In this document: one piece after another, positions 1 to 64,000 of the stretch | How the letters are laid out: every line of letters begins with the position of its first letter | Numbering within the stretch: position 1 is the first letter of the stretch | Assembly: GCA_963575745.1 (NCBI GenBank) | Contig: CAUYUJ010005780.1 | Span: 1,080,001 to 1,144,000, forward strand | Source: Prorocentrum cordatum | Lineage: Eukaryota; Sar; Dinophyceae; Prorocentrales; Prorocentraceae | DNA length: 64,000 nucleotides | Reading direction: 5' to 3' | The notes under the pieces: generated by a model | The model's database searches: none | The model's input: only the letters and a program-made list of their open reading frames with translations | Told to the model about the DNA's origin: nothing | Program-made: the position numbers and the translations under genes

Positions 1-189
1 TACAACCACTGATACCACTACAACTACGACTACGACCGTGACATCTAATGCTACTCCTACTACAGCTACTACTACAACTACGACTACTATCACTACTACT
101 ACTACTACCACTACTGCTACTACTCCTACTACTACTACTACGACTACTACCACTACCACCACCACCACTACTACTACTACTTCTACTAT

Positions 190-226
<37 letters not shown>

Positions 227-275
227 GCTACTACTGCTACTACGACTACTTCAACAACTACTTTTTTATTTGCAC
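1..275. repeat. (TAC)n trinucleotide array, running off the window edge
   Basis: Degenerate TAC/ACT trinucleotide repeat. It reads as poly-Thr, poly-Leu or poly-Tyr in the three plus frames and poly-Val on the minus strand, so the long frames here are artefacts. A second, longer array of the same unit lies on the other side of the exon at 466-1909. Confidence 0.95.
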
Positions 276-465
276 CTCGCTCGGCGTCGACATGAACCGC
301 GCTTGGAGGGCAACCAAAAACTCTAGCTATTCTGAAGCCATTGGGAACGGCACCTGGCAAACTCAACGCGCAACCTTAGCCTAACTGAGCCGAGACGTCT
401 CCGCTCGCGTCGCTGGCGTCACTAAGCGCGGCAGCCCCTGGCGAGATGGTCTGGCCACGATCAGC

Positions 466-1909
466 TCACTCGACGTCAGTTGCCCCGTCGGCGTGGATCG
501 CAGCAGATGCGCTCCCCGGGGCCTGACTCTCGCCCTGAGCCTGGATGGCGCCCGCGAAAGAAACCTGCCACTGGGCATCCTTGGCGAGGAAGGCGTCGAT
601 GCGCTCCTGGTCGACCTTGTTCTGCGACACGGGGCTCGCAAGCTCGGCGGCGACGCTCTGTTGATGGTCGACCTGGGCCGCGAAAAGGGCGTTGTCCGGG
701 TCGACGAGAAGGGCCCCTGTGCTCGCGCCAGCCCGTGCCATAGCCTGGGTGATGGTCTTGTCGGACATCTCCACGCCGCGCGCGACCTTCTTGCCAAGCG
801 CGATCCACTTAGGGCCGCTGTGCGCGTCAGCCAAAGCCTTGTTCTGCGGAGCAGTCACGAGGGACCTGAGATCACCGCTCTCCTGCATGAAGCCCACAGC
901 CACGCCGACGTGAGCCTTCAGGTCCGCGATCATGGTGAGCGTGGCCATTTCTCCCGCGAACAGGTACCCTGCGCCCGGATGGAACAAGTGGGGGCCTTTG
1001 CTGAGCTCCTTTGCAGCATCAAGGATCAACGCCCAGAAGCTAGGCATGGGCTTGAACACAGCGAGGCCGTAAGACGCGATCTTCTGGTACAACAGGACGC
1101 TCACCGGGACAATGGCCGTGCCCGCACCAAACTCCGACTGGCGAAGCTTGGTCCAAGTGTCGAGCTCTGCCAAGACCGCCGAGCCACACGTGCGGACGTC
1201 CTGCGAGGCGTCGGCGGCGACCTTTGCCAACACGGCGCGGAGCACGACGCGCGTGGCTGAGCCATGGCCTCCCTTGTACACCGCCGTGGTAATCTCGTCG
1301 TCCCGGATCGAGCCGTCGAGCTGCATCACCCCCTTGAGCGCCTTCAATTGGGCCCCGGGGAGGACCGAGCCACCAGTGTGGTGATTCGTGGCCCAGAAGT
1401 TCAGCTTCGCGAGTAGGGTCGCCATGGTGCAGATCTGCATCCCCTTGTTGCGCGCCCAGTCGAAAACATCGCTCTTCTTGACCTTGCCAACCACTCCCTC
1501 CTCGCTCGTCTCGCGAACTTCGCCGACCGGTGCCTCGTCCGAGCCGAGCTCCATCCACCCAAGGCCGATCGCGAAAGCACGATTGGCCTTGATGAACATC
1601 TTGAGCTCGTCTGAGCGGATCCCATGGTCGCACGTGTCCGTCAGAGCGACCTGGGATGCGATCGCGACGACGGTGGAAGTGATTTTCGTCGTGGTGACCG
1701 TCGACGTGCCTGCGCCGCCAAGGTCAATCATCGCCTTGACGTTGCGAGGGATGCAGATGTACTCCGCTACCGGTAGGCCGACGTCCGTGCTCTCGACCCA
1801 GCCAAGAGACCAGGTCCCGTTGCCGACGAACGCCGTCTCCCCCGCGTTTCCGAAGTCGGCCGCTGCTGCGATGGCCACCGAGCCGAGGTCTGCAACTACG
1901 ACGCCAAGA
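466..1909 (-). CDS. Large exon of an unknown protein (about 480 aa)
   Basis: Open reading frame of about 480 codons ending in TGA at 466-468, with even amino-acid usage unlike the surrounding repeats. I recognise no family. The N-terminal part is Ala/Val/Thr-rich (after the start of homology, 'GNGTWSLGWVESTDVG'); the middle has 'FDWARNKGMQICTMATLLAK' and a long mixed alpha-helical-looking section; the C-terminus is Ala/Gln-rich and ends 'DGATDVE'. On the minus strand a pyrimidine-rich stretch with AG at 1910, or GCAG at 1893-1890, could be the 3' splice site; the frame stays open upstream only because (GTA)n reads as valine, so I place the exon start near 1909 and treat the array at 1955-2703 as intronic. 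No start codon is assignable. It could instead be a fragment of a mobile-element protein; no catalytic motif argues either way. Confidence 0.6.
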
Positions 1910-1954
1910 CTGAAAGTTAAGCTGATAGCACAAGGTGCCAGGCTTGAGACTTCA

Positions 1955-2021
1955 ACAAATACTACTAGTTCGAAAACCACCAGTATTACCACCACTACCA
2001 CTACCACCACTACCACTACCA

Positions 2022-2073
<52 letters not shown>

Positions 2074-2099
2074 CACTACTGCTACTACTACCAGCAACG

Positions 2100-2197
<98 letters not shown>

Positions 2198-2217
2198 GGA
2201 ACAAGTACTGCCACTAT

Positions 2218-2262
<45 letters not shown>

Positions 2263-2264
2263 CC

Positions 2265-2309
<45 letters not shown>

Positions 2310-2382
2310 TATTACTACTACTACTACTACTACTACTACCACTACCACTGCGACTACTACTACTACTACTACTACTACTACG

Positions 2383-2415
<33 letters not shown>

Positions 2416-2463
2416 GCTACTACTACGACTACAACTGCTACTGATACCACTCCTACTACGACG

Positions 2464-2495
<32 letters not shown>

Positions 2496-2520
2496 CATTA
2501 TTACCACCACTACGACTACT

Positions 2521-2575
<55 letters not shown>

Positions 2576-2703
2576 TTACTACTACTACCACTACTACTGC
2601 GACGACGACTACTTCTACGACTGCTACTACTTCTAATAGTATTACGACTAGCACTAGGGCTACCAGTACCCCAAATACCACTACGACTACTACCACTTCG
2701 TCT
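1955..2703. repeat. (TAC)n array, about 750 bp
   Basis: Nearly pure TAC/ACC/ACT repeat on the plus strand with scattered substitutions. It begins directly upstream (minus sense) of the coding-like exon ending near 1909 and extends that frame with about 100 codons of artefactual poly-valine. Confidence 0.95.
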
Positions 2704-2739
2704 TTAGAAGGTTGATGCCCAGGAACACAGTTGAAACCC

Positions 2740-3860
2740 AGGCTCCACGAAACATGCAGAAACTTTACCCTCAGAAGGTCCATCCTCAGAGGGACTCTTG
2801 AAGCTCACGCCCCACGAAAGCCCACAGAAATGCGACATTCATCCACTACCACACCACTGGCGCCGACCAAGCGCGAGAAGGAGTTCTGCGAGCCGGCAAG
2901 GGAATTCGAGAAAAAGCCCGAATCAAAACGAAACACCTTTCTATTGCAATCCTCCCGAGAAGTTGCTCAGGAATCCTCTTGCGTGCAGGATGGCCAACAC
3001 TTTGTTATCCCGCTGGGGAAGTACCACCCGAACATTATCCAATTCGCCCAACAATAAATGGAAACTGACCCCATGCCGCCGCGCGCGCCGACCAAGAACC
3101 AGCAGGAGTTCCGCCGGCAATGCTAGGAAAGCGAGTTTGAACAAACTCGCAAATCAAAGCGAAGCAATACCTACTGCAATCCCACTGGACAAATGTTCAC
3201 ACATCCTCCCGCGTGAAGGGTGGTATCCCACAGTTGATCATTCCGCTGAGAGATAATGCCCGTACATGATCCAGCCCACCCGACAATATAGAGCAATTCA
3301 TCTCACGTCGCCGCGCGCGCTGACCAGGCGCCAGCAGGAATTTTGCCACGCAAAAGTAGCAGGCGACTTGGAGCAAACTCCAGGATCAAAACGAAACACA
3401 TGTCGATTGCAATCCTCATGCGACAATGTTCTGGGATCCACCCGCGTTGGGTTATTCCGCTGCGTAAATAACTCCCGAACAGTATCCAACCCGCCCAAAA
3501 CTAGATGGAAAGTAATTCCATGTCGCCGCGCGCGCCGACAAGGCGCCTGCGAGATATTTGTCAGCAGGCGAGTTCGAGAAAACTCGCGAATCAAAACGAG
3601 GAGCGAACTCACGAATCAGAACGAAGCGTTAACACATCCCCCTGCGCGCAGGGTAACCCAAAATGGAGCATTCCAATGGAAAAATAAATCCCAGACATTA
3701 TCCATCCCACCCAACTCGTGGAGAGAAGCCTCGACCAGGCGGCAACACAAATTTTGCCAGACATTACGACGCAGGCGAATTCAAGGAAACTCCCGCGTCA
3801 AAACGAAACACTTGTCTATTGCAATCTTCATTTCTAGATTCTCGTTCCCTCCTCACATGA
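2740..3860. repeat. Tandem satellite, about five 207-230 bp units
   Basis: Repeating block seen near 2850, 3077, 3308, 3523 and 3730. Each unit has a CCGCGCGCGC-GACCA core, then 'CAGCAGGAATTTTGCC', then 'AATCAAAACGAAACAC', then 'TATTGCAATCC'. Units are diverged and carry small indels. The overlapping frames of up to 223 codons are read-through of the satellite, not genes. Confidence 0.85.
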
Positions 3861-4229
3861 GACATTGCAACTTTGCTTCTACATTTGAAAAACGTTGGAA
3901 CTGCATGTCAACTGCAAAATCCCACTGGCCACCGTGAGGCTTCATTTTAGTTTCGAAACCAACATGGTTCGATTCCCCAATCAGAGACTGCCTCTGTATG
4001 GGGTCCAGGCGGACCCACATGGTTAGGTGAGGTACGGCGCCGATTTCGGCGGCACGCCCGAATGCGAGGTACCCCATATAGACCGGATAGCCGTATAGCC
4101 GTATAGCCTTATAGTCCTATGCCTCTAACCTTTACAGCCTTCCAACCCTATATCCTTAGAGCCTTGTAGCCTTATCCTTATGTCGCAAACACGTTATGAT
4201 TGTTTTTTTTCTCCGGTATTTGTAGAAGC
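3861..4229. other. Non-coding; short TATAGCC tandem at 4078-4180
   Basis: No gene seen. 4078-4180 is a run of imperfect 9-bp units of the type ATAGCCGTAT or ATAGCCTTAT. The sequence near 3935-3970 ('TTTTAGTTTCGAAACCAACA') is a first diverged unit of the GC-rich repeat that dominates from 4230. Confidence 0.6.
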
Positions 4230-5360
4230 GTAAAGCGCTTACTTCAAAGTCCGATCGTTCACCGTTAAGGGTTCACTTTCGTTTCCAGGCCAACATGGCT
4301 TATTTCTATGCTGGAATCCATTTGGTGAGGGTTGAAAATTTACTCTAATTTCCAGGGCCACCCGCGCGCGTGAAGGTCACCCGACAACCCGCTGGCCACC
4401 GTTCAGCGATCACTTTCGTTTACAAGCCAAAATAGCGACTGTTCTATTGTGGACAATACAGATCTCGCCACGGTCGCGTCCGCGCGCGCGCGCGATCGGG
4501 TGACCCACGCGCCGGCGGGTAATCCAAAATCCGGCTGGTCAACTTGAAGGGCCCGCTTTAGTTTCCAGGCCGACATGGCGACTGTTATATTCTTGAAATC
4601 GTTGAAAGACGAATGTCGACATCAATATCCAAGCGGCCACTGTTAAGGATTAACTTTCGTTTCCAAGCAAAAAGGGCACCACGTCCACTGTGGACAGTGC
4701 AAATCTAGCCACGCGCGCATCGGCACGCGCGCGCGCCCCGTGCGTCCGCGCGCGTGGCGAATTCTGCATTGTCCACACTGGGGAAGACGCCATGTTGGCC
4801 TGGAAACGAAAGTGGACCCTTAACGGTGACCAAACGGATTTCGGGTGACCCGCCCGCGCGTGGGTCACCCGTTCACGCGCGCGCGGACGCGGACGCGTGG
4901 GGCGCGCTCGCGCGCAGACGCGCTCGTAATTAGTTTTGTAGCATCCACCATGGAAGAGTCGCCGTGTTGGCCTGGCAAAGGAAGCGAACACTTAACAATG
5001 GCCGCTTGGAGTTCGAAATTGATATGCGTTTTCCAACGTTTTCAATGATATAAAAATAGCCACGTTGGCCTGGTAACTAAAAAAAAACGTCCCTACAGGT
5101 GGCCAACCGGATTTCGGATGACCCGCCCGCGCGTGGGTCACCCGATCGCGCGCGCGCGGACGCGCGCGTGGCGAGTTCTGTACTGTCCACAATAGAACAG
5201 TCATGTTGGCCCAAAATCCGGGTGACCCAACCGCGCGTGGGTTACCCGATCACGCGCGCGCGGACGCGCGCGTGGCGAGTTTCGTATTGCCCACAATGCA
5301 GAAGTCGCTATGTTGGCTTGGAAGCTAACGTGAACGCTTAATGGTGACCGATTGGATGTT
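4230..5360. repeat. CpG-rich repeat block with units in both orientations
   Basis: Repeats 'TTTCGTTTCCAGGCCAACAT' (and its complement), 'GGGTGACCC', runs of CGCGCGCG and 'TGTCCACAATAGAACAG' several times, some direct and some inverted (for example 4440-4510 against 5150-5200). The GGGTGACCC...GGGTCACCC pairs make local hairpins. No plausible protein is encoded; the listed frames are Arg/Ala-rich artefacts. Confidence 0.85.
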
Positions 5361-5456
5361 GAAACTAACATGCGCCTTCAACGTGCCCAAGAATTGGGAA
5401 ATGAACCCTTAACTGTGATAGATTGGATGTTGAAGATAACACGTGTTTTTTCCACT

Positions 5457-5535
5457 CCTTTCCCTCCTCGTCCACCTTCCTCCTCCCCCTCCTCTACCTC
5501 CTCCTCTTCCTCCTCCTCCTCCTCCTCCTCCTTCC
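5457..5535. repeat. (TCC)n microsatellite
   Basis: Pyrimidine tract dominated by TCC and CTCCTC. It generates poly-Ser and poly-Glu/Gly frames on the two strands. Confidence 0.9.
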
Positions 5536-5682
5536 TCCTTAGCAGGGCTAGCGCAGGGTAGCCCAGGGGGTAGTATCCCATTGGAAGAAAAGAACCTAAC
5601 ATGACCCTCCAAGGGGTTGTACCCCCTATCGATGGGCACGCCCATTGGGCGAAGCGAGCGAAGGGCCAGGGGGAGGGAGGAG

Positions 5683-5790
5683 GCTTCTTAGAAGGAGGCT
5701 GCTTTTTGGAAGGCACGGGCCTTGCCTACAGATGTAAGGCCGGCACCTTCTAAGAAACAACCTCCTTCTAATATTCTAAGAAGTTTTCCC
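5683..5790. repeat. Hairpin element family C, copy 1
   Basis: 'GGAGGCTGCTTTTTGGAAGG' pairs with 'CACCTTCTAAGAAACAACCT' across a centre 'TTGCCTACAGATGTAAGG'. A second copy with the same arms and centre lies at 19765-19845. The size and symmetry suggest a small non-autonomous inverted-repeat element; no flanking duplication could be verified. Confidence 0.65.
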
Positions 5791-6540
5791 ACACTCTCCC
5801 ACGCCGGGAACTGATGTACCAAACAGGAAGAAGGAAGCAGGTAGGGAGTGGAAGGCAAAACAAGTTATGCTTGAACATGGACAGGAACGCCTCTAAGCCT
5901 TCGTCGAGTGACACACCCCTCTCGCCGACGCGCCTGGCCCCGGTGGACACCAGACTATACAATATGGCTCGCTTGAGGGGGGCCGCGGATCCGAGCGGGA
6001 GACCCTCTTTCTGGGAAGGGCACGGGAACTGGACGGGACGGGCTGAGCAACGTGCTGCTCGCGTGGCTGCAAGCCGCTCGAGGCCTCCTGCGCCACGTCA
6101 CCCAGATTCGCGAATCGCGCCCCGCGATGCGCGACGCGCGCTCATCTTCGCGCCCCCTCGATGTTGGAGTGGAGGAGGGCAGCTCTCCAGCCCAGGCCGC
6201 GACGCGCGGAGCGCGATCGTCTTCGCGCGCGCGCGCTGGACAATCCCCCCGCCGAACCAACGGGTGGGGGGGAGGCAGGAACAGCATCAGTGACACGCTG
6301 GCGTGGTGAGCCCATCAGCGTTGTACTGCTGAAGGGACACCAGGCCTCGGACAACAACGAGGGAGTAGCACGCTGACGTGAGACGCTCGCTCTGGGACCT
6401 TCCTGGAGCCACTCGCTCCACTCATGCGTCGATGCTGCGTCGAACGTCCGTCGACGTGAATCGAACTTGAGTCGAACTTGAATCGAACCAGAATCCGCCG
6501 ACCCCTTGTGGGTCTCTAAGCGTGTGAGATCATCCATCCC
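5791..6540. other. No supportable gene
   Basis: GC-rich; 6110-6250 contains two related CG-rich blocks (around 'CGACGCGCGCTCATCTTCGC' and 'GATCGTCTTCGCGCGCG'). 6430-6490 has a short tandem of GAATCGAACTT-type units. Frames are open on both strands with no consistent protein signal. Confidence 0.5.
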
Positions 6541-7240
6541 CCCTCATGATCCCCCCCCCCAAGGACCCCAAACCGGCAATTTGACCTCCCCCCCCTGGCC
6601 GCCCGCGACCCAGGACCAAACGCGCCACGGGGGAGCGGAGGGCTCCAAAACTGGCCAAGAAGGTACAAAAACGCTCCCCAGACGGCCCCGGGGGGGGCCA
6701 CGATTCGCCGAAAGATCGCCCCTGGACGCCCACGATGGTCTCCAGGCGGCCTCCGAAGCTGCCAAGACGCCCCAAAAGGCCCCCAAGATGCGCCCCAAGA
6801 GGGTCCCAAGAAACAGAAATTGTCCCATTCCCTTGAGAAAACAAGCATTTGTCGCATGCTCGCCTATTCGGTTATCATAACGTTCCAGACGGGCAAAGAA
6901 ACCTTCAATATCGCCCCCAGACGGCCAAAGGAGCCCCCAAGAAGGGTCGAAGAGGCTCCAACTAAAGCCCACGAAGCCCCCAAGACAGCCCAAGAGGGCC
7001 CCCAGACGGCTCCAAGACGGAGTCCAGAGGGCACCTTTTCGAGCCTTCGGCCCCAAGACGCCCCCAGCCTGCCCCAGGAACACCCCAAGAGGCCCTGAGG
7101 GACCCCCAAGAGAACCTTCATGGCCTCCAAGAAGCGCCCGGAAGCCCCCAAGAGGCCCCAAAACTTGGCCCAAGATGCCTCGAGGCGGCCAGATATGGCC
7201 TGCAGACAGGCCAAGAAGCCACCAGAGGGCCAAAAAAGAG
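6541..7240. repeat. Degenerate CCAAGAGGCCCC repeat tract (1 of about 7)
   Basis: Loose 9-12 bp units of the type CCCCAAGACGGC or GGCCCCCAAGAGG read on the plus strand. Translation gives proline/arginine-rich frames on plus and Gly/Leu/Trp-rich frames on minus ('LGASWGLLGAS' style); both are repeat artefacts. Other tracts lie at 25240-25400, 26040-26420, 28770-29335, 34549-34876, 38290-38915 and, more weakly, 20960-21290 and 45990-46110. Confidence 0.85.
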
Positions 7241-7789
7241 CACCAAGAGGTACGATAACAGCAACGAAACAACAGGAACGATGTCGAGCGCCGTGCCATG
7301 GTTCGGACAAGCCTCGTGAAATGCAGTCCTGGAGGCGCAATAGTTTATATAGGGGTCGGCGGATGTGGCGTAAACCTATAGAATCGAACTAGAGTCGAAC
7401 TAGAGTCGAACAGATCCGTCAGGTGGCCCCCAAAGAGGTCCACCGAACGAACACCTGACTGAAAGGTGTAGCCCCAGATGTCTTCGACAATTGCTCAAAC
7501 CAAGAGGGCCACAGGAAAGCTCTGAGGTAGATCCCGAGCATCTCCAATATTTTTTCCAATTGCAAGCGAGTCAAACTCTATCGAATTATCACTGTAATGG
7601 CTTGTGGCTGCATCGTGTGTGCACTCCATAGTGGCCGGTACTCACAGACTCGCATTCGTTCGCTAGTGCTCCTGGATGTGCGTCCCACCCTGCGGATGGA
7701 GGACTCTGGCACCAGCAACATCTGAAATATGCTGGGAGGCGAATGGGCAGAACGTCCAAACTCGCATGTCCTGTACCTGCGGCAGATGA
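7241..7789. other. No supportable gene
   Basis: 7381-7412 is a short tandem of CGAACTAGAGT units. The remainder shows no consistent coding signal on either strand. Confidence 0.4.
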
Positions 7790-8021
7790 TCGCTCCCCGT
7801 GGCTCCCCTTCGGGGCCACGGCCCTGTCTGGCAGCCGCTCGCTGGGCCGCGGAGAGCAGAGATGCATGGCGGCCCGCCCCCCCTCCCCCCCAGCCGAGAA
7901 AAGGCCGCCACCGCCAACGGTGCGCGCGCGGTCGGCGCCTCGATGGCCCAACCTCGCGATGGCAATCACCCAGACGGTCAAGCGCTGGGTGTAGAGGAAC
8001 AGAAACCGCCCGTCGACGCAA
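7790..8021 (-). CDS. Possible exon downstream of the glycosyltransferase
   Basis: Immediately downstream (minus sense) of inverted-repeat element B1, whose outer end reads 'ATGTTTACTGAG' followed by G at the edge of this segment, a possible splice acceptor. One frame then gives 'CVDGRFLFLYTQRLTVWVIA', a plausible hydrophobic segment, followed by Gly/Arg-rich residues. If real it could be an alternative last exon of the glycosyltransferase or the start of another gene. It stays open far past the plausible region, so its end is unknown. Weak evidence only. Confidence 0.22.
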
Positions 8022-8217
8022 CGCGAACCCTCAGTAAACATTTCCGTTCGGAGCTCCGCGCGGATTCCTGGGATCGGCGCTCAGGCCCCCTCCCTGGCGC
8101 GCGGAAGCGCGCCATGGGCGGCGCCGGAGGCGCCGCCTGGGGGCTCCAGCGCCGATCCAGGAAACCCTCGCGGAGCTCCGAAAGTTTATGCTTATGCAGT
8201 TGTTTCTTCTTCGAGGA
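8022..8217. mobile_element. Introner-like inverted-repeat element, family B copy 1
   Basis: About 195 bp with long terminal inverted repeats: 'TTCGGAGCTCCGCGCGGATT' near one end and its complement near the other, joined by a GC-rich middle that also folds (GGCGGCGCC/GGCGCCGCC). On the plus strand the outer end continues 'AAGTTTATGCTTATGCAG' then a pyrimidine run and CGAG. It begins about 25 bp past the glycosyltransferase stop codon. Other copies: 9326-9512, 21295-21477, 49316-49490. Confidence 0.8.
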
Positions 8218-8242
8218 TGGGCGCCGCCGCGCTGGAGCGGCC

Positions 8243-10657
8243 TCAGGCGCCCCCCAGCTTCGCCTGCCGCCTCGCGGGCGCGACGCTGGCCTCCTTTGTC
8301 GAGACCGCCGCCTCCGCCTGGCGCGCCACGCCCTGTGCCGACCCCGCCTCAAGCAAGGCATCCACGCTGTTTTCGATGCCGTCGGCCGCCGCCAGCTTCG
8401 CGGACGCCTCCTGCGCGGCGGCCTTGAAGGTACTCCGGAAGATGCCGCCCCCGATGTCCCCCAGCGCGCCTCTCAGCGAGTCGGCCGACAGCGTCCTCAG
8501 GGGGCTGCGGAAGGACACGCCGGCGCCGATGCGCGCGATCGTGTCCGCATTCGTGGGCTGGTCCCCGAAGATGGGCACCACGCAGAGGGGGACTCCGAAG
8601 GAGAGGGCCTCGTGCACGCTGTTGGCGCCCCCGTGGGTGACGAAAGCGTCGCAGAGAGGCAGCAGGTCGACCTGCGGCACAGACTTGCAAACCACCATGT
8701 TAGAGGGAGGCTCGGGCAAAGCCTCCAGGGCGTCCGCCATGTTGGGCCCCATGGAGACGATAGCGAACATGCCGGGGTCCCTTGCCACGGCCTCGAAGAC
8801 AGCGCGAAAGACGAACAAGCAAAACTCCTCTTCGGGGAAACCGAAAGATACCGATACCGCTACTCCCTGGACCTCTCCTGGAGCGCGTCAGAGTGCGAGA
8901 ACAACGGAAGGGTGGCGGTGTCGGGACCTTTCCCTCCCCTGATCCTTACCCGTGTAATCCATCAGGCTCCTCGTGCCCTCGACCCACTCGTCGTTGTCGG
9001 CTGCCACGGAGCCGAAGGCCTCTCGCCAGAACTTGCCAGTCGCCACCGTCCCCAGGGACACCAGCACGAGGCGGTAGTCGTCCTCCTTGGCGCTGAGGGC
9101 GGCGAGCAGGGCTGGTGACGGGGAGCCGAGCCCAGCGCCGAGCCCCTCGGCGATGTCCGCGTTCTCGATCCTCCTCACGCCCGGGTCCAGGAGGGCACCC
9201 ACGCAGCGGAAGGGCGCGTGGCCAAACCTACGGACCTGCTTCTCCGACTTGGGCGGGGCGTAGAAGTCCTCGAGGGTGGTCACCAGGTTCAGGACGGGCG
9301 AGTAGAACTCGAGGAGACTGGCATCCTTGAATGAAAACAGCGGCACAACATAAACTTTCGGAGGTGCGCGCGGATTTCGTGAACTCTGCGCTGGACACCG
9401 AGCGCTCCAGGAGCGGCGCCGATGGGGCCTGGCAAGATTTCCAAGAAATCCGCGCCATGCTCCGAACACCAATGCTTGTGGCGTTTCTTTTTCTTCTTCT
9501 TTGAAGGGGCCCTGGGACACAGAAAAAAATAGTCACAAATAACAGATTCCCCACATTTTCCAATATTTTCTAGGTTTTTGACTTCCCACACTTCCCATAT
9601 TTTCCTATATTGTCTGGGGAATTGACGATTAACTGTGTCTGTGTGTTTTCCCCCGTGATTATTTTTTTCTTCTTCTTCTTTAGCACTTTGGATCCTCAAA
9701 CACGTCGATGCCGTACTCACTCCGGATCCACTGGCGCGGGCCCTCGACCCAGGGTAGGTCCTCCACCTGCGGGGCAACGTTAGGGGAGGACTGGATCAGG
9801 GGGGGCAAAATGAACAAGTAAGAATCGGTAATACATCGCCGATAGGTCGGCGATATACCTCCGAGAGCCAAATCGCACGTTCCTGGGCGGGGTGGCCTAT
9901 GAGGTCCATATCGGGCGATTGGGGGTCGATGCATCCACCCCTGAGCCTAGCCCCCCCCCCACGTTGCCCCTGGTCTTCGGGTCATAACTCGGCTCCCAAG
10001 CAGCCGTTCGGGACGTTCTGGGCACCTCCGGAAAGCCCTCGGCAAAACGCAGCTGCTAAAAGGCATCCAGAGGCTGGAAAACCGCCGCGAACAAACCAAA
10101 AAGCACGAAAACCAACGAAAACGTAGAAACTGTCCCCCCGCGGCGTTGCCCCTGACCACCTCGTCCGGCAGCGTGAAGACGCCTGGGCCTGGCATCGTGA
10201 GCATACTGACTGGTGCGGCGCCGTGCACGTGAGCCGCCACCCGGCCGCAGGGCAGGAACGGGTCGCAGACGATGGCGCTCACGCGCGGCGAAAGGGCGCG
10301 CACGTCGTCGAGGAGCTGGGGCAGCACCAACTGCGAGTTGTACATCACACTGAAGGGGAACCGCGTGAGGTGCTCTGGGGCGTCGTCGGTCAGGCCCACG
10401 GCGGCGCGCTCGGCGGCCGTCAACGCCGCGAAATGGCCGGGCTGCCTGAGGATGCCGGTGAAGTCGTGGTTGGCATACCGGAAGGGCTTCCATGCCGCGC
10501 CAGCGGCCTCGACGACGGCCCGCATGGAGCCGTCCACGAAATAGGTGACCTTGCAACCCCGCGAGACCAGGCGCGACACCAACGGCAGAGTGGGATTCAT
10601 GTGGCCCGTCGCAGCGATATTCATGAAAACAACGTGAGGCTGCGTCATCGCCGACAT
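8243..10657 (-). CDS. UDP-glycosyltransferase (GT-B fold, GT1/MGT-like), four exons
   Basis: Transfers a sugar from a nucleotide donor to a small acceptor, probably in the cytosol; substrate unknown. Exon 1 (10657 to about 10160) starts MSAMTQPHVVF and has the N-terminal GT-B signature 'ATGHMNPTLPLVSRLVSRG' that binds acceptor. Exon 2 (9766-9695) follows acceptor CCCCGCAG. Exon 3 (9325-8950) holds the inter-domain 'VLVSLGTVATGKFW'. Exon 4 (8829-8243) holds the donor-binding PSPG-like block: 'THGGANSVHEALSFGVPL' then 'FGDQPTNA', with the conserved HGG, E and DQ residues present. Predicted length about 509 aa, close to family size. Exon 3/4 phases agree with a GTAAGG donor at 8949. The exon 1 donor is ambiguous (GT at 10159 or 10156) and the exon 2 donor may be a GA (9694). 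No transmembrane tail is obvious in exon 4. Each intron carries an inverted-repeat element. Family assignment is firm; exact junctions 1 and 2 are inferred. Confidence 0.87.
8830..8949 (-). mobile_element. Family E introner-like element forming intron 3
   Basis: The 120-bp intron runs from GTAAGG to CCCCGAAG. Its 3' half matches a dispersed element found at 19205-19335, 37013-37152, 61310-61435 and 62306-62437; shared blocks are 'CAGGAGAGGTCC', 'AGCGGTATCGGTATC' and the following pyrimidine-rich CCCC-AG. In the 37-kb and 19-kb copies the same position also ends CCCCAG. Confidence 0.7.
9326..9512 (-). mobile_element. Family B introner-like element ending at the intron 2 acceptor
   Basis: Occupies the 3' half of intron 2. 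On the minus strand it starts near 'CTTCAAAGAAGAAGAAAAAG' and ends 'CCGAAAGTTTATGTTGTGCC' followed by 'GCTGTTTTCATTCAAG', which is the splice acceptor of exon 3. The two ends are inverted repeats of each other and match copies at 8022-8217, 21295-21477 and 49316-49490. The 5' half of the intron (9513-9694) is AT-rich and unrelated. Confidence 0.8.
9767..9985 (-). mobile_element. Family D introner-like element ending at the intron 1 acceptor
   Basis: Bounded by inverted repeats AGGGGCAACG and CGTTGCCCC. The inner end reads CGTTGCCCCGCAG and is the acceptor of exon 2. The centre has 'ATCGCCGATAGGTCGGCGAT', itself palindromic. A second copy lies at 15776-15945. The exon 1/intron 1 border at 10145-10155 also carries CAGGGGCAACG, so the whole intron may be an older insertion with a nested one inside. 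Confidence 0.72.
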
Positions 10658-10679
10658 CGGAGCAGCTGTGGAGGAGGGA

Positions 10680-11555
10680 ATCTCAACCTTCAGCGGGGGT
10701 AAGCGGGGCAGGGGGCTTGACTGATTGAGCGCTGTGATTCAAAGTGTTTGGGGGAAGAATCAGCTGTGCTCTATTTGCGCGATACCCAACTTCTCGCCAA
10801 TTCGGCCTCTGAAGAGCCTCTGAGGCTTCACGAGAGCCACGATACGGCGAATGAGGGCCCGAAGAGAGGCCGACATGGGCCCCAATAATATACACGGAGG
10901 AAACGCCCCAATCGATGTACACCTTCATAATGTCAATCCATATGTTTAGATATCATCGTATGGAAAGAACGAGTGCGAGATAGAGGAGAGAGAAGGAGAG
11001 AGAGAGAGAGATAGACTTTTGTGCGCGTGTACAAACACCTATGTCTCTACAGACGGAGAGAGAGAAAAAGAGAGAGAGAGACCCCCTGGGGGGCGCAAGG
11101 CTGTGAAGGATCATGCCAGACTGCTCTCTTGCGGTCTCTATATGTATTACATGTGTTTGCCTCTTGTCTCTCCTGTCCCATCTCCATGTCGCGGTATACT
11201 GGAGGTCCGCGGCGCAACAACATCGACAACAAGAGCGCAAGCTCTTTTTACGAGTAGTGCTGCGCATGAACCACCTACGCCCTTGAATGCAATCTGAAAC
11301 AGGTGTATGCTGCCCGCGTCATGTACTGGCGTGTCTCGAGGCCGAAACTACGCATACATGCGTAACAACAAACCATAGGCGGGCGCAATGAAGCTTGTAC
11401 ATGCCTGTCAGATAGCAAGGCGCCAACATCAGTTTGGCCAACATTACGTTTTAACCAGTACCACTCTTACGATAACCATATACGGCTGCTACGGCCACGA
11501 ACGCACTAGTCACCATCATTACGTCTGTCATCCAACCATGACTGGCACCTCGATG
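10680..11555. other. Intergenic; GA-rich microsatellite at 10976-11095
   Basis: Upstream flank of the glycosyltransferase. 10976-11012 and 11054-11084 are (GA)n-rich runs. No TATA-like or other promoter motif could be recognised; dinoflagellate promoters are poorly defined. No gene seen. Confidence 0.5.
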
Positions 11556-13045
11556 CCTCCCTGACTGGCAGCCTGCCCTGCCAGCCTGCCGCCTGCCTGC
11601 AAGCTGCAGGCAATCCGTAATTACATCGGAGGTGAGGGGGTGAGATCGAAGTGGAACGGAGAGCCCCCCTACCGGGAAATCGGTTTTGGTTTCGTGTTCG
11701 TGCGTGCCGTGCGTGCGGGCGAGGCGAAGCTGTGTGGGCGGGCGAGAAGAACATCTCCTCCGGCTGAGGCGCGGCCGGACGAAATGATTCCTTTCCGGGG
11801 GACGGTGGCCCGCGGTGTCCCGCTGAGGTCCCGTCGGTGCCCCGATGATGGTGATGATGATGATGATGATGATGTCGATGATGTTGATGATGATGATGAT
11901 GATGGTGATGGTGATCGTGGTGATGATGATGCTGTCCCGATGATGATGATGACGACGATGATAGTGATGTTGACGATGTTGATGATGATGGTGATGGTGG
12001 TGATGATGATGGTGCCCCGATGATAATGATGATGATGATGTTGATGATGATGTTGGTGGTGATGATGGTGTCCTGATGATGATGATGTTGACGATCCTCA
12101 TTATGTTGATGATATGAGATAATGAAATGGTGATGATGATGCAGGTGATGATGATGGCATCCCGATGATGATGATGATGATGATGATGCTGATGAGGTTG
12201 ATGATGATGTTGTTAATGATGATGAGGTGTTGATGATGATGGTGCCCCGATGATGATGATGTTGATGATGATAACAATGAGTGTGTCGCGATGATGTTCC
12301 TGATGATGATAATGATTATGATGATGTTGATGAGGATGATGACGATGTGTTGATGATGAATTTGATGATGGTGGCCCGATGATGGTGCTGATGATGACGA
12401 CGACGGAGTCTCGATGATGATGGTGGTGATGGTGATGATGGTGACGATGATGATGGTGTCCAAATCATGATGATGTTGATGATGATGTTGCTGATGATGA
12501 TGGTGTTCCGATGATGATGTTCATGATGCTGTTCATGATGATGATGGGATTATGATGATTGTGATAATGATGGTTGTGTTCCGATGGTGATGATGATGGT
12601 GTCCTGATGATGATGTTGATGATGATGATGATGAGTGTGAAGATGATCGTGTCCCGATAATGATGATGATGGTGATGATGCTTATGTTGTTGATGATGGT
12701 GATGAGGTGATGATGGTGATGGTGTCCCGATGATGACGATGATGTTAATGACGTTGATGACGATGATGTTGGTGATGATGATGATAACGTTGATTTTGAG
12801 ATCGATTGTGATATCGATAATGAGATCGATAGTAAGACCGAATGTGAGATCGATTGTGAGATCGATTGTGAAATCGATAGTGAGATCGATAGTGAGATTG
12901 GGAGATCGATTGGGACGTCGATCGAATGAACTAGATCGAGTGAGATTGATTGTGAGATCGATCGGGTGAGATCGATCGAGCGAGACCGATAGTGAGATCG
13001 ATAGTGAGATCGATAGTGAGACCGATCGAGTGAGAGATGTATACA
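11556..13045. repeat. Composite repeat: unique head, (ATG)n array, GAGATCGAT array
   Basis: Three parts. 11556-11835 is a head with 'CCTGCCCTGCCAGCCTGCCG' and 'GTGCGTGCGGGCGAGGCGAA'. 11840-12785 is a degenerate (GAT/ATG)n array broken by GTCCCGATGAT. 12787-13035 is an array of 12-bp units GAGATCGATAGT. The same order of head, GTCCCG-rich part and GAGATCGAT array recurs at 39565-40432. Poly-Ile/Ser/His frames here are artefacts. Confidence 0.85.
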
Positions 13046-14060
13046 TAATTGTATGCATGCATGTATGCATGTATGTACGTACGTACGTACGTATATATGT
13101 GTATGTATGTCTGTAGTTTTGTAAGTACTGGGGTATGTATATACACTGCGTCTTGGACTTCCTGGGAAGGGCGTCAAAAGGCCGAGGCGCATATGGAAAT
13201 GGATTGAGATCTGGCCTACACTATAGAGGGCATATGTTTGTCCATATCGCTGCGCCTCGGACGTATGGGGAAGGGAGCCCCAAACTCCAAGATACATTGG
13301 ATTTGGATATACATCTTGTCCGTATGGCAACCTGCCCTGCCAGCCTGTCGCCTGCCTGCAAGCCACCCTTTCCACCTGCTGCTATGTTTGTCGCTGCTGC
13401 TACTGAATTGTTGTAAGCGGCCAAAAGGGTCTGAAACTGCATGGGCCCCGAGAAAATCGGTACAGACGGTGGATGACTGCAAATCCGCTCAAATCGGTCC
13501 CCGGACCCCTCCCGGGGTCCGTCCGGTGCAGTGCTTCACTCTGGATCCGTTGCTGAAAATCCTGGGCCCCGAAAACGGCCCCTGGAAACCGAAACTGGCA
13601 AAACAGAACAAAAACAAAAACTCCCCGAACCATCAACCTCGAACCTCTCCGCTCTGCCTTCCTGCGTATCGGAACCAATGCTGGGCCATCTCCACCCCCC
13701 GGCCGGCTTCAACAGAATGGACCCTTGATCAGCGATCGGGTGGGGGGGGTCCGCCCCTGCACGAGAGCCCGCGAGGCCTCCTTCGCGGTCTGGAGCCCTC
13801 TCCGCGAGCTGGTCTCGTGCTCCAGCTGCCTCGCAAGCGGAGAGTGGGGTGGCCTCCAGCCCACTCGGAGCCGCCAATACAATTAAGGCGTATAATAAGG
13901 ATGCACGATAAGGGTGCCAGGGCCTTGGAGGGCCATGTCGATACTGTTGAAACGGGGTTGGCCAGCAAAAGTTGCCAAGGATGGGCCGAAAGAGAAGGGA
14001 TGCAAGGGCTACCTAGGAAAATGTACCATCCTTACTATGCGCTTTGATTGTAGAGAGCAG
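13046..14060. other. No supportable gene; dispersed repeat fragments
   Basis: 13060-13100 is a GTATGTATGTACGTAC tandem. 13326-13372 repeats the 'CTGCCCTGCCAGCCTG' block of 11565-11605. 13480-13620 contains a hairpin 'CGGACCCCTCCCGGGGTCCG'. The 269-codon plus frame spanning the region reads through these repeats and is not convincing. Confidence 0.45.
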
Positions 14061-14222
14061 AGGCCTCCAAGATGGGGTCGGAAAAGATGGGGTCGGAGGA
14101 TCTTGCCGCATCGCCGATACAATACGTGGTCGATGCATTGCCGATGCATTGACAATGCAGTGCGTCGGCGTTTCGGCGAGATCCTCCGACCCCATCTACT
14201 CCGAACCCATCTGGGAGGCCTA
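14061..14222. mobile_element. Hairpin element family A, copy 1
   Basis: About 160 bp, nearly palindromic. Left arm 'AGATGGGGTCGGAGGATCTT', right arm 'GATCCTCCGACCCCATCTAC'; the outer ends GGCCTCCAAGATGGGGTCGG and CCGAACCCATCTGGGAGGCC are also complementary. The centre is rich in CGATGCATTG. Further copies: 20692-20862 (full) and 23466-23570 (one good arm). Likely a non-autonomous inverted-repeat element. Confidence 0.78.
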
Positions 14223-15775
14223 GACAAGCGGAGCGTGGGGGGGGCATCTGGCTCACTCAGAGCTGCCAAGGCGTCCAATGTTGAGACTCCGAGCCTTCAA
14301 GCGATCAACCTCCCAAGCAGGAGTGGAAAAGCAAACGCCGAAAATCTGAATCTCTGGGCTGGCTGGCTGCATGGATGCTGCCAGGCAGCTGATGACAAGG
14401 GGCTCGACAAGCAAGGCGGGGAGATGAGAGGCTGGCCAGGCCACATCCTCCTATCTTCAGAGCGCCCGCCTAATTCAGTGGACTTGTTCGACACAAGTTC
14501 TGATGTGGCCTGGGCCGAAGGGCAGCGGATCCCGTCGAATTGTGCAGATCAAGGCACACTGTGAAAATAGCGCTTTCGCGGGGGTTAGAGTTCGGATGTC
14601 GCCACGTGTTCAACGAGTTCCGGACCCTACCCCAGCCGCCCATCGAGTTGCCTGAATCGTTGATCGGCGAGGGTAAGGTTCGGAGTACGCCACCGAAAGA
14701 GCTGCATTGGGGCGCAGGGAGTGAAGCCGCTCTGCGCTCAGGGGGGGCGGCAATCGCACGATGGCGGCGAATGATAAGAGGCGAGGCGCCCGAAAAAAGC
14801 GACAACGAAAACATATACCCTTTAAACGCGCGAACCAACGGGCCTCGTGCTGCCACAAGGCTACCGACTGGCCAACAATGGGCATGGGGGCCGGCCATGC
14901 TGGCTAGGAGAGGCCGGAATCGAATCGATGAGTCGGATCGGCGGTCGAAATGAATCGGTTCGGCGGAATCTGGAAGTCAAACCGGAAGAAATCGAATCGG
15001 CGAAGATCGGCAAGCCGATAAGGCCTCCACTGAGAAGCCAGAATCCAAATCGGAGTCCGAAGCCGAAGCGGAGCGAGAATCGGAAACGACCGACATCGAA
15101 TCGAATCGAGTCGGAGGAGTCCAGATGAGCCCTGTGCCAGGCGCGGCAGCCCCAGCGCCTTTGCCAGGCCTCCCCTGCGCAGTCGGCGCTCGAAGGTGCC
15201 CGCGCCCGCCGCCCCCTGGAGCCCATCTCGGCCAGCATGGCCGCGCCCCGCTGACGGCTGCTCCGTTCGGGGAGGAGGCAGGCATCCTTCGTGAGACGAC
15301 TGGAATTGGATGGGGATGCGATCGAGATGGGATGGAGATGGCGATTGGGAGCGGGAAAGGGGACGGAAATGGCATGACGGCGGCAGGATGATGGTATGGA
15401 ATGGGATGCAAATGATTTGGGGTGTGGGTTGGATGCTTTGATTGGAATGGGCTATGGAATGAGGGAACACGGCTGGCATGATTTGGCACGGTGCCCCTCG
15501 AGACTTCCGACGACAGCACAAGCTCGGTTTGCCCAACGTTCAGAAAACGAGAAAGGCACAACAAACATCACGAACGACAAGAATACCGGCATGCCCGCTG
15601 CACCTGGATGGCGAAGGATCCCAGTGTCCCAGCGCGCCGGATCGATCTACGAAGCTCCAAAAGGCAGAACAGGCCCTCGAAAGATTTGTTTGCTGGCAGT
15701 GCTAGCGGACGCGACGCCGGCGGGCCGCGCCTGCCACTGGGCGCACTGGAGCAGGTGGGAAAACGTAACGGTAGA
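14223..15775. other. No supportable gene; CGAATCGGA-type simple repeats
   Basis: 14915-15120 is a degenerate GAATCG/GAAATCG array, also seen at 19840-19905 and 22330-22560. 15300-15480 is GGATGG/GGAATGG-rich. 15478-15705 (+) and 15647-15781 (-) have frames with some protein-like character; the minus frame begins next to the CCGCAG end of element D2, so an exon there is possible but unproven. Confidence 0.4.
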
Positions 15776-15945
15776 CTGCTGCGGAGGATGAGGGGCAACG
15801 ATAGGCGGGGACTGGCATGGAGGGGGAAGCATCGACCTGGAATCGACGATACATGGCCGATAGATCGGCGACTGGCCCCCGACAGCGAATCCGCACCTTT
15901 CCCTTTCTCCTGGTCCCCCACCGGTCGTTGCCCCTGAGAAGATGA
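15776..15945. mobile_element. Family D introner-like element, copy 2
   Basis: Inverted termini AGGGGCAACGATAGG and CGGTCGTTGCCCCTGAG; centre 'CATGGCCGATAGATCGGCGA'. Same layout as the element in intron 1 of the glycosyltransferase. On the minus strand its lower end reads CGTTGCCCCTCATCCTCCGCAG in two blocks, a plausible splice acceptor, as in the glycosyltransferase copy. Confidence 0.68.
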
Positions 15946-16796
15946 TGAGGAGGGGAGGAGGCCCGCGACACTCAGATTGGCGGGAGCGGGCGCGCGCAGG
16001 CGGCCTCAGGCACCAGAACACGACGCAAGGCCAGGAGAGTTTCGTTTGTGTGTTTCTGGAAGCTGATCTTACTGAGGACGCTCGCGGATTAGCGGCACAC
16101 TGAAGCAATTCGCAGCAAATAGCAGCAACCGACTAGCCGCACATAGCGGCACACGCCCCGCGCCAACCGTCCACCAATCACCACACACTCGCCGCTAGTG
16201 GCCGCTAAGCGCAACACAACTTTCGGTGACATTCCAGGCTTCTGTGTACGAACCAACCTCAGGTGAGGTATGTGAAGCTGAGCCTCCGATCACAAGGCCC
16301 CCCCACGGAAAGAAACATCAACTCAACGAATACCAGCCGCCCTGCAGAGGCTGCGTTATACTCTGCCTCGGGCAGGCGCTACCGGGAGGCCTGGTGGAAC
16401 CCGTGCTGCTGAACTTCCTTTCTCCCCGTGCTGCTCCTGGAAGAGGGCGAGGCAGCTGCCTCCCCATGTCCCGGCAAGCTGGAAGCGTGCGCGCTGCGAA
16501 GATCTCCCGTGAACTGCCCCCCTCGTTCCTCCCCGGTCCTCGGGGGGGGGGTGCCAGGGGCCCCGCCCCGCGCCTCTCCAGCGCGCTCACCTTGGCACCC
16601 GCCGCGCCCTGCTGCTCGGCCAGGAGCGCCTGGCCGCGCAGCACGTGCGGAGGGGGGCGTCCGCCGAGGAGGCGTCGCTGGACGGGGCCCAGGGGGACAC
16701 AATTGAAGCGGCATCGATCCCAGGACTTCCTGGATTTGTTCCATCGCCTCCTCATGAACTCTCAATGTGTTCATACAAACTGGCTTTTGTTCATGT

Positions 16797-17040
16797 CTGT
16801 CCCTCTGTATCCCTCTTTTTCGTTGTGGGGGGACGTCCAGCGCAAGCGCGGGCATCTCCCTCCAAGGACGGGAGGGGAGAGGACCATGAGGCGGAGCAAA
16901 CAAGGGAAGGAGGAAAAGGCGGCGGTGGCACCCGCTGTTGTGGCCATCCTCCCTCCCCTTGCTTCCGCGGCGGCCCCCTCTTCCGCTGCGATGTTTGGGA
17001 CTGTCGTCATTTTTGAAGGCTGGTGGGGTCCAACAAACTG
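16797..17040. repeat. Dispersed repeat, copy 1 (second copy 17894-18130)
   Basis: Shares 'TCGTTGTGGGGGGAC', 'TCCAGCGCAAGCGCGGGCAT' and 'GGCCATCCTCC...GCTTCCGCGGC' with 17894-18130 in the same orientation about 1.1 kb away. No protein family recognised in either copy. Confidence 0.75.
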
Positions 17041-17280
17041 ACGTCCGACGCTGATCTAGACAAGACCTCGCCATGCCCGGGGGAATCTGCGAACCGCAAA
17101 AGTGTCGGCTGTTTCGAAGGGGTGCTGGGGGGTCCATCGCGGCGCCGTCCTACGCATATTCAAACTGGGCCTCACCAGCACTGGGGGGCTGCGACTTGCG
17201 CGACTGTCGACACTTTCGCAGGGTTTCTGGGGCGTCCAGCACAGCGACGTCCTACGCGGACTCAAGTTGGAGTTGGTATC
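17041..17280. repeat. Short tandem repeat, about three 105-bp units
   Basis: Units begin GACTGTCGTCATTTTTGAAGG (17000), GTGTCGGCTGTTTCGAAGG (about 17100) and GACTGTCGACACTTTCGCAG (about 17203), each followed by GGGG-TCCA and GACGTCCTACGC-type motifs. Degenerate. Confidence 0.6.
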
Positions 17281-17284
17281 CTAC

Positions 17285-17510
17285 CCCGCGGGCCGCGGGA
17301 AGACCTGGCGGCGCGCCTGCGGGCATTGATCTCCCGCACTGAAGGTTGCAGTCAGGAAACGAAAAATCTTGCGAGCGAGCTCGGCCCCGCTCGCTTCGTG
17401 CACTGGCGTTGAGAAGTGGATGCTTTGGAACGCCAGGGCGACGTGGCGCGGGCCGCGTTGCTCGTCCAGCAAGCCTCTGGAAACGAATGGCTTCCCTTAT
17501 TCCTCATCCT
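17285..17510 (+). pseudogene. Helical protein fragment interrupted by in-frame TGA
   Basis: One plus frame reads 'EDLAARLRALISRTEG', 'ETKNLASELGPARFVHWR', then TGA at 17410-17412, then continues in the same frame 'EVDALERQGDVARAALLVQQ' and 'ASGNEW'. Both sides have coiled-coil-like helical composition, so the stop looks like a single-base lesion (CGA to TGA) or a small unseen intron. Upstream the frame merges with the 105-bp tandem; downstream it becomes low complexity. No family recognised. The minus strand is also open here, which lowers confidence. Confidence 0.42.
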
Positions 17511-17893
17511 GCCTCTTTCGTTGTCGTCCCCTTCATCCATCCACAACCGTACTGCTGTTGTCGCGCTAACTTTTCGGCCCCTCGCCCGTCCTTCTCCTGC
17601 CCCTCGCTCCCATCCCCCATGTCTTTTTCGAATCTGAGGCCTCAGTCCTCGTCCTTCTGTGGCTGTCCTGTAAATCGTGCAACGCGCGCGCTTCCCACGT
17701 AACGTGCTCAACCAATGACAGGTCCTGTGTTGCCATAGCCGAACTATTCAGGACCAGCTCCTCTTGCCACTTAATGCGCGTGCGTTGGGTACATCGCATG
17801 GTATGTATGTAATGTTTCATGGGCTTGCGTATTCCCTTCCATTTCCCACTTTTTTCACGGTTTGGGCGAACCTAAGCGTTTATTCCCGCCTGT
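17511..17893. other. No firm gene
   Basis: 17566-17800 on the minus strand has a frame with moderately protein-like content ('WQEELVLNSSAMATQDLSLV') that lacks a clear splice site or start. Nothing else seen. Confidence 0.3.
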
Positions 17894-18130
17894 GCAGATG
17901 TGTCCCTCCTGCTCGTTGTGGGGGGACTTCCAGCGCAAGCGCGGGCATTTCTCTCGGAGAGGGGGGAGGGGGGTAGACGAGGGCCACGGGGCCGAGGAAA
18001 AAGGGAGTGGAAGGGGCTGTGGTGGCAACCGCTGGTCTGGCCATCCTCCTCCTGTGGCTTCCGCGGCGCCCCCTTCCTCCTCGAGACGTGCCGGCAAGGC
18101 GTCCGGGTCGATGAGCATGATGATTTCTCA
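17894..18130. repeat. Dispersed repeat, copy 2 (first copy 16797-17040)
   Basis: Same block order as the copy at 16797-17040, with substitutions throughout and GA-rich middle. Confidence 0.75.
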
Positions 18131-18149
18131 CCATCTACGGAGCTGAAAC

Positions 18150-18770
18150 TGAGTAATGGGAAGAATGTGATGGATGGCGGCCGGGTCGTGTTCAGAGTGT
18201 GGCCATCGCCGTAGCGCCGCGCACATTCGCGTTCTAAAGGCAACAAGTTCACGGCTGGGGGACGGGTGGTTTTCAATCTGTGACTCTCGCTATCGCGCCG
18301 CGCACTTTCGTTATCAACATTTTCAAAAGCTTCACACACGGAGGGCGGCTCCTTTTCAACATGTGGCTCTCGCCTTAGCGCCGCGCGCATTTGCCTAAAG
18401 CAATTGCGACAGTTTCACATATGGAGGGCGGCTCCTTTTCGACATGTGGCTCGCATAAGCACCGTGCACATTCGTCTCAGATGTCTACAACCATTTCACT
18501 GATGCAGGGAGGTTCTATTCTCGAACCTTGACTCTCGTCTCAGCGCCGCGCACATTCACTCTCAAAGTTTGCAACACTTTCACGGATGGCGGGTGGTTCC
18601 TGCTCAATGCGTCGCTCTCGCCTTAGCACCGCGCACAATCGTCCTAAACAATTGCGACATTGTTGCGAATGGAAGGCCGGCTCCTTCTCAAAATGTTGCT
18701 CTCGCCACAACGCCGCGCAAACTCCTTTCATAAAGCTAGAATGCGTTCTAATATTCTGATGGTTGCTGTC
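18150..18770. repeat. Seven-unit satellite, 81-84 bp period
   Basis: The core GCGCCGCGCACATTCG recurs at 18214, 18295, 18378, 18459, 18543, 18626 and 18709. Each unit also carries GGAGGGCGGCTCCTTTTC and GTGGCTCTCGCCTTA. Period near 83 bp. Confidence 0.9.
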
Positions 18771-18877
18771 CAGCAATGGTGTTCTGGCACGCATTATGAT
18801 ATTCAGGGCGCAGCAGTCACGTTACTTTGCGGTGTTGAAGTGCCAGGGATTGCGCTCTGGACCTATGGAGAGGAAAC

Positions 18878-19156
18878 TTAGAGGACAAGTTTACTGAAGC
18901 ATCGTTTGAGCGTCTTGGGCGTATACTCGTCCTCATCCTCCACCTCCACCCCTTCCCCTTCCTCCTCCCCGGTCCCTGTCCCTTCTCCTCCCCGGTCCCC
19001 CTCGTCCGAGGAAGACATCGGCGGAGACCGCACTGGGGACATCTTCGAGGATGCCCGCCTGTACGACAGTTCCGATCCTGGCCGCGACCCTGTAGATAAA
19101 AAGCGAATTGTTTTTCGTGGACACACCGCGAGGGATGTATCCGCACGTCCGCGTGA
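18878..19156 (-). CDS. Acidic C-terminal exon, unknown protein
   Basis: Minus frame opens after a possible acceptor (CTAG or GCAG near 19158) and ends TAA at 18878-18880. It reads 'RKTIRFLSTGSRPGSELSYR', a Ser/Pro stretch 'KMSPVRSPPMSSSDEG', a Gly/Glu run, then 'DEDEYTPKTLKRCFSKLVL'. The upstream element E (19205-19335) carries a CCCCCAG end pointing at this exon, consistent with an intron there. A Ser-rich acidic tail of this kind is often a nuclear or regulatory protein, but I cannot name it. Confidence 0.42.
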   Translation of the reverse strand, partial: SRGRADTSLAVCPRKTIRFLSTGSRPGSELSYRRASSKMSPVRSPPMSSSDEGDRGGEGTGTGEEEGEGVEVEDEDEYTPKTLKRCFSKLVL

Positions 19157-19204
19157 CTGCTAGTCCCCGCCCTGGAATTCAGACAGTGAGGGCGTGGATA
19201 CTGG

Positions 19205-19335
19205 GGGACGAAGGGGTACCGATACAGCTGCTCCATGGACCTCCCAAAGGATGCATCTAGACCCGAACTTTGAGAAGAATCCGACTGTGGCGACAAGGAC
19301 TCCAGGACGAGCAGCGGCTCTGGAACTCTGAGATC
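19205..19335 (-). mobile_element. Family E introner-like element
   Basis: Plus-strand blocks GGTACCGATACAGCTGCTCC, 'GGACCTCCCAAAGGATGCAT', 'GAATCCGACTGTGGCGACAA' and 'GGACTCCAGGA' align with the copies at 37013-37152 and 61310-61435. On the minus strand it ends GGTACCCCTTCGTCCCCCAG, a plausible splice acceptor. Confidence 0.65.
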
Positions 19336-19764
19336 CGACGTTGTGGACAAATCAAGCATTGCGGACATCACGATCGGAGCACTAGACCCAATCTGTCTGC
19401 TGCGTCTTCGAGCCAGATCCACCTGTGGTGGTCCGAACAACTAGGCATCGTACCTTTCCTGAGTCGAGGATCGTCGACCCCTCGGGAAGCGCCAACGCGG
19501 CACGGTGCCCACAAGTCGTCCGCGGATTCTTGGACCAGACTGATGTGATGCGATTGGCTCAAGGCACGTTCCAAGAATTCCAGAATTCCTCGTTTCGCGA
19601 AACCGTGCGGAGCAATCCGAAATGACGGAAGCGCTGACAACCTTGAAACACTTGGCACGCATCATTACCATGACTTCTCTGGGATGTGGATGCGCTCGCC
19701 GCTCGTCGTGAAGGCCCCACCCAGTAAACCTAAGGGAAAGGCACGCCTTGGAGAACTGGGGGGA
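19336..19764. other. Unresolved; possible degraded minus-strand exon
   Basis: 19380-19650 on the minus strand includes 'RGILEFLERALSQSHHISLV', which looks protein-like but has no clear boundaries. On the plus strand 19553-19562 matches the last 10 bases of the dinoflagellate spliced leader (TTGGCTCAAG) without the 5' part. Confidence 0.3.
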
Positions 19765-19845
19765 ATGCTTCTCAGAAGCAGGCTGCTTCTTAGAAGGCGC
19801 GGGTCCTACATCTGTAGATAAGGCTCGCGCCGTCTAAGAAATCGA
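19765..19845. repeat. Hairpin element family C, copy 2
   Basis: 'GCTGCTTCTTAGAAGGCGCG' pairs with 'GCTCGCGCCGTCTAAGAAAT' around CTACATCTGTAGATAAG. Matches 5683-5790. Confidence 0.62.
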
Positions 19846-20691
19846 AATCGAACCGAATCGGGATCGGAATCGATCGAAATCGAATCGAGCCGGGGGAGTC
19901 GAAATGAGCCCTGAGGTGGTACATTTGCGCCGTCCGCCTGGCGGCTCCCAGAGCGTCCCGAACACGCACTATGCCAAGCCGCAGTCCGACGACGACACCC
20001 CTCTAAAAGCCCAGATAATGCCCTCAGCGAGAAGCCTCGAAGATGGGGTCAGGTGATACCCCCAAACAAACAACAAAAACACTCAAGTGCGATGAAATAA
20101 CCAAAAACTTTGTTTTGTCCATGCGCTGTTCAAATCACACGCGACTCCCAAACATCGAAACACGTTCAGGCGGGCAGCTTCCGCATCGCATCGGCTTCGC
20201 GATGGAAGACTTAATGTAAAGCACTTACGCCCCCCGCCCCGTGGAAGCACAGTTCTCTGAGCAGTGAGCCAGGGCAGCAATCGAAAGCTAAAATGCGAAG
20301 CATTTTAAGTACCCGTCTGAAGGAGGCAGGAGCACACGCAAAAGTAGCGCCTAGCCTCCGGGCCTGCGGCCAGGGCCAAGACGAGGAGCAAACGTTGAGT
20401 GAACAGCCCTCCTGGGAGAGAAGTAAATATCAACGCCCGGCAAAGACCAGACAGGAGGGAGGAGGAAGAGGAGGAGGAAGAAGGGGAAGCAGAGAAGGGG
20501 GAAAAGTAACGAATTCCCGCCCCCCTCTGAGCGGGAGCCAACCTACTCATGTTTCCAGCGCGCTCACCCCTCACGAACCTTCCCTCGTGTGCTCGGGCGC
20601 GAGCGCCGAGCTCGCCGAAGGGGTGCCTTCGCTCGCTCCCTGCACGGGAACCGAGCACTCGAGCCAACCATGGTTATTGTATTGCACTTGA
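19846..20691. other. No supportable gene
   Basis: 19846-19905 is CGAATCG-type simple sequence. 20455-20500 is a GGA-rich tract. A minus frame over 20305-20667 has a hydrophobic Leu-rich end but no splice or start evidence. Confidence 0.4.
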
Positions 20692-20862
20692 TCAGATGGG
20701 GTCGGAGGACGGCGCCGCATCGGCAATGCGTAGGCGACGTCGGCGCTGGCGCCGTCAGCGTGAAGAAAGTATGGCTCCACATCGAACCGCATCGCCGATG
20801 CATGGGCGATGCGGCGCTAACCTCCGACATCATCTACTTCGACTCCATTTGGGAGGCCTGAG
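20692..20862. mobile_element. Hairpin element family A, copy 2
   Basis: Left arm 'GATCAGATGGGGTCGGAGGA', right arm 'CTCCGACATCATCTACTTCG' followed by CATTTGGGAGGCC; internal palindromes GCCGCATCGGCAATGCG and CGCATCGCCGATGCATGGGC. Same family as 14061-14222. Confidence 0.75.
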
Positions 20863-20959
20863 CAAAAGTCTCCTACGACAGCACGGCGCCCCTCACAAAC
20901 AGCCCAACATCTCGATCAAGACCGCAACCGGGAGGCAATCATGCGGGACCCAGAGCAGT

Positions 20960-21290
20960 GACACAGTGGCGTCCCAGCGGTCCAGGCGGCCCCTCTTATC
21001 AGGCCCCACAGGGCCCGACGACAGCTGAAGAGCCAACTCAAACCCGCCCCGAACCCACCCCCAAAATGCCGAATGTTGGCCGACGGGAACCCAAGACTGA
21101 TCCAGGATCCCCTTTTCCGCTGTGGCCCAAGATGCCCAAAAAGCTCTCGAGAAGCTCGGAAACGCATCGCCTAAAAGGCGCCCCTCAAGAGGCGGCAACT
21201 GAAAACTTGATGGGACCCCCAGAGGCAACGCCATCACCATGCGACGCAAACAAAAGTGCCACACTACCGAGCTTCTACTAAGAGGAAAAA
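20960..21290. repeat. Weak CCAAG-type repeat stretch
   Basis: Loose CCCAAGATGCCCAAAAAG and CCCCACAGGGCCC units, more diverged than the main tracts. The long minus frame across it (20893-21411) is Leu/Trp/Gly-rich in the manner of other CCAAG tracts. Confidence 0.5.
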
Positions 21291-21294
21291 CAAA

Positions 21295-21477
21295 CTGCAC
21301 AAATATGAACTGTCGGAGATCCGCGCAGATCTGTTGGATCGGCGCTGAAGCCCCCCTCAGGCACGCGGAGCGCGCCAGGAGCGGCCCTGGAGGCGCCGCC
21401 AGGGTGGCCAAACGCCGATCCGAGAATCTGCGCGGAGCGACGCAAGTTTATGGTTATGCAGTCTTTTCTTTTTCGAC
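21295..21477 (-). mobile_element. Family B introner-like element with GT...AG ends
   Basis: On the minus strand it starts GTCGAAAAAGAAAAGACTGC right after GCGCAG and ends 'GTTCATATTTGTGCAG'. Inverted arms CGCTCCGCGCAGATTCTCGG and 'GATCTGCGCGGATCTCCGAC'. At 183 bp with GT and AG exactly at its borders it has the form of a complete intron next to the exon-like sequence at 21478-21570. Confidence 0.72.
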
Positions 21478-21570
21478 CTGCGCAGCTTCCCCAAGTGTGG
21501 CGGCGGCAAACATGTAGGAGTGCGCCTCCGACGACAGAGTAGGGGCACGACCCCCTTCTCCGACGCGTGG
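21478..21570 (-). CDS. Short exon candidate before element B2
   Basis: Minus frame 'APTLSSEAHSYMFAAATLGE' then AAQ, ending exactly at CAG followed by the GT of element B2. Upstream it runs into a GAC-rich simple repeat (21590-21690), so its start is unknown. The continuation across the element is not identified. Confidence 0.33.
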
Positions 21571-21589
21571 CAGGCTGGCCAGCGCGACG

Positions 21590-21690
21590 ACGATGACGCC
21601 GTCGCCGTCGCAGCCGCCGCCGCCGCTGCCGCCGACGACGACGACGACGACGATGAGGACGACGTCGACGTCAACGTCGACGGCATTCTT
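21590..21690. repeat. (GAC/GCC)n trinucleotide tract
   Basis: Run of GAC, GCC and GTC triplets giving poly-Asp/Ala on plus and poly-Val/Gly on minus. Confidence 0.85.
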
Positions 21691-21849
21691 GCGACGATGA
21701 AGACGACGAACTACCCCCCTTGGGACCTCCCCAGCCCGAAACCCCATCCCCGCTCCGCCGCCGCGCGTGCGTCTCGCTCGCGAACCCCGAGCCGGCTCAG
21801 GCGCTGTCCCCTGGGGCGACATATGGGGGGGAGAAGCGCGCACAGTTCG

Positions 21850-23465
21850 TGCCCCTTGGGGACCCCAAGGGGCCCCTTCAGGGCCCCTTCAGGGTACAAA
21901 AGACGCACCTATCTTCAACCCCCCAGTCATCGCCCTCCCATTACGCAACGCCCGACCGCCGCCGAGGCGGGAACTGCCGGCGGAGGGCCTTGCTGTCGTC
22001 GAGGGCGCTCTGCGCGCGCTGCGCCTGGCAAGCCCGACGGGTTCTGGGCCCCGCCCTGCCAGGGCCAGTGGATCGATCCCGGCGGTTCGATGTTCGAGGT
22101 CCGAAATTGTCGGGCGTCTTCGTCGGATCTCGGCGGCGTTTCATCCTCGGGATGCCTTCCAGCTCGCCGAAAGCGTTCTGGGGCTGCCTGGATCGTCCCG
22201 AACGGCCACTGGAGAACCGAAATATGACCCGAAAACCATGCAACAAGAAACGGCCTAAGGGGGGAGGAGGGTTTCTATGACTCGAGGTTCGCCTCGCGCG
22301 CGACCACGACGGTTACCAGGTCCGGGAACGCGGAAAACACATCGGATCGGCAGATCGGATATAATCGGACTGTGCATCGGATCGGGCTGCGTCGGCACGC
22401 AATCAAACTCGAATCGGATCGGCCGCGCCAGGATGCACAACAACGACATACAACATCAGAACGCCTCGGATCGTCGGAATATTGAAATCGAATCGGAAAG
22501 GGCTGGCTTGAGTCGATATCGAATCGGGTCGATCGCATCGAGCTGGATTAGCAAAGGTGGAGGGCTCTCAAATTCCAAGTGGGCAGGAGGTCCGGGAAAC
22601 AAACTTAAACACATGACGACGACGGCGACGCAGACAAACGACGACAACGAGGACGACACACGACACAACGACAGACGAACGAACGCAGTAACGCGAACGA
22701 CGACGCCAGCAGGTGTGAGGGAGGGAGCCCACCCCTCCGCTCCGATTGCGTTGACTTCGTCTGTATACGCCGACTGGGGTGTCTTAAAGGCTCCCCGCGG
22801 GTGAAACGCACACAGAGGGGGGTGGGGCCTTCTACATTGGAGAGGAAGAGAAGGTGGCGGATGAGCAAGACGAAGAGGAGCTTAAGGCAGGGCCGACCTA
22901 AACCGTGCTTTCGTTTTCGTTTTGTCTTCGTGGTCCCTCGCTTTGTCTTCAATGCACCTTTGCTTCAAAACAAAGTCGGCACGAAAACGGCCCACGAAAT
23001 CGCCAAGCCAGCGTTTTGCTCGAGCGCTGCGTTGAGTCAGGTGGAGGATGAGGGGATGAGGATCAGCAGCAGGAGCAGGAGCAAGAGGAGAAGGCAACCC
23101 AGAAGGCGGAAGTGGGGAGAACGAGGGGGGGGGGGCGGCAACGACCAGGAATGAACCGGACGACCAGGAGTGAACCGGATCCAAAAGTGTGGCCCGTTCC
23201 AGGGCGAGAGCGCCATTCGGAGCGACGGGAGCAGAGCGCAAATCCTGACATCTGGCCAACACTGCAGCGATGCACCGTCTCGAAGGACCAAAAGAACCCC
23301 GACCGGAAAAAAGACAATGGAAATGTCAGACTTTGAGGTCCTGTGCAGGAAGCCCACGAGAGAGGCGGCAGCACCGCTGGACTTGATCAGAGGAGAGCGG
23401 ATACCACAATTCACACTGAGCCTTTGTTGGGGACGGAGAGGCCAGGCAGGAGATTAGCAGGGGCC
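21850..23465. other. No supportable gene
   Basis: 22275-22560 is rich in CGGATCGGA and GAATCGAA units; 22618-22690 is a degenerate ACGACG tract; 23040-23110 is GGA/GCA-rich. Frames are open on both strands without consistent protein character. Confidence 0.4.
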
Positions 23466-23570
23466 GCCCAGATGGGGTTGGAGAAGCTGGGAGCCGAGAA
23501 ACGCACCGCATCGCCCTTGCACCGCCGTTGCATCGGCAACGCCCCAAGCTCGACGCTCTCACAGCCAACC
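23466..23570. mobile_element. Hairpin element family A, partial copy 3
   Basis: Left arm 'GCCCAGATGGGGTTGGAGAA' and central 'CGCACCGCATCGCCCTTGCA' match copies 1 and 2; the right arm is degraded. Confidence 0.5.
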
Positions 23571-23698
23571 GTGTGTGACGGTCCCTTCCTCTGAAAGCTC
23601 GCTGCCCCCCGGCAGTGTGACACATCGTAACGAACCCTCCACCCGCATACATCGGCCGTGTGGAACGATTTTGGAAAGCCCGTCCGAGCAAGGGCGAA

Positions 23699-24190
23699 TC
23701 ATTCATCATCAGACTGGTGGGCGCCGATTCTCCAAAGCACCCCTAAACGACCGAGGGGCCCAGGGCAGGGGTCGGGGGACCTATGGGGCCGCGAATCGAA
23801 AAGGCATACACCGTCCTCGTCGTCACTGCCGCACCCGTCCTCGTCGTTGCTGCCGCCGCCGTTCTCTTCCTCCTCGTCGTCGTCGCCGCCGCCGCCTGTC
23901 GCCGTCCGCGTCGTCTCGTCGCCGCCGCCGTCGTCCTCGTCGTCCTCCTCGTGCAATACGCCTGGGCCCTCCCCTCCATGCCTGACGCCCCTAGCGGCGC
24001 GCGGGGCGCGTCCAAGCCTCCGACTCCAGCCTGCGCAACTTGGCCTCGCGCCGCCGCGCGGCCGCGCGGGTGGTGCAGACCGCGCGGGTCCACGTCCACC
24101 CCCCCCCCCTCCCGCTTCGCGAGCTCCTGTTCCTGCTGCTGCTCATCCTCATCCTGTTTATCCTTCTGCTCCTGCTGCTGTTACCTCCCG
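23699..24190 (-). CDS. Charged low-complexity protein fragment
   Basis: Minus-strand segments read Gln/Glu/Asp/Lys-rich 'QKDKQDEDEQQQEQELAKRE', then Arg-rich 'RAAARRREAKLRRLESEAW', then Asp/Glu/Gly-rich 'VLHEEDDEDDGGGDETTRTA' ending TGA-free until 23699. They are in different frames, separated by an 11-G homopolymer and by a possible CAG|G acceptor near 23975, so two exons or a frameshift are implied. Much of the acidic part derives from GTC/CTC simple repeat and could be chance. Confidence 0.33.
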
Positions 24191-24295
24191 CCACCTCGTC
24201 TCCTCCCGCGCAGGCCCCCGCTCCTCCTCATTCAGTGCCAACCTTTCACGCCCCTGATTTCTTCAGAGGCCACATAGCGACTGGGGCGGCTGCGA

Positions 24296-24346
24296 CAAAG
24301 CATGGGATGCAGAAGAAGAAGAAGACGACGAAGAAGAAGAAGAGAT
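24296..24346. repeat. (GAA)n microsatellite
   Basis: GAAGAAGAAGAAGACGACGAAGAAG-type run in two short blocks. Confidence 0.85.
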
Positions 24347-24639
24347 AACCATAATTAACGAGGAACTGCGATGGGTAGCTTCAGGGAGAGACAGAAACCA
24401 ATGGACTTACAATATTATGCATGACAGGGGTGCGAGCGAACATGGGGTATGTGGCAGGCTGCGCAATAATAGTACTATGAGTACGATGAGCCATCCAGCC
24501 CAGCATCGTAAATGAAGCAAGCGCCCGACGTCCGAACGATCAAACATGTTTGTTTGCTTTGTTACGAGAACCCACATCATGACCCTGCTGCGTGTGTGCG
24601 TGCGTGAGCGTGTGTGCATGTGTGCACGTGGCGTGTGGG

Positions 24640-24880
24640 CGTTATTCCACCAATCCTCTCAATCTGGAACGTTTCGGCTTCGACCACCCCCTTCGGGAAG
24701 GGTCTCGTCACCGTTCCGTATTCATACACACCCCCTTCCCCACCCAACCGGCAACAAACCTGGGACAATGCCCCCGCCATCCCTGTCAAACATAATGCGA
24801 CGTGCTCAAGGAGCGCATGCGCAAGATCCAAGTAAGATTGCATAGAATCGGCCAAACCGACGCCTGAAGACCTCGCTAGA
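24640..24880 (-). CDS. Orphan coding-like segment
   Basis: Minus frame with good amino-acid balance: 'GVGLADSMQSYLDLAHALLE', 'HVALCLTGMAGALSQVCC' and 'PFPKGVVEAETFQIERIGGI'. No start, stop or splice site can be placed with confidence; the downstream side runs into a TG-rich tract. No family recognised. Confidence 0.33.
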
Positions 24881-25239
24881 TGGCAATACGTGTGCGCCAA
24901 ACCGCCTTGATCCAACTTGGACTGAGCAGACTTGTTATTAATGAGGCGTCGAGAAGATCAGACACACAAGTATGATGAATGAAAGGAGAGGGCAACGAGG
25001 AGCGGGATAGAAGAGGCGAGGGGAATGAGAAAATGCGGCAAGATACTGTATACTTCCAACAGTACTGTAGCGTGTTCATACACACGAAGCAGTAGCTACA
25101 CCGACCTTCTGGGCGGAGGTGGTTTAACGTGTTGTCTTTTCCAATGCTCTTATTCTCCCTTGGGGATGGGCTTACCTCTCCACCTGCCTGTTCCCCTGGG
25201 TCTCAATGGAAGGGGAGGGCAGCGAAAAGAGCCTCCTAA
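24881..25239. other. No gene seen
   Basis: Mixed-composition sequence without repeats or consistent open frames. Confidence 0.4.
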
Positions 25240-25400
25240 TTTGCCCAAGATTGCTCGGGCCCAAGATAGCCCAGGTTGCTGCCACGATGGCTCAAGATAG
25301 CCCGAGCTTGCTCAAGATCGTTTTGCAAAATGCTTTCATGAGACCACATGCTAAAAGGGGGCACGGAGCCCCTAAAAGGACCACCCGAGAGGCCAACATC
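25240..25400. repeat. CCAAG-type repeat tract
   Basis: Units such as 'GCCCAAGATAGCCCAGGTTG' and 'GATGGCTCAAGATAGCCC' on the plus strand, same orientation as the other tracts. Confidence 0.6.
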
Positions 25401-25532
25401 CTTCCACAGCCTCCGGAACGTCACTGACATGTGCCTTCTCGCTAGTTCGCTTTCGATGGGCTTTTGATGCCTCAGTGGGTCCACGATGGCAAAAGAGAGC
25501 CCCAATAGAGACATCATGTTAGAGACATGTGG

Positions 25533-25860
25533 TCACCCTGATCGAAACATATCTATCGGTCGCGCCCGGATGCGTGAACAGCAGAAGCAGGGCGCCTCCA
25601 GCGTGGAGTTCTCGTTGCGAAGCTGCGACTCGACCTCAACCACAAATATGGAATTCCAAATGCTCGCGTCAGTGCGGAAGTGAACTGCTGATGGACACGA
25701 GAGACGTACAGCATGAATGCTAATGCAGCAGGCACGGTAACACACAGTACGTGTGGTTGCATGTTCCCTTCGTATCCCAGGTCAGGGACATTCTCCGACA
25801 AGTCGCCTCGCGAAGAATTCAACTCCATGCAGCAGCGTGTAGCGCAGGGGGGGACTCTCC
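25533..25860 (-). pseudogene. Frameshifted coding-like fragment
   Basis: One minus frame reads 'ENVPDLGYEGNMQPH', 'CVTVPAALAFMLYVSRVHQQ'; a second continues 'FRTDASIWNSIFVVEVESQL' and 'RNENSTLEAPCFCCSRIRAR'. The switch near 25660-25690 lacks a convincing intron, so this may be a decayed gene. No family recognised. Confidence 0.3.
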
Positions 25861-26039
25861 TCGTATCCGCCACCGTGACAACGGCACGTTGGGGGTGCGT
25901 TCGGATGCGTGCTCATAGTATATCTGGTTTCCTGTAGTTTTGCAAAACCCCTCCCCGCCGAGCACGCGGGTCAACAAACATCTCCCATGCTGCTGCTCTC
26001 CAACATCCGTCTTGGCATCTGACGACTCCAAAATAGCCG

Positions 26040-26420
26040 AAGGCCGCCTTAACACGCCAGCAAGACGCTCCAAGTCCCTCCAAGAACCATCCTCTCCAGG
26101 ATGCCCCAGTTAACATCCAAAAGAAACTCAAGAAGACACAACTGAAGCCAAAGAGATTGGAACGTATTTCCGATACGTAGGATCGCACCAGGAGAGCTTC
26201 GGTGGACCCCAAGACGACCCCAAGAGCGCCACGAGACAGCCCCCAGGCATCCCGAGAACATCAAATCGTCCAAACAGGGCTCCAATACCTGCACATGCGT
26301 CCCCAAGGTAGGTTGACCGACGGGAGATTGAGCTGTCACGCCCAGGACGATCCACAAAACCCCAACGGGCCCTCACCTGGCCCCCAAAGAGTGTATCAAA
26401 CCAGATGTTCCCAAGAGGCC
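26040..26420. repeat. CCAAG-type repeat tract
   Basis: Diverged GCCAGCAAGACGCTCCAAG and CCCCAAGACGACCCCAAGAG units, plus orientation. Confidence 0.65.
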
Positions 26421-26429
26421 CCGATGACG

Positions 26430-27600
26430 CATCCAGCATGCCTCCTAGAGGGAGGAGCGGAGAGGAGCAGGAGGAAAAGGATGAGGATTGAGGCGGAAAC
26501 ACTATAGGAACTCGCTCACTGGGGCCGCAGATGGAGCTCCCTACAGTCACAGTGCTGCCACTAGGAGCGCCAGGGGCTGTTCTGTCCACGGCGAGCCCCT
26601 GCCACGGGCAGGTTCCGCGACCTGGATCTCAGCACGGCTCGGAAATCAGAGCCAAGCCTGAGCCTAAAGCGGTCCCTGTTTCACTGACTTGACGGTGCGT
26701 TGTGGCCCGATCCGGGCACGAGGGGCATCGGACGCAGCGGCGCCCAGGAGGAGCCGCAGAGCTGCGGAACCTGCAGCAGGCAGCGCAGCAGCAAAGGCGG
26801 CGGCAGGAGGGCACCATGGGGGAGGGGCGAGGAGGCGGACGCCGGAGAGAGGACGAGGTCTGGAAAACGCGTCCGCCCTGTACCGATGGGGACACCTCGT
26901 CGAGCCCGTGGCGCACGGTGTCCTCAGGCCAGGGACAGGAAATTGCCACAAGAGGCACTGTGAAAATAGGCGCGGCGACGCAACTTGGTGTCCGAAGCAC
27001 GCCGAGTTCTACCAGGTATGCGTCTGTCCGCGGGTACGAGGGCAGAGTAAACTCGTTTCTGGCTGCCCGACGCGCAACCACCTTCACGCGATTGCGCTGT
27101 CACTTGGAGTCTTCTGGGAAATGATCTCCCTCCAGCCCAGACCGCGAAGGGCAACGGTCGATTACGTTCACGACCCCTGCGGGTAGCCCAGCCTACAACA
27201 TCACGCATGCTCGCGGACCCGCGGGCAAGCGCAGCGCTCTTTTGCGCCCAGCGCTGCTTCGCTCTTGATGTTCGAAGATGAAGCACGGAGCTGACACGGC
27301 GCACCGATGGGCACGCGCACGCTGCTGGGGCTACGTGCCCGCTAACGCGGCTCCTGGCCACGGACCGGAGCGGACGCCCGCACACGCGACGCGCCGCGAC
27401 CCCTCTCGGGGACGGAGCGGTGATGCGTCATTGCGCCGTGCACCTCCGCCTCAAACTGTGGAAACTTGCCGCAGCGCAGCGTCCACGAGACCCGCACCCC
27501 TCAGACGGCATCCACGAAGTGCATCATCTGGCAGCCGTTTTCTCTCCGCTCACGGCGCCCTCTCCAGCCTGGCTGGACAAACGCAGAGCATGGCAAACGA
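26430..27600. other. GC-rich, several overlapping frames, no gene resolved
   Basis: 26689-27186 (+) includes 'WCPKHAEFYQVCVC', a Cys/His cluster that could be a small zinc-binding motif, and 26924-27385 (-) is also open. Both strands look equally plausible, so no call is made. Confidence 0.35.
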
Positions 27601-28084
27601 ATACAGTAAGACGGATGTTCAGGCAAGATGCATTATACAATACATAAAATGACAAACGACGAGAGGGGAGCCGCAAGACATGTTGGAGCTGACCAACAGA
27701 ACGTGAGAAGATGTCGAAGCGAAACCCCGAGTAATGAGAAGGGAAAAGGGGGACCAACTGGGGCCCTGGAGATGTGCGAGCCGGAGCCGGTGCGACGAGG
27801 AGGAGGCCGAATCTGCACCGACACCGAGCCTGGCCAGGCTCATCCTGGGCCCAGGATGAGGCCTGGCCAGGCTCGGGGTCGGCGTATACTTCGCGTCTGC
27901 GAGCACCACCTCGAGGGGGAGAGCACGGAAGCGCGTGAAGCGCACGGGGAGGGGCGCCAGCAGTCCGCAGCGGCGCGCCCACCACCTCGTCCGAGAGGGC
28001 CCTGAAGGACTGCGGGGCGGACAGGGGGGCTTCCGACCTCCCTCGGATGTGCGTTTTGGCAGAGCCACGGGGTCCGAGCTGGCG

Positions 28085-28180
28085 TGGAGCACGCGCGAAC
28101 ACAGAAGAAGGGAGCCTCGCCTCTGAGACGGGGATGCCCTTCCTGACGCAGCGGACGTAGTGGTAGATGAAATCCCCCAT
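28085..28180 (-). CDS. Short coding-like exon fragment
   Basis: Minus frame 'PGLWRIMGDFIYHYVRCVRK' then GIPVSE, followed by a possible GC donor (GAG|GCGAGG). Upstream an AG lies just before CGTCCCC. The aromatic/basic sequence is not repeat-derived. No family recognised; continuation exons were not found. Confidence 0.33.
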
Positions 28181-28235
28181 GATCCGCCAGAGTCCCGGCG
28201 GGGGACGCTACTGCGTTCTGTGCGATCGACACGGC

Positions 28236-28318
28236 AACACGCAAACACACACGCACACACACACACACACGCACGCACGCACGCACGCACACACACGCAC
28301 ACACACACACACACACCT
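28236..28318. repeat. (CA)n microsatellite
   Basis: ACACAC and ACGCACGC runs. Confidence 0.95.
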
Positions 28319-28769
28319 CAAATTTGAGAGACGAGTGAGACAGGAAAGACGTGACGATACCATTTTCATGTTCTATCTCCTCCTGTTCGAACACCTCCCC
28401 ACGAAGTTTATCGTTATGAGAGGGCGCCGAGCTCAGGCAACCCCACCTAGGTCGCGCCCATCCCAAGAACTACGATACATCTGAATACGTGCATTGTCTT
28501 GGGCGCGTCTTGCGTGCCAACATAAACTCGCCCGCTTCTGATCCGACTGGCCGACGGACAGTGAACATATATGTTACGACACATCTCCTGTATTTGCGTG
28601 GCGCGCAATAGGGTTGCGACGAAATGACACCAGCCCTTTTGGGCTCAGGTGATCAGGCGATATGTGTCTGTCCTCTTCCAAAGAACGTCTTCCCTTCGGG
28701 GAGGTTTAGCGCCCCACACACACTCCCCGGTCTGGACGGGGAGAGGGGACGGAGGCGTGGTTAGAGCGC
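28319..28769. other. No gene seen
   Basis: No repeats or coding signal beyond short chance frames. Confidence 0.4.
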
Positions 28770-29335
28770 CCACGATGGCCCAAGATGGCTCCAACATGAC
28801 CTCCGATGCCCCAAGGTGGCCTCCAAGGCGGCACACGATAGTCGAATCTCATTCAGTACAGCTTCCGGCATACCCCCAAAACGCCTGACAAGAACCTCAA
28901 GACGGTTCCCAGTGCTCTCGGAGCCTCCTCAGCAACCCCCCACCCCCCAAGAAGCCAACATCCTTCGAAACCTACGGCAAATCAATGATTTGTGCCTTCT
29001 CGTTTTTTGCTTCCGATGCGCTGTTTAGCCTGAGTGTGGCCCCCCAATATGGCCCAGAACAACCCCACGAGGGGTCAAGAGGCCCCCAACACGGCGCCAA
29101 GAACGCCGAATATTGGCCCAGGAGCGCCCCCAGAGGTAATATTGGTAGCCCCGTAAGGAGGATATGCATTTAGGACCCCCCTTTCTTTGATCGAGAGCCT
29201 CCAAGATGGCCCCAAGAGGCCTCACAGGGACCCCAACAAGGTCCCTAAGAGAGCCACAAGAGGGCCAACAAACCCCAAAAAGGGGCCCAATATTCCCCCA
29301 AAAAATCCAAAGAGGGCTCCAACAGGCGATTTGGG
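28770..29335. repeat. CCAAG-type repeat tract
   Basis: Units CCCAAGATGGCTCCAACATG, GCCCCAAGGTGGCCTCCAAG, 'CCCCAAGAGGCCTCACAGGG' on the plus strand. Confidence 0.8.
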
Positions 29336-29344
29336 CGGTTCTGT

Positions 29345-29590
29345 TTTCGTTTTCGTTGTCCTCCTCCTCCTCCTCTTTCTCCTCCTCCTCCTCCTCCTCC
29401 TCCTCCTCCTCCTCCTCCTCCTCCTCCTCTTCCTCGTATTCGTCCCTGCCCTCATCGTCTTCATCTCCGTTTGCTCTTCCTCGTCGTGGTCGTCGTGGTC
29501 GCGGTCGTGGTCGCGGTCTACGCTTTCCTTCTCCTCCTCATCCTCCTCCTCCCCCTCCTCTTCCTCCTTCTCCTCCTCCTTCCCTCGACC
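29345..29590. repeat. (CTC)n-rich microsatellite
   Basis: Long CTCCTC run at 29362-29432 with CGTCGT and CTTCTC variants afterwards. Poly-Leu, poly-Ser and poly-Glu frames are artefacts. Confidence 0.92.
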
Positions 29591-29689
29591 CAAACGGGTC
29601 CCAGAGATCTGCTCACCGTGGTTGCCCGGTTTGCTTCACAATGTTTATATGTGTCGCTTCGCCCCCTTCCTGCTCAACTCTCCAGGGCA

Positions 29690-29885
29690 AATTGTTGGTT
29701 GTGCTGCCGGGGATACTTTTGGGTACGCGGGCGCGCGAAACGAGTCGAAGCCCTGGCACGCAGGGGCAGGCTGTGCCGCCAGCGAAGGGAACACACAGAA
29801 ATGCGAGCGAGCTGGTGGGGATACTTTTTGGTTCGCGAGCGCGCAGGGGTGCCAGGCGCTGTCAGGGAATTGCCAATTAGCAATG
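29690..29885. repeat. Duplicated block containing GGGGATACTTTTKGGT
   Basis: 'GCCGGGGATACTTTTGGGTA' with CGCGGGCGCGCGAA, and about 110 bp on 'GTGGGGATACTTTTTGGTTC' with GCGAGCGCGCAGG. Related to the dispersed motif GGTGGGGATACGCGAAGCG at 35430 and 46442. Confidence 0.6.
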
Positions 29886-29918
29886 GCCTGAATTACCCAC
29901 TAAGTGCGCAGGAGCGGG

Positions 29919-30508
29919 CTACATTGCGCCTCGGCTGCGGGCGACCCAGAGCACCAGATCCACGCGCAGCGCCAACATGACGAAGAGCAAGATGACGTCG
30001 AACTCGAAGACCACCAGGAGGCCGTAGAGGGAGATGTACAAGAATGCAGGCGCACGACGGAAGTGCTCCGGAACGCCAAGGGGGGGTCAGCGGAAGCGTC
30101 ACCAACGAGAACGACGAGCGGACGTGTAGGCGCTCAACGGAAGAGTTCCGGATCGCCAAAAAGGAGGGCGGGCGTAAGTGGCGACCACGGGCGAATCGCA
30201 AGCCCGAGAGCCCAAGGGCACCCCGAGGAAGGGGCATGCGGACAACCTCGCAGGGCGCTCAGAGCGGCGCGGAAAAGGAAAAAGATGCAGCCCGGCGACC
30301 AGGGTCGGGGGGGATTCCCAGCGACCTCATGCACAAAGCTAAGGCGGTGGGGGGAACCATGAGCGACCAACGCAGAGCGAGGACCCCAACTCTGCAGAGC
30401 CTGCCTACAGGGCGTATGGACTAACCGAAGACGTTGGCCAGGCGCGCAGAGCCACAGGGGTGCCCTGCAGTGTGGCCACGCGCGCCAGAGCGGTGCCGCC
30501 CGCGAGAA
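29919..30508 (-). CDS. C-terminal exons of an unknown membrane protein
   Basis: The terminal exon (30065-29919) follows acceptor GGAG and reads 'AFLYISLYGLLVVFEFDVIL', 'LFVMLALRVDLVLWVARS', ending RGAM and TAG. It holds one or two closely spaced transmembrane helices with an embedded Glu/Asp pair. It has no Met start, so it is certainly internal to a gene. A candidate upstream exon (30508-30426) ends at a good GTTAGT donor and reads 'VLAGGTALARVATLQGTPVA' in a frame whose phase fits. Further exons between or upstream (30520-30960 has Ala-rich frames) are likely. Family unknown; the layout suggests a small multi-pass protein or a channel/transporter tail. Confidence 0.5.
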
Positions 30509-31135
30509 CTGTGACAATCATGAATGTACAGCCCAGGGGGGAGCCGGAGCAAGCGGAGTGGTTTTGGTAGCTGCGGGGCACGCGGGGCGGCACGCGCAGC
30601 CCCGGCGACCAAGCCACAGCCGGCCCGGTGGTCTCTGGCGGGAGACGACGGGGGGGTTGAGGGCTCCCGCGGCGGCGCGGGGGCGGACGCCGGGGGGGGG
30701 CGACACGGCGCCGAGGGCGCGACGCCGCGAGAGGCACAAGCGAGCGAGTAGGGGGGCCAGGTAAGGGCCTGACCCCCCACGGGGCGCTCGTGGGGCGGTA
30801 TTAGGTACGCGGCCGCAGCGGCCGTGAGCGCGGCCGCAGCAGGGGGGGAGACGGCGGCTGACAGCTGCAAAGCCAAGTAAGGAAGTCGGAGGGAGGCGAC
30901 TGACAGTCGCGGTGGACGTAGGCGGTGAGTGCGGGGGGAGTTGGTTTGGAAACGTCCGCCATGCACGTAGGCGGTGAGTACAAGGGGAAGGGAGTCGGTG
31001 GGAAGCGACTGACAATCGAAGTGTAGCTCGGATATGATCAGTGGGCAGAGGAGAGGGGCGCGACTAACAGTCGCGAGGTGTGAGTGTTCAGTGTGCGGAG
31101 TCAGGGCGGTCAGATACGTCGCAGCAATGATGGAA
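30509..31135. other. GC-rich; short tandem GCGACTGACAGTCG units
   Basis: 30885-31075 repeats GTCGG-GGGAAGCGACTGACAATCG-type units three times, each with the small palindrome CGACTGACAGTCG. Minus frames are Ala/Pro-rich and may contain further exons of the membrane-protein gene, but none can be bounded. Confidence 0.4.
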
Positions 31136-32875
31136 CTAGAAATGCGAGTCGCTCCGCGAAGGAGGGGACCTGAGCCCCGGGGCAGCGCCTAGGGCGGGCG
31201 GCAGTCGAGCAGTCGACCAGCAGGCGAGAGGCCGCAAAGGGGGACCCATTAGTAAGGGTCTCCTGGGGGCCAAGGGCGAGCCAGCAACCCCAGCTGGGCG
31301 TGCCCGAGGCGGCATTGAGCGCGAACCCAGGTTGGCCCGCTGTGGGGCCCCGCATGGGGCTGGCCCCGGTGGGAGGAAAACCGGCCGTGAGGTGCCTGGG
31401 TCGGAGTGCCCACTGTCGCGGACGGGGCCCCGTGAGGGCGGGGGTGCCCGACGAGAGGCTCCGTCGTCCCATTGCCCCTGGCCTTTGCCTTTAGTCGGGG
31501 CGCCTTTACCCTTAGTCCGGCCAGCGAACTTGTCGCGGACAGCCGTCCAGTTGACCTGGAGCTGCAGAGCCACGTCCATCTCCATTGGGTGGCACTTGTG
31601 GTGATGCCACGCCCAGAAAAAGCGCACACAGGACCCGGGTTCCTGCCTGGTGGGGTCTACGCAGACGTAGCCGGTTTTGCTGGGTTTTTTGTGCGTATAC
31701 TGGTGCCAAATCCCGCCGAAGTACTCCACGAGCTCTTTCTGAAGGCGTTTCACTGTCTCGGCGTGGTCCTCGCCGCGGAGGGGGGAGAGCTGGACCCGCT
31801 CCAGCGGGGTTTTGTACATGTTTTGGCCTGTGTGCGGGTCGTTCAGGTCCTGCGAGGGGTCGGATTGTGCGTCTGCGTAGGGGGGCCAGGGGGCCGACCG
31901 AGCATCTGCAAAAGGGGCTGCCCGCGCGTGAAGGGTACGATTCTACCGCTCGTCGGCCGCCCTGCTGGACCAGCCCGTCCGCCCGGTCCAACTGCCACTG
32001 TAGGGCTCGCTCCAGCTGGACTCATACTGCCGTCGTGACCGGTACTCGCCCCAACGCTCGCCCCAGCTGCGATCGTCCCGCGTGCCTGTGTCGATCTGGG
32101 GCCGCCCCAGGACGGGGGCGCCCGGGGAGGGGGAAGCCCTGTGGTCGGTGGGGCTGCCCGCTCTCCTGTCACCCTCCTCGCGTGGTGCGGGACATTCCCC
32201 TGGGTCATCCGCCGGTGAGGTGGGGCAGCAGAAGCTGGAGTCCACAGCGGGGCTGCGGGAAGCGTCATTGGGAAGGGTGGGTGGACCCGAGCTGGGCGGC
32301 GGGTGGGGTGGGGCGGGGGCAGCCTCAGCTTCGTGGGTCTCGGCCACGGAAGTGTCAGAGATGGCGTCGCTGTGTACCGCCGGAGCGGCCCTGCTGTCGG
32401 TTGGTGAATGCCCCGCTGAGATGACCCTACGTGGGGGAGAGGTGCCCTGCGACAGTGCCTTGGTAGCGGGGCCTTCGTCGCCTGGGCTAAGCAACGGCGA
32501 GCGACTCCCTGTCGGGGAGTGCGGGCTGGGCCTGTCTGAGTGGGTCGGCGAGGGGGAGCGTGCTGGAGTAGCCCAGTCAGGCGGGTCCGATGAGGGGCCT
32601 GGGAAGGCGTGGCACTCGGCGGGTGGGGAGCGAGTGTTGACACGCTGCCACTATTCGTTCGCACTGTGCTCCCTGGTAGGGGCGTCGTCCAACTGCCTGC
32701 ATAAGTCCTTGGTTTCTTCGAAGGCCAGTTCGCGGATCGACCCTGTGGCGAGCAGGTCGGAGTCGACTTGGCTTAGAAATCCCAGTGGCGAGCTGGAAAG
32801 GATACGCAAGCGTGAAGAATTTACATAGTCATTCCGCTCGAGGAAACAGATGTCTTGCCCCCCCCGGGCACCATA
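31136..32875 (-). pseudogene. Unknown protein gene with in-frame TAG interruptions
   Basis: A single minus frame is protein-like from 32875 to 31136 but holds TAG at 32651-32653 and 31943-31945 (another TAG bounds it at 32876-32878). Segment 1: 'QDICFLERNDYVNSSRLRIL', 'GFLSQVDSDLLATGS', 'ELAFEETKDLCRQLDDAPT'. Segment 2 is a Ser/Pro-rich disordered stretch ending 'SSWSEPYSGSWTGRTGW'. Segment 3: 'DPHTGQNMYKTPLERVQLSP', 'TGYVCVDPTRQEPGSCVRFF', 'WAWHHHKCHPMEMDVALQLQ' with a His/Cys cluster that may bind zinc, then a Lys/Gly linker and Pro-rich tail ending TGA-free at 31136. Either small introns hide the stops, or the gene is decaying by C-to-T changes (CAG to TAG). Family not recognised. Confidence 0.5.
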
Positions 32876-33149
32876 CTATCTTTACAGGCACCACAATGTC
32901 TTTACACAGTGTGTACTCCATTGAAAGAAAGACCTGAGCGGAGATCCTAAAACGCATCAAAGCGAACAGCATGAAAGTGCTGCAAAGGGTAATGCATTAC
33001 ACACATGCGTGCAGCCTCCATGTATCGAAAGCTTGGGCGCGCACAGCGCCAGAATGACCGTCGCCATCAGGCTGCCTGCCTTGACGTCTCACCACAGCGG
33101 GCGCTCGCTCTGCACCTCTTCGCCACCTTCTTCCAATGCATCTCCCTTC

Positions 33150-33568
33150 TCACCTTTTTCTTCTTCTTCTTCTTCCTCCTCCTCCTCCTAATCCTCCTCC
33201 TCCTCCTCTCCTTCGCTCCCGCACATCCTTCTCCCCATGCCTCTCCTCATCACCACCTCCTCCCGGCCCGTTCGCCGTGCACCACCCCTTCTCCTCAACA
33301 TCGGCATCCTCCTCCTTCTCCTCCTCCTCCACATCGCCGTCCTCCTCCTCCTCCTCCTCCTCCTCCTCCTCCTCTTCCTCCTCCTCCCCCGTGTCCCCCT
33401 CATCCCCCGTCTCCTCATCTTGCCCCTTCTCTGGCCCGTGCACCTCCTCCCCTTCGTCGTCGAACTCATCCTCTTCCTCCTTTTCCTCATCCTCGTCCTG
33501 CCCGCAGTGGTCACGGTCCGCCAGCAGGCTGTCCGGATCACCAGCTGGATCAGCTGCACCACGACCAC
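33150..33568 (-). CDS. Acidic exon, unknown protein
   Basis: After a good acceptor (AAAATGTGTCGCAG) the minus frame reads 'GRGAADPAGDPDSLLADRDH', 'CGQDEDEEKEEEDEFDDEGE', then a poly-Glu run built from (CTC)n, then 'DVEEKGWCTANGPGGGGD' and an Arg-rich end. The variation within the acidic part (not pure GAG codons) argues for a real exon; a second frame from the same acceptor is hydrophobic and cannot be excluded. Possibly a nuclear or chaperone-like acidic domain; not identifiable. Confidence 0.42.
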
Positions 33569-33645
33569 CTGCGACACATTTTGTGGCCAAGAGCAAATCA
33601 GCATGGGTGACTGCGATACACCCCCCCGTACTGTGAGGGGAGGAG

Positions 33646-34359
33646 CGTGGAGGGAAGGAGGGGGGGGAGCAGGAGGACGTTGAGAGGGAGCAGCTAAGGA
33701 GGACGTTGAGGAGGAGACTGCTACCCCCCCAGTCCCATCTCCGCGGTCCCTCTTCCTCCCTCATCTTGGAAGATGCCGACTATAAACCTGCGTCGGGGGA
33801 TGAGGCAGAGGGGAGGAGCGAAGCTGATGCTGCGACGCGCAGCGTCGCCGAGCGCTTGCTCGGACAGTGAGCGGCACTCAGCGGGTGGTACACAGGCTAT
33901 GAGACCATACCGCTGCCACCACCGCCGAGAACCACCGAGAACTACGATCCAAGAACGAGGAGCGAAGAGTGTGGAGGAGCAGATGGGCGTGGACTTGGCT
34001 GATGCTAGTAACTCTGGGTCCCACCATTCCCAATGTTTCAGATTTGGGCCCGCCAAAGACACAAACAACAACCCAATACACGAAGAGCTACAATGCAACA
34101 AGGAACCGAACCGAACACGGCGTCAACGAGAATCCCACCAGCCCTTTGGGCGTAAGTGGTTTAGAGAGCCCGCTCTGTTCTCAACCCCCCTTCTTCCCCT
34201 TCGGGGAGGGGTTTCCCCCTCCCCCTACCCCCTCCCCCTGGGCCTGGAGAGGTCCCTCCGCGGGTCGTCAGAGGGGTTGATTTCGACTCCTCGGAGGGCT
34301 AAAAAACGACACCCCTCACGAGGATTCTGGCCCCGACAGGGGGAGTCAGAAAAAATGCT
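33646..34359. other. Open frame on plus strand, not convincing
   Basis: A plus frame over 33773-34360 begins MPTINLRRGMRQ and is moderately protein-like, but the opposite strand is equally open and no splice, start or homology evidence separates them. Confidence 0.25.
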
Positions 34360-34548
34360 CGCCCCTTCTTTGAAGCCAAAATCATTGATTTTACCACGGT
34401 GTTGGCCCCATTTTGGCCTTCTGAGGGGGCAGCGCTAATTAAAGCTCCCCTCTTCTTTCAAGCCAAAATCATTGATTTTACGAAGGTTTTGGCCCCAGTT
34501 TGCCCTTCTGAGGGGGCAGCGCTGATTAAAGCTCCCCTCTTCTTTGAT
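34360..34548. repeat. Short tandem, about 80-bp unit
   Basis: 'AAAATCATTGATTTTAC', 'TTGGCCCCA-TTTGCC', 'TTCTGAGGGGGCAGCGCT' and 'ATTAAAGCTCCCCTCTTCTT' repeat twice in full with a partial third copy. Confidence 0.85.
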
Positions 34549-34876
34549 CGATGTCCTCCAAGATGGCCCCAAGAAGCGCCCAGGAGGCACCAAGAGGCCC
34601 CAAGATGGCCCCAAGAGGCCTCCAGGAGGCCCCCAAGAGGCCTCCAAGAGGCCCCCAAGATGCCCCCAAGAGGCCCCCAAGAGGCCCCAAGAGGCTCCCC
34701 CGAAGCACCCAAGACGCTCCTGGAAGCCCCTGGGGCCGCCAAGAGGCCCCCAAGACGCCCCAAACGGCCTCCAAGAGGCCCCCAAGAGGCCCGAAGAGGC
34801 TCCCCCAAGGCACCCAAGACGCTCCTAGAAGCCCCTGGGGCCGCCAAGAGGCCCCCAAGACGCCCCAAAAGGGGAC
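34549..34876. repeat. CCAAG-type repeat tract, unusually regular
   Basis: Units 'CCCCCAAGAGGCCTCCAAGA' and a longer duplicated block containing 'ACGCTCCTGGAAGCCCCTGG' (34707 and 34825). Plus orientation. Confidence 0.9.
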
Positions 34877-35262
34877 GAGGTGCCCGAACGCCTCACGCCA
34901 CGAGGAGCCCGAACGACTCACACCAGAAGGAGGGGCCCGAACGACTCACACCAGGACGAGGCGCCCGAACGACTCACACCACGAGGAGCCCGAACGACTC
35001 ACACCACGACGAGGGCCCCGAACGACTCACACCACGAGGAGCCCGAACGAGTCACACCAGGAGGAGGGGCCCGAACGACTCACACCAGGACGAGGGGCCC
35101 GAACAACTCACACCACGAGAAGCCCGAACGACTCACACCAGGACGAAGAGCCCGAACGACTCACACCACGAAGAGCCCGAACGACTCACACCAGGAAGAA
35201 GGGCCCGAACGACTCACACCAGGACGGGAAACCCCAAACGACTCAAACCACGAGGAGCGCTT
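34877..35262. repeat. Minisatellite, 24-28 bp unit, about 15 copies
   Basis: Unit GCCCGAACGACTCACACCA followed by CGAGGA or GGACGAGG. Gives regular Thr/Arg/Pro peptides in all plus frames. Confidence 0.93.
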
Positions 35263-35269
35263 TCTCTCC

Positions 35270-35689
35270 CTCCTCCTCCGCCTCGTCCTTCTCCCGCTCC
35301 CACCACAAGGAGGATATACAAGGAGGCTGGAGGAAGGAGGAACAGGGGAGATATGCGGGGGCAGGCGGAAACACGCCTGAAAAACACGACTGTCGGCATG
35401 CTTCGCAAGAATTGCTGTTTGAGATGGGCTGGTGGGGATACGCGAAGCGTAAAGAATTCCAAAACGGATCAACGGACCCCAAAACGGAACAAACAAAACC
35501 GTTCACCTTGACAACTAACAACATCGACCGATGACAACGACGTTTGACCCGCGTCGGCGCTTAAAACGGAAAAGCACACGTTACCAAACAAAGTCAGTGC
35601 CCGGAACGAGGCCGCCTCTCAGCCAGAAAACAAAAGCATCCTGGCGACGGGCCCAACCGTGTGTATATAGTTGTGGAAAACGCGTAGTG
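35270..35689. other. No gene seen
   Basis: Contains the motif GGTGGGGATACGCGAAGCG at 35430-35448, also near 46442 with one or two changes. Otherwise unremarkable. Confidence 0.4.
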
Positions 35690-36456
35690 GGTGCCGCTTC
35701 CGGTGGGCCGCGCAGCGCGTGGTGGGGGGGGGACGCATGCGGGCGGTCCTACTGGGGCCTTCGGTGGAGCTCCCTGTGTAGCCACGACGCGCTGTAGTGG
35801 GTGTGGCGGACGCATGCGGGCGGTGCCACTGGGGCATTCGGTGGAGCCCCCATATGTGGCCACGAAGCGCTGTACTGGGTGGGGGGGACACACGCGGGCA
35901 CCCCCACTGGGACCTTCGCTGGAGCTCCTTATGGGGCCACGAACCGCTGTACTGGGTGTGGGGGACGCAGCGGTGCCACTGGGGCCTTCGGTGGAGCTCC
36001 CTGTGGGGCCGCGAAACGCTGTAGTGGGTGGGGGGGACGCATGCGGGCGGTTCCACTGGGACCTTCGCTGGAGCTCCCTATGGGGTCACGAAACGCTGTA
36101 CTGGGTGTGGCGGACGCATGCGGGCGGTCCACCTGGGGCCTTCGGTGGAGCTCCCCATGGGACCACGAAGCGCTGTACTGGTTGTGGCGGGCGCGCGCGG
36201 GCGGTCCCAATGGGACCTTCGGTGGCGCTGCCTTTGGGCCCACGAAGCGCTGTACTGAGTGTGGCGGATGCATGTGGGCGACCCCGCTGGGGCCTTCGGT
36301 GGATGGGCCACCAGACGCTGTACTGTGTGTGGCGGACGCATGCGGGCACCCGCACTGGGGCCCTCGGTGGAGCTCCGTATGGGGCCACAAAGCGCTGTAC
36401 TGGATGCCACTGGCGCCTTCGGTGGAGCTCCCTATGTGGCCACCAAACGTGTGAGA
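35690..36456. repeat. 77-bp minisatellite, about ten units
   Basis: The core GCGCTGTACTGG recurs at 35867, 35944, 36016, 36093, 36170 and 36247, mostly 77 bp apart. Units carry GGACGCATGCGGGCGG, CTTCGGTGGAGCTCCC and ATGGGGCCACGAA. Because 77 is not a multiple of three, a plus frame stays open through all units while cycling through three peptides; I regard it as non-coding. Confidence 0.95.
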
Positions 36457-37012
36457 GGTGTGCCAAAGTGAGGGTGGTGACGGGAGGAGGGAGGAGAGGG
36501 GGAGGGGGAAAAAGAAAAGAGGAACGCGGGGACCGTGTCTTCAAAACGAGGACCCAACACCACAGGATGGTCGGGGAGAAAAGAAACGAACGTCCCAGAC
36601 AACGCTGGCAAAAAAACGAAACATGGAACGAAGACATGGTACGATGGCTGGGGCGAGGGCAGAATTGGCTGGGGGTTTGGGCCAGGGCGAAGGCGATAGG
36701 CGAGGTTTTTGGCTTGAGGCAAAACACATCACAACAAATGAGCCAGGGCTGCGGCGAGGGCTACAGGGCTGGGGCTGGGGCCAGGCCTAGGAGAGAGGTC
36801 CTATTTGAGATTTGTGCGAAAATGAACGAACGTCCTGTTGCCCTAGAACCAAGGAGGGCGGAGCTACGGGCTACCGAGGGCCTTCCCTTAGAAGGAGCAT
36901 CCTGAGCCTGCATCCTCTCCTCATAGGGAGCCCACATCCTGCACCCCCCATCCTCCTCTCCTCCCTCCCTCCTCCTGCCCCTGCCCGCCCCCCGCCCCTC
37001 CGTCCTGGGGAG
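36457..37012. other. No gene seen; GGGCTGGGG-rich stretch
   Basis: 36650-36790 has degenerate GGCTGGGGCGAGGGC units. No coding signal with support. Confidence 0.45.
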
Positions 37013-37152
37013 ACCAAGAGGTACCGAGACAAACCTATACCGCTAATCCTGGACCTATCCTTGGGTGCGTTCTGACCAGCATTACGTGGCGAATCCAGCG
37101 GTGGCGATGAAGGCCTCTCAGGAGACCCGAAACGGGAAACCGAAGGAAGGGT
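37013..37152 (-). mobile_element. Family E introner-like element
   Basis: Plus blocks GAGGTACCGAGACAAACC, 'TATACCGCTAATCCTGGACC', 'GGTGCGTTCTGACCAGCATT', 'GCGAATCCAGCGGTGGCGAT', 'GAAGGCCTCTCAGGAG'. Closely matches 61310-61435. On the minus strand it runs into GGTACCTCTTGGTCTCCCCAG, a strong acceptor-like end. The minus frame just upstream (37190-37540) is protein-like ('RGLLEEGAHAEAVAAQARLG') and may be the exon it interrupts. Confidence 0.72.
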
Positions 37153-37817
37153 AGCGGGATAGGTGCCTTTTTCCTCCTCCCTTTTGCCTGTCCAGACCGG
37201 TGGCGCAGGCAGGGAGCACCCCCAGTCGAGCCTGAGCGGCCACTGCCTCTGCATGGGCTCCCTCCTCAAGGAGGCCCCGGGGGAGCTGGCGCGAGGGCTC
37301 TAGGCAGAGGAGCCGGTACCGACTCGGTGCCGAGAGTAGCCGCGGACCGACGCGTCCGCGGCTGTCCACCCAGCGGGTCAGGAAGGAGAAGGAGGTCACC
37401 ATTTGGGAAACGAGTCCTAATGGAAACGGGTCCTGAGGCTCTTCGTTGTTTTCGAGCGCTCGGGGCCCTCCAAGGGCCCCACGGCGGTCAGACAGCGACT
37501 CGGGATGAATAACACGTCCATGGGGGAAAGCCCCAGGGTCCATGACCTGGTTCCCTCAGGACTCGTTTCCCCCCATGGCAATCAGTCAGGAGAGGAGGAC
37601 GGGCGGAGGGAGCCGAGGTTGCTGCACAACAGATGGGACGCAAGGCCTCGCTGTGCGGTCGACCTGGCCTGGCCGCGAGGGCAGGCCTCCCCACCGCGCT
37701 CCTGCCGAGCGGGCGCCCTCGCCTGGCCTCCTCCTCCTCCTCCTCCTCCTCCTCTTCCCCGTCCTCCCTCCACCCCTCCTCATCACTCTGCGGCCCTCGG
37801 AGGGCGGGTCAGCTCAC
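37153..37817. other. Possible exon material on minus strand; TCC tract at 37730-37760
   Basis: 37190-37540 (-) has a coding-like frame ending near a GT (CACCG|GTCTGG) before element E. Not bounded upstream. May belong to the same gene as the exon at 37818-38018. Confidence 0.3.
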
Positions 37818-38018
37818 CTCTCTGGCTTCCAGCGTACAGGTGCTGCCGCAGAATGCTTTGCATCCCTGCTGCGTACCGTTGCCCACCCATCCGCCCGGAG
37901 TGGTGACGACTGAACAGCCCGCCCAGTGGCCAGCGTACTGGTTGATGGGGTGATCCTCGTGCGCCAGCTCCGAGAAGGAGGACGCCCAGAACGCAAACGA
38001 CATCAGCTTTGCCAAGGC
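37818..38018 (-). CDS. Internal exon, secreted or membrane Cys-rich protein
   Basis: A 201-nt exon in phase 0 bounded by ACATCCCCAG|GCC and GAG|GTGAGC, the best canonical pair in the window. It encodes 67 residues: a hydrophobic start 'ALAKLMSFAFWASSFSE', then 'HEDHPINQYAGHWAGCSVVT', 'PGGWVGNGTQQGCKAFC' and GSTCTLEARE. Four cysteines after a hydrophobic segment suggest an extracytoplasmic Cys-rich domain, with an NGT glycosylation site. Flanking exons are not certain (see 37190-37540). Family not recognised. Confidence 0.6.
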
Positions 38019-38289
38019 CTGGGGATGTGCAACGCACAACGCTCGGGGTACCAACGATACAATAACAGAATTGGCACTGAACTAAGCCGAGATCATGACC
38101 GCTTCGAAACTAACCTGTGCTCAAAGACGGAATGCTGTGCGCTGTTGACAGCATCAGAACTTCGCCGGCCCAACGGGCCAGTGGCGTGCTAAGATTTCCG
38201 GTAACAAGTTAACAATATAACAAGTTCGCGCGCGAGGCGGCCCCTGGGGGCCCCGACGCGACAAGTACCCCGCCAAGGTCCCAACAAGT

Positions 38290-38915
38290 CCCCGGCAGGC
38301 CCTGGCAAGTGCCCGTCAGAGTTGCCGGAGGCCTCCCAGACGGCCCAAGAGGCGCCCAAGACGGCCTCAAGATGATACAAGAGAGCTCCGAGATGCCACA
38401 AGATCGTTCCAAGACGCCCAACATGGCCCCTAGACGGCCCAAGAGGCCTCCAAGAGCACTCTCAAGAGGGCCCCAAGAGGCAAAAGTCATTGTTTTCAGA
38501 TTTTGGAGAGATTGTGGCGTTTCCACCTTTTCGGCTTCCCGACACCCCAAGACGGCCCAAGAGGCCCCCAAGACCGACCCAAGAGGGCCCAGGAGGCCCC
38601 CAAGAGGGCCACAAGACGGCCCAAGAGGGCTCCAAGACGGCCCAAGAGGCCTCCAAGACGGCCCAAGAAGGCCTCCAAGACGGCCCAAGAAGGCCCCAAG
38701 AACGCCCCACGAGAGGTCCCAGGGGGGGAGCACGAAACAACATTTCGGGCCCTCGGCCCTAAGAAGCCCCCAGGAGTCCCCAAGAGGCCCCTAAGAAGCC
38801 CCAAGAGGCCCCCAACAGGCCCTCAGGAGGCTCCCAAGAGGCCCCCAAGCAGCCCGAGGAGGCCTCCCAAATGCCCCCCCCGAGCACACAAGCAAGTGCC
38901 AACGACCCGACGCCT
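38290..38915. repeat. CCAAG-type repeat tract
   Basis: 'GACGGCCCAAGAGGCCTCCA' and 'CCCCAAGAGGCCCCCAACAG' units throughout, plus orientation. The 138-174 codon frames on both strands are artefacts. Confidence 0.9.
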
Positions 38916-39564
38916 TTAAGAGTCCCCCAAAAACCACCAAGAGGCCTCCCGAAAGAGTTCCCATTGGCAAAACGCTTCCAGACGGCCCGCAACGCGTTCA
39001 AGACTACCCCAACGGCCACCGAGAAACCTCACATGCCGAACGCAAAGCCTGATAAAAAAAACAGCCGCCGCCCCTGCAGCTCCGCACCGCGAAAGACCAC
39101 TCTGCCAATCGACAACGGCACGCAATATGGGCCGGCGGAATGAGCGAAGCGATTCAATCATCTGATAATCAAAACGCATCGTGGACATAATCTCCTCTGA
39201 GAATCAGCCAAGCGGAACACTGACCACGGGGTTTGAATGTCAATGGGAATCCGAGAGAGACCCGCATGGCGATGGGGATGATAAGCGCGACCGCCCGCGA
39301 AATGAAGAGCACAACCTCAAATGCAAGAGGGGAGCATTCCCTACCAAGCAGTCCTTGGATACAATTTTCTCGGGGGAAGGGGGGGGAGGAGAGGGCAAAA
39401 GCCGCCGCATTCCACTGTCCTTTTGCCCACGATGAAAAAATACTCAGCTTCCTGTACGCCAAGGCCACAGGACCTGTTTACGCGTTGTGCCGACTTGATT
39501 TCTACTCCGCCGCACCTGTGACTCAAGACGTCTAAGCCTGAACGGTTCCAACGAGCTCTTACCC
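38916..39564. other. No gene seen
   Basis: No repeats of note and no supported frame. Confidence 0.4.
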
Positions 39565-40432
39565 TTCAAAGCATAAGCGGAGGTTGGGGGGTGAGACCGC
39601 AATGGAATCGGAGACCCCCAACCGGGAAATCGTTTCGTTTCGTCCGTGTCGTGCGTGCGGGCGAGGCGAAAGGAATGAACCCGCCGTTGCTATGGCGAAG
39701 TCAAGACAAATGATTCCCCCCCGTCCGTCCGTCCGTCCGTCCAAAGGTGGCTCGCGGTGTCCCGCGGTGTCCCGTGGTGTCCCGTGGTGTCCGCCGTTGC
39801 TGGAGCGAAATCAAAACAAATGATTCTCCCCCGTCCGTCCGTCCGTCCGTCCAGCGGTGGCTCGCGGTGTCCGCCGTTGCTAGGGCGAAGTCAGGACAAA
39901 TGATTCTCCCCCGTCCGTCAGTCCGTCTGGCGGGTGTCCCAAGGTGTCCCGTGGTGTCCCCAAAAATGAGATCGATAGTGAGATCGATGGTGAAATCGAC
40001 AGGTGTCCCGTGGTATCGCGTTGAGTGAGATCGATAATGAGATCGATGGTGAAATCGATAGGTGTCCCGAGGTGTCCCGTGGTGTCCCGTTGAATGAGAT
40101 CGATAATGAGATCGATAATGAGACCGATAATGAGATCGAAAGGTGTCCCGCGGTGTCCCGTGATGTCCCGTTGAGTGAGCTCGATTGTGAGATCGATGTG
40201 GTGTCCCGAGGCGTCCCGTGGTGTCCTATGGTGCCCCGTTGAGTGAGATCGATAGTGATATCGATAATGAGACCGATAGTGAGACCGAGAAGTGTCCCGC
40301 GGTGTCCCGTGGTGGCCCTTTGTGTCCCGTTGAGTGAGATCGATCGTGAGATCGACAAGTGTCCCGTGGTGCCCCGTGGTGTCCTATGGTGTCCCGTTGA
40401 GTGAGATCGATAGTGAGATCGATTGAGTCAAA
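39565..40432. repeat. Composite repeat, second copy of the 11.5-13.0 kb type
   Basis: Head at 39570-39680 shares 'GAGGTTGGGGGGTGAGA', 'ACCGGGAAATCG' and 'GTGCGTGCGGGCGAGGCGAA' with 11620-11725. Then about three 95-bp units with (CCGT)n (39706, 39817, 39899), then GTGTCCCGTGGTGTCCCG runs mixed with GAGATCGATAATGAGATCG units to 40430. Confidence 0.88.
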
Positions 40433-41204
40433 TGTTGGTTGCCCCCCACCCTCCTCCCCCACAACCTCCTTATCACCTGAAGGGTGGTCGTATAGGTATG
40501 ACTACTCCCTGCAAAAACCCTGGGTACTGTAAACGATCAAATGCGTGCTCACGTATGGAACCGTTATGATTCTCCGACGTCGCGCGTCGTTGTGGTCGCT
40601 GCCAAGGGGCAATCACAGTCGCTTCCAATATTGATACGTGGCCCGCGAAAACAAACACCTTACTAAATGCACGCGGATTCGAAACGCGATAAAGGGATGT
40701 CAACAGCCGAATGTGACCCCGACGTGTTCCCTATGCGATGGATGTAGCGGTGTTGCACGAGACGCAATCAAAGAGGGCCCGCCAGTGCGGGGCCTGCGGT
40801 CGCGAAACTGACCATTCGCGGTCAACAAAACATGCACTCTCACAGATGCGCTGCAATGTGCCTGCTGCTGATTGAAACCTGCAATTTGCTGCCTGCATGG
40901 GAACTTGCCCCACCGAACAGAAGAATTCCAGCAGCTTCCGCAGGCACACAATTCCAGTAGCTGGCCCAGACGCCAAACACGAAACTGCCCGAACACATGC
41001 TTCGTACAAATACTGGCTTCAAGAACACGTCCACCCGTCAGGCAGGAGTGCCGCCTTGGCAACTATCCCCCGTCCTCCCTTTGAATCCCCGCCACACTCA
41101 CGCAGAGTATTCCAAGGCTACGAACCAACAAACACTGCTGGAGCGTCTTGCGATGGGCACAGCGTGCAGCATCCATAGCATAATATTCCCAAGGCTACAC
41201 TTCA
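40433..41204. other. No firm gene
   Basis: Minus frames at 40473-40703 and 40731-41009 are weakly protein-like but have no supported boundaries; they lie downstream of the stop codon at 41205. Confidence 0.3.
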
Positions 41205-42060
41205 TCATGCCGCATCATCCGAATCAGAGTCCTGGCTGACATCGCGCCAAAAGGTAGTAGCCTCAAGAAGAACAAGCCTGTGTACCTCAAACGCTAAACA
41301 CTCTGCTACTTCGATCCCAGGTCCCCCTGTTGAGGCTGCGACCCTGGACCTGTCAAACTCGATTACGGGACTTCCGAATGGGAGCCAGCCGTGGAACTGA
41401 GGTGCATCTCCGATTTCAAAGAATCGGCATGAAAGACACACGGGTCCTGGAACCTGGTGCTGCTCACCAGGTTCGGCTTTCCATCTCGAGTCCCTGGTTA
41501 ACAGTTCCAGGACCTGCGGAAGGCCAACAAAGCATCGCAACAACAACTCGCGACTTATTTCTGGAAACTGTGAACCACACAATTGTACCTGCAAATATAT
41601 GGTCTCTGGGCCCCGTCCCGTGTCCCGTGGGGCTTCGGAGAAACTCCACCGGACAGCGTAGTATATGAGTTGCAAGAGGGTTATGCGGGCGATATGTCTT
41701 GAAACAATATATACATATACATATGCATATATATATGTACTCACGGTGTTGGGGCCGCTACTTGCCACTGAGTAGTGGACAAGCATAGCATAATAGAAAG
41801 GACATGTTCCTGGCCCCCGAATTTCTTTCAAGCCATGGTTCCTTCATGGCGAAGGACGGAGCTCCCCCCTGGCACACCGCCAGCCTGGGCCGCCAAGAAG
41901 TGAGAAGTGTGCGGCTGCGTACTCTTCTCCTCCATGAACATGAACAGCTGCGGCAATACCGTGACAGCCTCGTGCGGCCAAGGGGGCGTCGCCGAACACG
42001 GGAACGACCATGCGAATCGCACCAGCTCTTCTTCTGCTTCGGGAAGGTGTTTACTGCTCC
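41205..42060 (-). CDS. Terminal exons of an unknown protein
   Basis: Last exon 41588-41205 (128 codons) follows an excellent acceptor (ATATATTTGCAG|G) and reads 'VQLCGSQFPEISRELLLRCF', 'VGLPQVLELLTRDSRWK', 'CRFFEIGDAPQFHGWLPFGS', 'VAECLAFEVHRLVLLEATTF', ending with the acidic tail SQDSDSDDAA and stop. A candidate exon before it (about 41843-41745) ends at ACC|GTGAGTAC in matching phase 0. Farther up, 42060-41870 reads 'EAEEELVRFAWSFPCSATPP' and 'VTVLPQLFMFMEEKSTQP', likely another exon. The intron between 41744 and 41589 holds a TATATA-rich run. I recognise no domain; the Leu-rich helices suggest a folded cytosolic or nuclear protein. Confidence 0.58.
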
Positions 42061-42694
42061 CCCTACCCCTTCCCCTGGACCTGGACTGAAAGTTTCGCGA
42101 CCGATTGGAGCGGCTTCCCAGCCCGTTTCTCAACTGCATGCTCCTACACATCCCTGATCAGTGCAACTCGCCTGGTATCGTTTCTGGATGGGCTGGTGGG
42201 GTTACGGGAGCGTCTAGAATGGCATCTCCCTCGTCTCGAGGCTCTGCCCATCCTCGCCTTTCATCGCCTTTTCTCGCCTCAGCCTAGCTGTTCTCATCCT
42301 ACGCTACCTCATCCGTCCCCTCCTCACCGCCTCCATTTCTCCAAGTTTCTCCGTCACCCCCTTCTACTTAGCATCCACTTCATCCTCAAGTCCTGCTTTC
42401 TTGCCACACGGACCTCCACCGACGGCCAGCATGTATGCGTCACATCTCTGTCGTTCCCAGGCGGCAGCAGTTCACCAGAAGTTGGCGCAGGTCGCAGGGC
42501 AAGGCTGTCCCACCTCATCCAACAAACAAAATCTATGTTTATACATTCGTTCACGCCACATGGGCTCAAAACCGACCGGACCGGATGCCCCATCGCCAAA
42601 CTGGAAGCGAAAACCCCGCAGAAGAGGTGTTAACATCCAATTCGTGAAACTCCTCCTGCGCTTCAGTGAGTACCACCCTCCATGACCCGGGCAA
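42061..42694. other. No supported gene; likely intron or spacer
   Basis: Frames exist on both strands but none is bounded. 42187-42205 has a diverged GGGCTGGTGGGGTTACGGG motif. Confidence 0.35.
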
Positions 42695-42849
42695 TCATAG
42701 CAAGCGGGCATCTGTGATGCTTGACATGTCGGCGGGTTTGGGTGGGGCGCCCCTCGAGGCCAGAGCCGCCTCCAGGTACAAGGCGAATGCCCAAGCGATG
42801 TCGCAGGGGAGGTAGCCGTCCAGGTTGGTGTGCAGAACGCACGCGACTC
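42695..42849 (-). CDS. C-terminal exon, unknown protein
   Basis: After acceptor TTCCCGAG|G the frame reads 'VACVLHTNLDGYLPCDIAWA', 'FALYLEAALASRGAPPKPAD' and MSSITDARLL followed by TGA. Balanced composition, not repeat-derived. Could be the end of a separate gene or an exon of the gene at 41205-42060. Upstream exon not identified. Confidence 0.42.
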
Positions 42850-45800
42850 CTCGGGAACGGGGCCTACGGCTGAGAGACAGCGGCAAACGCGCCAAAGCGC
42901 GCGCGATCGGAGATCGACGCCCAGGCCGAGGAATGTGAAAACGCACTGTTCTCCTACTCGCAGGAAGCAGCCCACATGTCATGACATAGGGGCATAGACG
43001 CAGGTACAGTCGCGCATGCAGAAACATGGGCGCGCGTATGAACTATTGTTTGTAGGTGTGCATGTACTGACCTAGGTAGGATCAGTTTGTATGCGTCTAC
43101 ACGTATCTATGGAATGCACGCGCGTACACACTTACGATGAACTACGCTAGTGTGGTATATACATGTCACCGTTGCCTGCGAGCTCAATTTGCATGCATGT
43201 CGGCACGAACCGAATATGCACATGCACGTGCAAACCTATACACACATGATCAACACGAGCATGTACAACCGCAATTAGCGGCACGACATGCAATGTTACT
43301 ATGCTTGGGAGACTTGGCATCTTTTCGCGTAGCGAAAAGTATACATGTCCCTCTGGTGGGGATTTGCATCAATGTTCCTTATGCAGGGAACGTACGATAG
43401 GATTGTAATACTACTTGGATCATGGGTCAAGTTCGAGTCCCCTTCCCAGGGTGGTGCAAGACCATTCGTTTCAGTTGGCAACTGGGTGACTGTTGCGGTT
43501 GTGATGCAGCACCTTTCAGTTCGGGAGGCTGGGCCTGCGGATAACACAGCAATCAATGTACGACACAGGGCGAACAATCAAAGGCACACATCGGATACTT
43601 AAACACCCCGTGTTTTTGCAACATGTCCAATGTTCTTAAACTGCTAACGCAGCAATCCATACGTTTGCATATCGTCTAACTCGCGTTTTCTGGGCGAATG
43701 TCTGAGAAATACGCAAGTCTGAGTGTGAGTGGGGCTCAGAATCAGCGTCCGACTGGCAGTGGGGATCAGATTGAGTGAGTCTGGGTACGTGGCTGATCAT
43801 TGAAGAATCGGTTTTGGCTACGAATCCGTCCGAACACGAGTGAGTCCGAGCTCACGTGAGTCTGCATACGAGTTGGCCTGAGGACGCCTGGATATGAACA
43901 TGAAAGGGTCTGAACAGAAATTGGCCTGAACACGTGTGAGCGTGAGTAGGAGCGACTCAGCAGGATCAGCTGAGTACGAGTGAATGTGAATATGAGTGGG
44001 TTTGAGAGTGAGAGGGCTTGAATCGGACCCATCGCCCTTCATCTCATCCTCCTATCACCTCTTCAACTCCCTACTCCGCTCGACCTGGAAAACGGTTCGG
44101 TGGCAGCACGCCGTTGTCTCGATTATTTCAGTGTGATTGATTCCCCTCCATCTGGTCCTCCCGTCTCCCCGCTCTTCCTGGAAAGACGGGCGGGGTAGGG
44201 AGGCGGTGGTCACAGCCGATACTGGGGCCGAGAGTGCGGGAGGCGGTGGCCTAACGTCGGGGCCATCAGCCACAGGTGGTTGATGCCTCGGGCGGCGAGA
44301 GGCCGAGAAGATGGGGGACGGGCAGACGGGGAGGAGCGGGGAGCGCTCGCCGAGTAAGGAATGAGGAAAGGGAGGGCGAGGGAGAGGCATCAGCGGCAAC
44401 AACAGAAACGGCAACAGCAGACGAGGCGGAATGGGTGCGACGTTGCTGCAATGGAGAGACTTACGCGGCACCGTGGAAAGGGGTCCTGCAGCAATCCTGG
44501 AAATCTGCACGAATCACTCTTGCATCGAGTGTCCAGAGACTCCCGCGCGTACTGAACCTATCTGTGGGGTATGAGCCCCTTCGTGATCCTGGAAGCGACT
44601 GGCTCGGTAGCGGGGGCACTAACTGCCAGCGAGCCTGCTTTCTCAGGATCCCTGCGATAGAAATGAAGCTGTACGAGGGCACAAATGGTGACACGGTGAC
44701 ACCCATGATGGAACCACATGTTCGTCCAACTGGGCAGTTCTTGCCCCGCCGCGTCGCGCGGCACGAGGCAATGCTGACCGGACTGTGCTAGAAATTGCCC
44801 CCTAGGGCCCAAGCGGCCCAGTAAGAATATCGACTACCTTTCGAATCACACCTGGGCTATTGATGCTCTGCTCCGTGCCAACCAACTAATTCACTGCGTC
44901 AGAGGGAATCTATATTGTCTACAACGAATGCCCAGCGTAATCAATGATAACACCTCGGCACTTTTAAAGCTACCAACCGCTACCCCCTGAACAGTCGGCC
45001 CTCAACGAGGAATATGCATAGGATGCCGACGAGGCAGGAAGGAATAAGCGGGCAAAAATGCCAAGCCAACAGAACATCTGGACCTGACATGTCGACGCAA
45101 CATTGCCAGGTGTCTCTTGCCATTCATCCGCGTGCGAGAACCTTGCCTCCACTCGTCGTCTTCTTTTGATATTGGGCAGAAATGCTGCCACCCACCCACT
45201 GCTGCTGCTACTAACTACGACTACCCGCCATCCTTCGTGCAAACATTGGTCACAAAGTGGGTGCCTGGTTCTAATGCTATGAGTTCTGCTACAAATGCGG
45301 AGTGCACGCACTAAAGGCGACACCCCGCCCTGCAAACCAGTACTCGTCCTTCCCTGGGCCCGTACGTACATAGCACAATTCCTCGCTCCCGATGCTCGCG
45401 CAAAATAGTTCCGCTCTCAACCCCACTTGCCGTCAACGTCCGCGTTGTACGTGCTGGCGTATGAGCGCCTGTCCCGCGCTAAGCCGCCGCTTGAAATTGA
45501 GGAACGGTGGATGAACAACCAAGGACTGGGTCAGGACCATGGAACAAAGACGCCTGGGGAAAAACAAAGAAATAAACACAACTTCTAGGATTCCCCATCT
45601 GCTTCAATCTATTGTATGTATGTTCGTGTGCCCTTATATGTCCCACAGTTTTCTGATAATTAACGTTCATATGGGTTCGTGCCAGTGCTGATCTCCTGGT
45701 GGAAGGCGAGAAAGTGGGAACAGTTGAAGATAGTGGAAACACATGGCGGTAGCAACTATGGGGTAACAGTCTTGAGCACCGCCATGTTGTGGAAATGAAA

Positions 45801-45980
45801 GAATGTTGGTAGCTCAGGCGGCTTCCCTTTCAATCCCGTTGTTTAGGAACTGCTCTTCCACCCCTCGTTGGGAGTGGCAAAGACCAACACCCCGCAGCCA
45901 TCTTAGAAAAACCGTGCAATGATCGCCCTGCAATACTCGCCAAACCATGCCCTTGCAAGGCGCCTCAGTACCATGCGTAC
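42850..45980. other. No gene supported
   Basis: 43690-44010 is a degenerate GAGTGTGAGT/GAGTCTG stretch. 43425-43455 resembles a tRNA T-loop but does not fold. 44045-44480 and 45000-45300 have short open frames on both strands without support. Confidence 0.4.
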
Positions 45981-45989
45981 GTACAACGA

Positions 45990-46110
45990 ACCTGAAACAG
46001 CTCCGACGAAAGGGCCCGAAAAGGTCTTCAATGATGTGCTCAAGGCCCCAAACAAGACCCCAGCCCAGAGACAACAGCAACCGAACTGGCCCCGAGAGCG
46101 TCCCAACATG
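45990..46110. repeat. Weak CCAAG-type repeat stretch
   Basis: 'CAAGGCCCCAAACAAGACCC' and 'CCGAGAGCGTCCCAACATGG' units, plus orientation, diverged. Confidence 0.4.
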
Positions 46111-47585
46111 GCCAAATTAAAAATGAAAGGTTGCCCCCAGTCCAACGTATCAGCGGATGTGCAGCGGCTGGACGCTACTCCTGCAGACCAGATGTTTGAA
46201 ACACCGGCTCGGGGGCTCATACGTTGAAGGATACCGGCAACCAGGTGAATCCCAGCGTGTTTCCGATTCAACAGCGCCGATGGGATACGAAGGGCAAATG
46301 TTCGCAAGCGGTCGCAGAGCGGAAGCACGTCTGAATTTCGAGCGTTCTGAGGCTGATCCCGAGACTCGAACGTGCGCCTGATGACGTGGTTCGTCCCCTG
46401 CATACCCACACGCGTGCGTAGCACTATCAAATCATTCGATTGACTGGTGGAGATACGCGAAGCGTCAACAATACTACACACCGGGCGGAGTGGAAAGGAC
46501 GAGCGGGGAGGTGCGCAAGCACGAGAGGTGACGATCTCCAGCAGACTTATCCAGATTCCAAGCAATTGTTTGTGGGGTGCGGATCAGGGAAATTCGACAT
46601 TCCTCTCCTCCCTCCTCTGCCTCACCTTTTCCTCCTTCCCCCCTGCTGCATCATGATCCCTCTTCCTCCTCGTCCTCCCGCTCCTTGAAACACCCGCAAC
46701 CGGACATGACCTCCTCCTCCTTTCTTTGTGCTCCCTCCATTGTCCCCGTCGGCGCCATAAACAAAAATTGGAAAACGTGGTAACTTTCCTGCGCGAGTGC
46801 GCCTCACCGACGGTTGAGAGTGCGACCGACCGGGCAGGGCCACTGAGCGACAGCACCTGTTAGCGCCAGTTGCCCGCGCGGCCCTAAATAGATGCGCGCG
46901 CGCCTGTATATACACGTCCTTGCAGCGTGACTCACGCAAAGGAGGCTCGGCGGCGACGTTGTTTCCCCGGAAGGCCATATGTTATCTGCGCAGGCCTGAG
47001 TGCGCGCCCCGGGCGGCGATAGTGCCCTTTCAGCCCCCCGACGGGCGCCCTGGCACTTGCAACTTGTGCTCGCCCACGCGGGCACACAGCAGGACAACGA
47101 GCTCAGCGGCGCCGCGATGCTGCGTCTGCGCGCGGCGCGCAGCTGGGTGCCAATGAGCGCCGCGCAACTAAATGCCAATCGCTAGCGGATTTGTTGCCCG
47201 TTCATCCGCAACGAGCAAAACGGAGACGCAGGCGGGCCCGGGGCAACCGCGGAAAGCCGACAGAGCGAAAGCAGAGGTAATCGACGCCTCCTCCAACGCA
47301 CGCGGGCAGGAAGAACGCCGCGACGCGTCGGCGGCCCTGAGACCTTCATTTGGACGCCCGAAATTGGCCCGGAAAGAACGGGCACAATGCCCAACAGCAG
47401 TTCCTGTTCATTCTGAACAGGACTCGCTGTCCACGCCGCCGCGGCCTGTGTCCATCCGAGGCAGGAGGCCGCCTGCCCAGCAGCGGCCGCTGTTGGTTTG
47501 GGACAACATTTGTTGTTGGGCGTTGTACCCATTCTTTCCGTGCCCATTTTGGGCGTCCAAGCTTCAGCCTCTGGGGCCGGGGGCG
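46111..47585. other. No gene resolved
   Basis: 46440-46470 carries the dispersed motif TGGTGGAGATACGCGAAGCG. 46800-47580 is GC-rich with open frames on both strands; a minus frame near 47390-47590 ('GTERMGTTPNNKCCPKP') may be a downstream exon of the gene at 47586. Confidence 0.35.
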
Positions 47586-48387
47586 CTAGGCCGGCACTCG
47601 CGAGGGGGGGGGTCGGCTCTGAGCCCCGCGGGCGCGACGCCCTCTGCCTCTGGAGCCAAGGGGGCATCGCATTGTCTCCGTCGGGGCCTGCGCCTTCGCG
47701 AGGCGCGCCGCGTTGACGAACCAGTCGAACTCGGTAGACTCGCGCGCGCAGGAAGTGTCCGCCACGCACGCAGAGACCACGACCTTCTTAGCATCGTCGA
47801 CCTGCACCTCCTTCGTGAACTTCGAGGGCGGCTCGCCGTCTGCCTCCTGGCCATTCTTCATCTGCTCATCCACCTGCTCGAAATTGGAGCCATTCTGCGT
47901 GGCCCCCCTGCAGATACGAGCGCTCTCCGGGATCGCTGCGTCCTTGTCGACGAACTCGAAAGGGCGCATCTAGATCTTGTAATAGAAGTGGCCGTCGATG
48001 CCGAGCGATGGCGGTGTCCTGCGCGCCGCGGGCGCGAAGCCGCCGCCCCCTCTGCTGCCGCTTGGCCTACTTCCAGCATTGGGGCAACGCCTCCGCGCCC
48101 TCCTCGGAGAAGCCCGGCTCCGCGACGTTTCAGAACGCTGTCGCCCTGCCGTCGATCTCGACTGGCCCGTCACGGACCGCCGCCTCGACCTTCGCTCGCA
48201 GGACGGGCTTGATGAGCTCGACCCGCGCCTGGAGTTCGTTATCCACCTCCTTGTCCTCGACCTGCAGGTTGCCGCCGCCAGCCTGGGCCGCTCGCCAGAG
48301 GGCCACCGCTGTGGCCGCCACCACCTGGCGAAAGCCGCCACCGCGCACAACAGCACCGAGGACAGCCTCCGCCATCGCGTCGGCCAT
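47586..48387 (-). CDS. Unknown protein gene behind a spliced-leader relict
   Basis: Two coding-like segments. Segment 1 (48387-48130) begins ATG and reads 'MADAMAEAVLGAVVRGGGFR', 'QVVAATAVALWRAAQAGGG', 'LQVEDKEVDNELQARVELIK', ending TGA; the Ala-rich start and Glu/Lys helix look real. Segment 2 (47969-47586) begins at an ATG right after an in-frame TAG: 'MRPFEFVDKDAAIPESARIC', 'NGSNFEQVDEQMKNGQEADG', 'FTKEVQVDDAKKVVVSACVA', 'STEFDWFVNAARLAKAQAP', then an Arg/Gly tail. A GC donor at AGG|GCGACA (about 48147) joined to CTAG|ATGCGC would fuse them in phase, but this is inference. 41 nt upstream of the first ATG lies a relict spliced leader (48446-48429), so that ATG is the likely start. No family recognised. 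Confidence 0.5.
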
Positions 48388-48428
48388 GGCCGTAGCCAGC
48401 GCGAACAAGGGGCTGGGCGAGCAGGCTG

Positions 48429-48446
48429 CTTGAGCCAAGCTACGGA
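48429..48446 (-). other. Relict dinoflagellate spliced leader
   Basis: Minus strand reads TCCGTAGC directly joined to TTGGCTCAAG. The known 22-nt dinoflagellate spliced leader is the same two blocks separated by CATT. An 18-base match with one 4-base deletion, placed 41 nt before an ATG in the correct orientation, is what a reverse-transcribed, reintegrated trans-spliced mRNA leaves behind. Confidence 0.6.
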
Positions 48447-49315
48447 TGAGGCTCGGCGGCGAACCCGGGGGAAGTGAAAAGGGGCGGGCCTTCTGAGAAG
48501 TGTCGTAAGCCTTCCCAGAAGACACAAAAAACTTTTCAGACGGCCAGCGCATTTCTGACAAGCCCCGCCGCCTTTTGAAAAGGCCTTTTCCTTGTCAGTT
48601 CCCCCCCACGCTCGCCGCCGAGTAAGAGCACAGCCGAGACTCCTAGTCATCTCCCTCCTCCCTGTCCTCCCCGATATACCCCCCCGAGGCGCCGGCAGCA
48701 GTAGCAGATGACGGCGGCGCCGAGGAACCCGAACCCCTCGCAGCTCTGGTACAGCCAGTCACCCGACTGTGGGTGGGGCGGAGGAGGGGGAGGAAGCAGG
48801 GAGGTAGAGGCGGGGAGTAGGAGGGAAAGCGGAGGTAGAGAGCAGAATGAGGAGGCTCGTTACATGTCGGACGTCTTACCCATCTCTCCCATTCTTTTCC
48901 ATTGCGTTGAATCTCTCTCTATTCGCAAGGGGCTGGGTGTCGAAAGAGATCCTGATCAGAAAAAGTTGGATAGCCAATTCAGCGGGGGGCCCACCTTTGA
49001 AGAAGCAGGACTGCGGCTAGCGATGCGGCAAGAGCGCAGTTGCGTTGGATGAATGCTTTACAGAGCGTTGCATGTGTCCCACGCTGCAACGAGAGCACAA
49101 ATGTCGCTGATGCAGGGGTGCGGCCACCGCCGCGACGAGCGTATCGTTCCATTGGGTGGAAGATCGATGCAAACACTGCAGAGGGAGTATCTCTATTGAA
49201 TGGCTGCGAACGCTCTGACAGGAACGACCACATCGAAAGACAACTCGGGACCATCATGTTGGCAGAGAGCAGTATATGCGATAGGCGGGCGCAAAATCAG
49301 ACAGCATCCATAGAA
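48447..49315. other. No firm gene
   Basis: 48780-48850 is a GGA-rich tract. 49040-49333 (+) is open and partly protein-like and ends inside element B3; the minus strand is open as well, so no call. Confidence 0.35.
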
Positions 49316-49490
49316 CAGGAAAAAACAGCATAAACTCAACGTTCGGAGCTCCGCGCGGATTTCTTGGATCTGCACTGGAAATCCCTCCCTCGCGCGGAAC
49401 GCGCTAGGGGCGGCGCCAGAGGCGCCAACAGGTGGTCCCAGCGCAGCTCCTAGAAATCCGCGCGGAACTCCGAGTCAGGGGAGATAGGGG
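49316..49490. mobile_element. Family B introner-like element, copy 3
   Basis: Plus strand starts GAAAAAACAGCATAAACTCA, then 'GTTCGGAGCTCCGCGCGGAT' with the complement 'GAAATCCGCGCGGAACTCCG' at 49461-49480, and GGCGGCGCC/GGCGCC in the middle. Same layout as the copies at 8022, 9326 and 21295. Confidence 0.75.
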
Positions 49491-50140
49491 ATTCCCGCTT
49501 CCAATGTGCAGTTGTATAAGGGAGACACAGGTGGAGCATGAGGAGAAGAGTGGAAAGGGAAGAATAGAGAAGGAGAGGTGGGGGCGGAGGATGGGGAATG
49601 TGCGGAATTGAAGAAAATCCACGGGAGGAGGGGGAGGAGAACGAGGAGGAGGAGGAGGCGCAGGAGGACGAGGGTCTGTGGCCGAGTCTGCGGCAAGACC
49701 CTGGCTGCACGATTGGCACGCCGCTGGGGTCTCCGAACACCAAATAGCGTGCCCACCCACCCCCCCTCCCGTCCCCACACAGCAGGCAGGGAGAGGAGAG
49801 GAGTGCAAGAGTGGCGGGTGCAGCGCCAACCTCAGAGGATAAATGCGCCGCTTACGTGCGCAACGTCAATCACATAATCAGACACAAACGCATTCCGTCA
49901 ATCACGCGAGCGGGGGCGGTAACGATCTGTAGTCACCCACAGGGGCGGTTGAGAATGAGAAACCATCCTGATGCCCCCTTGTGCCGAAATCCTGCAGGCA
50001 CCCGCCGGGAACGCATCTCTTTATTTTCGGCGATGATTGGCGTTATAAGGGGAGGGGGGGAGCGGGAGGGGGTATAACGTGACGACCCCCCCACCCCCCC
50101 GCCATGTCGTTCCGGCGCAGCAGTAACCCCTTTTCTTTTC
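49491..50140. other. No gene seen; GGAGGA tract at 49622-49660
   Basis: Purine-rich tract and short frames on both strands only. Confidence 0.4.
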
Positions 50141-51292
50141 CCGGATAGCAGCCGTCATCGGCCCCGCCCCCCCCCAAGATTCCGTGCCGGCGACGTCCAG
50201 GAATGCCTTGGCATGACAGGGGCCAACTAGGAGCAGCATGTAGGTGGCGATCCGCCCCACAACGCCTGTGGACACCACAGTGATCACATGCACCACAGCG
50301 CGCGTGTACACTACAGCGTCTGCGTGAACCGCTGCAGCCGCGTGCAAGCAGCGCCCGTGTACACCACAGCGCTCGCGCGCAACACACCGCAAGTGTACAC
50401 CACGGCGAATGTGCACACCGCAGCAACCATGTGCAACACAACGCCTGTGTACACCATATTGCTCGCGTGTACCGCAGAGCCCGTGCACACCACAGCGCCT
50501 GTCTACACCAGAGCATCCGCGTGCAGCGCAGCGACGGTGCTCGTCCACCTCCACCTCCACCACCTTTTCCTCCTCCTCCTCTTCTTCGCTCATCTTTTCC
50601 CCCCTGTCGTGCGGGTCGGTCAACAGCCCACGTGCGCATCTCAGCGTGAACCGCAGAATGGTCGATTTAATTAACCCATTTGGTATTCTGATGCCAAATT
50701 TCGCTGGACCCCCCTGGTTGCAGATGGGAAAAAATGACAATGTGGGAGGATTCGGCACGATTTGTAGTTTCCAACGGCGCTTCACTATCCAGAAAAACTC
50801 CTTTCCGAATCCTATGTAAAACCATTTTTGGGTAGAATCCACTGGCACTCCATGTTGCCACAAGGGTTCCTTCGAACATTTATATGCAACAGTGGTGTTG
50901 TTGCGCACGGATGCTGCGGAGCACACCGGCGCCGTGGTGTACACAGGCGTTGTAGTGCATGCCAGCCTTGTGGTGTACACTGGTGCTGCGTCGCGCACGG
51001 CTAATGTGGTGTACGCACGCGCTGTGGTGTACATAAGCGCTGTTGGTGCTCGCAAACACTGCGACACACGCTGGCGCTGTGTTGCACGCGGCCGCTGTGG
51101 TGTACATAGGCGAATGGTGTACGCAAACGCCGTGGTGCACGCAGGCACTGTGGTGTACACAGGCGCTGTGGGGCAGATCGCCACCTACATGCTACTGCTA
51201 CCCGACCCTGGTCATCCTAGGCATTCCCAGACGCCGCCAGCGCGAAACGTGACGTCATCGGCCCTCTACCCCTCCAGGTGACGGCCGTCATC
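50141..51292. repeat. 1.15-kb foldback with minisatellite arms
   Basis: Left arm about 50141-50530, right arm about 50900-51292 in inverted orientation. Outer ends share GCCGTCATCGGCC; inside, 'ATGTAGGTGGCGATC' at 50240 pairs with 'GATCGCCACCTACATG' at 51177. The rest of both arms is an array of 21-24 bp units, GTGTACACCACAGCGC on the left and GCGCTGTGGTGTACAC on the right. The 370-bp centre is unrelated single-copy-looking sequence including a (TCC)n run. The 387-codon minus frame through it is a repeat artefact. Confidence 0.85.
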
Positions 51293-51354
51293 GGCCCGGA
51301 ATCAAAACAGGCTCCAGCCGCGTCCGCTCGCACGACAACGATGAGCGACCAGCG

Positions 51355-51376
51355 ACGAGCGACAATGACGACGACC

Positions 51377-51414
<38 letters not shown>

Positions 51415-51418
51415 TGCG
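51355..51418. repeat. (ACG)n microsatellite
   Basis: ACGACGACG run with ACGACC variants. Confidence 0.93.
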
Positions 51419-51528
51419 GACAAGACCCTTCTATGGATTCCTGTGCGGACGCCAATGCGGATCCCGACGCGCACGGCGGCAGTGCCCGGGTTTCACCGGT
51501 GGTGGGGGGGGGCGTTACGATTTTTTGA

Positions 51529-51532
<4 letters not shown>

Positions 51533-51581
<49 letters not shown>

Positions 51582-51582
51582 A
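51533..51582. repeat. (TA)n microsatellite, about 24 repeats
   Basis: Pure TATATA run. It lies about 250 bp beyond the 3' end of the recognisable LINE coding sequence. Confidence 0.95.
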
Positions 51583-51833
51583 CACACTTACGAGTGTCAG
51601 CGGGCGGCATGCGACCACACGCTCGTGGCCACCACCCCCAAACTGGGACAGTGGCCAACGGCAGCGAAGACAGGCAACATATGTGCCAGCATCCCGAAAG
51701 AGGCGTGCTGCTGCATGCTAGCTCCAGAAGATGCGAGCATTTTGGGGCAAGATCTCGCGAGCTGCGCGGTGACGTCGCGCGAGGACGCGGAAGCGGGCTT
51801 CAAAGTGCTTAGAAGGTGTCCCCCTTCTGACCC

Positions 51834-52217
51834 TCAGACGGAAAAAAAGTGCATAGACAAACCTGGATCACATAGCATAGCGGAAAGAAGACTTCGGTCA
51901 GGCCCCACTCTGGAAAACAAGAGGTAGGGAAGAAGCCAGGGCAAGCCCTCAGGACACCGAGGAGTCCGAATACCCACCCACTTCTCAAAGAGACGCCGAA
52001 GAGAAGGACAACGACAGTAGTGTTTCATATCGTCGAAATCACACGACGAGGAGGAGGTACAGCCCATGAGACATCCCCGAGACGCCGAGTGGAAACGAGA
52101 CGACGTACACACAGATGCCGAATGCAGTTGTTTGTCTTCCGAAACATCGGACGGAGCATACGAATCACAAGATCTAAAATTTGAGCAAACACCCCAGGGA
52201 GCCATGCCAGAGTCCAC
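51834..52217 (-). pseudogene. LINE C-terminal Cys/His region
   Basis: 'RGCLMGCTSSSSCDFDDMKH' followed by YCRCPSLRRLF: a C-x3-C-x5-C...HYxxCP arrangement typical of the C-terminal zinc-binding segment of LINE polyproteins. Ends at a stop at 51834. Confidence 0.6.
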
Positions 52218-52312
52218 CTAAGAAGAGCCTCGGGAGGGGGCTCGCAGGTTGATACAAGATGGCCATATTCTTCATATGTTGCTTATGAACATCAGGTCTT
52301 TCAAACCGAATG

Positions 52313-53075
52313 TCAAAATGCTGCGGTGTTAACCCAGAGCAGTAAAGGGTAGAGCTGCACAACAAACAATGCGGGAACACGACCATCAATGCGACGAGCA
52401 GGGCACCAATCGTCATCACAAAATACCAACCCAAATTGATACTTCAGGCGAGCAAGCTCATCGCAACGAGCAACAGATCTGGCGCGGGTAGCGGCGGGGA
52501 TCAGCTCTAGTGCGGAAATTCTAGCGGGGCCCAATCCCTTGAAGGGTATGCATATGTCATATGAGATCGCATTATTCGGCCCTGCGGTTAGAGAGCGCAC
52601 ACATGCACGGTAGGTGGCGCGAAGACGATGAGATGGCGCGTGGAGCTGGGAGACAAACCGGAGGAGAGAAACACAAACGGTCTGGAACAGCAAGAGCGAC
52701 TGCGCCAGCCCACGCCCAAAATCGCGAATATCGCGTGTCCTCTTGCGAAGCTTGTATAGAATCCCCTTCCGGTGCCATTGCCTGAACCTCCTCCCGAAAC
52801 CATGCCACTTGATATTTTAATCGCGTCGCAACCTCAAACATGGGAAAGGGCTGGCGTCAGTCTTCAAAGAAGTCAATGCGCGGCTCGCTCAGCAGGCGAT
52901 ACGCAATGAGGATCTGATCATTCGGAAAGTTCAGCGACAGGCCGATCGACGGCTTGAGGGGGCAGAGAAGCTACAAAAGCGGACCAAGCCCGTCAAGCAA
53001 GCACCGCAGGCCGAAGGCGAGGTCATCAGCATGCGCTAAAGTAAGCTCATTATCCCACTGCGACACTACCTAGGA
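52313..53075 (-). pseudogene. LINE reverse transcriptase catalytic motif and thumb region
   Basis: Coding sequence resumes with 'ELTLAHADDLAFGLRCLL': HADD at 53022-53033 is motif C (YADD in active enzymes, both aspartates kept). Then 'LKPSIGLSLNFPNDQILI' (motif D/E region), a stop, 'EVATRLKYQVAWFREEVQAM', and after a frameshift 'FVSQLHAPSHRLRATYRACV', 'SLTAGPNNAISYD', 'LELIPAATRARSVARCDE'. Confidence 0.75.
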
Positions 53076-53114
53076 GTTGGAAGCCCTAGGAAAGCATCAT
53101 TAGTAGTAACAGTA

Positions 53115-53708
53115 ACGCTAAGCTAAAGCTAAGCTAAAGCTAAGCTGGAGCTAAGCTAAAGCTAAGCTAAAGCTTAGCTAAAGCTAAGCTAAACCTAAGC
53201 CAAAGCTAAGCTAAAGCTAAGCTAAAGCTAAGCTAAAGCTAAGCTAAAGCTAAGCTACAGCTAAGTCAAAGCTAAGCCAAAGCTAAGCAAAAGCTAAGCT
53301 AAAGCTAAGCTAAAGCTAAGCTAAGCCTAAGCTAAGCTCAAGCTAAGCTAAAAGTAAGCTAAAGTTAAGCTGAAGCTAAGCTGAAGCTAAGCTAAAGCTA
53401 AGCTAAAGCTAAGCTAAAGCTAAAGCTAAGCTAAAGCTAAGCTAAAGCTAAGCTGGAGTTGAGCAGCAGCTAAGCTAAAGCTAAGCTACAGCTAAATTAA
53501 AGGTAAGATAGAGCGAATCTAAAGCTAAGCTAAAGCTAAGCTGCAGCTAAGCTACAGCTAAGCTCAAGCTAAGCTCAAGCTAAGCTAAAGCTAAGCTAAA
53601 CGCTAAGCGAAAAGCTAAGCGAAAGGCTAAGCTGAAGCTAAGCTACAGCTAAGCTAAAGCTAAGGTAAAGCTAAAGCTAAAGCTAAAGCTAAAGCTAACG
53701 CTAAAGCT
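53115..53708. repeat. 11-bp satellite (GCTAAAGCTAA)n inside the LINE
   Basis: About 55 imperfect copies of an 11-bp unit, with AAGCTT, GAGCTA and CAGCTA variants. It sits between reverse-transcriptase motif B (53,900s) and motif C (53,022-53,036), which are normally about 90 bp apart. Confidence 0.95.
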
Positions 53709-53849
53709 CCCAGGGGACTGGGGGGAATCGCGGGGCGGGGACTGGGGGAACCGCCCGGGGCGCTTTCCACTGCCCGGCCCCTTCAAGCTAGAGAGTAAGA
53801 ACCCTTCTAGGCAGAGCCTAGGTAGGGAAATGTGCTCAGGGATCTTCCA

Positions 53850-55129
53850 GGGGAGTCAGTGCAAGATACGTTCAATATCCAAAACATATGAAAACGTCGA
53901 ACTCGGGCCACCTTGGCGATCTCCTCTCCGGACAGGAAACGCGCCGACTTTCGCCCCGCCAACTGCGTCAACAACCACATTGTCAGAATTAAATTTCCCC
54001 AACAGAGGAAGCGATGGCCTCGGGGAGGGCCATGCGCCGAAGTGCAAATGACGCCAAACGCACGCAGAGCGATGGGAAGGCGACCCCAAAATCCGGACCC
54101 CCCAAAAAAAAAATTCCAGGCGCATGGCGATCCCGCAGGTGCTTATGAAAAAGAGGAAATTGCTCAGCTTCAACAGCCTTGACCATCGCACCACGGCCCC
54201 GAAAGCATTTCTGAGCAGGCCCGAGGAGTCTCCCCGACGCAACCTTACCGGTGAGAACCCGCGCCATCGTGGCCGAGAGGACTTTCACATCCATATCCGA
54301 CACACTGAGCGGACGAGTGACCGAGGGGCGACGGGAGATGGACTCACCGATTTCGAACCCATGGATCTTTATCGGGCGGAAGACCAGGGGGCTCGATTTC
54401 ACGCGGCGGGGATCTCACCATGGGGTGTGCAAAACAGCTCACGATCACATGCGTGCAGGATGCCAGCAGCAGCGTCCGCGCGCCGAGCAGAGTGCGGATT
54501 CGAACCCCGAATCCCCCCCCCCGCATTCTATCCGCCCCGCTGCCGATCAGGAACCTCCAGCCCCGCTCACTCATCGCCCGCCCCTCCCCCCAACAGAAGC
54601 GACAGCTCCTGCGTGGCAGGCGTCGAACCAACAGATGGGATAAAGTTGGCAAGCTCCTCCCACGGACTGTGGCCCTCAGGCTGGGCAGCAAAGACTTTGC
54701 TCCAGTGATAGTGTCGGTCCTTGGCGGCCTGCTCCTGAGCCGCGCTGGCCTCGCCAGACTCGTTTACAATTCCCCGGGGGGAGGCGCGGCGCTTCATGTC
54801 CGACCAGAGGCCCCGACGACGCGACAACTTAGTCGTGGCGTGATGCACGTTTCTGGGGAGATATGAGGCTGAGCTCGATCAAGCTCGCGTTCTTCACCGA
54901 GAAGAAGCATAGGCAAGTTCTGCGCACGTTGGCATGGCGAACCGACGCGCGCGCACTGAGACCAGCCAGCTGGGAAGTGCGAGGCGAGAGCAGGGTATAC
55001 CTTTATAACACCATCTGCCTTGAAACAGACCCCAGCCCGCCATCCTCGTAAAGCTTGGAGCGCACGCAAATGCTTACTTTCCAAAGATTCGGCAGGCCGA
55101 TGGGGGAACCCCATTGACTTCTTCGGCAA
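53850..55129 (-). pseudogene. LINE linker and N-terminal half of reverse transcriptase
   Basis: The linker includes 'RHYHWSKVFAAQPEG' (54,700s). The reverse transcriptase follows with 'RPLSVSDMDVKVLSATMARV' (motif 2 region), 'FRGRGAMVKAVEAEQ', 'FGVAFPSLCVRLASF' (motif A; the usual aspartate is not intact), and after a frameshift 'VRRGDRQGGPSSTF' (motif B, normally RQGCPLS) then DIERILH and a stop near 53855. Confidence 0.72.
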
Positions 55130-55187
55130 CCTCGAACATTGAATCTTTCAGAAACGCCAGACGGTCCCAGGGGGACTCGGCCTCAAT

Positions 55188-56850
55188 CTATCCAGCCGCG
55201 ACTGAGAGAAGCTCCTGCAACCTCGGACGACGGGCAATCCACGGGGGAAAACGACGAGGGGCCTCGGGCGGGTCAAACTTCGAAGTCGCAACCACAACAG
55301 GCAGGCAATCTGACACCATGCCCGACTGCAACCGACCAACTACCACCCCGCGCACAGTGAGGTCAGCGAGCATAGGTGCAGGGGGCGCGCTGCGCACGCG
55401 ATCCAGCCTCGATGCATGCGTCAATGTGCCGTCCCTCACCTCCCTCCTCGCATCTTCAGCCCGGTAGAGCTCCGCCCACCTTTTCGCAAAAGAAAAGGGC
55501 AGAGTGGCTGTCGCCCCCTGAGCTCCATCCAATCCCGTCAGCACGCAATCGGCCCTCTGACAAGAGGGCGAAGTTCCAACTGCCCAGAAAAATAATGCGG
55601 CAGCTGGTAGCAGACAGGATGCGCGAGCAGAGACGATCGAGAGAACGGTGATACACTGCGAAAAACTCATTAGGGTGTTGGGCATGTGAACATTGATAAT
55701 GCATTAACATCCAGGGGCACCGGACAGAAGATTGAACAGAATGCACCCTTCGACCACCACCTTATGAGAGGTAGAAAGAAAAAGATGAAGGAGACGAGAA
55801 GAAAGACAGGTAATCGCACCACCAGCGTTCGTGGCATCGGGGAAGAGAGGGTGTCCAAGCAGGTGACCCCGAAGCTTTCGAGACAGCTCATTCATAGCCG
55901 CAGCTTGTGCATGGCACTCTTGTCCGCGCATCGCATCATGCGATTTGGCGCACTCGTGGAAACGAACGTACTGCTTGGGAGCCATACTACTTGTGGAGCG
56001 AACGGTTGCGAAGCGCGCGTTGGTGCTCCATGTGCACACGCGGAGAGAGAAGGGAGGGGGAAATTGAATGGGCCTGACCTTGCTGACATCTGTCGGTGCG
56101 GAAGGGGGAGAGGCACGGAAAGAGGACAACCTATGCGACTCAGCAGAAAGAGCGGCACGGCTCGCAGCAGAAGGCGCTGCGTCCATGGCCGAGAGCTCTC
56201 CGAACAACTCTTCAAAAGGGGGCGCCTTGGTTGAGGGGCTCCACCCCCTGCTCGTAATCCTCAAACAACGGCGAGAGAACAGTGAACCCCCCCAAACATT
56301 TTCTTGGACTAACTCCATCTCGACAGTAGGACGCGGGGCACCATGCTGGGGCTGAAGGTGACAGAGCGGCACAGGGTCCTCATTAGTTCTGAACAGGAAG
56401 ATGTCGCCCCCAAGTCCGTTCGACACGATCTCCTTCTGTAGAGGACGAGTGGCCGTCGACAAGACACCACGGATCTTACCCATAGCGAGGAAGAGCAGGC
56501 GGGTCCCTGGCTTCATGTCACTCTTCGCGCGGAGCTCAATCATCTGTCCTGGATGAGCTGGATCAGGAAATCGAAGAGGTGGCCGAGGGGCAAGGTTGGT
56601 GAGGAAGTCGCTGGCATTTTGGGAGTCCGAGAAGTCGAGCGTCACCTTTCGCGTCATGTCGAATGCTCGGACGACGGGGTGAGCGGCAGCCAGAGGAACA
56701 CCCGCCTGGAGGAACAACTCTGCGGTTCTGGTGAGCGACGTCTTCATCATTTTGCGTGGGAAGCCGATGATCACGACCCTGTATGTTCGCTCCATCGCCG
56801 TCTGGCGCTGGCAAACCCTCCCGGTAGAGCTCGGAACAGGGGGGAGGAGT
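55188..56850 (-). pseudogene. LINE RNA-binding-like and endonuclease region
   Basis: The first part has an ORF1-like fold signature, 'RTYRVVIIGFPRKMMKTSLT' and 'FLQAGVPLAAAHPVVRAFDM', typical of the nucleic-acid-binding segment ahead of the endonuclease. The endonuclease follows: catalytic glutamate in QECH near 55915, then 'LSRKLRGHLLGHPLF', NAGGAIT, 'VVVEGCILFNLLSGAPG'. After a frameshift the GDWNF motif appears as GSWNF, so the catalytic aspartate is lost. The later SDxxP block is 'SDCLPVVVATSKFDPPE' with the usual SDH histidine replaced by cysteine. Confidence 0.7.
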
Positions 56851-56854
56851 GACG

Positions 56855-57451
56855 ACGGCAGGTATCTGCGCCTGAACGTTCTCGATCTTAGCCGAGACGG
56901 CCAGGTCGACAACCTGCGAGACCATGGACGCGAGCCCGCCGTTCTCAAACCTGTCCATGCGTGTCGAGATGAGCTGCACGATTTGGTCGTGGGTGGACAA
57001 AGCCGAGCGAACCTCGATGATGTCCTGTTGCATCGATTGCTCCATCCTGGCGATGGTGGCATTGCTGCCGCGGACAGTCTGGAGCAGCTCACTTACCCAT
57101 GATGGACTGACATCCGATGGAATGGTAGAAGAAGGTGGCGAGGAGAAGATCGGCGTCGCTATACCACCAATCGGCGTCTTCGGCACTGAACGTGAGCGAG
57201 AAGAGCCTTGACCCCTGGAGTCACTGCCCGCACTGCTGCTGCGATCCCGTAGACGATGACGGAACTGGAGTTTGCGCCCCATCTCTGAAGGCGCGGGAGA
57301 GACTGGAGTCATCCGAGTCGTGATGAAGTGTGCCAAAATCGGGGTCGGTCAACCAGCCTGGACGCGGGCTGCTGGGGACCACCTTCAAAAGCGCCGATGA
57401 GCCAGAGAGGCTACAGCGCTCAGGCCCCTTTGGACCCCGCACGGGGTCCAA
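56855..57451 (-). pseudogene. LINE N-terminal region
   Basis: Starts about 57451 in one frame ('GWLTDPDFGTLHHDSDDSSL') and moves to another at about 57310 ('RKLQFRHRLRDRSSSAGSD'). Ser/Arg/Pro-rich, then a short helical stretch 'IARMEQSMQQDIIEVRSALS' that may be a coiled coil for oligomerisation. The frame changes again near 56850. Confidence 0.65.
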
Positions 57452-58097
57452 GTGAAACTTGAACCAAAATGGCCACGGAAAGGTGGGGGGCGTTACGTTC
57501 TATGGGGGGGGCGCTGGAGGCTAAAATGCCCATTATGCCCCAAGCAATCAAGAAGCACGCTGCGGCTTTGACGCCCCCCCCATGCGTAGAGCGAGCAAGC
57601 CCGCAACCTCGGGATACTAAACCCTGCCACCCTGGATGGATACCAGTCCCGGGGGGAACATGCTCAATGGATTCTGCCTCCCGCCACCAATTGTCCGCTT
57701 CTGTTCCATCCCCTTCCCCTGCCCTAACCCTCCACTACCCAGGTCCGGCAATCCCAGTCGCATCCCCCTGCCTTCACTCTCACCTGCGCTGCCATCCAGC
57801 CGCTGGGGAAAACTCCTGATTCATCGCCCCCCAATCTCTCATCGATTGAACCCGAGACTTCCTACCGCGGTGCATAGAGCGAAAAGATCCCAAACGCACA
57901 TGGGTGTTCGTACATGGACTCAACTCAACCTCAACATCCACTAAAGCAACAGATCAACGATGCCCGCCCTGGTTGACTCAAATCTCAGAGCAAGGCGCGC
58001 CTTATCGAAAGGGAGGTACCCCTCATACGGAACGATGGCCACCAACCGGCTCAAGAACACAACCATGTCCGCCAGCCCACCGCAACGGCGGGATGCG
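57452..58097. other. No gene seen
   Basis: 5' flank of the LINE; short frames only. Confidence 0.4.
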
Positions 58098-58162
58098 CGT
58101 GTGTGTGTGTGTGTGTGTATGTGTGTGTGGGTTAGTGTGTGTGTGTGTGCGCGTGTGGCAAT
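58098..58162. repeat. (GT)n microsatellite
   Basis: TGTGTG run with a GGGTTAG interruption. Confidence 0.95.
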
Positions 58163-59784
58163 AGTTACGTTCCCTCTTGCGCGCCCTGTGCTGTGCCAGC
58201 TTCCCACCTGAGGGGAAGGAGACTTCACCTCGCCGATTACCGCCGAGAGAGGAAGGACCATGGGAGGGAGGAGACAAAACGCTACTGGGGCAAGGGAGGG
58301 GTAAGGGAGACCTCGCAACTCGGACGGGAAACCCGCTTCTGGCCTTCAGAAGTCGGGAAGCCCTCGGATTCAGAGCCTGAGCGCCAGGGCCCCAAACTCC
58401 CTCCCCACTCCTACCTCCTCCACCCCTCCTGCCGTCTCCACCCCTCCCTCCTGGACACGGCGTGGCAGAATCGCTCGCGTCGCGGACTGCAAGCATCTAA
58501 TGGGCTGGAGACGAGAAGAACCCCAAAGTGTTCAAACCTTACCGTTCAAGCGTGTACCTTCTGCTGCAGAGCAGGCGACAGGGTCAGTGCAACCTAGCAA
58601 AGGAACCGTCTACTGAGCAACATAGTTGACAGTTTCCCGCGACGCAGCCGCGAGAGGAGCAGGTGAGCATGGGGAACAGGAGGAGCTAGCATCGTCCTCG
58701 TGAGATCTCCAATTTTCGACCTATGCTGTCACGCACCGCTGCGCGAATATTTACATGCAGTAGCCTGCAATGCGTCTAAGAGCATGTATTCCCATCCACT
58801 ACTGTGTACAACCAAACCTTATGATTGACACCACCATCCTCTGCCGATCCCCCGTTCCTTGGCCAACCCTCATCCTCCTCCTTCTGCCGTGCCTATCCCT
58901 CCCTGTCGTCCCCGTTCCTCCCCCTCCTACTACGCCCTCCAAGAACATCGCCCTTTGATGCGATCCATGCAGCAGCACCTCCACCACGACAACCATCAAC
59001 TGGAACTGCACAACTCCACCACGACAAGCGAACGGTCTGAATGTTCGCTCACCAGCCTGGTCATCTGCTTGGATATGACAACTGGAAGAACGTGGAATCG
59101 AGCCAGACGCCAGCCGCCCGGATAACATTCCATCATCTTCCGCGAGACACCCGCCACTGACTGGCGGCGCACTATGGAGATGATCACCATGACGAAACTG
59201 GCCGTGCTGACCTGCCCACTGACACGCCGCAGGGGACCATCGAACATTAGGATTAGAACTGCGCAGCTATCGCGCTCAAGGGCAATGAAGACAGGATGCA
59301 AAAACAGGCAATGCACGTAACTCGAGAAGTGACGCGTAGCAGCTGTGCTCAGAATATCCCTCCCTGCCCCTCATTGCCTCTTTGCCTCCCATGGCGGGTG
59401 ACCTCTTGTGGCCATTGCGTGGGATTGCTGTCAAGATGAGAGGCCCGAGGCGCATGGCCCTTGTGGTCCACGGAGCTTTCCCCATCGAACCACTTGCTTG
59501 GAAGATTCCTGCCGACCTTAGCCACTCGTGGTCCTCGATTGCGGGAGGACATTTGAAGAGTGGATTCGGTGGCCCGTGGCCGGTTGCCGCTCGCGACTCT
59601 CGCGTGCGAGGTGGCCTGCAAAGGAGGATTTGGCGGCTTGTGACCCTCGCGTGTGGGATAGATTTTATAAGCAGGCGCGGTAGCCCGTGGTGCCGCGCCC
59701 CAGACGCTCTCAAGAGTTTCCCCGAAAACCGAAAAAGAAATGCTGATAGACTCTAAGAGGACCCGACTAAGGAACCTCTAGTAA
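58163..59784. other. No gene supported
   Basis: Mixed sequence; frames of 60-157 codons on both strands lack protein character. 59620-59720 has a repeated GATTTTATAAGCAGG/CCCGTGG pattern only weakly. Confidence 0.4.
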
Positions 59785-60262
59785 ATGACACCAGCTTCAC
59801 GCTCCCGAGGCCACAATCCCTGGTGAAGTGAGCAATGTTCGCGCTCCCGAGGCCACTACCCCTCGTAAATTACAACGAGCTTGCGTCCCTGAAACCACAG
59901 TTTCTTGAAATCGACTGCGCCTTGGCGCCCCTGAGGCAACAATCCATCGTAACTTTCGCCAACCTCGCGCTGCCCAAGGCTCAATCCCTTATACACGTCG
60001 CCAGGTGTGTGGTCCCGAGGCCACAGCCCATCGTAAGTTACCGCAAGCTTGCTTCCCCGAAGCCATTGGGCCCACCCTTCGTTTTCTGAGAAGTTGGCGA
60101 GGGTGGCCTCGAGCCCCGAGCTGCCGAAGCCTCGAGCCCTCGTAAGTTACAACGCGGGCTCGAGCCCTCGTAAGTTACAACGAGCCCTCGAGCTTCGTTT
60201 CCTGAGAAGTTGGCGCGCGCTCCCGAAGCCTCGAGCCCTCGTAAGTTACAACGGAAGCGCGC
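59785..60262. repeat. Tandem repeat containing CTCGTAAGTTACAACGAG
   Basis: The motif recurs near 59863, 59946 (diverged), 60028, 60138, 60168 and 60238, separated by CTCCCGAGGCCAC or CCGAAGCCTCGAG blocks. Unit length drifts from about 80 bp to 30 bp. Confidence 0.85.
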
Positions 60263-60539
60263 TCCCATTACTCACGCGCGCAACCAGCCTGCCATGAAAC
60301 AACGCAAATCAAACTGCAAATATCAATTTGTTGGACGCCCGGCATGGGTACGTGAAACATGGGTACGAAGCCCAGCGAGACTTGTAAAGTTCTGCTCACA
60401 CATGTCCAGAAGGTCTTCACAATGGCCTCACGGAGTCCCAAAATAGCCAGGAGAAGCCTCTCAGGGGTCAAGACTCCATGCGTGCACATATGAAACCTAC
60501 CCCAAACACGGGCTCGAAAATTAGTACAACCCGCCGCTA

Positions 60540-61275
60540 GCGCCGATGCGTGTCCGGAATGTGATGACTTTCCCGCGGTTCTGCGGGACCCCAGACCAGA
60601 CACCCCTCACGAGAAGCGTGGCCCCAAGAGTTCCACCTACGGCCTCAGTGGGCACGACCGCATGGCGGCACCGTGCCCAATTCGGCAACACAGCCCTCAC
60701 GCGATTCGTGCCCTCTGCGAGAAGCTCCACCTGCGGCCGCAAGGGGGGTGCTCGCATGCGCCCCGCGCACATGTCGGCACACGCCTCACACGCTCCGTGC
60801 CCCCCGCACATACGGCCTCAGAGGGTGCACTCGCATGCTGCCTACGCCCACGTCGGTACACCGATCTCGCGCGTCGTGCCCCCCTTCGGGAGCTCCTCCT
60901 GCGGCCCTGGTGGGGGCGGGCCGCGTGCCGCACCACGTCCATTTCGGCGCACCCCTGAAACGCCTCGTGCTGCCACGAGGAGCGTCACATACGGTGTCAG
61001 TGGGGCGCGAACCCTTTTCGGCAGCTCCCCTCACACGCTTCGTGCCCCCATATATGGAGCTCCACCTACAGCCCAAGAGGGGATGAGCCGCATAACGCCA
61101 CATACCTATTTCGGCACACCCCTCACACGCGGCGTGCCCCCTATAAGAGGCTCCACATACGGCCTGTGGGGGTGCTCGCATGCTGCCCCGCCCCAATTTC
61201 GGCACGCACCTCTCACACGCTTCGTTCCCCCTATCGGGAGCTCCAACTGCGGCCCCAATGCGCGCACGCGTCTGC
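60540..61275. repeat. 75-92 bp minisatellite related to 35690-36456
   Basis: Units carry CTCACACGCTTCGTGCCCCC, GAGCTCCACCTACGGCC and TGCTCGCATGC, with good copies near 61030, 61122 and 61212. The reverse complement of the 77-bp unit at 35.7-36.5 kb shares TTCGTGGCCCC, AGCTCCACC and GCATGCGTCC in the same order. Confidence 0.88.
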
Positions 61276-61309
61276 CGCCCCACGCCCATCACCCGCGGGC
61301 TCCGCTGAC

Positions 61310-61435
61310 GCCGACATAGCGATACCGCTGATCCCCCGACCTCTCCCGGGGTGCGTTCCGACCAGAATTCCGAGGCGAATCCAGCAGTGGCAACGAAGGC
61401 CTCCCAGGAGGCCCACAAAGGGGGAAACGAGGAAA
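61310..61435 (-). mobile_element. Family E introner-like element
   Basis: Plus blocks 'GCGATACCGCTGATCCCCCG', 'CTCTCCCGGGGTGCGTTCCG', 'CGAGGCGAATCCAGCAGTGG', 'AACGAAGGCCTCCCAGGAGG' align with 37013-37152 and with intron 3 of the glycosyltransferase. The minus sequence just upstream (61455-61615) is protein-like ('VNEPICVELRAAQGVWRSPH', 'MLRAAGSLEILVPCLTAKRA') and may be the exon it interrupts. Confidence 0.75.
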
Positions 61436-61454
61436 GGGCAGCCGTATGGGCACG

Positions 61455-61618
61455 CAGCCACGGGCCGACTCTGGCCCCCCCCTCAATTGCACGCTTCGCT
61501 GTCAAACAGGGAACCAAAATCTCCAGAGATCCCGCGGCGCGCAGCATGTGAGGAGAGCGCCACACACCCTGCGCTGCACGCAGCTCCACACAGATGGGCT
61601 CATTGACAGGCACACATT
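61455..61618 (-). CDS. Possible exon upstream of element E
   Basis: Minus frame begins near MPVNEPICVELRA and continues 'GSLEILVPCLTAKRAIEGG'. Composition is balanced and the sequence is not part of a repeat seen elsewhere here. No acceptor can be fixed and no family is recognised. Confidence 0.28.
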
Positions 61619-61674
61619 GTGTTATCCAGCGCGGGATGTTGCATCATGCAGTCGATGACTACCTACCAGACCAC

Positions 61675-61812
61675 CCCAACCCGAAGTCGCCCTTCGGCGG
61701 CAAGCCGCCTTCCCCCTTCCCCCCCTTCCCTTTCGGCGGCAAGCCGCCTTCCTCCTCCACCACCCCTCAGCGGCGAACCGCCTTCCCCCCCCCTTCGGCG
61801 GCAAACCGTCCC
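61675..61812. repeat. Tandem of GGCGGCAAGCCGCC hairpin units
   Basis: Four copies of TTCGGCGGCAAGCCGCCTTC or a close variant separated by C-rich spacers. Each is a small perfect palindrome. Confidence 0.9.
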
Positions 61813-62104
61813 CCTGCTGCCCTCACCGCATCGACTGCGGGTTTGGGTGCGGTGGGGTACGAGTTGCACATGTTTTTCATGGGAGCCCCCACTGGGAATG
61901 GAGGGCAAATTGGGGCCTTCGGGTTCGGTCGGGTGGTTTAGTGAGTGGTGAGTCGATCGAATTTCAGCTGGCGCAGCCCTGGAGCCCTGGGGAAACGCAG
62001 TGCCATCGGGATGCGACGACGGCATTTCCTCGAACTCTCCCAAGCACCCTCGCTCGCGTCGCCCCTGAACGGGTCAGGTCAGGATGGGGCATGGCCACTC
62101 CGAC

Positions 62105-62215
62105 CAGCGAGGACAGCGTCAGCAGGAAGGAGAAGTCGAAGCTGGAAAAGAGCATGAATGTGAGAAGGGCGGTCGACACCAGCCCAGACCACATGCCCAT
62201 CGCCTGGCGCAGGGG
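62105..62215 (-). CDS. Transmembrane exon, unknown membrane protein
   Basis: A 111-nt segment in phase 0 between acceptor GATTTCAG and a possible donor CTG|GTCGGA. It encodes 'PLRQAMGMWSGLVSTALLTF', 'MLFSSFDFSFLLTLSSL': a clear hydrophobic helix with an FDF interruption and a second hydrophobic start. The frame stays open further. Upstream in the minus sense lies element E (62306-62437), consistent with an intron there. No family recognised. Confidence 0.48.
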
Positions 62216-62305
62216 CTGAAATCACATGCCCATCTGACAAGCACCTTGCAAGTCGCTTCAGAGTACTGTCTGAAGATGTTCAAAATGGAATATGGGGAAC
62301 CAAGC

Positions 62306-62437
62306 GGGTACCGCCACTGCTACTCCCCCGACCTCCGACCGAAACTTCGATGCGAATTTTAGCCGTAGCGACGAGGGCCTCCCAGGGGGGCCCCAAAAGC
62401 GAAAACGACGTAGGGGCAACTATAGCGGTACCTCTTG
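62306..62437 (-). mobile_element. Family E introner-like element, diverged
   Basis: GGGTACCGCCACTGCTACTC at one side and CAACTATAGCGGTACCTC at the other are inverted repeats; the middle keeps 'GATGCGAATTTTAGCCGTAG', 'CGACGAGGGCCTCCCAGGGG' of the family. It lies in the presumed intron before the transmembrane exon. Confidence 0.58.
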
Positions 62438-63410
62438 CTCCGTTGGGAACAACACATGCAGGTGCCTGACAGTGCCCGCCGTCCGAAGCGAGACTCGGGC
62501 ACGGGTGTTTGAGACCTCAGCTTGCTATCTTTCTATGACAGACAGAGAGAGGCTGGCAACAGGACGGGCAAGCAACCCGCGGCAGGCCGAAGGTGGCGCC
62601 AGCGGCGTCTTCTGCAATTGCTGCTACTGCTGGCGCAAGGCATTGGCAACGCCTGTGGCCGCTGCGGTCACCGTCGCCGCAACTTGGGAACCAGAACGCT
62701 CGAGCGGCCTCGGGATGAGATTCCGTGTGAGTTTCAGCCTACAAGGCGGGTGTGGGCCTGGGGCGCCCCCGCGGCTGGATTCGGCATAACGAGCTGCAAA
62801 ACATCGGAACCTGGGGCGATAATCGAGCTTTCACTAGCGATATCCTGGTCTATCTGAAACCACACACCGGCACATCCAAGGTTCGCGATGTCTGTCATCT
62901 AAAAGCGTGAAGCCACAGAAGTGGCAGAAGAGCCGAGGGGAAGCCGTCGCGGGGCGGAGCTGCGGGGCTAGGCGAGCGGTGGCGGGGGCCCAAGCGGCGG
63001 CGGCCGTGATGGAGACATCCCTCCTCTCCCCACTTCCGGCGTCCCACACCGTCGTTGTCTGGCATGCACGATGTGGAGCGGGACGCTCGGACATACCAAC
63101 ATGCCAATACCTGATTCAAGTGGTCCTGCCTCGTTGAAGAACTTGTTGGCACGTGCCTGCAAGTCGACCGGGTGATCCTGGAGAGGTGAACTGTTCTCTT
63201 AGAAGTCGGCCCGGCACTCGGGGCCTTTGTCTGTGAGCTGCTTATGGACTTGCGTGGGAGGACAGGAGGGCGATGCCAATCAATGAGTTCAGGGTGCTGC
63301 CTTGTATTGTTTCGCCCCACTGCAACCACACTCCTCCTGCGCAGTCTCAAAGCAGCACCCGTGCCGAGGACAGAGAGTGCCAGACACACGCTGCAGCTTC
63401 CAGAAGGACG
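62438..63410. other. No gene supported
   Basis: 62570-62790 (+) is open with Arg/Cys-rich content and the opposite strand is open as well. Nothing can be bounded. Confidence 0.35.
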
Positions 63411-63745
63411 CAATTAATAAAGCGGGAGACAGAGAGAGATGGAGAGCACTAGAGACAGGGTAATACAGAATGACGCACGAGGAGCGCGATAGGTACAGGG
63501 AAAATAGAAGGATGACCGATCACATGGACATATATTCAAACAGGTGAGGGCAATAGTCAACAGACAACGACGGACACAACCAGATAAAGAGAGAGAGAGA
63601 GAGACGGCAACACATAAACATATACATGTGATGCAGGGACGACGAGAGAGATAACGATGGAAATAGAAAGGGTGACCGAGAGTGCGAGAGAGAGAGAGAG
63701 AGAACAAGCACAGAGCAACAGAGACAGAGAGAAAGAGATGCATGA
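63411..63745. repeat. GA-rich simple sequence
   Basis: Degenerate (GA)n with runs at 63587-63604 and 63685-63702. The minus frames are poly-Ser/Leu artefacts. Confidence 0.85.
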
Positions 63746-64000
63746 TATGTTCAAACACATCGATAGAAAGAATACGTATACCTACATAACGAAACATGTG
63801 TTGAAACATGCAGAAATCTGCCACCGAATCTCTGGGCACGGAACGGGCATGTCCTCAAGTCCGTTGCCTCATCCCCTGAACCGCAGTCGTGGCTCCTGGC
63901 GAATCTTTAATGGGTCCGAACACCACCGATTCCAGGAGGGCTCTGCGTCGGATCCGCGAATTGGCCTCAAATCATGCGCACCGACTCCCAGGAGTATATC

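Follow-up and report, generated by a model that had tools for sequence, protein, structure and literature searches.

Three introns of a Prorocentrum cordatum glycosyltransferase gene are made largely of repeats from different families

The three introns of a glycosyltransferase gene in P. cordatum, a bloom-forming alga, consist largely of repeats, which fits the known dinoflagellate habit of turning transposons into introns; a recent origin, which an earlier sequence-only reading had proposed for them, is unsupported. On balance, we think that they are probably spliceosomal introns consisting for the most part of MITE-like introners (non-autonomous inverted-repeat DNA elements) that belong to different families. 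Because introner-type introns have already been published for this species (PMC10666404, available text), the gene adds a well-resolved case to a known phenomenon. The origin of introns is an old question, and for lineages that have gained many introns recently, the leading answer is transposons that become introns. With each intron traceable to a different repeat, and one intron coinciding with a four-codon change, such a gene offers a compact way to test whether introns are born precisely or at a cost in coding sequence.

The gene runs on the minus strand from 10657 down to 8243 of the 64-kb stretch of DNA that we analyzed (the window) and has four exons and three introns, all in phase 0 (Table 1). 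Splicing at 10159-9767, 9694-9326, and 8944-8828 gave a product identical at 511 of 511 residues to a deposited P. cordatum glycosyltransferase, P0001, bearing out the gene, coordinates, and three introns of the sequence-only reading; because P0001 is itself a gene prediction, this identity is no independent proof of the junctions. Pfam places the product among the UDP-glycosyltransferases (PF00201, 1.7e-18; PF06722, 8e-17; the query sequence had one wrong residue). A protein search reported 114 relatives among the best 7995 candidates scored, of which 97 were aligned, 17 distant ones (P0098-P0114) having been dropped before counting. The search placed the window in P. cordatum, a dinoflagellate, as the sequence-only reading had presumed. 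In the alignment, with P0001 counted, the length around intron 2 is unchanged in 90 of 91 proteins and that around intron 3 in 94 of 94; as judged from these alignments, this is independent support for the predicted junctions of introns 2 and 3.

Table 1. Exons, introns, and repeat elements of the glycosyltransferase gene (window coordinates)
Feature	Position	Strand	Basis
Exon 1, codons 1-166	10160..10657	minus	Translation equals P0001 residues 1-166
Intron 1, 393 bases, GT-AG, phase 0, AGGTGG over both junctions	9767..10159	minus	Spliced vs P0001
D1 repeat piece, 5' part of intron 1	9971..10111	minus	BLAST E 1e-12; related to 22107-22238
Family D element, 3' part of intron 1	9768..9975	minus	BLAST E 7e-9, alignment; other copy 15742-15944
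Exon 2, codons 167-190	9695..9766	minus	Spliced translation vs P0001
Intron 2, 369 bases, GA-AG, phase 0, AGGAT over junctions	9326..9694	minus	Spliced vs P0001
AT-rich inverted-repeat segment, 5' half of intron 2	9521..9670	minus	Arms 9670-9655 and 9536-9521, 15/16 paired
Family B element, 3' half of intron 2, end at acceptor	9328..9513	minus	BLAST, family model, arm alignment
Exon 3, codons 191-317	8945..9325	minus	Spliced translation vs P0001
Intron 3, 117 bases, GA-AG, phase 0, AGGA over junctions; short family E copy	8828..8944	minus	Spliced vs P0001, family model
Exon 4 and stop codon	8243..8827	minus	Spliced translation vs P0001
Family B element 12 bases past stop codon	8020..8230	minus	56-base arms, 77% complementary

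Intron 1 has a GT-AG pair and introns 2 and 3 have GA-AG; GA donors account for 23.8% of P. cordatum introns in the available text of PMC10666404. We rejected a GT-AG version of intron 3 (ACGG/GTAAG, the slash marking the junction), since P0001 has TGKEF there and 11 aligned proteins have an invariant G followed by K or R; the GA junction is based on the deposited protein together with its relatives. The lengths of introns 1, 2, and 3 (393, 369, and 117 bases) are each divisible by three, and the introns contain 1, 5, and 1 in-frame stops, respectively.

The sequence-only reading had placed inverted-repeat elements in all three introns. Introns 1 and 3 look like such elements, with statistics from strong to marginal, but the ends of intron 2 do not. 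Intron 1 starts with GTGGTCAGGGGCAACG and finishes with CGTTGCCCCGCAG; its inverted repeat, GGGGCAACG, is perfect (9/9) and lies 7 and 4 bases from the intron ends. None of 300 shuffles, and one of 300 random window segments, had a 9-base inverted repeat within 30-base ends. The signal was weaker by gapped scoring over 60 bases (P = 0.028 and 0.036), and whole-arm alignment gave P = 0.22. The predicted RNA fold was better than those of shuffles (z = -4.3; 40 shuffles). Intron 1 thus shows the introner pattern described in the available portions of PMC7789003 and PMC10666404, that is, an inverted repeat of 8 to 20 bases no more than 30 bases from both ends, together with a direct repeat of 3 to 5 bases.

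The assignment of intron 1 to family D applies to its 3' part; the intron is composite, combining a D element with a 5' D1 piece akin to sequence at 22.1 kb. Its BLAST matches in the window are 70% identical, at 15789-15899 (E = 7e-9) and 22107-22238 (E = 1e-12). The D copy at 15.7 kb, outside confirmed introns, has inverted-repeat ends of borderline significance (P = 0.053). Allowing up to 2 mismatches, we found no enrichment of the D end motif in the window (12 matches versus 7.9 expected; 11 of 100 shuffles reached 12).

Intron 2, which had been assigned to family B, proved to be B in its 3' half only, the 5' half being an AT-rich inverted repeat. The latter was matched by 0 of 500 shuffles and a fraction of 0.011 of random segments, and no second copy of it was found within the 64-kb window. 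We found no inverted repeat at the ends of intron 2 (P = 0.43 to 0.64 at 30 bases and 0.15 to 0.39 at 60 bases); the longest exact one at 30 bases was 5 bases (P = 0.43 to 0.48), short of the introner pattern. The RNA fold was barely above shuffles (z = -1.3; 40 shuffles). BLAST matches in the window, both 79% identical, lie at 8145-8219 (E = 5e-10) and 49325-49379 (E = 9e-7). The three B copies outside confirmed introns, at 8.0, 21.3, and 49.3 kb, have inverted-repeat ends (P = 0.003, 0.003, and 0.007). For intron 2 only, one may ask whether family B simply spread locally, into the intron and past the stop codon, with no role in intron birth. Such spread would fit the position of three of the four B copies, outside the introns confirmed here, and the fact that half of intron 2 is not B. 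However, the end of B lies at the intron 2 acceptor, and we consider the idea rather doubtful.

Intron 3 carries an inverted repeat with 17 of 21 positions paired (P = 0.004 by shuffle and 0.018 by random segments), and whole-arm alignment gave P = 0.013. This repeat includes mismatches and extends to 33 to 36 bases from the intron ends; without mismatches, the inverted repeat is at most 6 bases long, which is not unusual (P = 0.11 to 0.20 at 30 bases), and the RNA fold was barely above shuffles (z = -1.1; 40 shuffles). The description of family E as an inverted repeat applies to intron 3, but not to the other four copies, none of which is a clear inverted repeat (P = 0.10, 0.28, 0.46, and 0.85). 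BLAST matches of intron 3 in the window lie at 37023-37070 and 61316-61356 (80%; E = 5e-6 and 2e-5), with a further one at 19217-19243 (27 bases, 89%; E = 2e-4). The five family E copies (8820-8930, 19181-19329, 36993-37160, 61257-61441, and 62291-62389) are all on the minus strand.

Two other statements of the sequence-only reading agree with these results: all three introns have BLAST matches elsewhere in the window, and the elements end at or near the acceptor. The D and B elements stop within 4 bases of it; the E arm stops 15 bases away, with the E alignment reaching the intron end.

BLAST queries against the window covered each intron plus a short flank, and family models placed four copies of B, two of D, two of D1, and five of E there. 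It is very improbable that these similarities are chance resemblances in GC-rich sequence. The shortness of the intron 3 match (41 bits) and the lack of enrichment of the D end motif alone would fit chance, but for each intron the observed score was reached by 0 of 300 dinucleotide shuffles, and the E copy at 62291-62389 was found (E = 4e-9) by a model built without it; it is the sole unused copy, and model scores are circular for the copies used in building. Random noncoding segments scored as well as introns 1, 2, and 3 in 9.8%, 18.5%, and 13.5% of cases (400 segments per intron, placed off the gene and tandem arrays, with matches mostly inside tandem arrays discarded). Because no shuffle reached the intron scores while 10 to 19% of random segments did, we take the repeats to be real and repeats to be common here; since the shuffles fell short, we rejected the random-segment matches as proof of chance.

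The three families had been called unrelated, and three distinct families remain a fair reading; adding D1 gives four repeat types plus a single-copy AT-rich inverted repeat. Across six comparisons between introns (three pairs on two strands, 100 shuffles each), there was no likeness beyond shuffles except for a short match on opposite strands between introns 2 and 3, which beat all of its shuffles (score 25; shuffle maximum 23). Introns 1 and 3, on opposite strands, gave P = 0.03. Both matches are short, and we take them as weak.

The other copies of the intron families in the window are all outside the introns confirmed here, and a codon-bias scan with Pfam searches of four segments revealed no further gene in the window that has introns of these families. 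The scan, trained on the codons of the glycosyltransferase gene itself, returned 24 segments, three of which are exons of that gene and many of which are simple repeats or antisense; because it missed the 24-codon exon 2, it may have missed short exons elsewhere. The exact B motif had 0 matches in viral contigs, and in a protein search of these contigs, one stretch was matched by pattern but encodes no relative.

Direct repeats span the junctions of all three introns (AGGTGG, AGGAT, and AGGA for introns 1, 2, and 3), in agreement with the introner direct repeat; since AG/G is the usual splice context, only 3, 2, and 1 of these bases, respectively, are informative. The introner interpretation suits intron 2 less well than introns 1 and 3, where inverted-repeat element makes up most of the sequence and short direct repeats mark the junctions. 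For introns 1 and 3, an element would have inserted into exon DNA at an AG/G site, leaving short direct repeats on either side; splicing from a GT or GA donor within the upstream repeat to an AG at the downstream end would then remove the element as an intron. Intron 2 most likely had the same start with a family B element, whose end would supply the pyrimidine-rich stretch and AG, plus a second, AT-rich element. Transposition, the order of events, the creation of introns by insertion rather than entry into older ones, and repeated intron gain are what we infer from these features.

The main competing explanation, which we regard as plausible but less probable, is that older introns existed at these positions and were later filled by repeats common in the genome, so that the elements were not their makers. 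Several observations would fit: matches to the window are as good for 10 to 19% of random noncoding segments, both intron 1 and intron 2 are composite, the ends of intron 2 lack inverted repeats, and the mean P. cordatum intron is 4.7 kb (PMC10666404, available text). However, little room for an older intron is left outside the inverted-repeat arms, only 7 plus 4 bases in intron 1 and 12 plus 15 in intron 3, and direct repeats at the junctions also argue against it. A further point in its favor is a four-codon change at intron 1, as expected if an old boundary had moved; precise insertion does not predict such a length change, which counts against an introner origin.

That change is seen in the loop G159-P176, which 82 of the 97 aligned proteins span with both anchors (15 do not span it or lack an anchor residue). 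Only P0001-P0004 have a loop of 16 residues; in the rest of the 82, it measures 20 residues in 76 proteins, 17 in one, and 21 in another. The multiple alignment places the four-residue gap after residue 166, exactly at the intron 1 junction (between codons 166 and 167), where a single-site tally of 85 proteins lists two further proteins without the insertion. In pairwise alignments, 47 of the 77 gaps among the 15 commonest placements fall at residues 164-167 and the rest at 158-175; given this scatter, the multiple alignment makes the gap position look sharper than it is. P0002-P0004, the three best hits of P0001, are 65 to 79% identical to it; P0002 is a P. cordatum paralogue encoded on a 21-kb contig. 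Most likely, four codons were lost at or beside intron 1 in the common ancestor of P0001-P0004, a placement read from shared loop length rather than from a tree.

The loop change may mean either that intron 1 arose with codon loss or that the boundary of an older intron shifted, or it may be unrelated to the intron. A tentative version of the first option, which we consider unlikely though worth stating, is that the element inserted into a loop of fixed length and that use of an upstream donor absorbed coding bases, so that the birth of intron 1 cost four codons in an ancestor shared by the P. cordatum paralogues and their closest relatives. If true, the introner-type introns of this one gene would differ in both family and age. 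Codon-loss birth and a boundary shift would both argue against a very recent intron 1. The claim of recent gain is further weakened by the longer window matches, which are just 70 to 80% identical, and by a four-codon loss that P0001 shares with three proteins at 65 to 79% identity; closer copies of the elements possibly exist elsewhere in the genome.

MITEs are non-autonomous DNA transposons that are short and have inverted-repeat ends. The elements described here are likewise short with inverted-repeat ends, also outside confirmed introns (B, with D borderline, but not E); the likeness is one of element structure. They share with published introners short inverted-repeat introns, direct repeats at the junctions, a 5' splice site within the direct repeat, and the occurrence of several families per genome. 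They differ in that window matches are 70 to 80% identical, intron 2 is composite, and introns of these families are confirmed in this gene only. Introner families have been defined by similarity as at least four similar introns per genome, with absence from an orthologue or allele (PMC9860276, available text).

According to the available text of PMC10666404, introner elements are enriched in the introns of P. cordatum. Our introns resemble those found there by pattern search in species, near-end inverted repeats, and short direct repeats, but only intron 1 is exact; intron 3 has mismatches and intron 2 lacks the pattern. The available literature on introners and Prorocentrum, supplements aside, yielded no description of individual P. 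cordatum introner families. As in Amoebophrya (PMC7789003, available text), inverted repeats could bring the splice sites together and direct repeats lie over the junctions, but this gene has the GT-AG and GA-AG splice sites of core dinoflagellates. Introners of Symbiodinium microadriaticum follow nearly the same scheme, having inverted repeats and direct repeats of 4 bases, and insertions that add or remove adjoining codons are also reported (PMC9860276, available text). In P. glacialis, 12,253 introns from recent insertions are reported, with 15 families of at least 100 members (PMC11453091, available text).

Other features of the window include a 474-codon open frame with coding-like codon use (469-1890, minus strand), which has no Pfam match and no relatives among the best 7997 candidates scored. 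An open frame at 47676-47960 (minus strand) weakly matches HSP90 (E = 2.4e-4), its 20.7 bits falling short of the Pfam cutoff of 24.4; a nearby frame at 48133-48426 has no Pfam match. A dense cluster of overlapping long inverted repeats, with arms of up to 194 bases, occupies 4247-5249 (from the 25 longest of 73 pairs).
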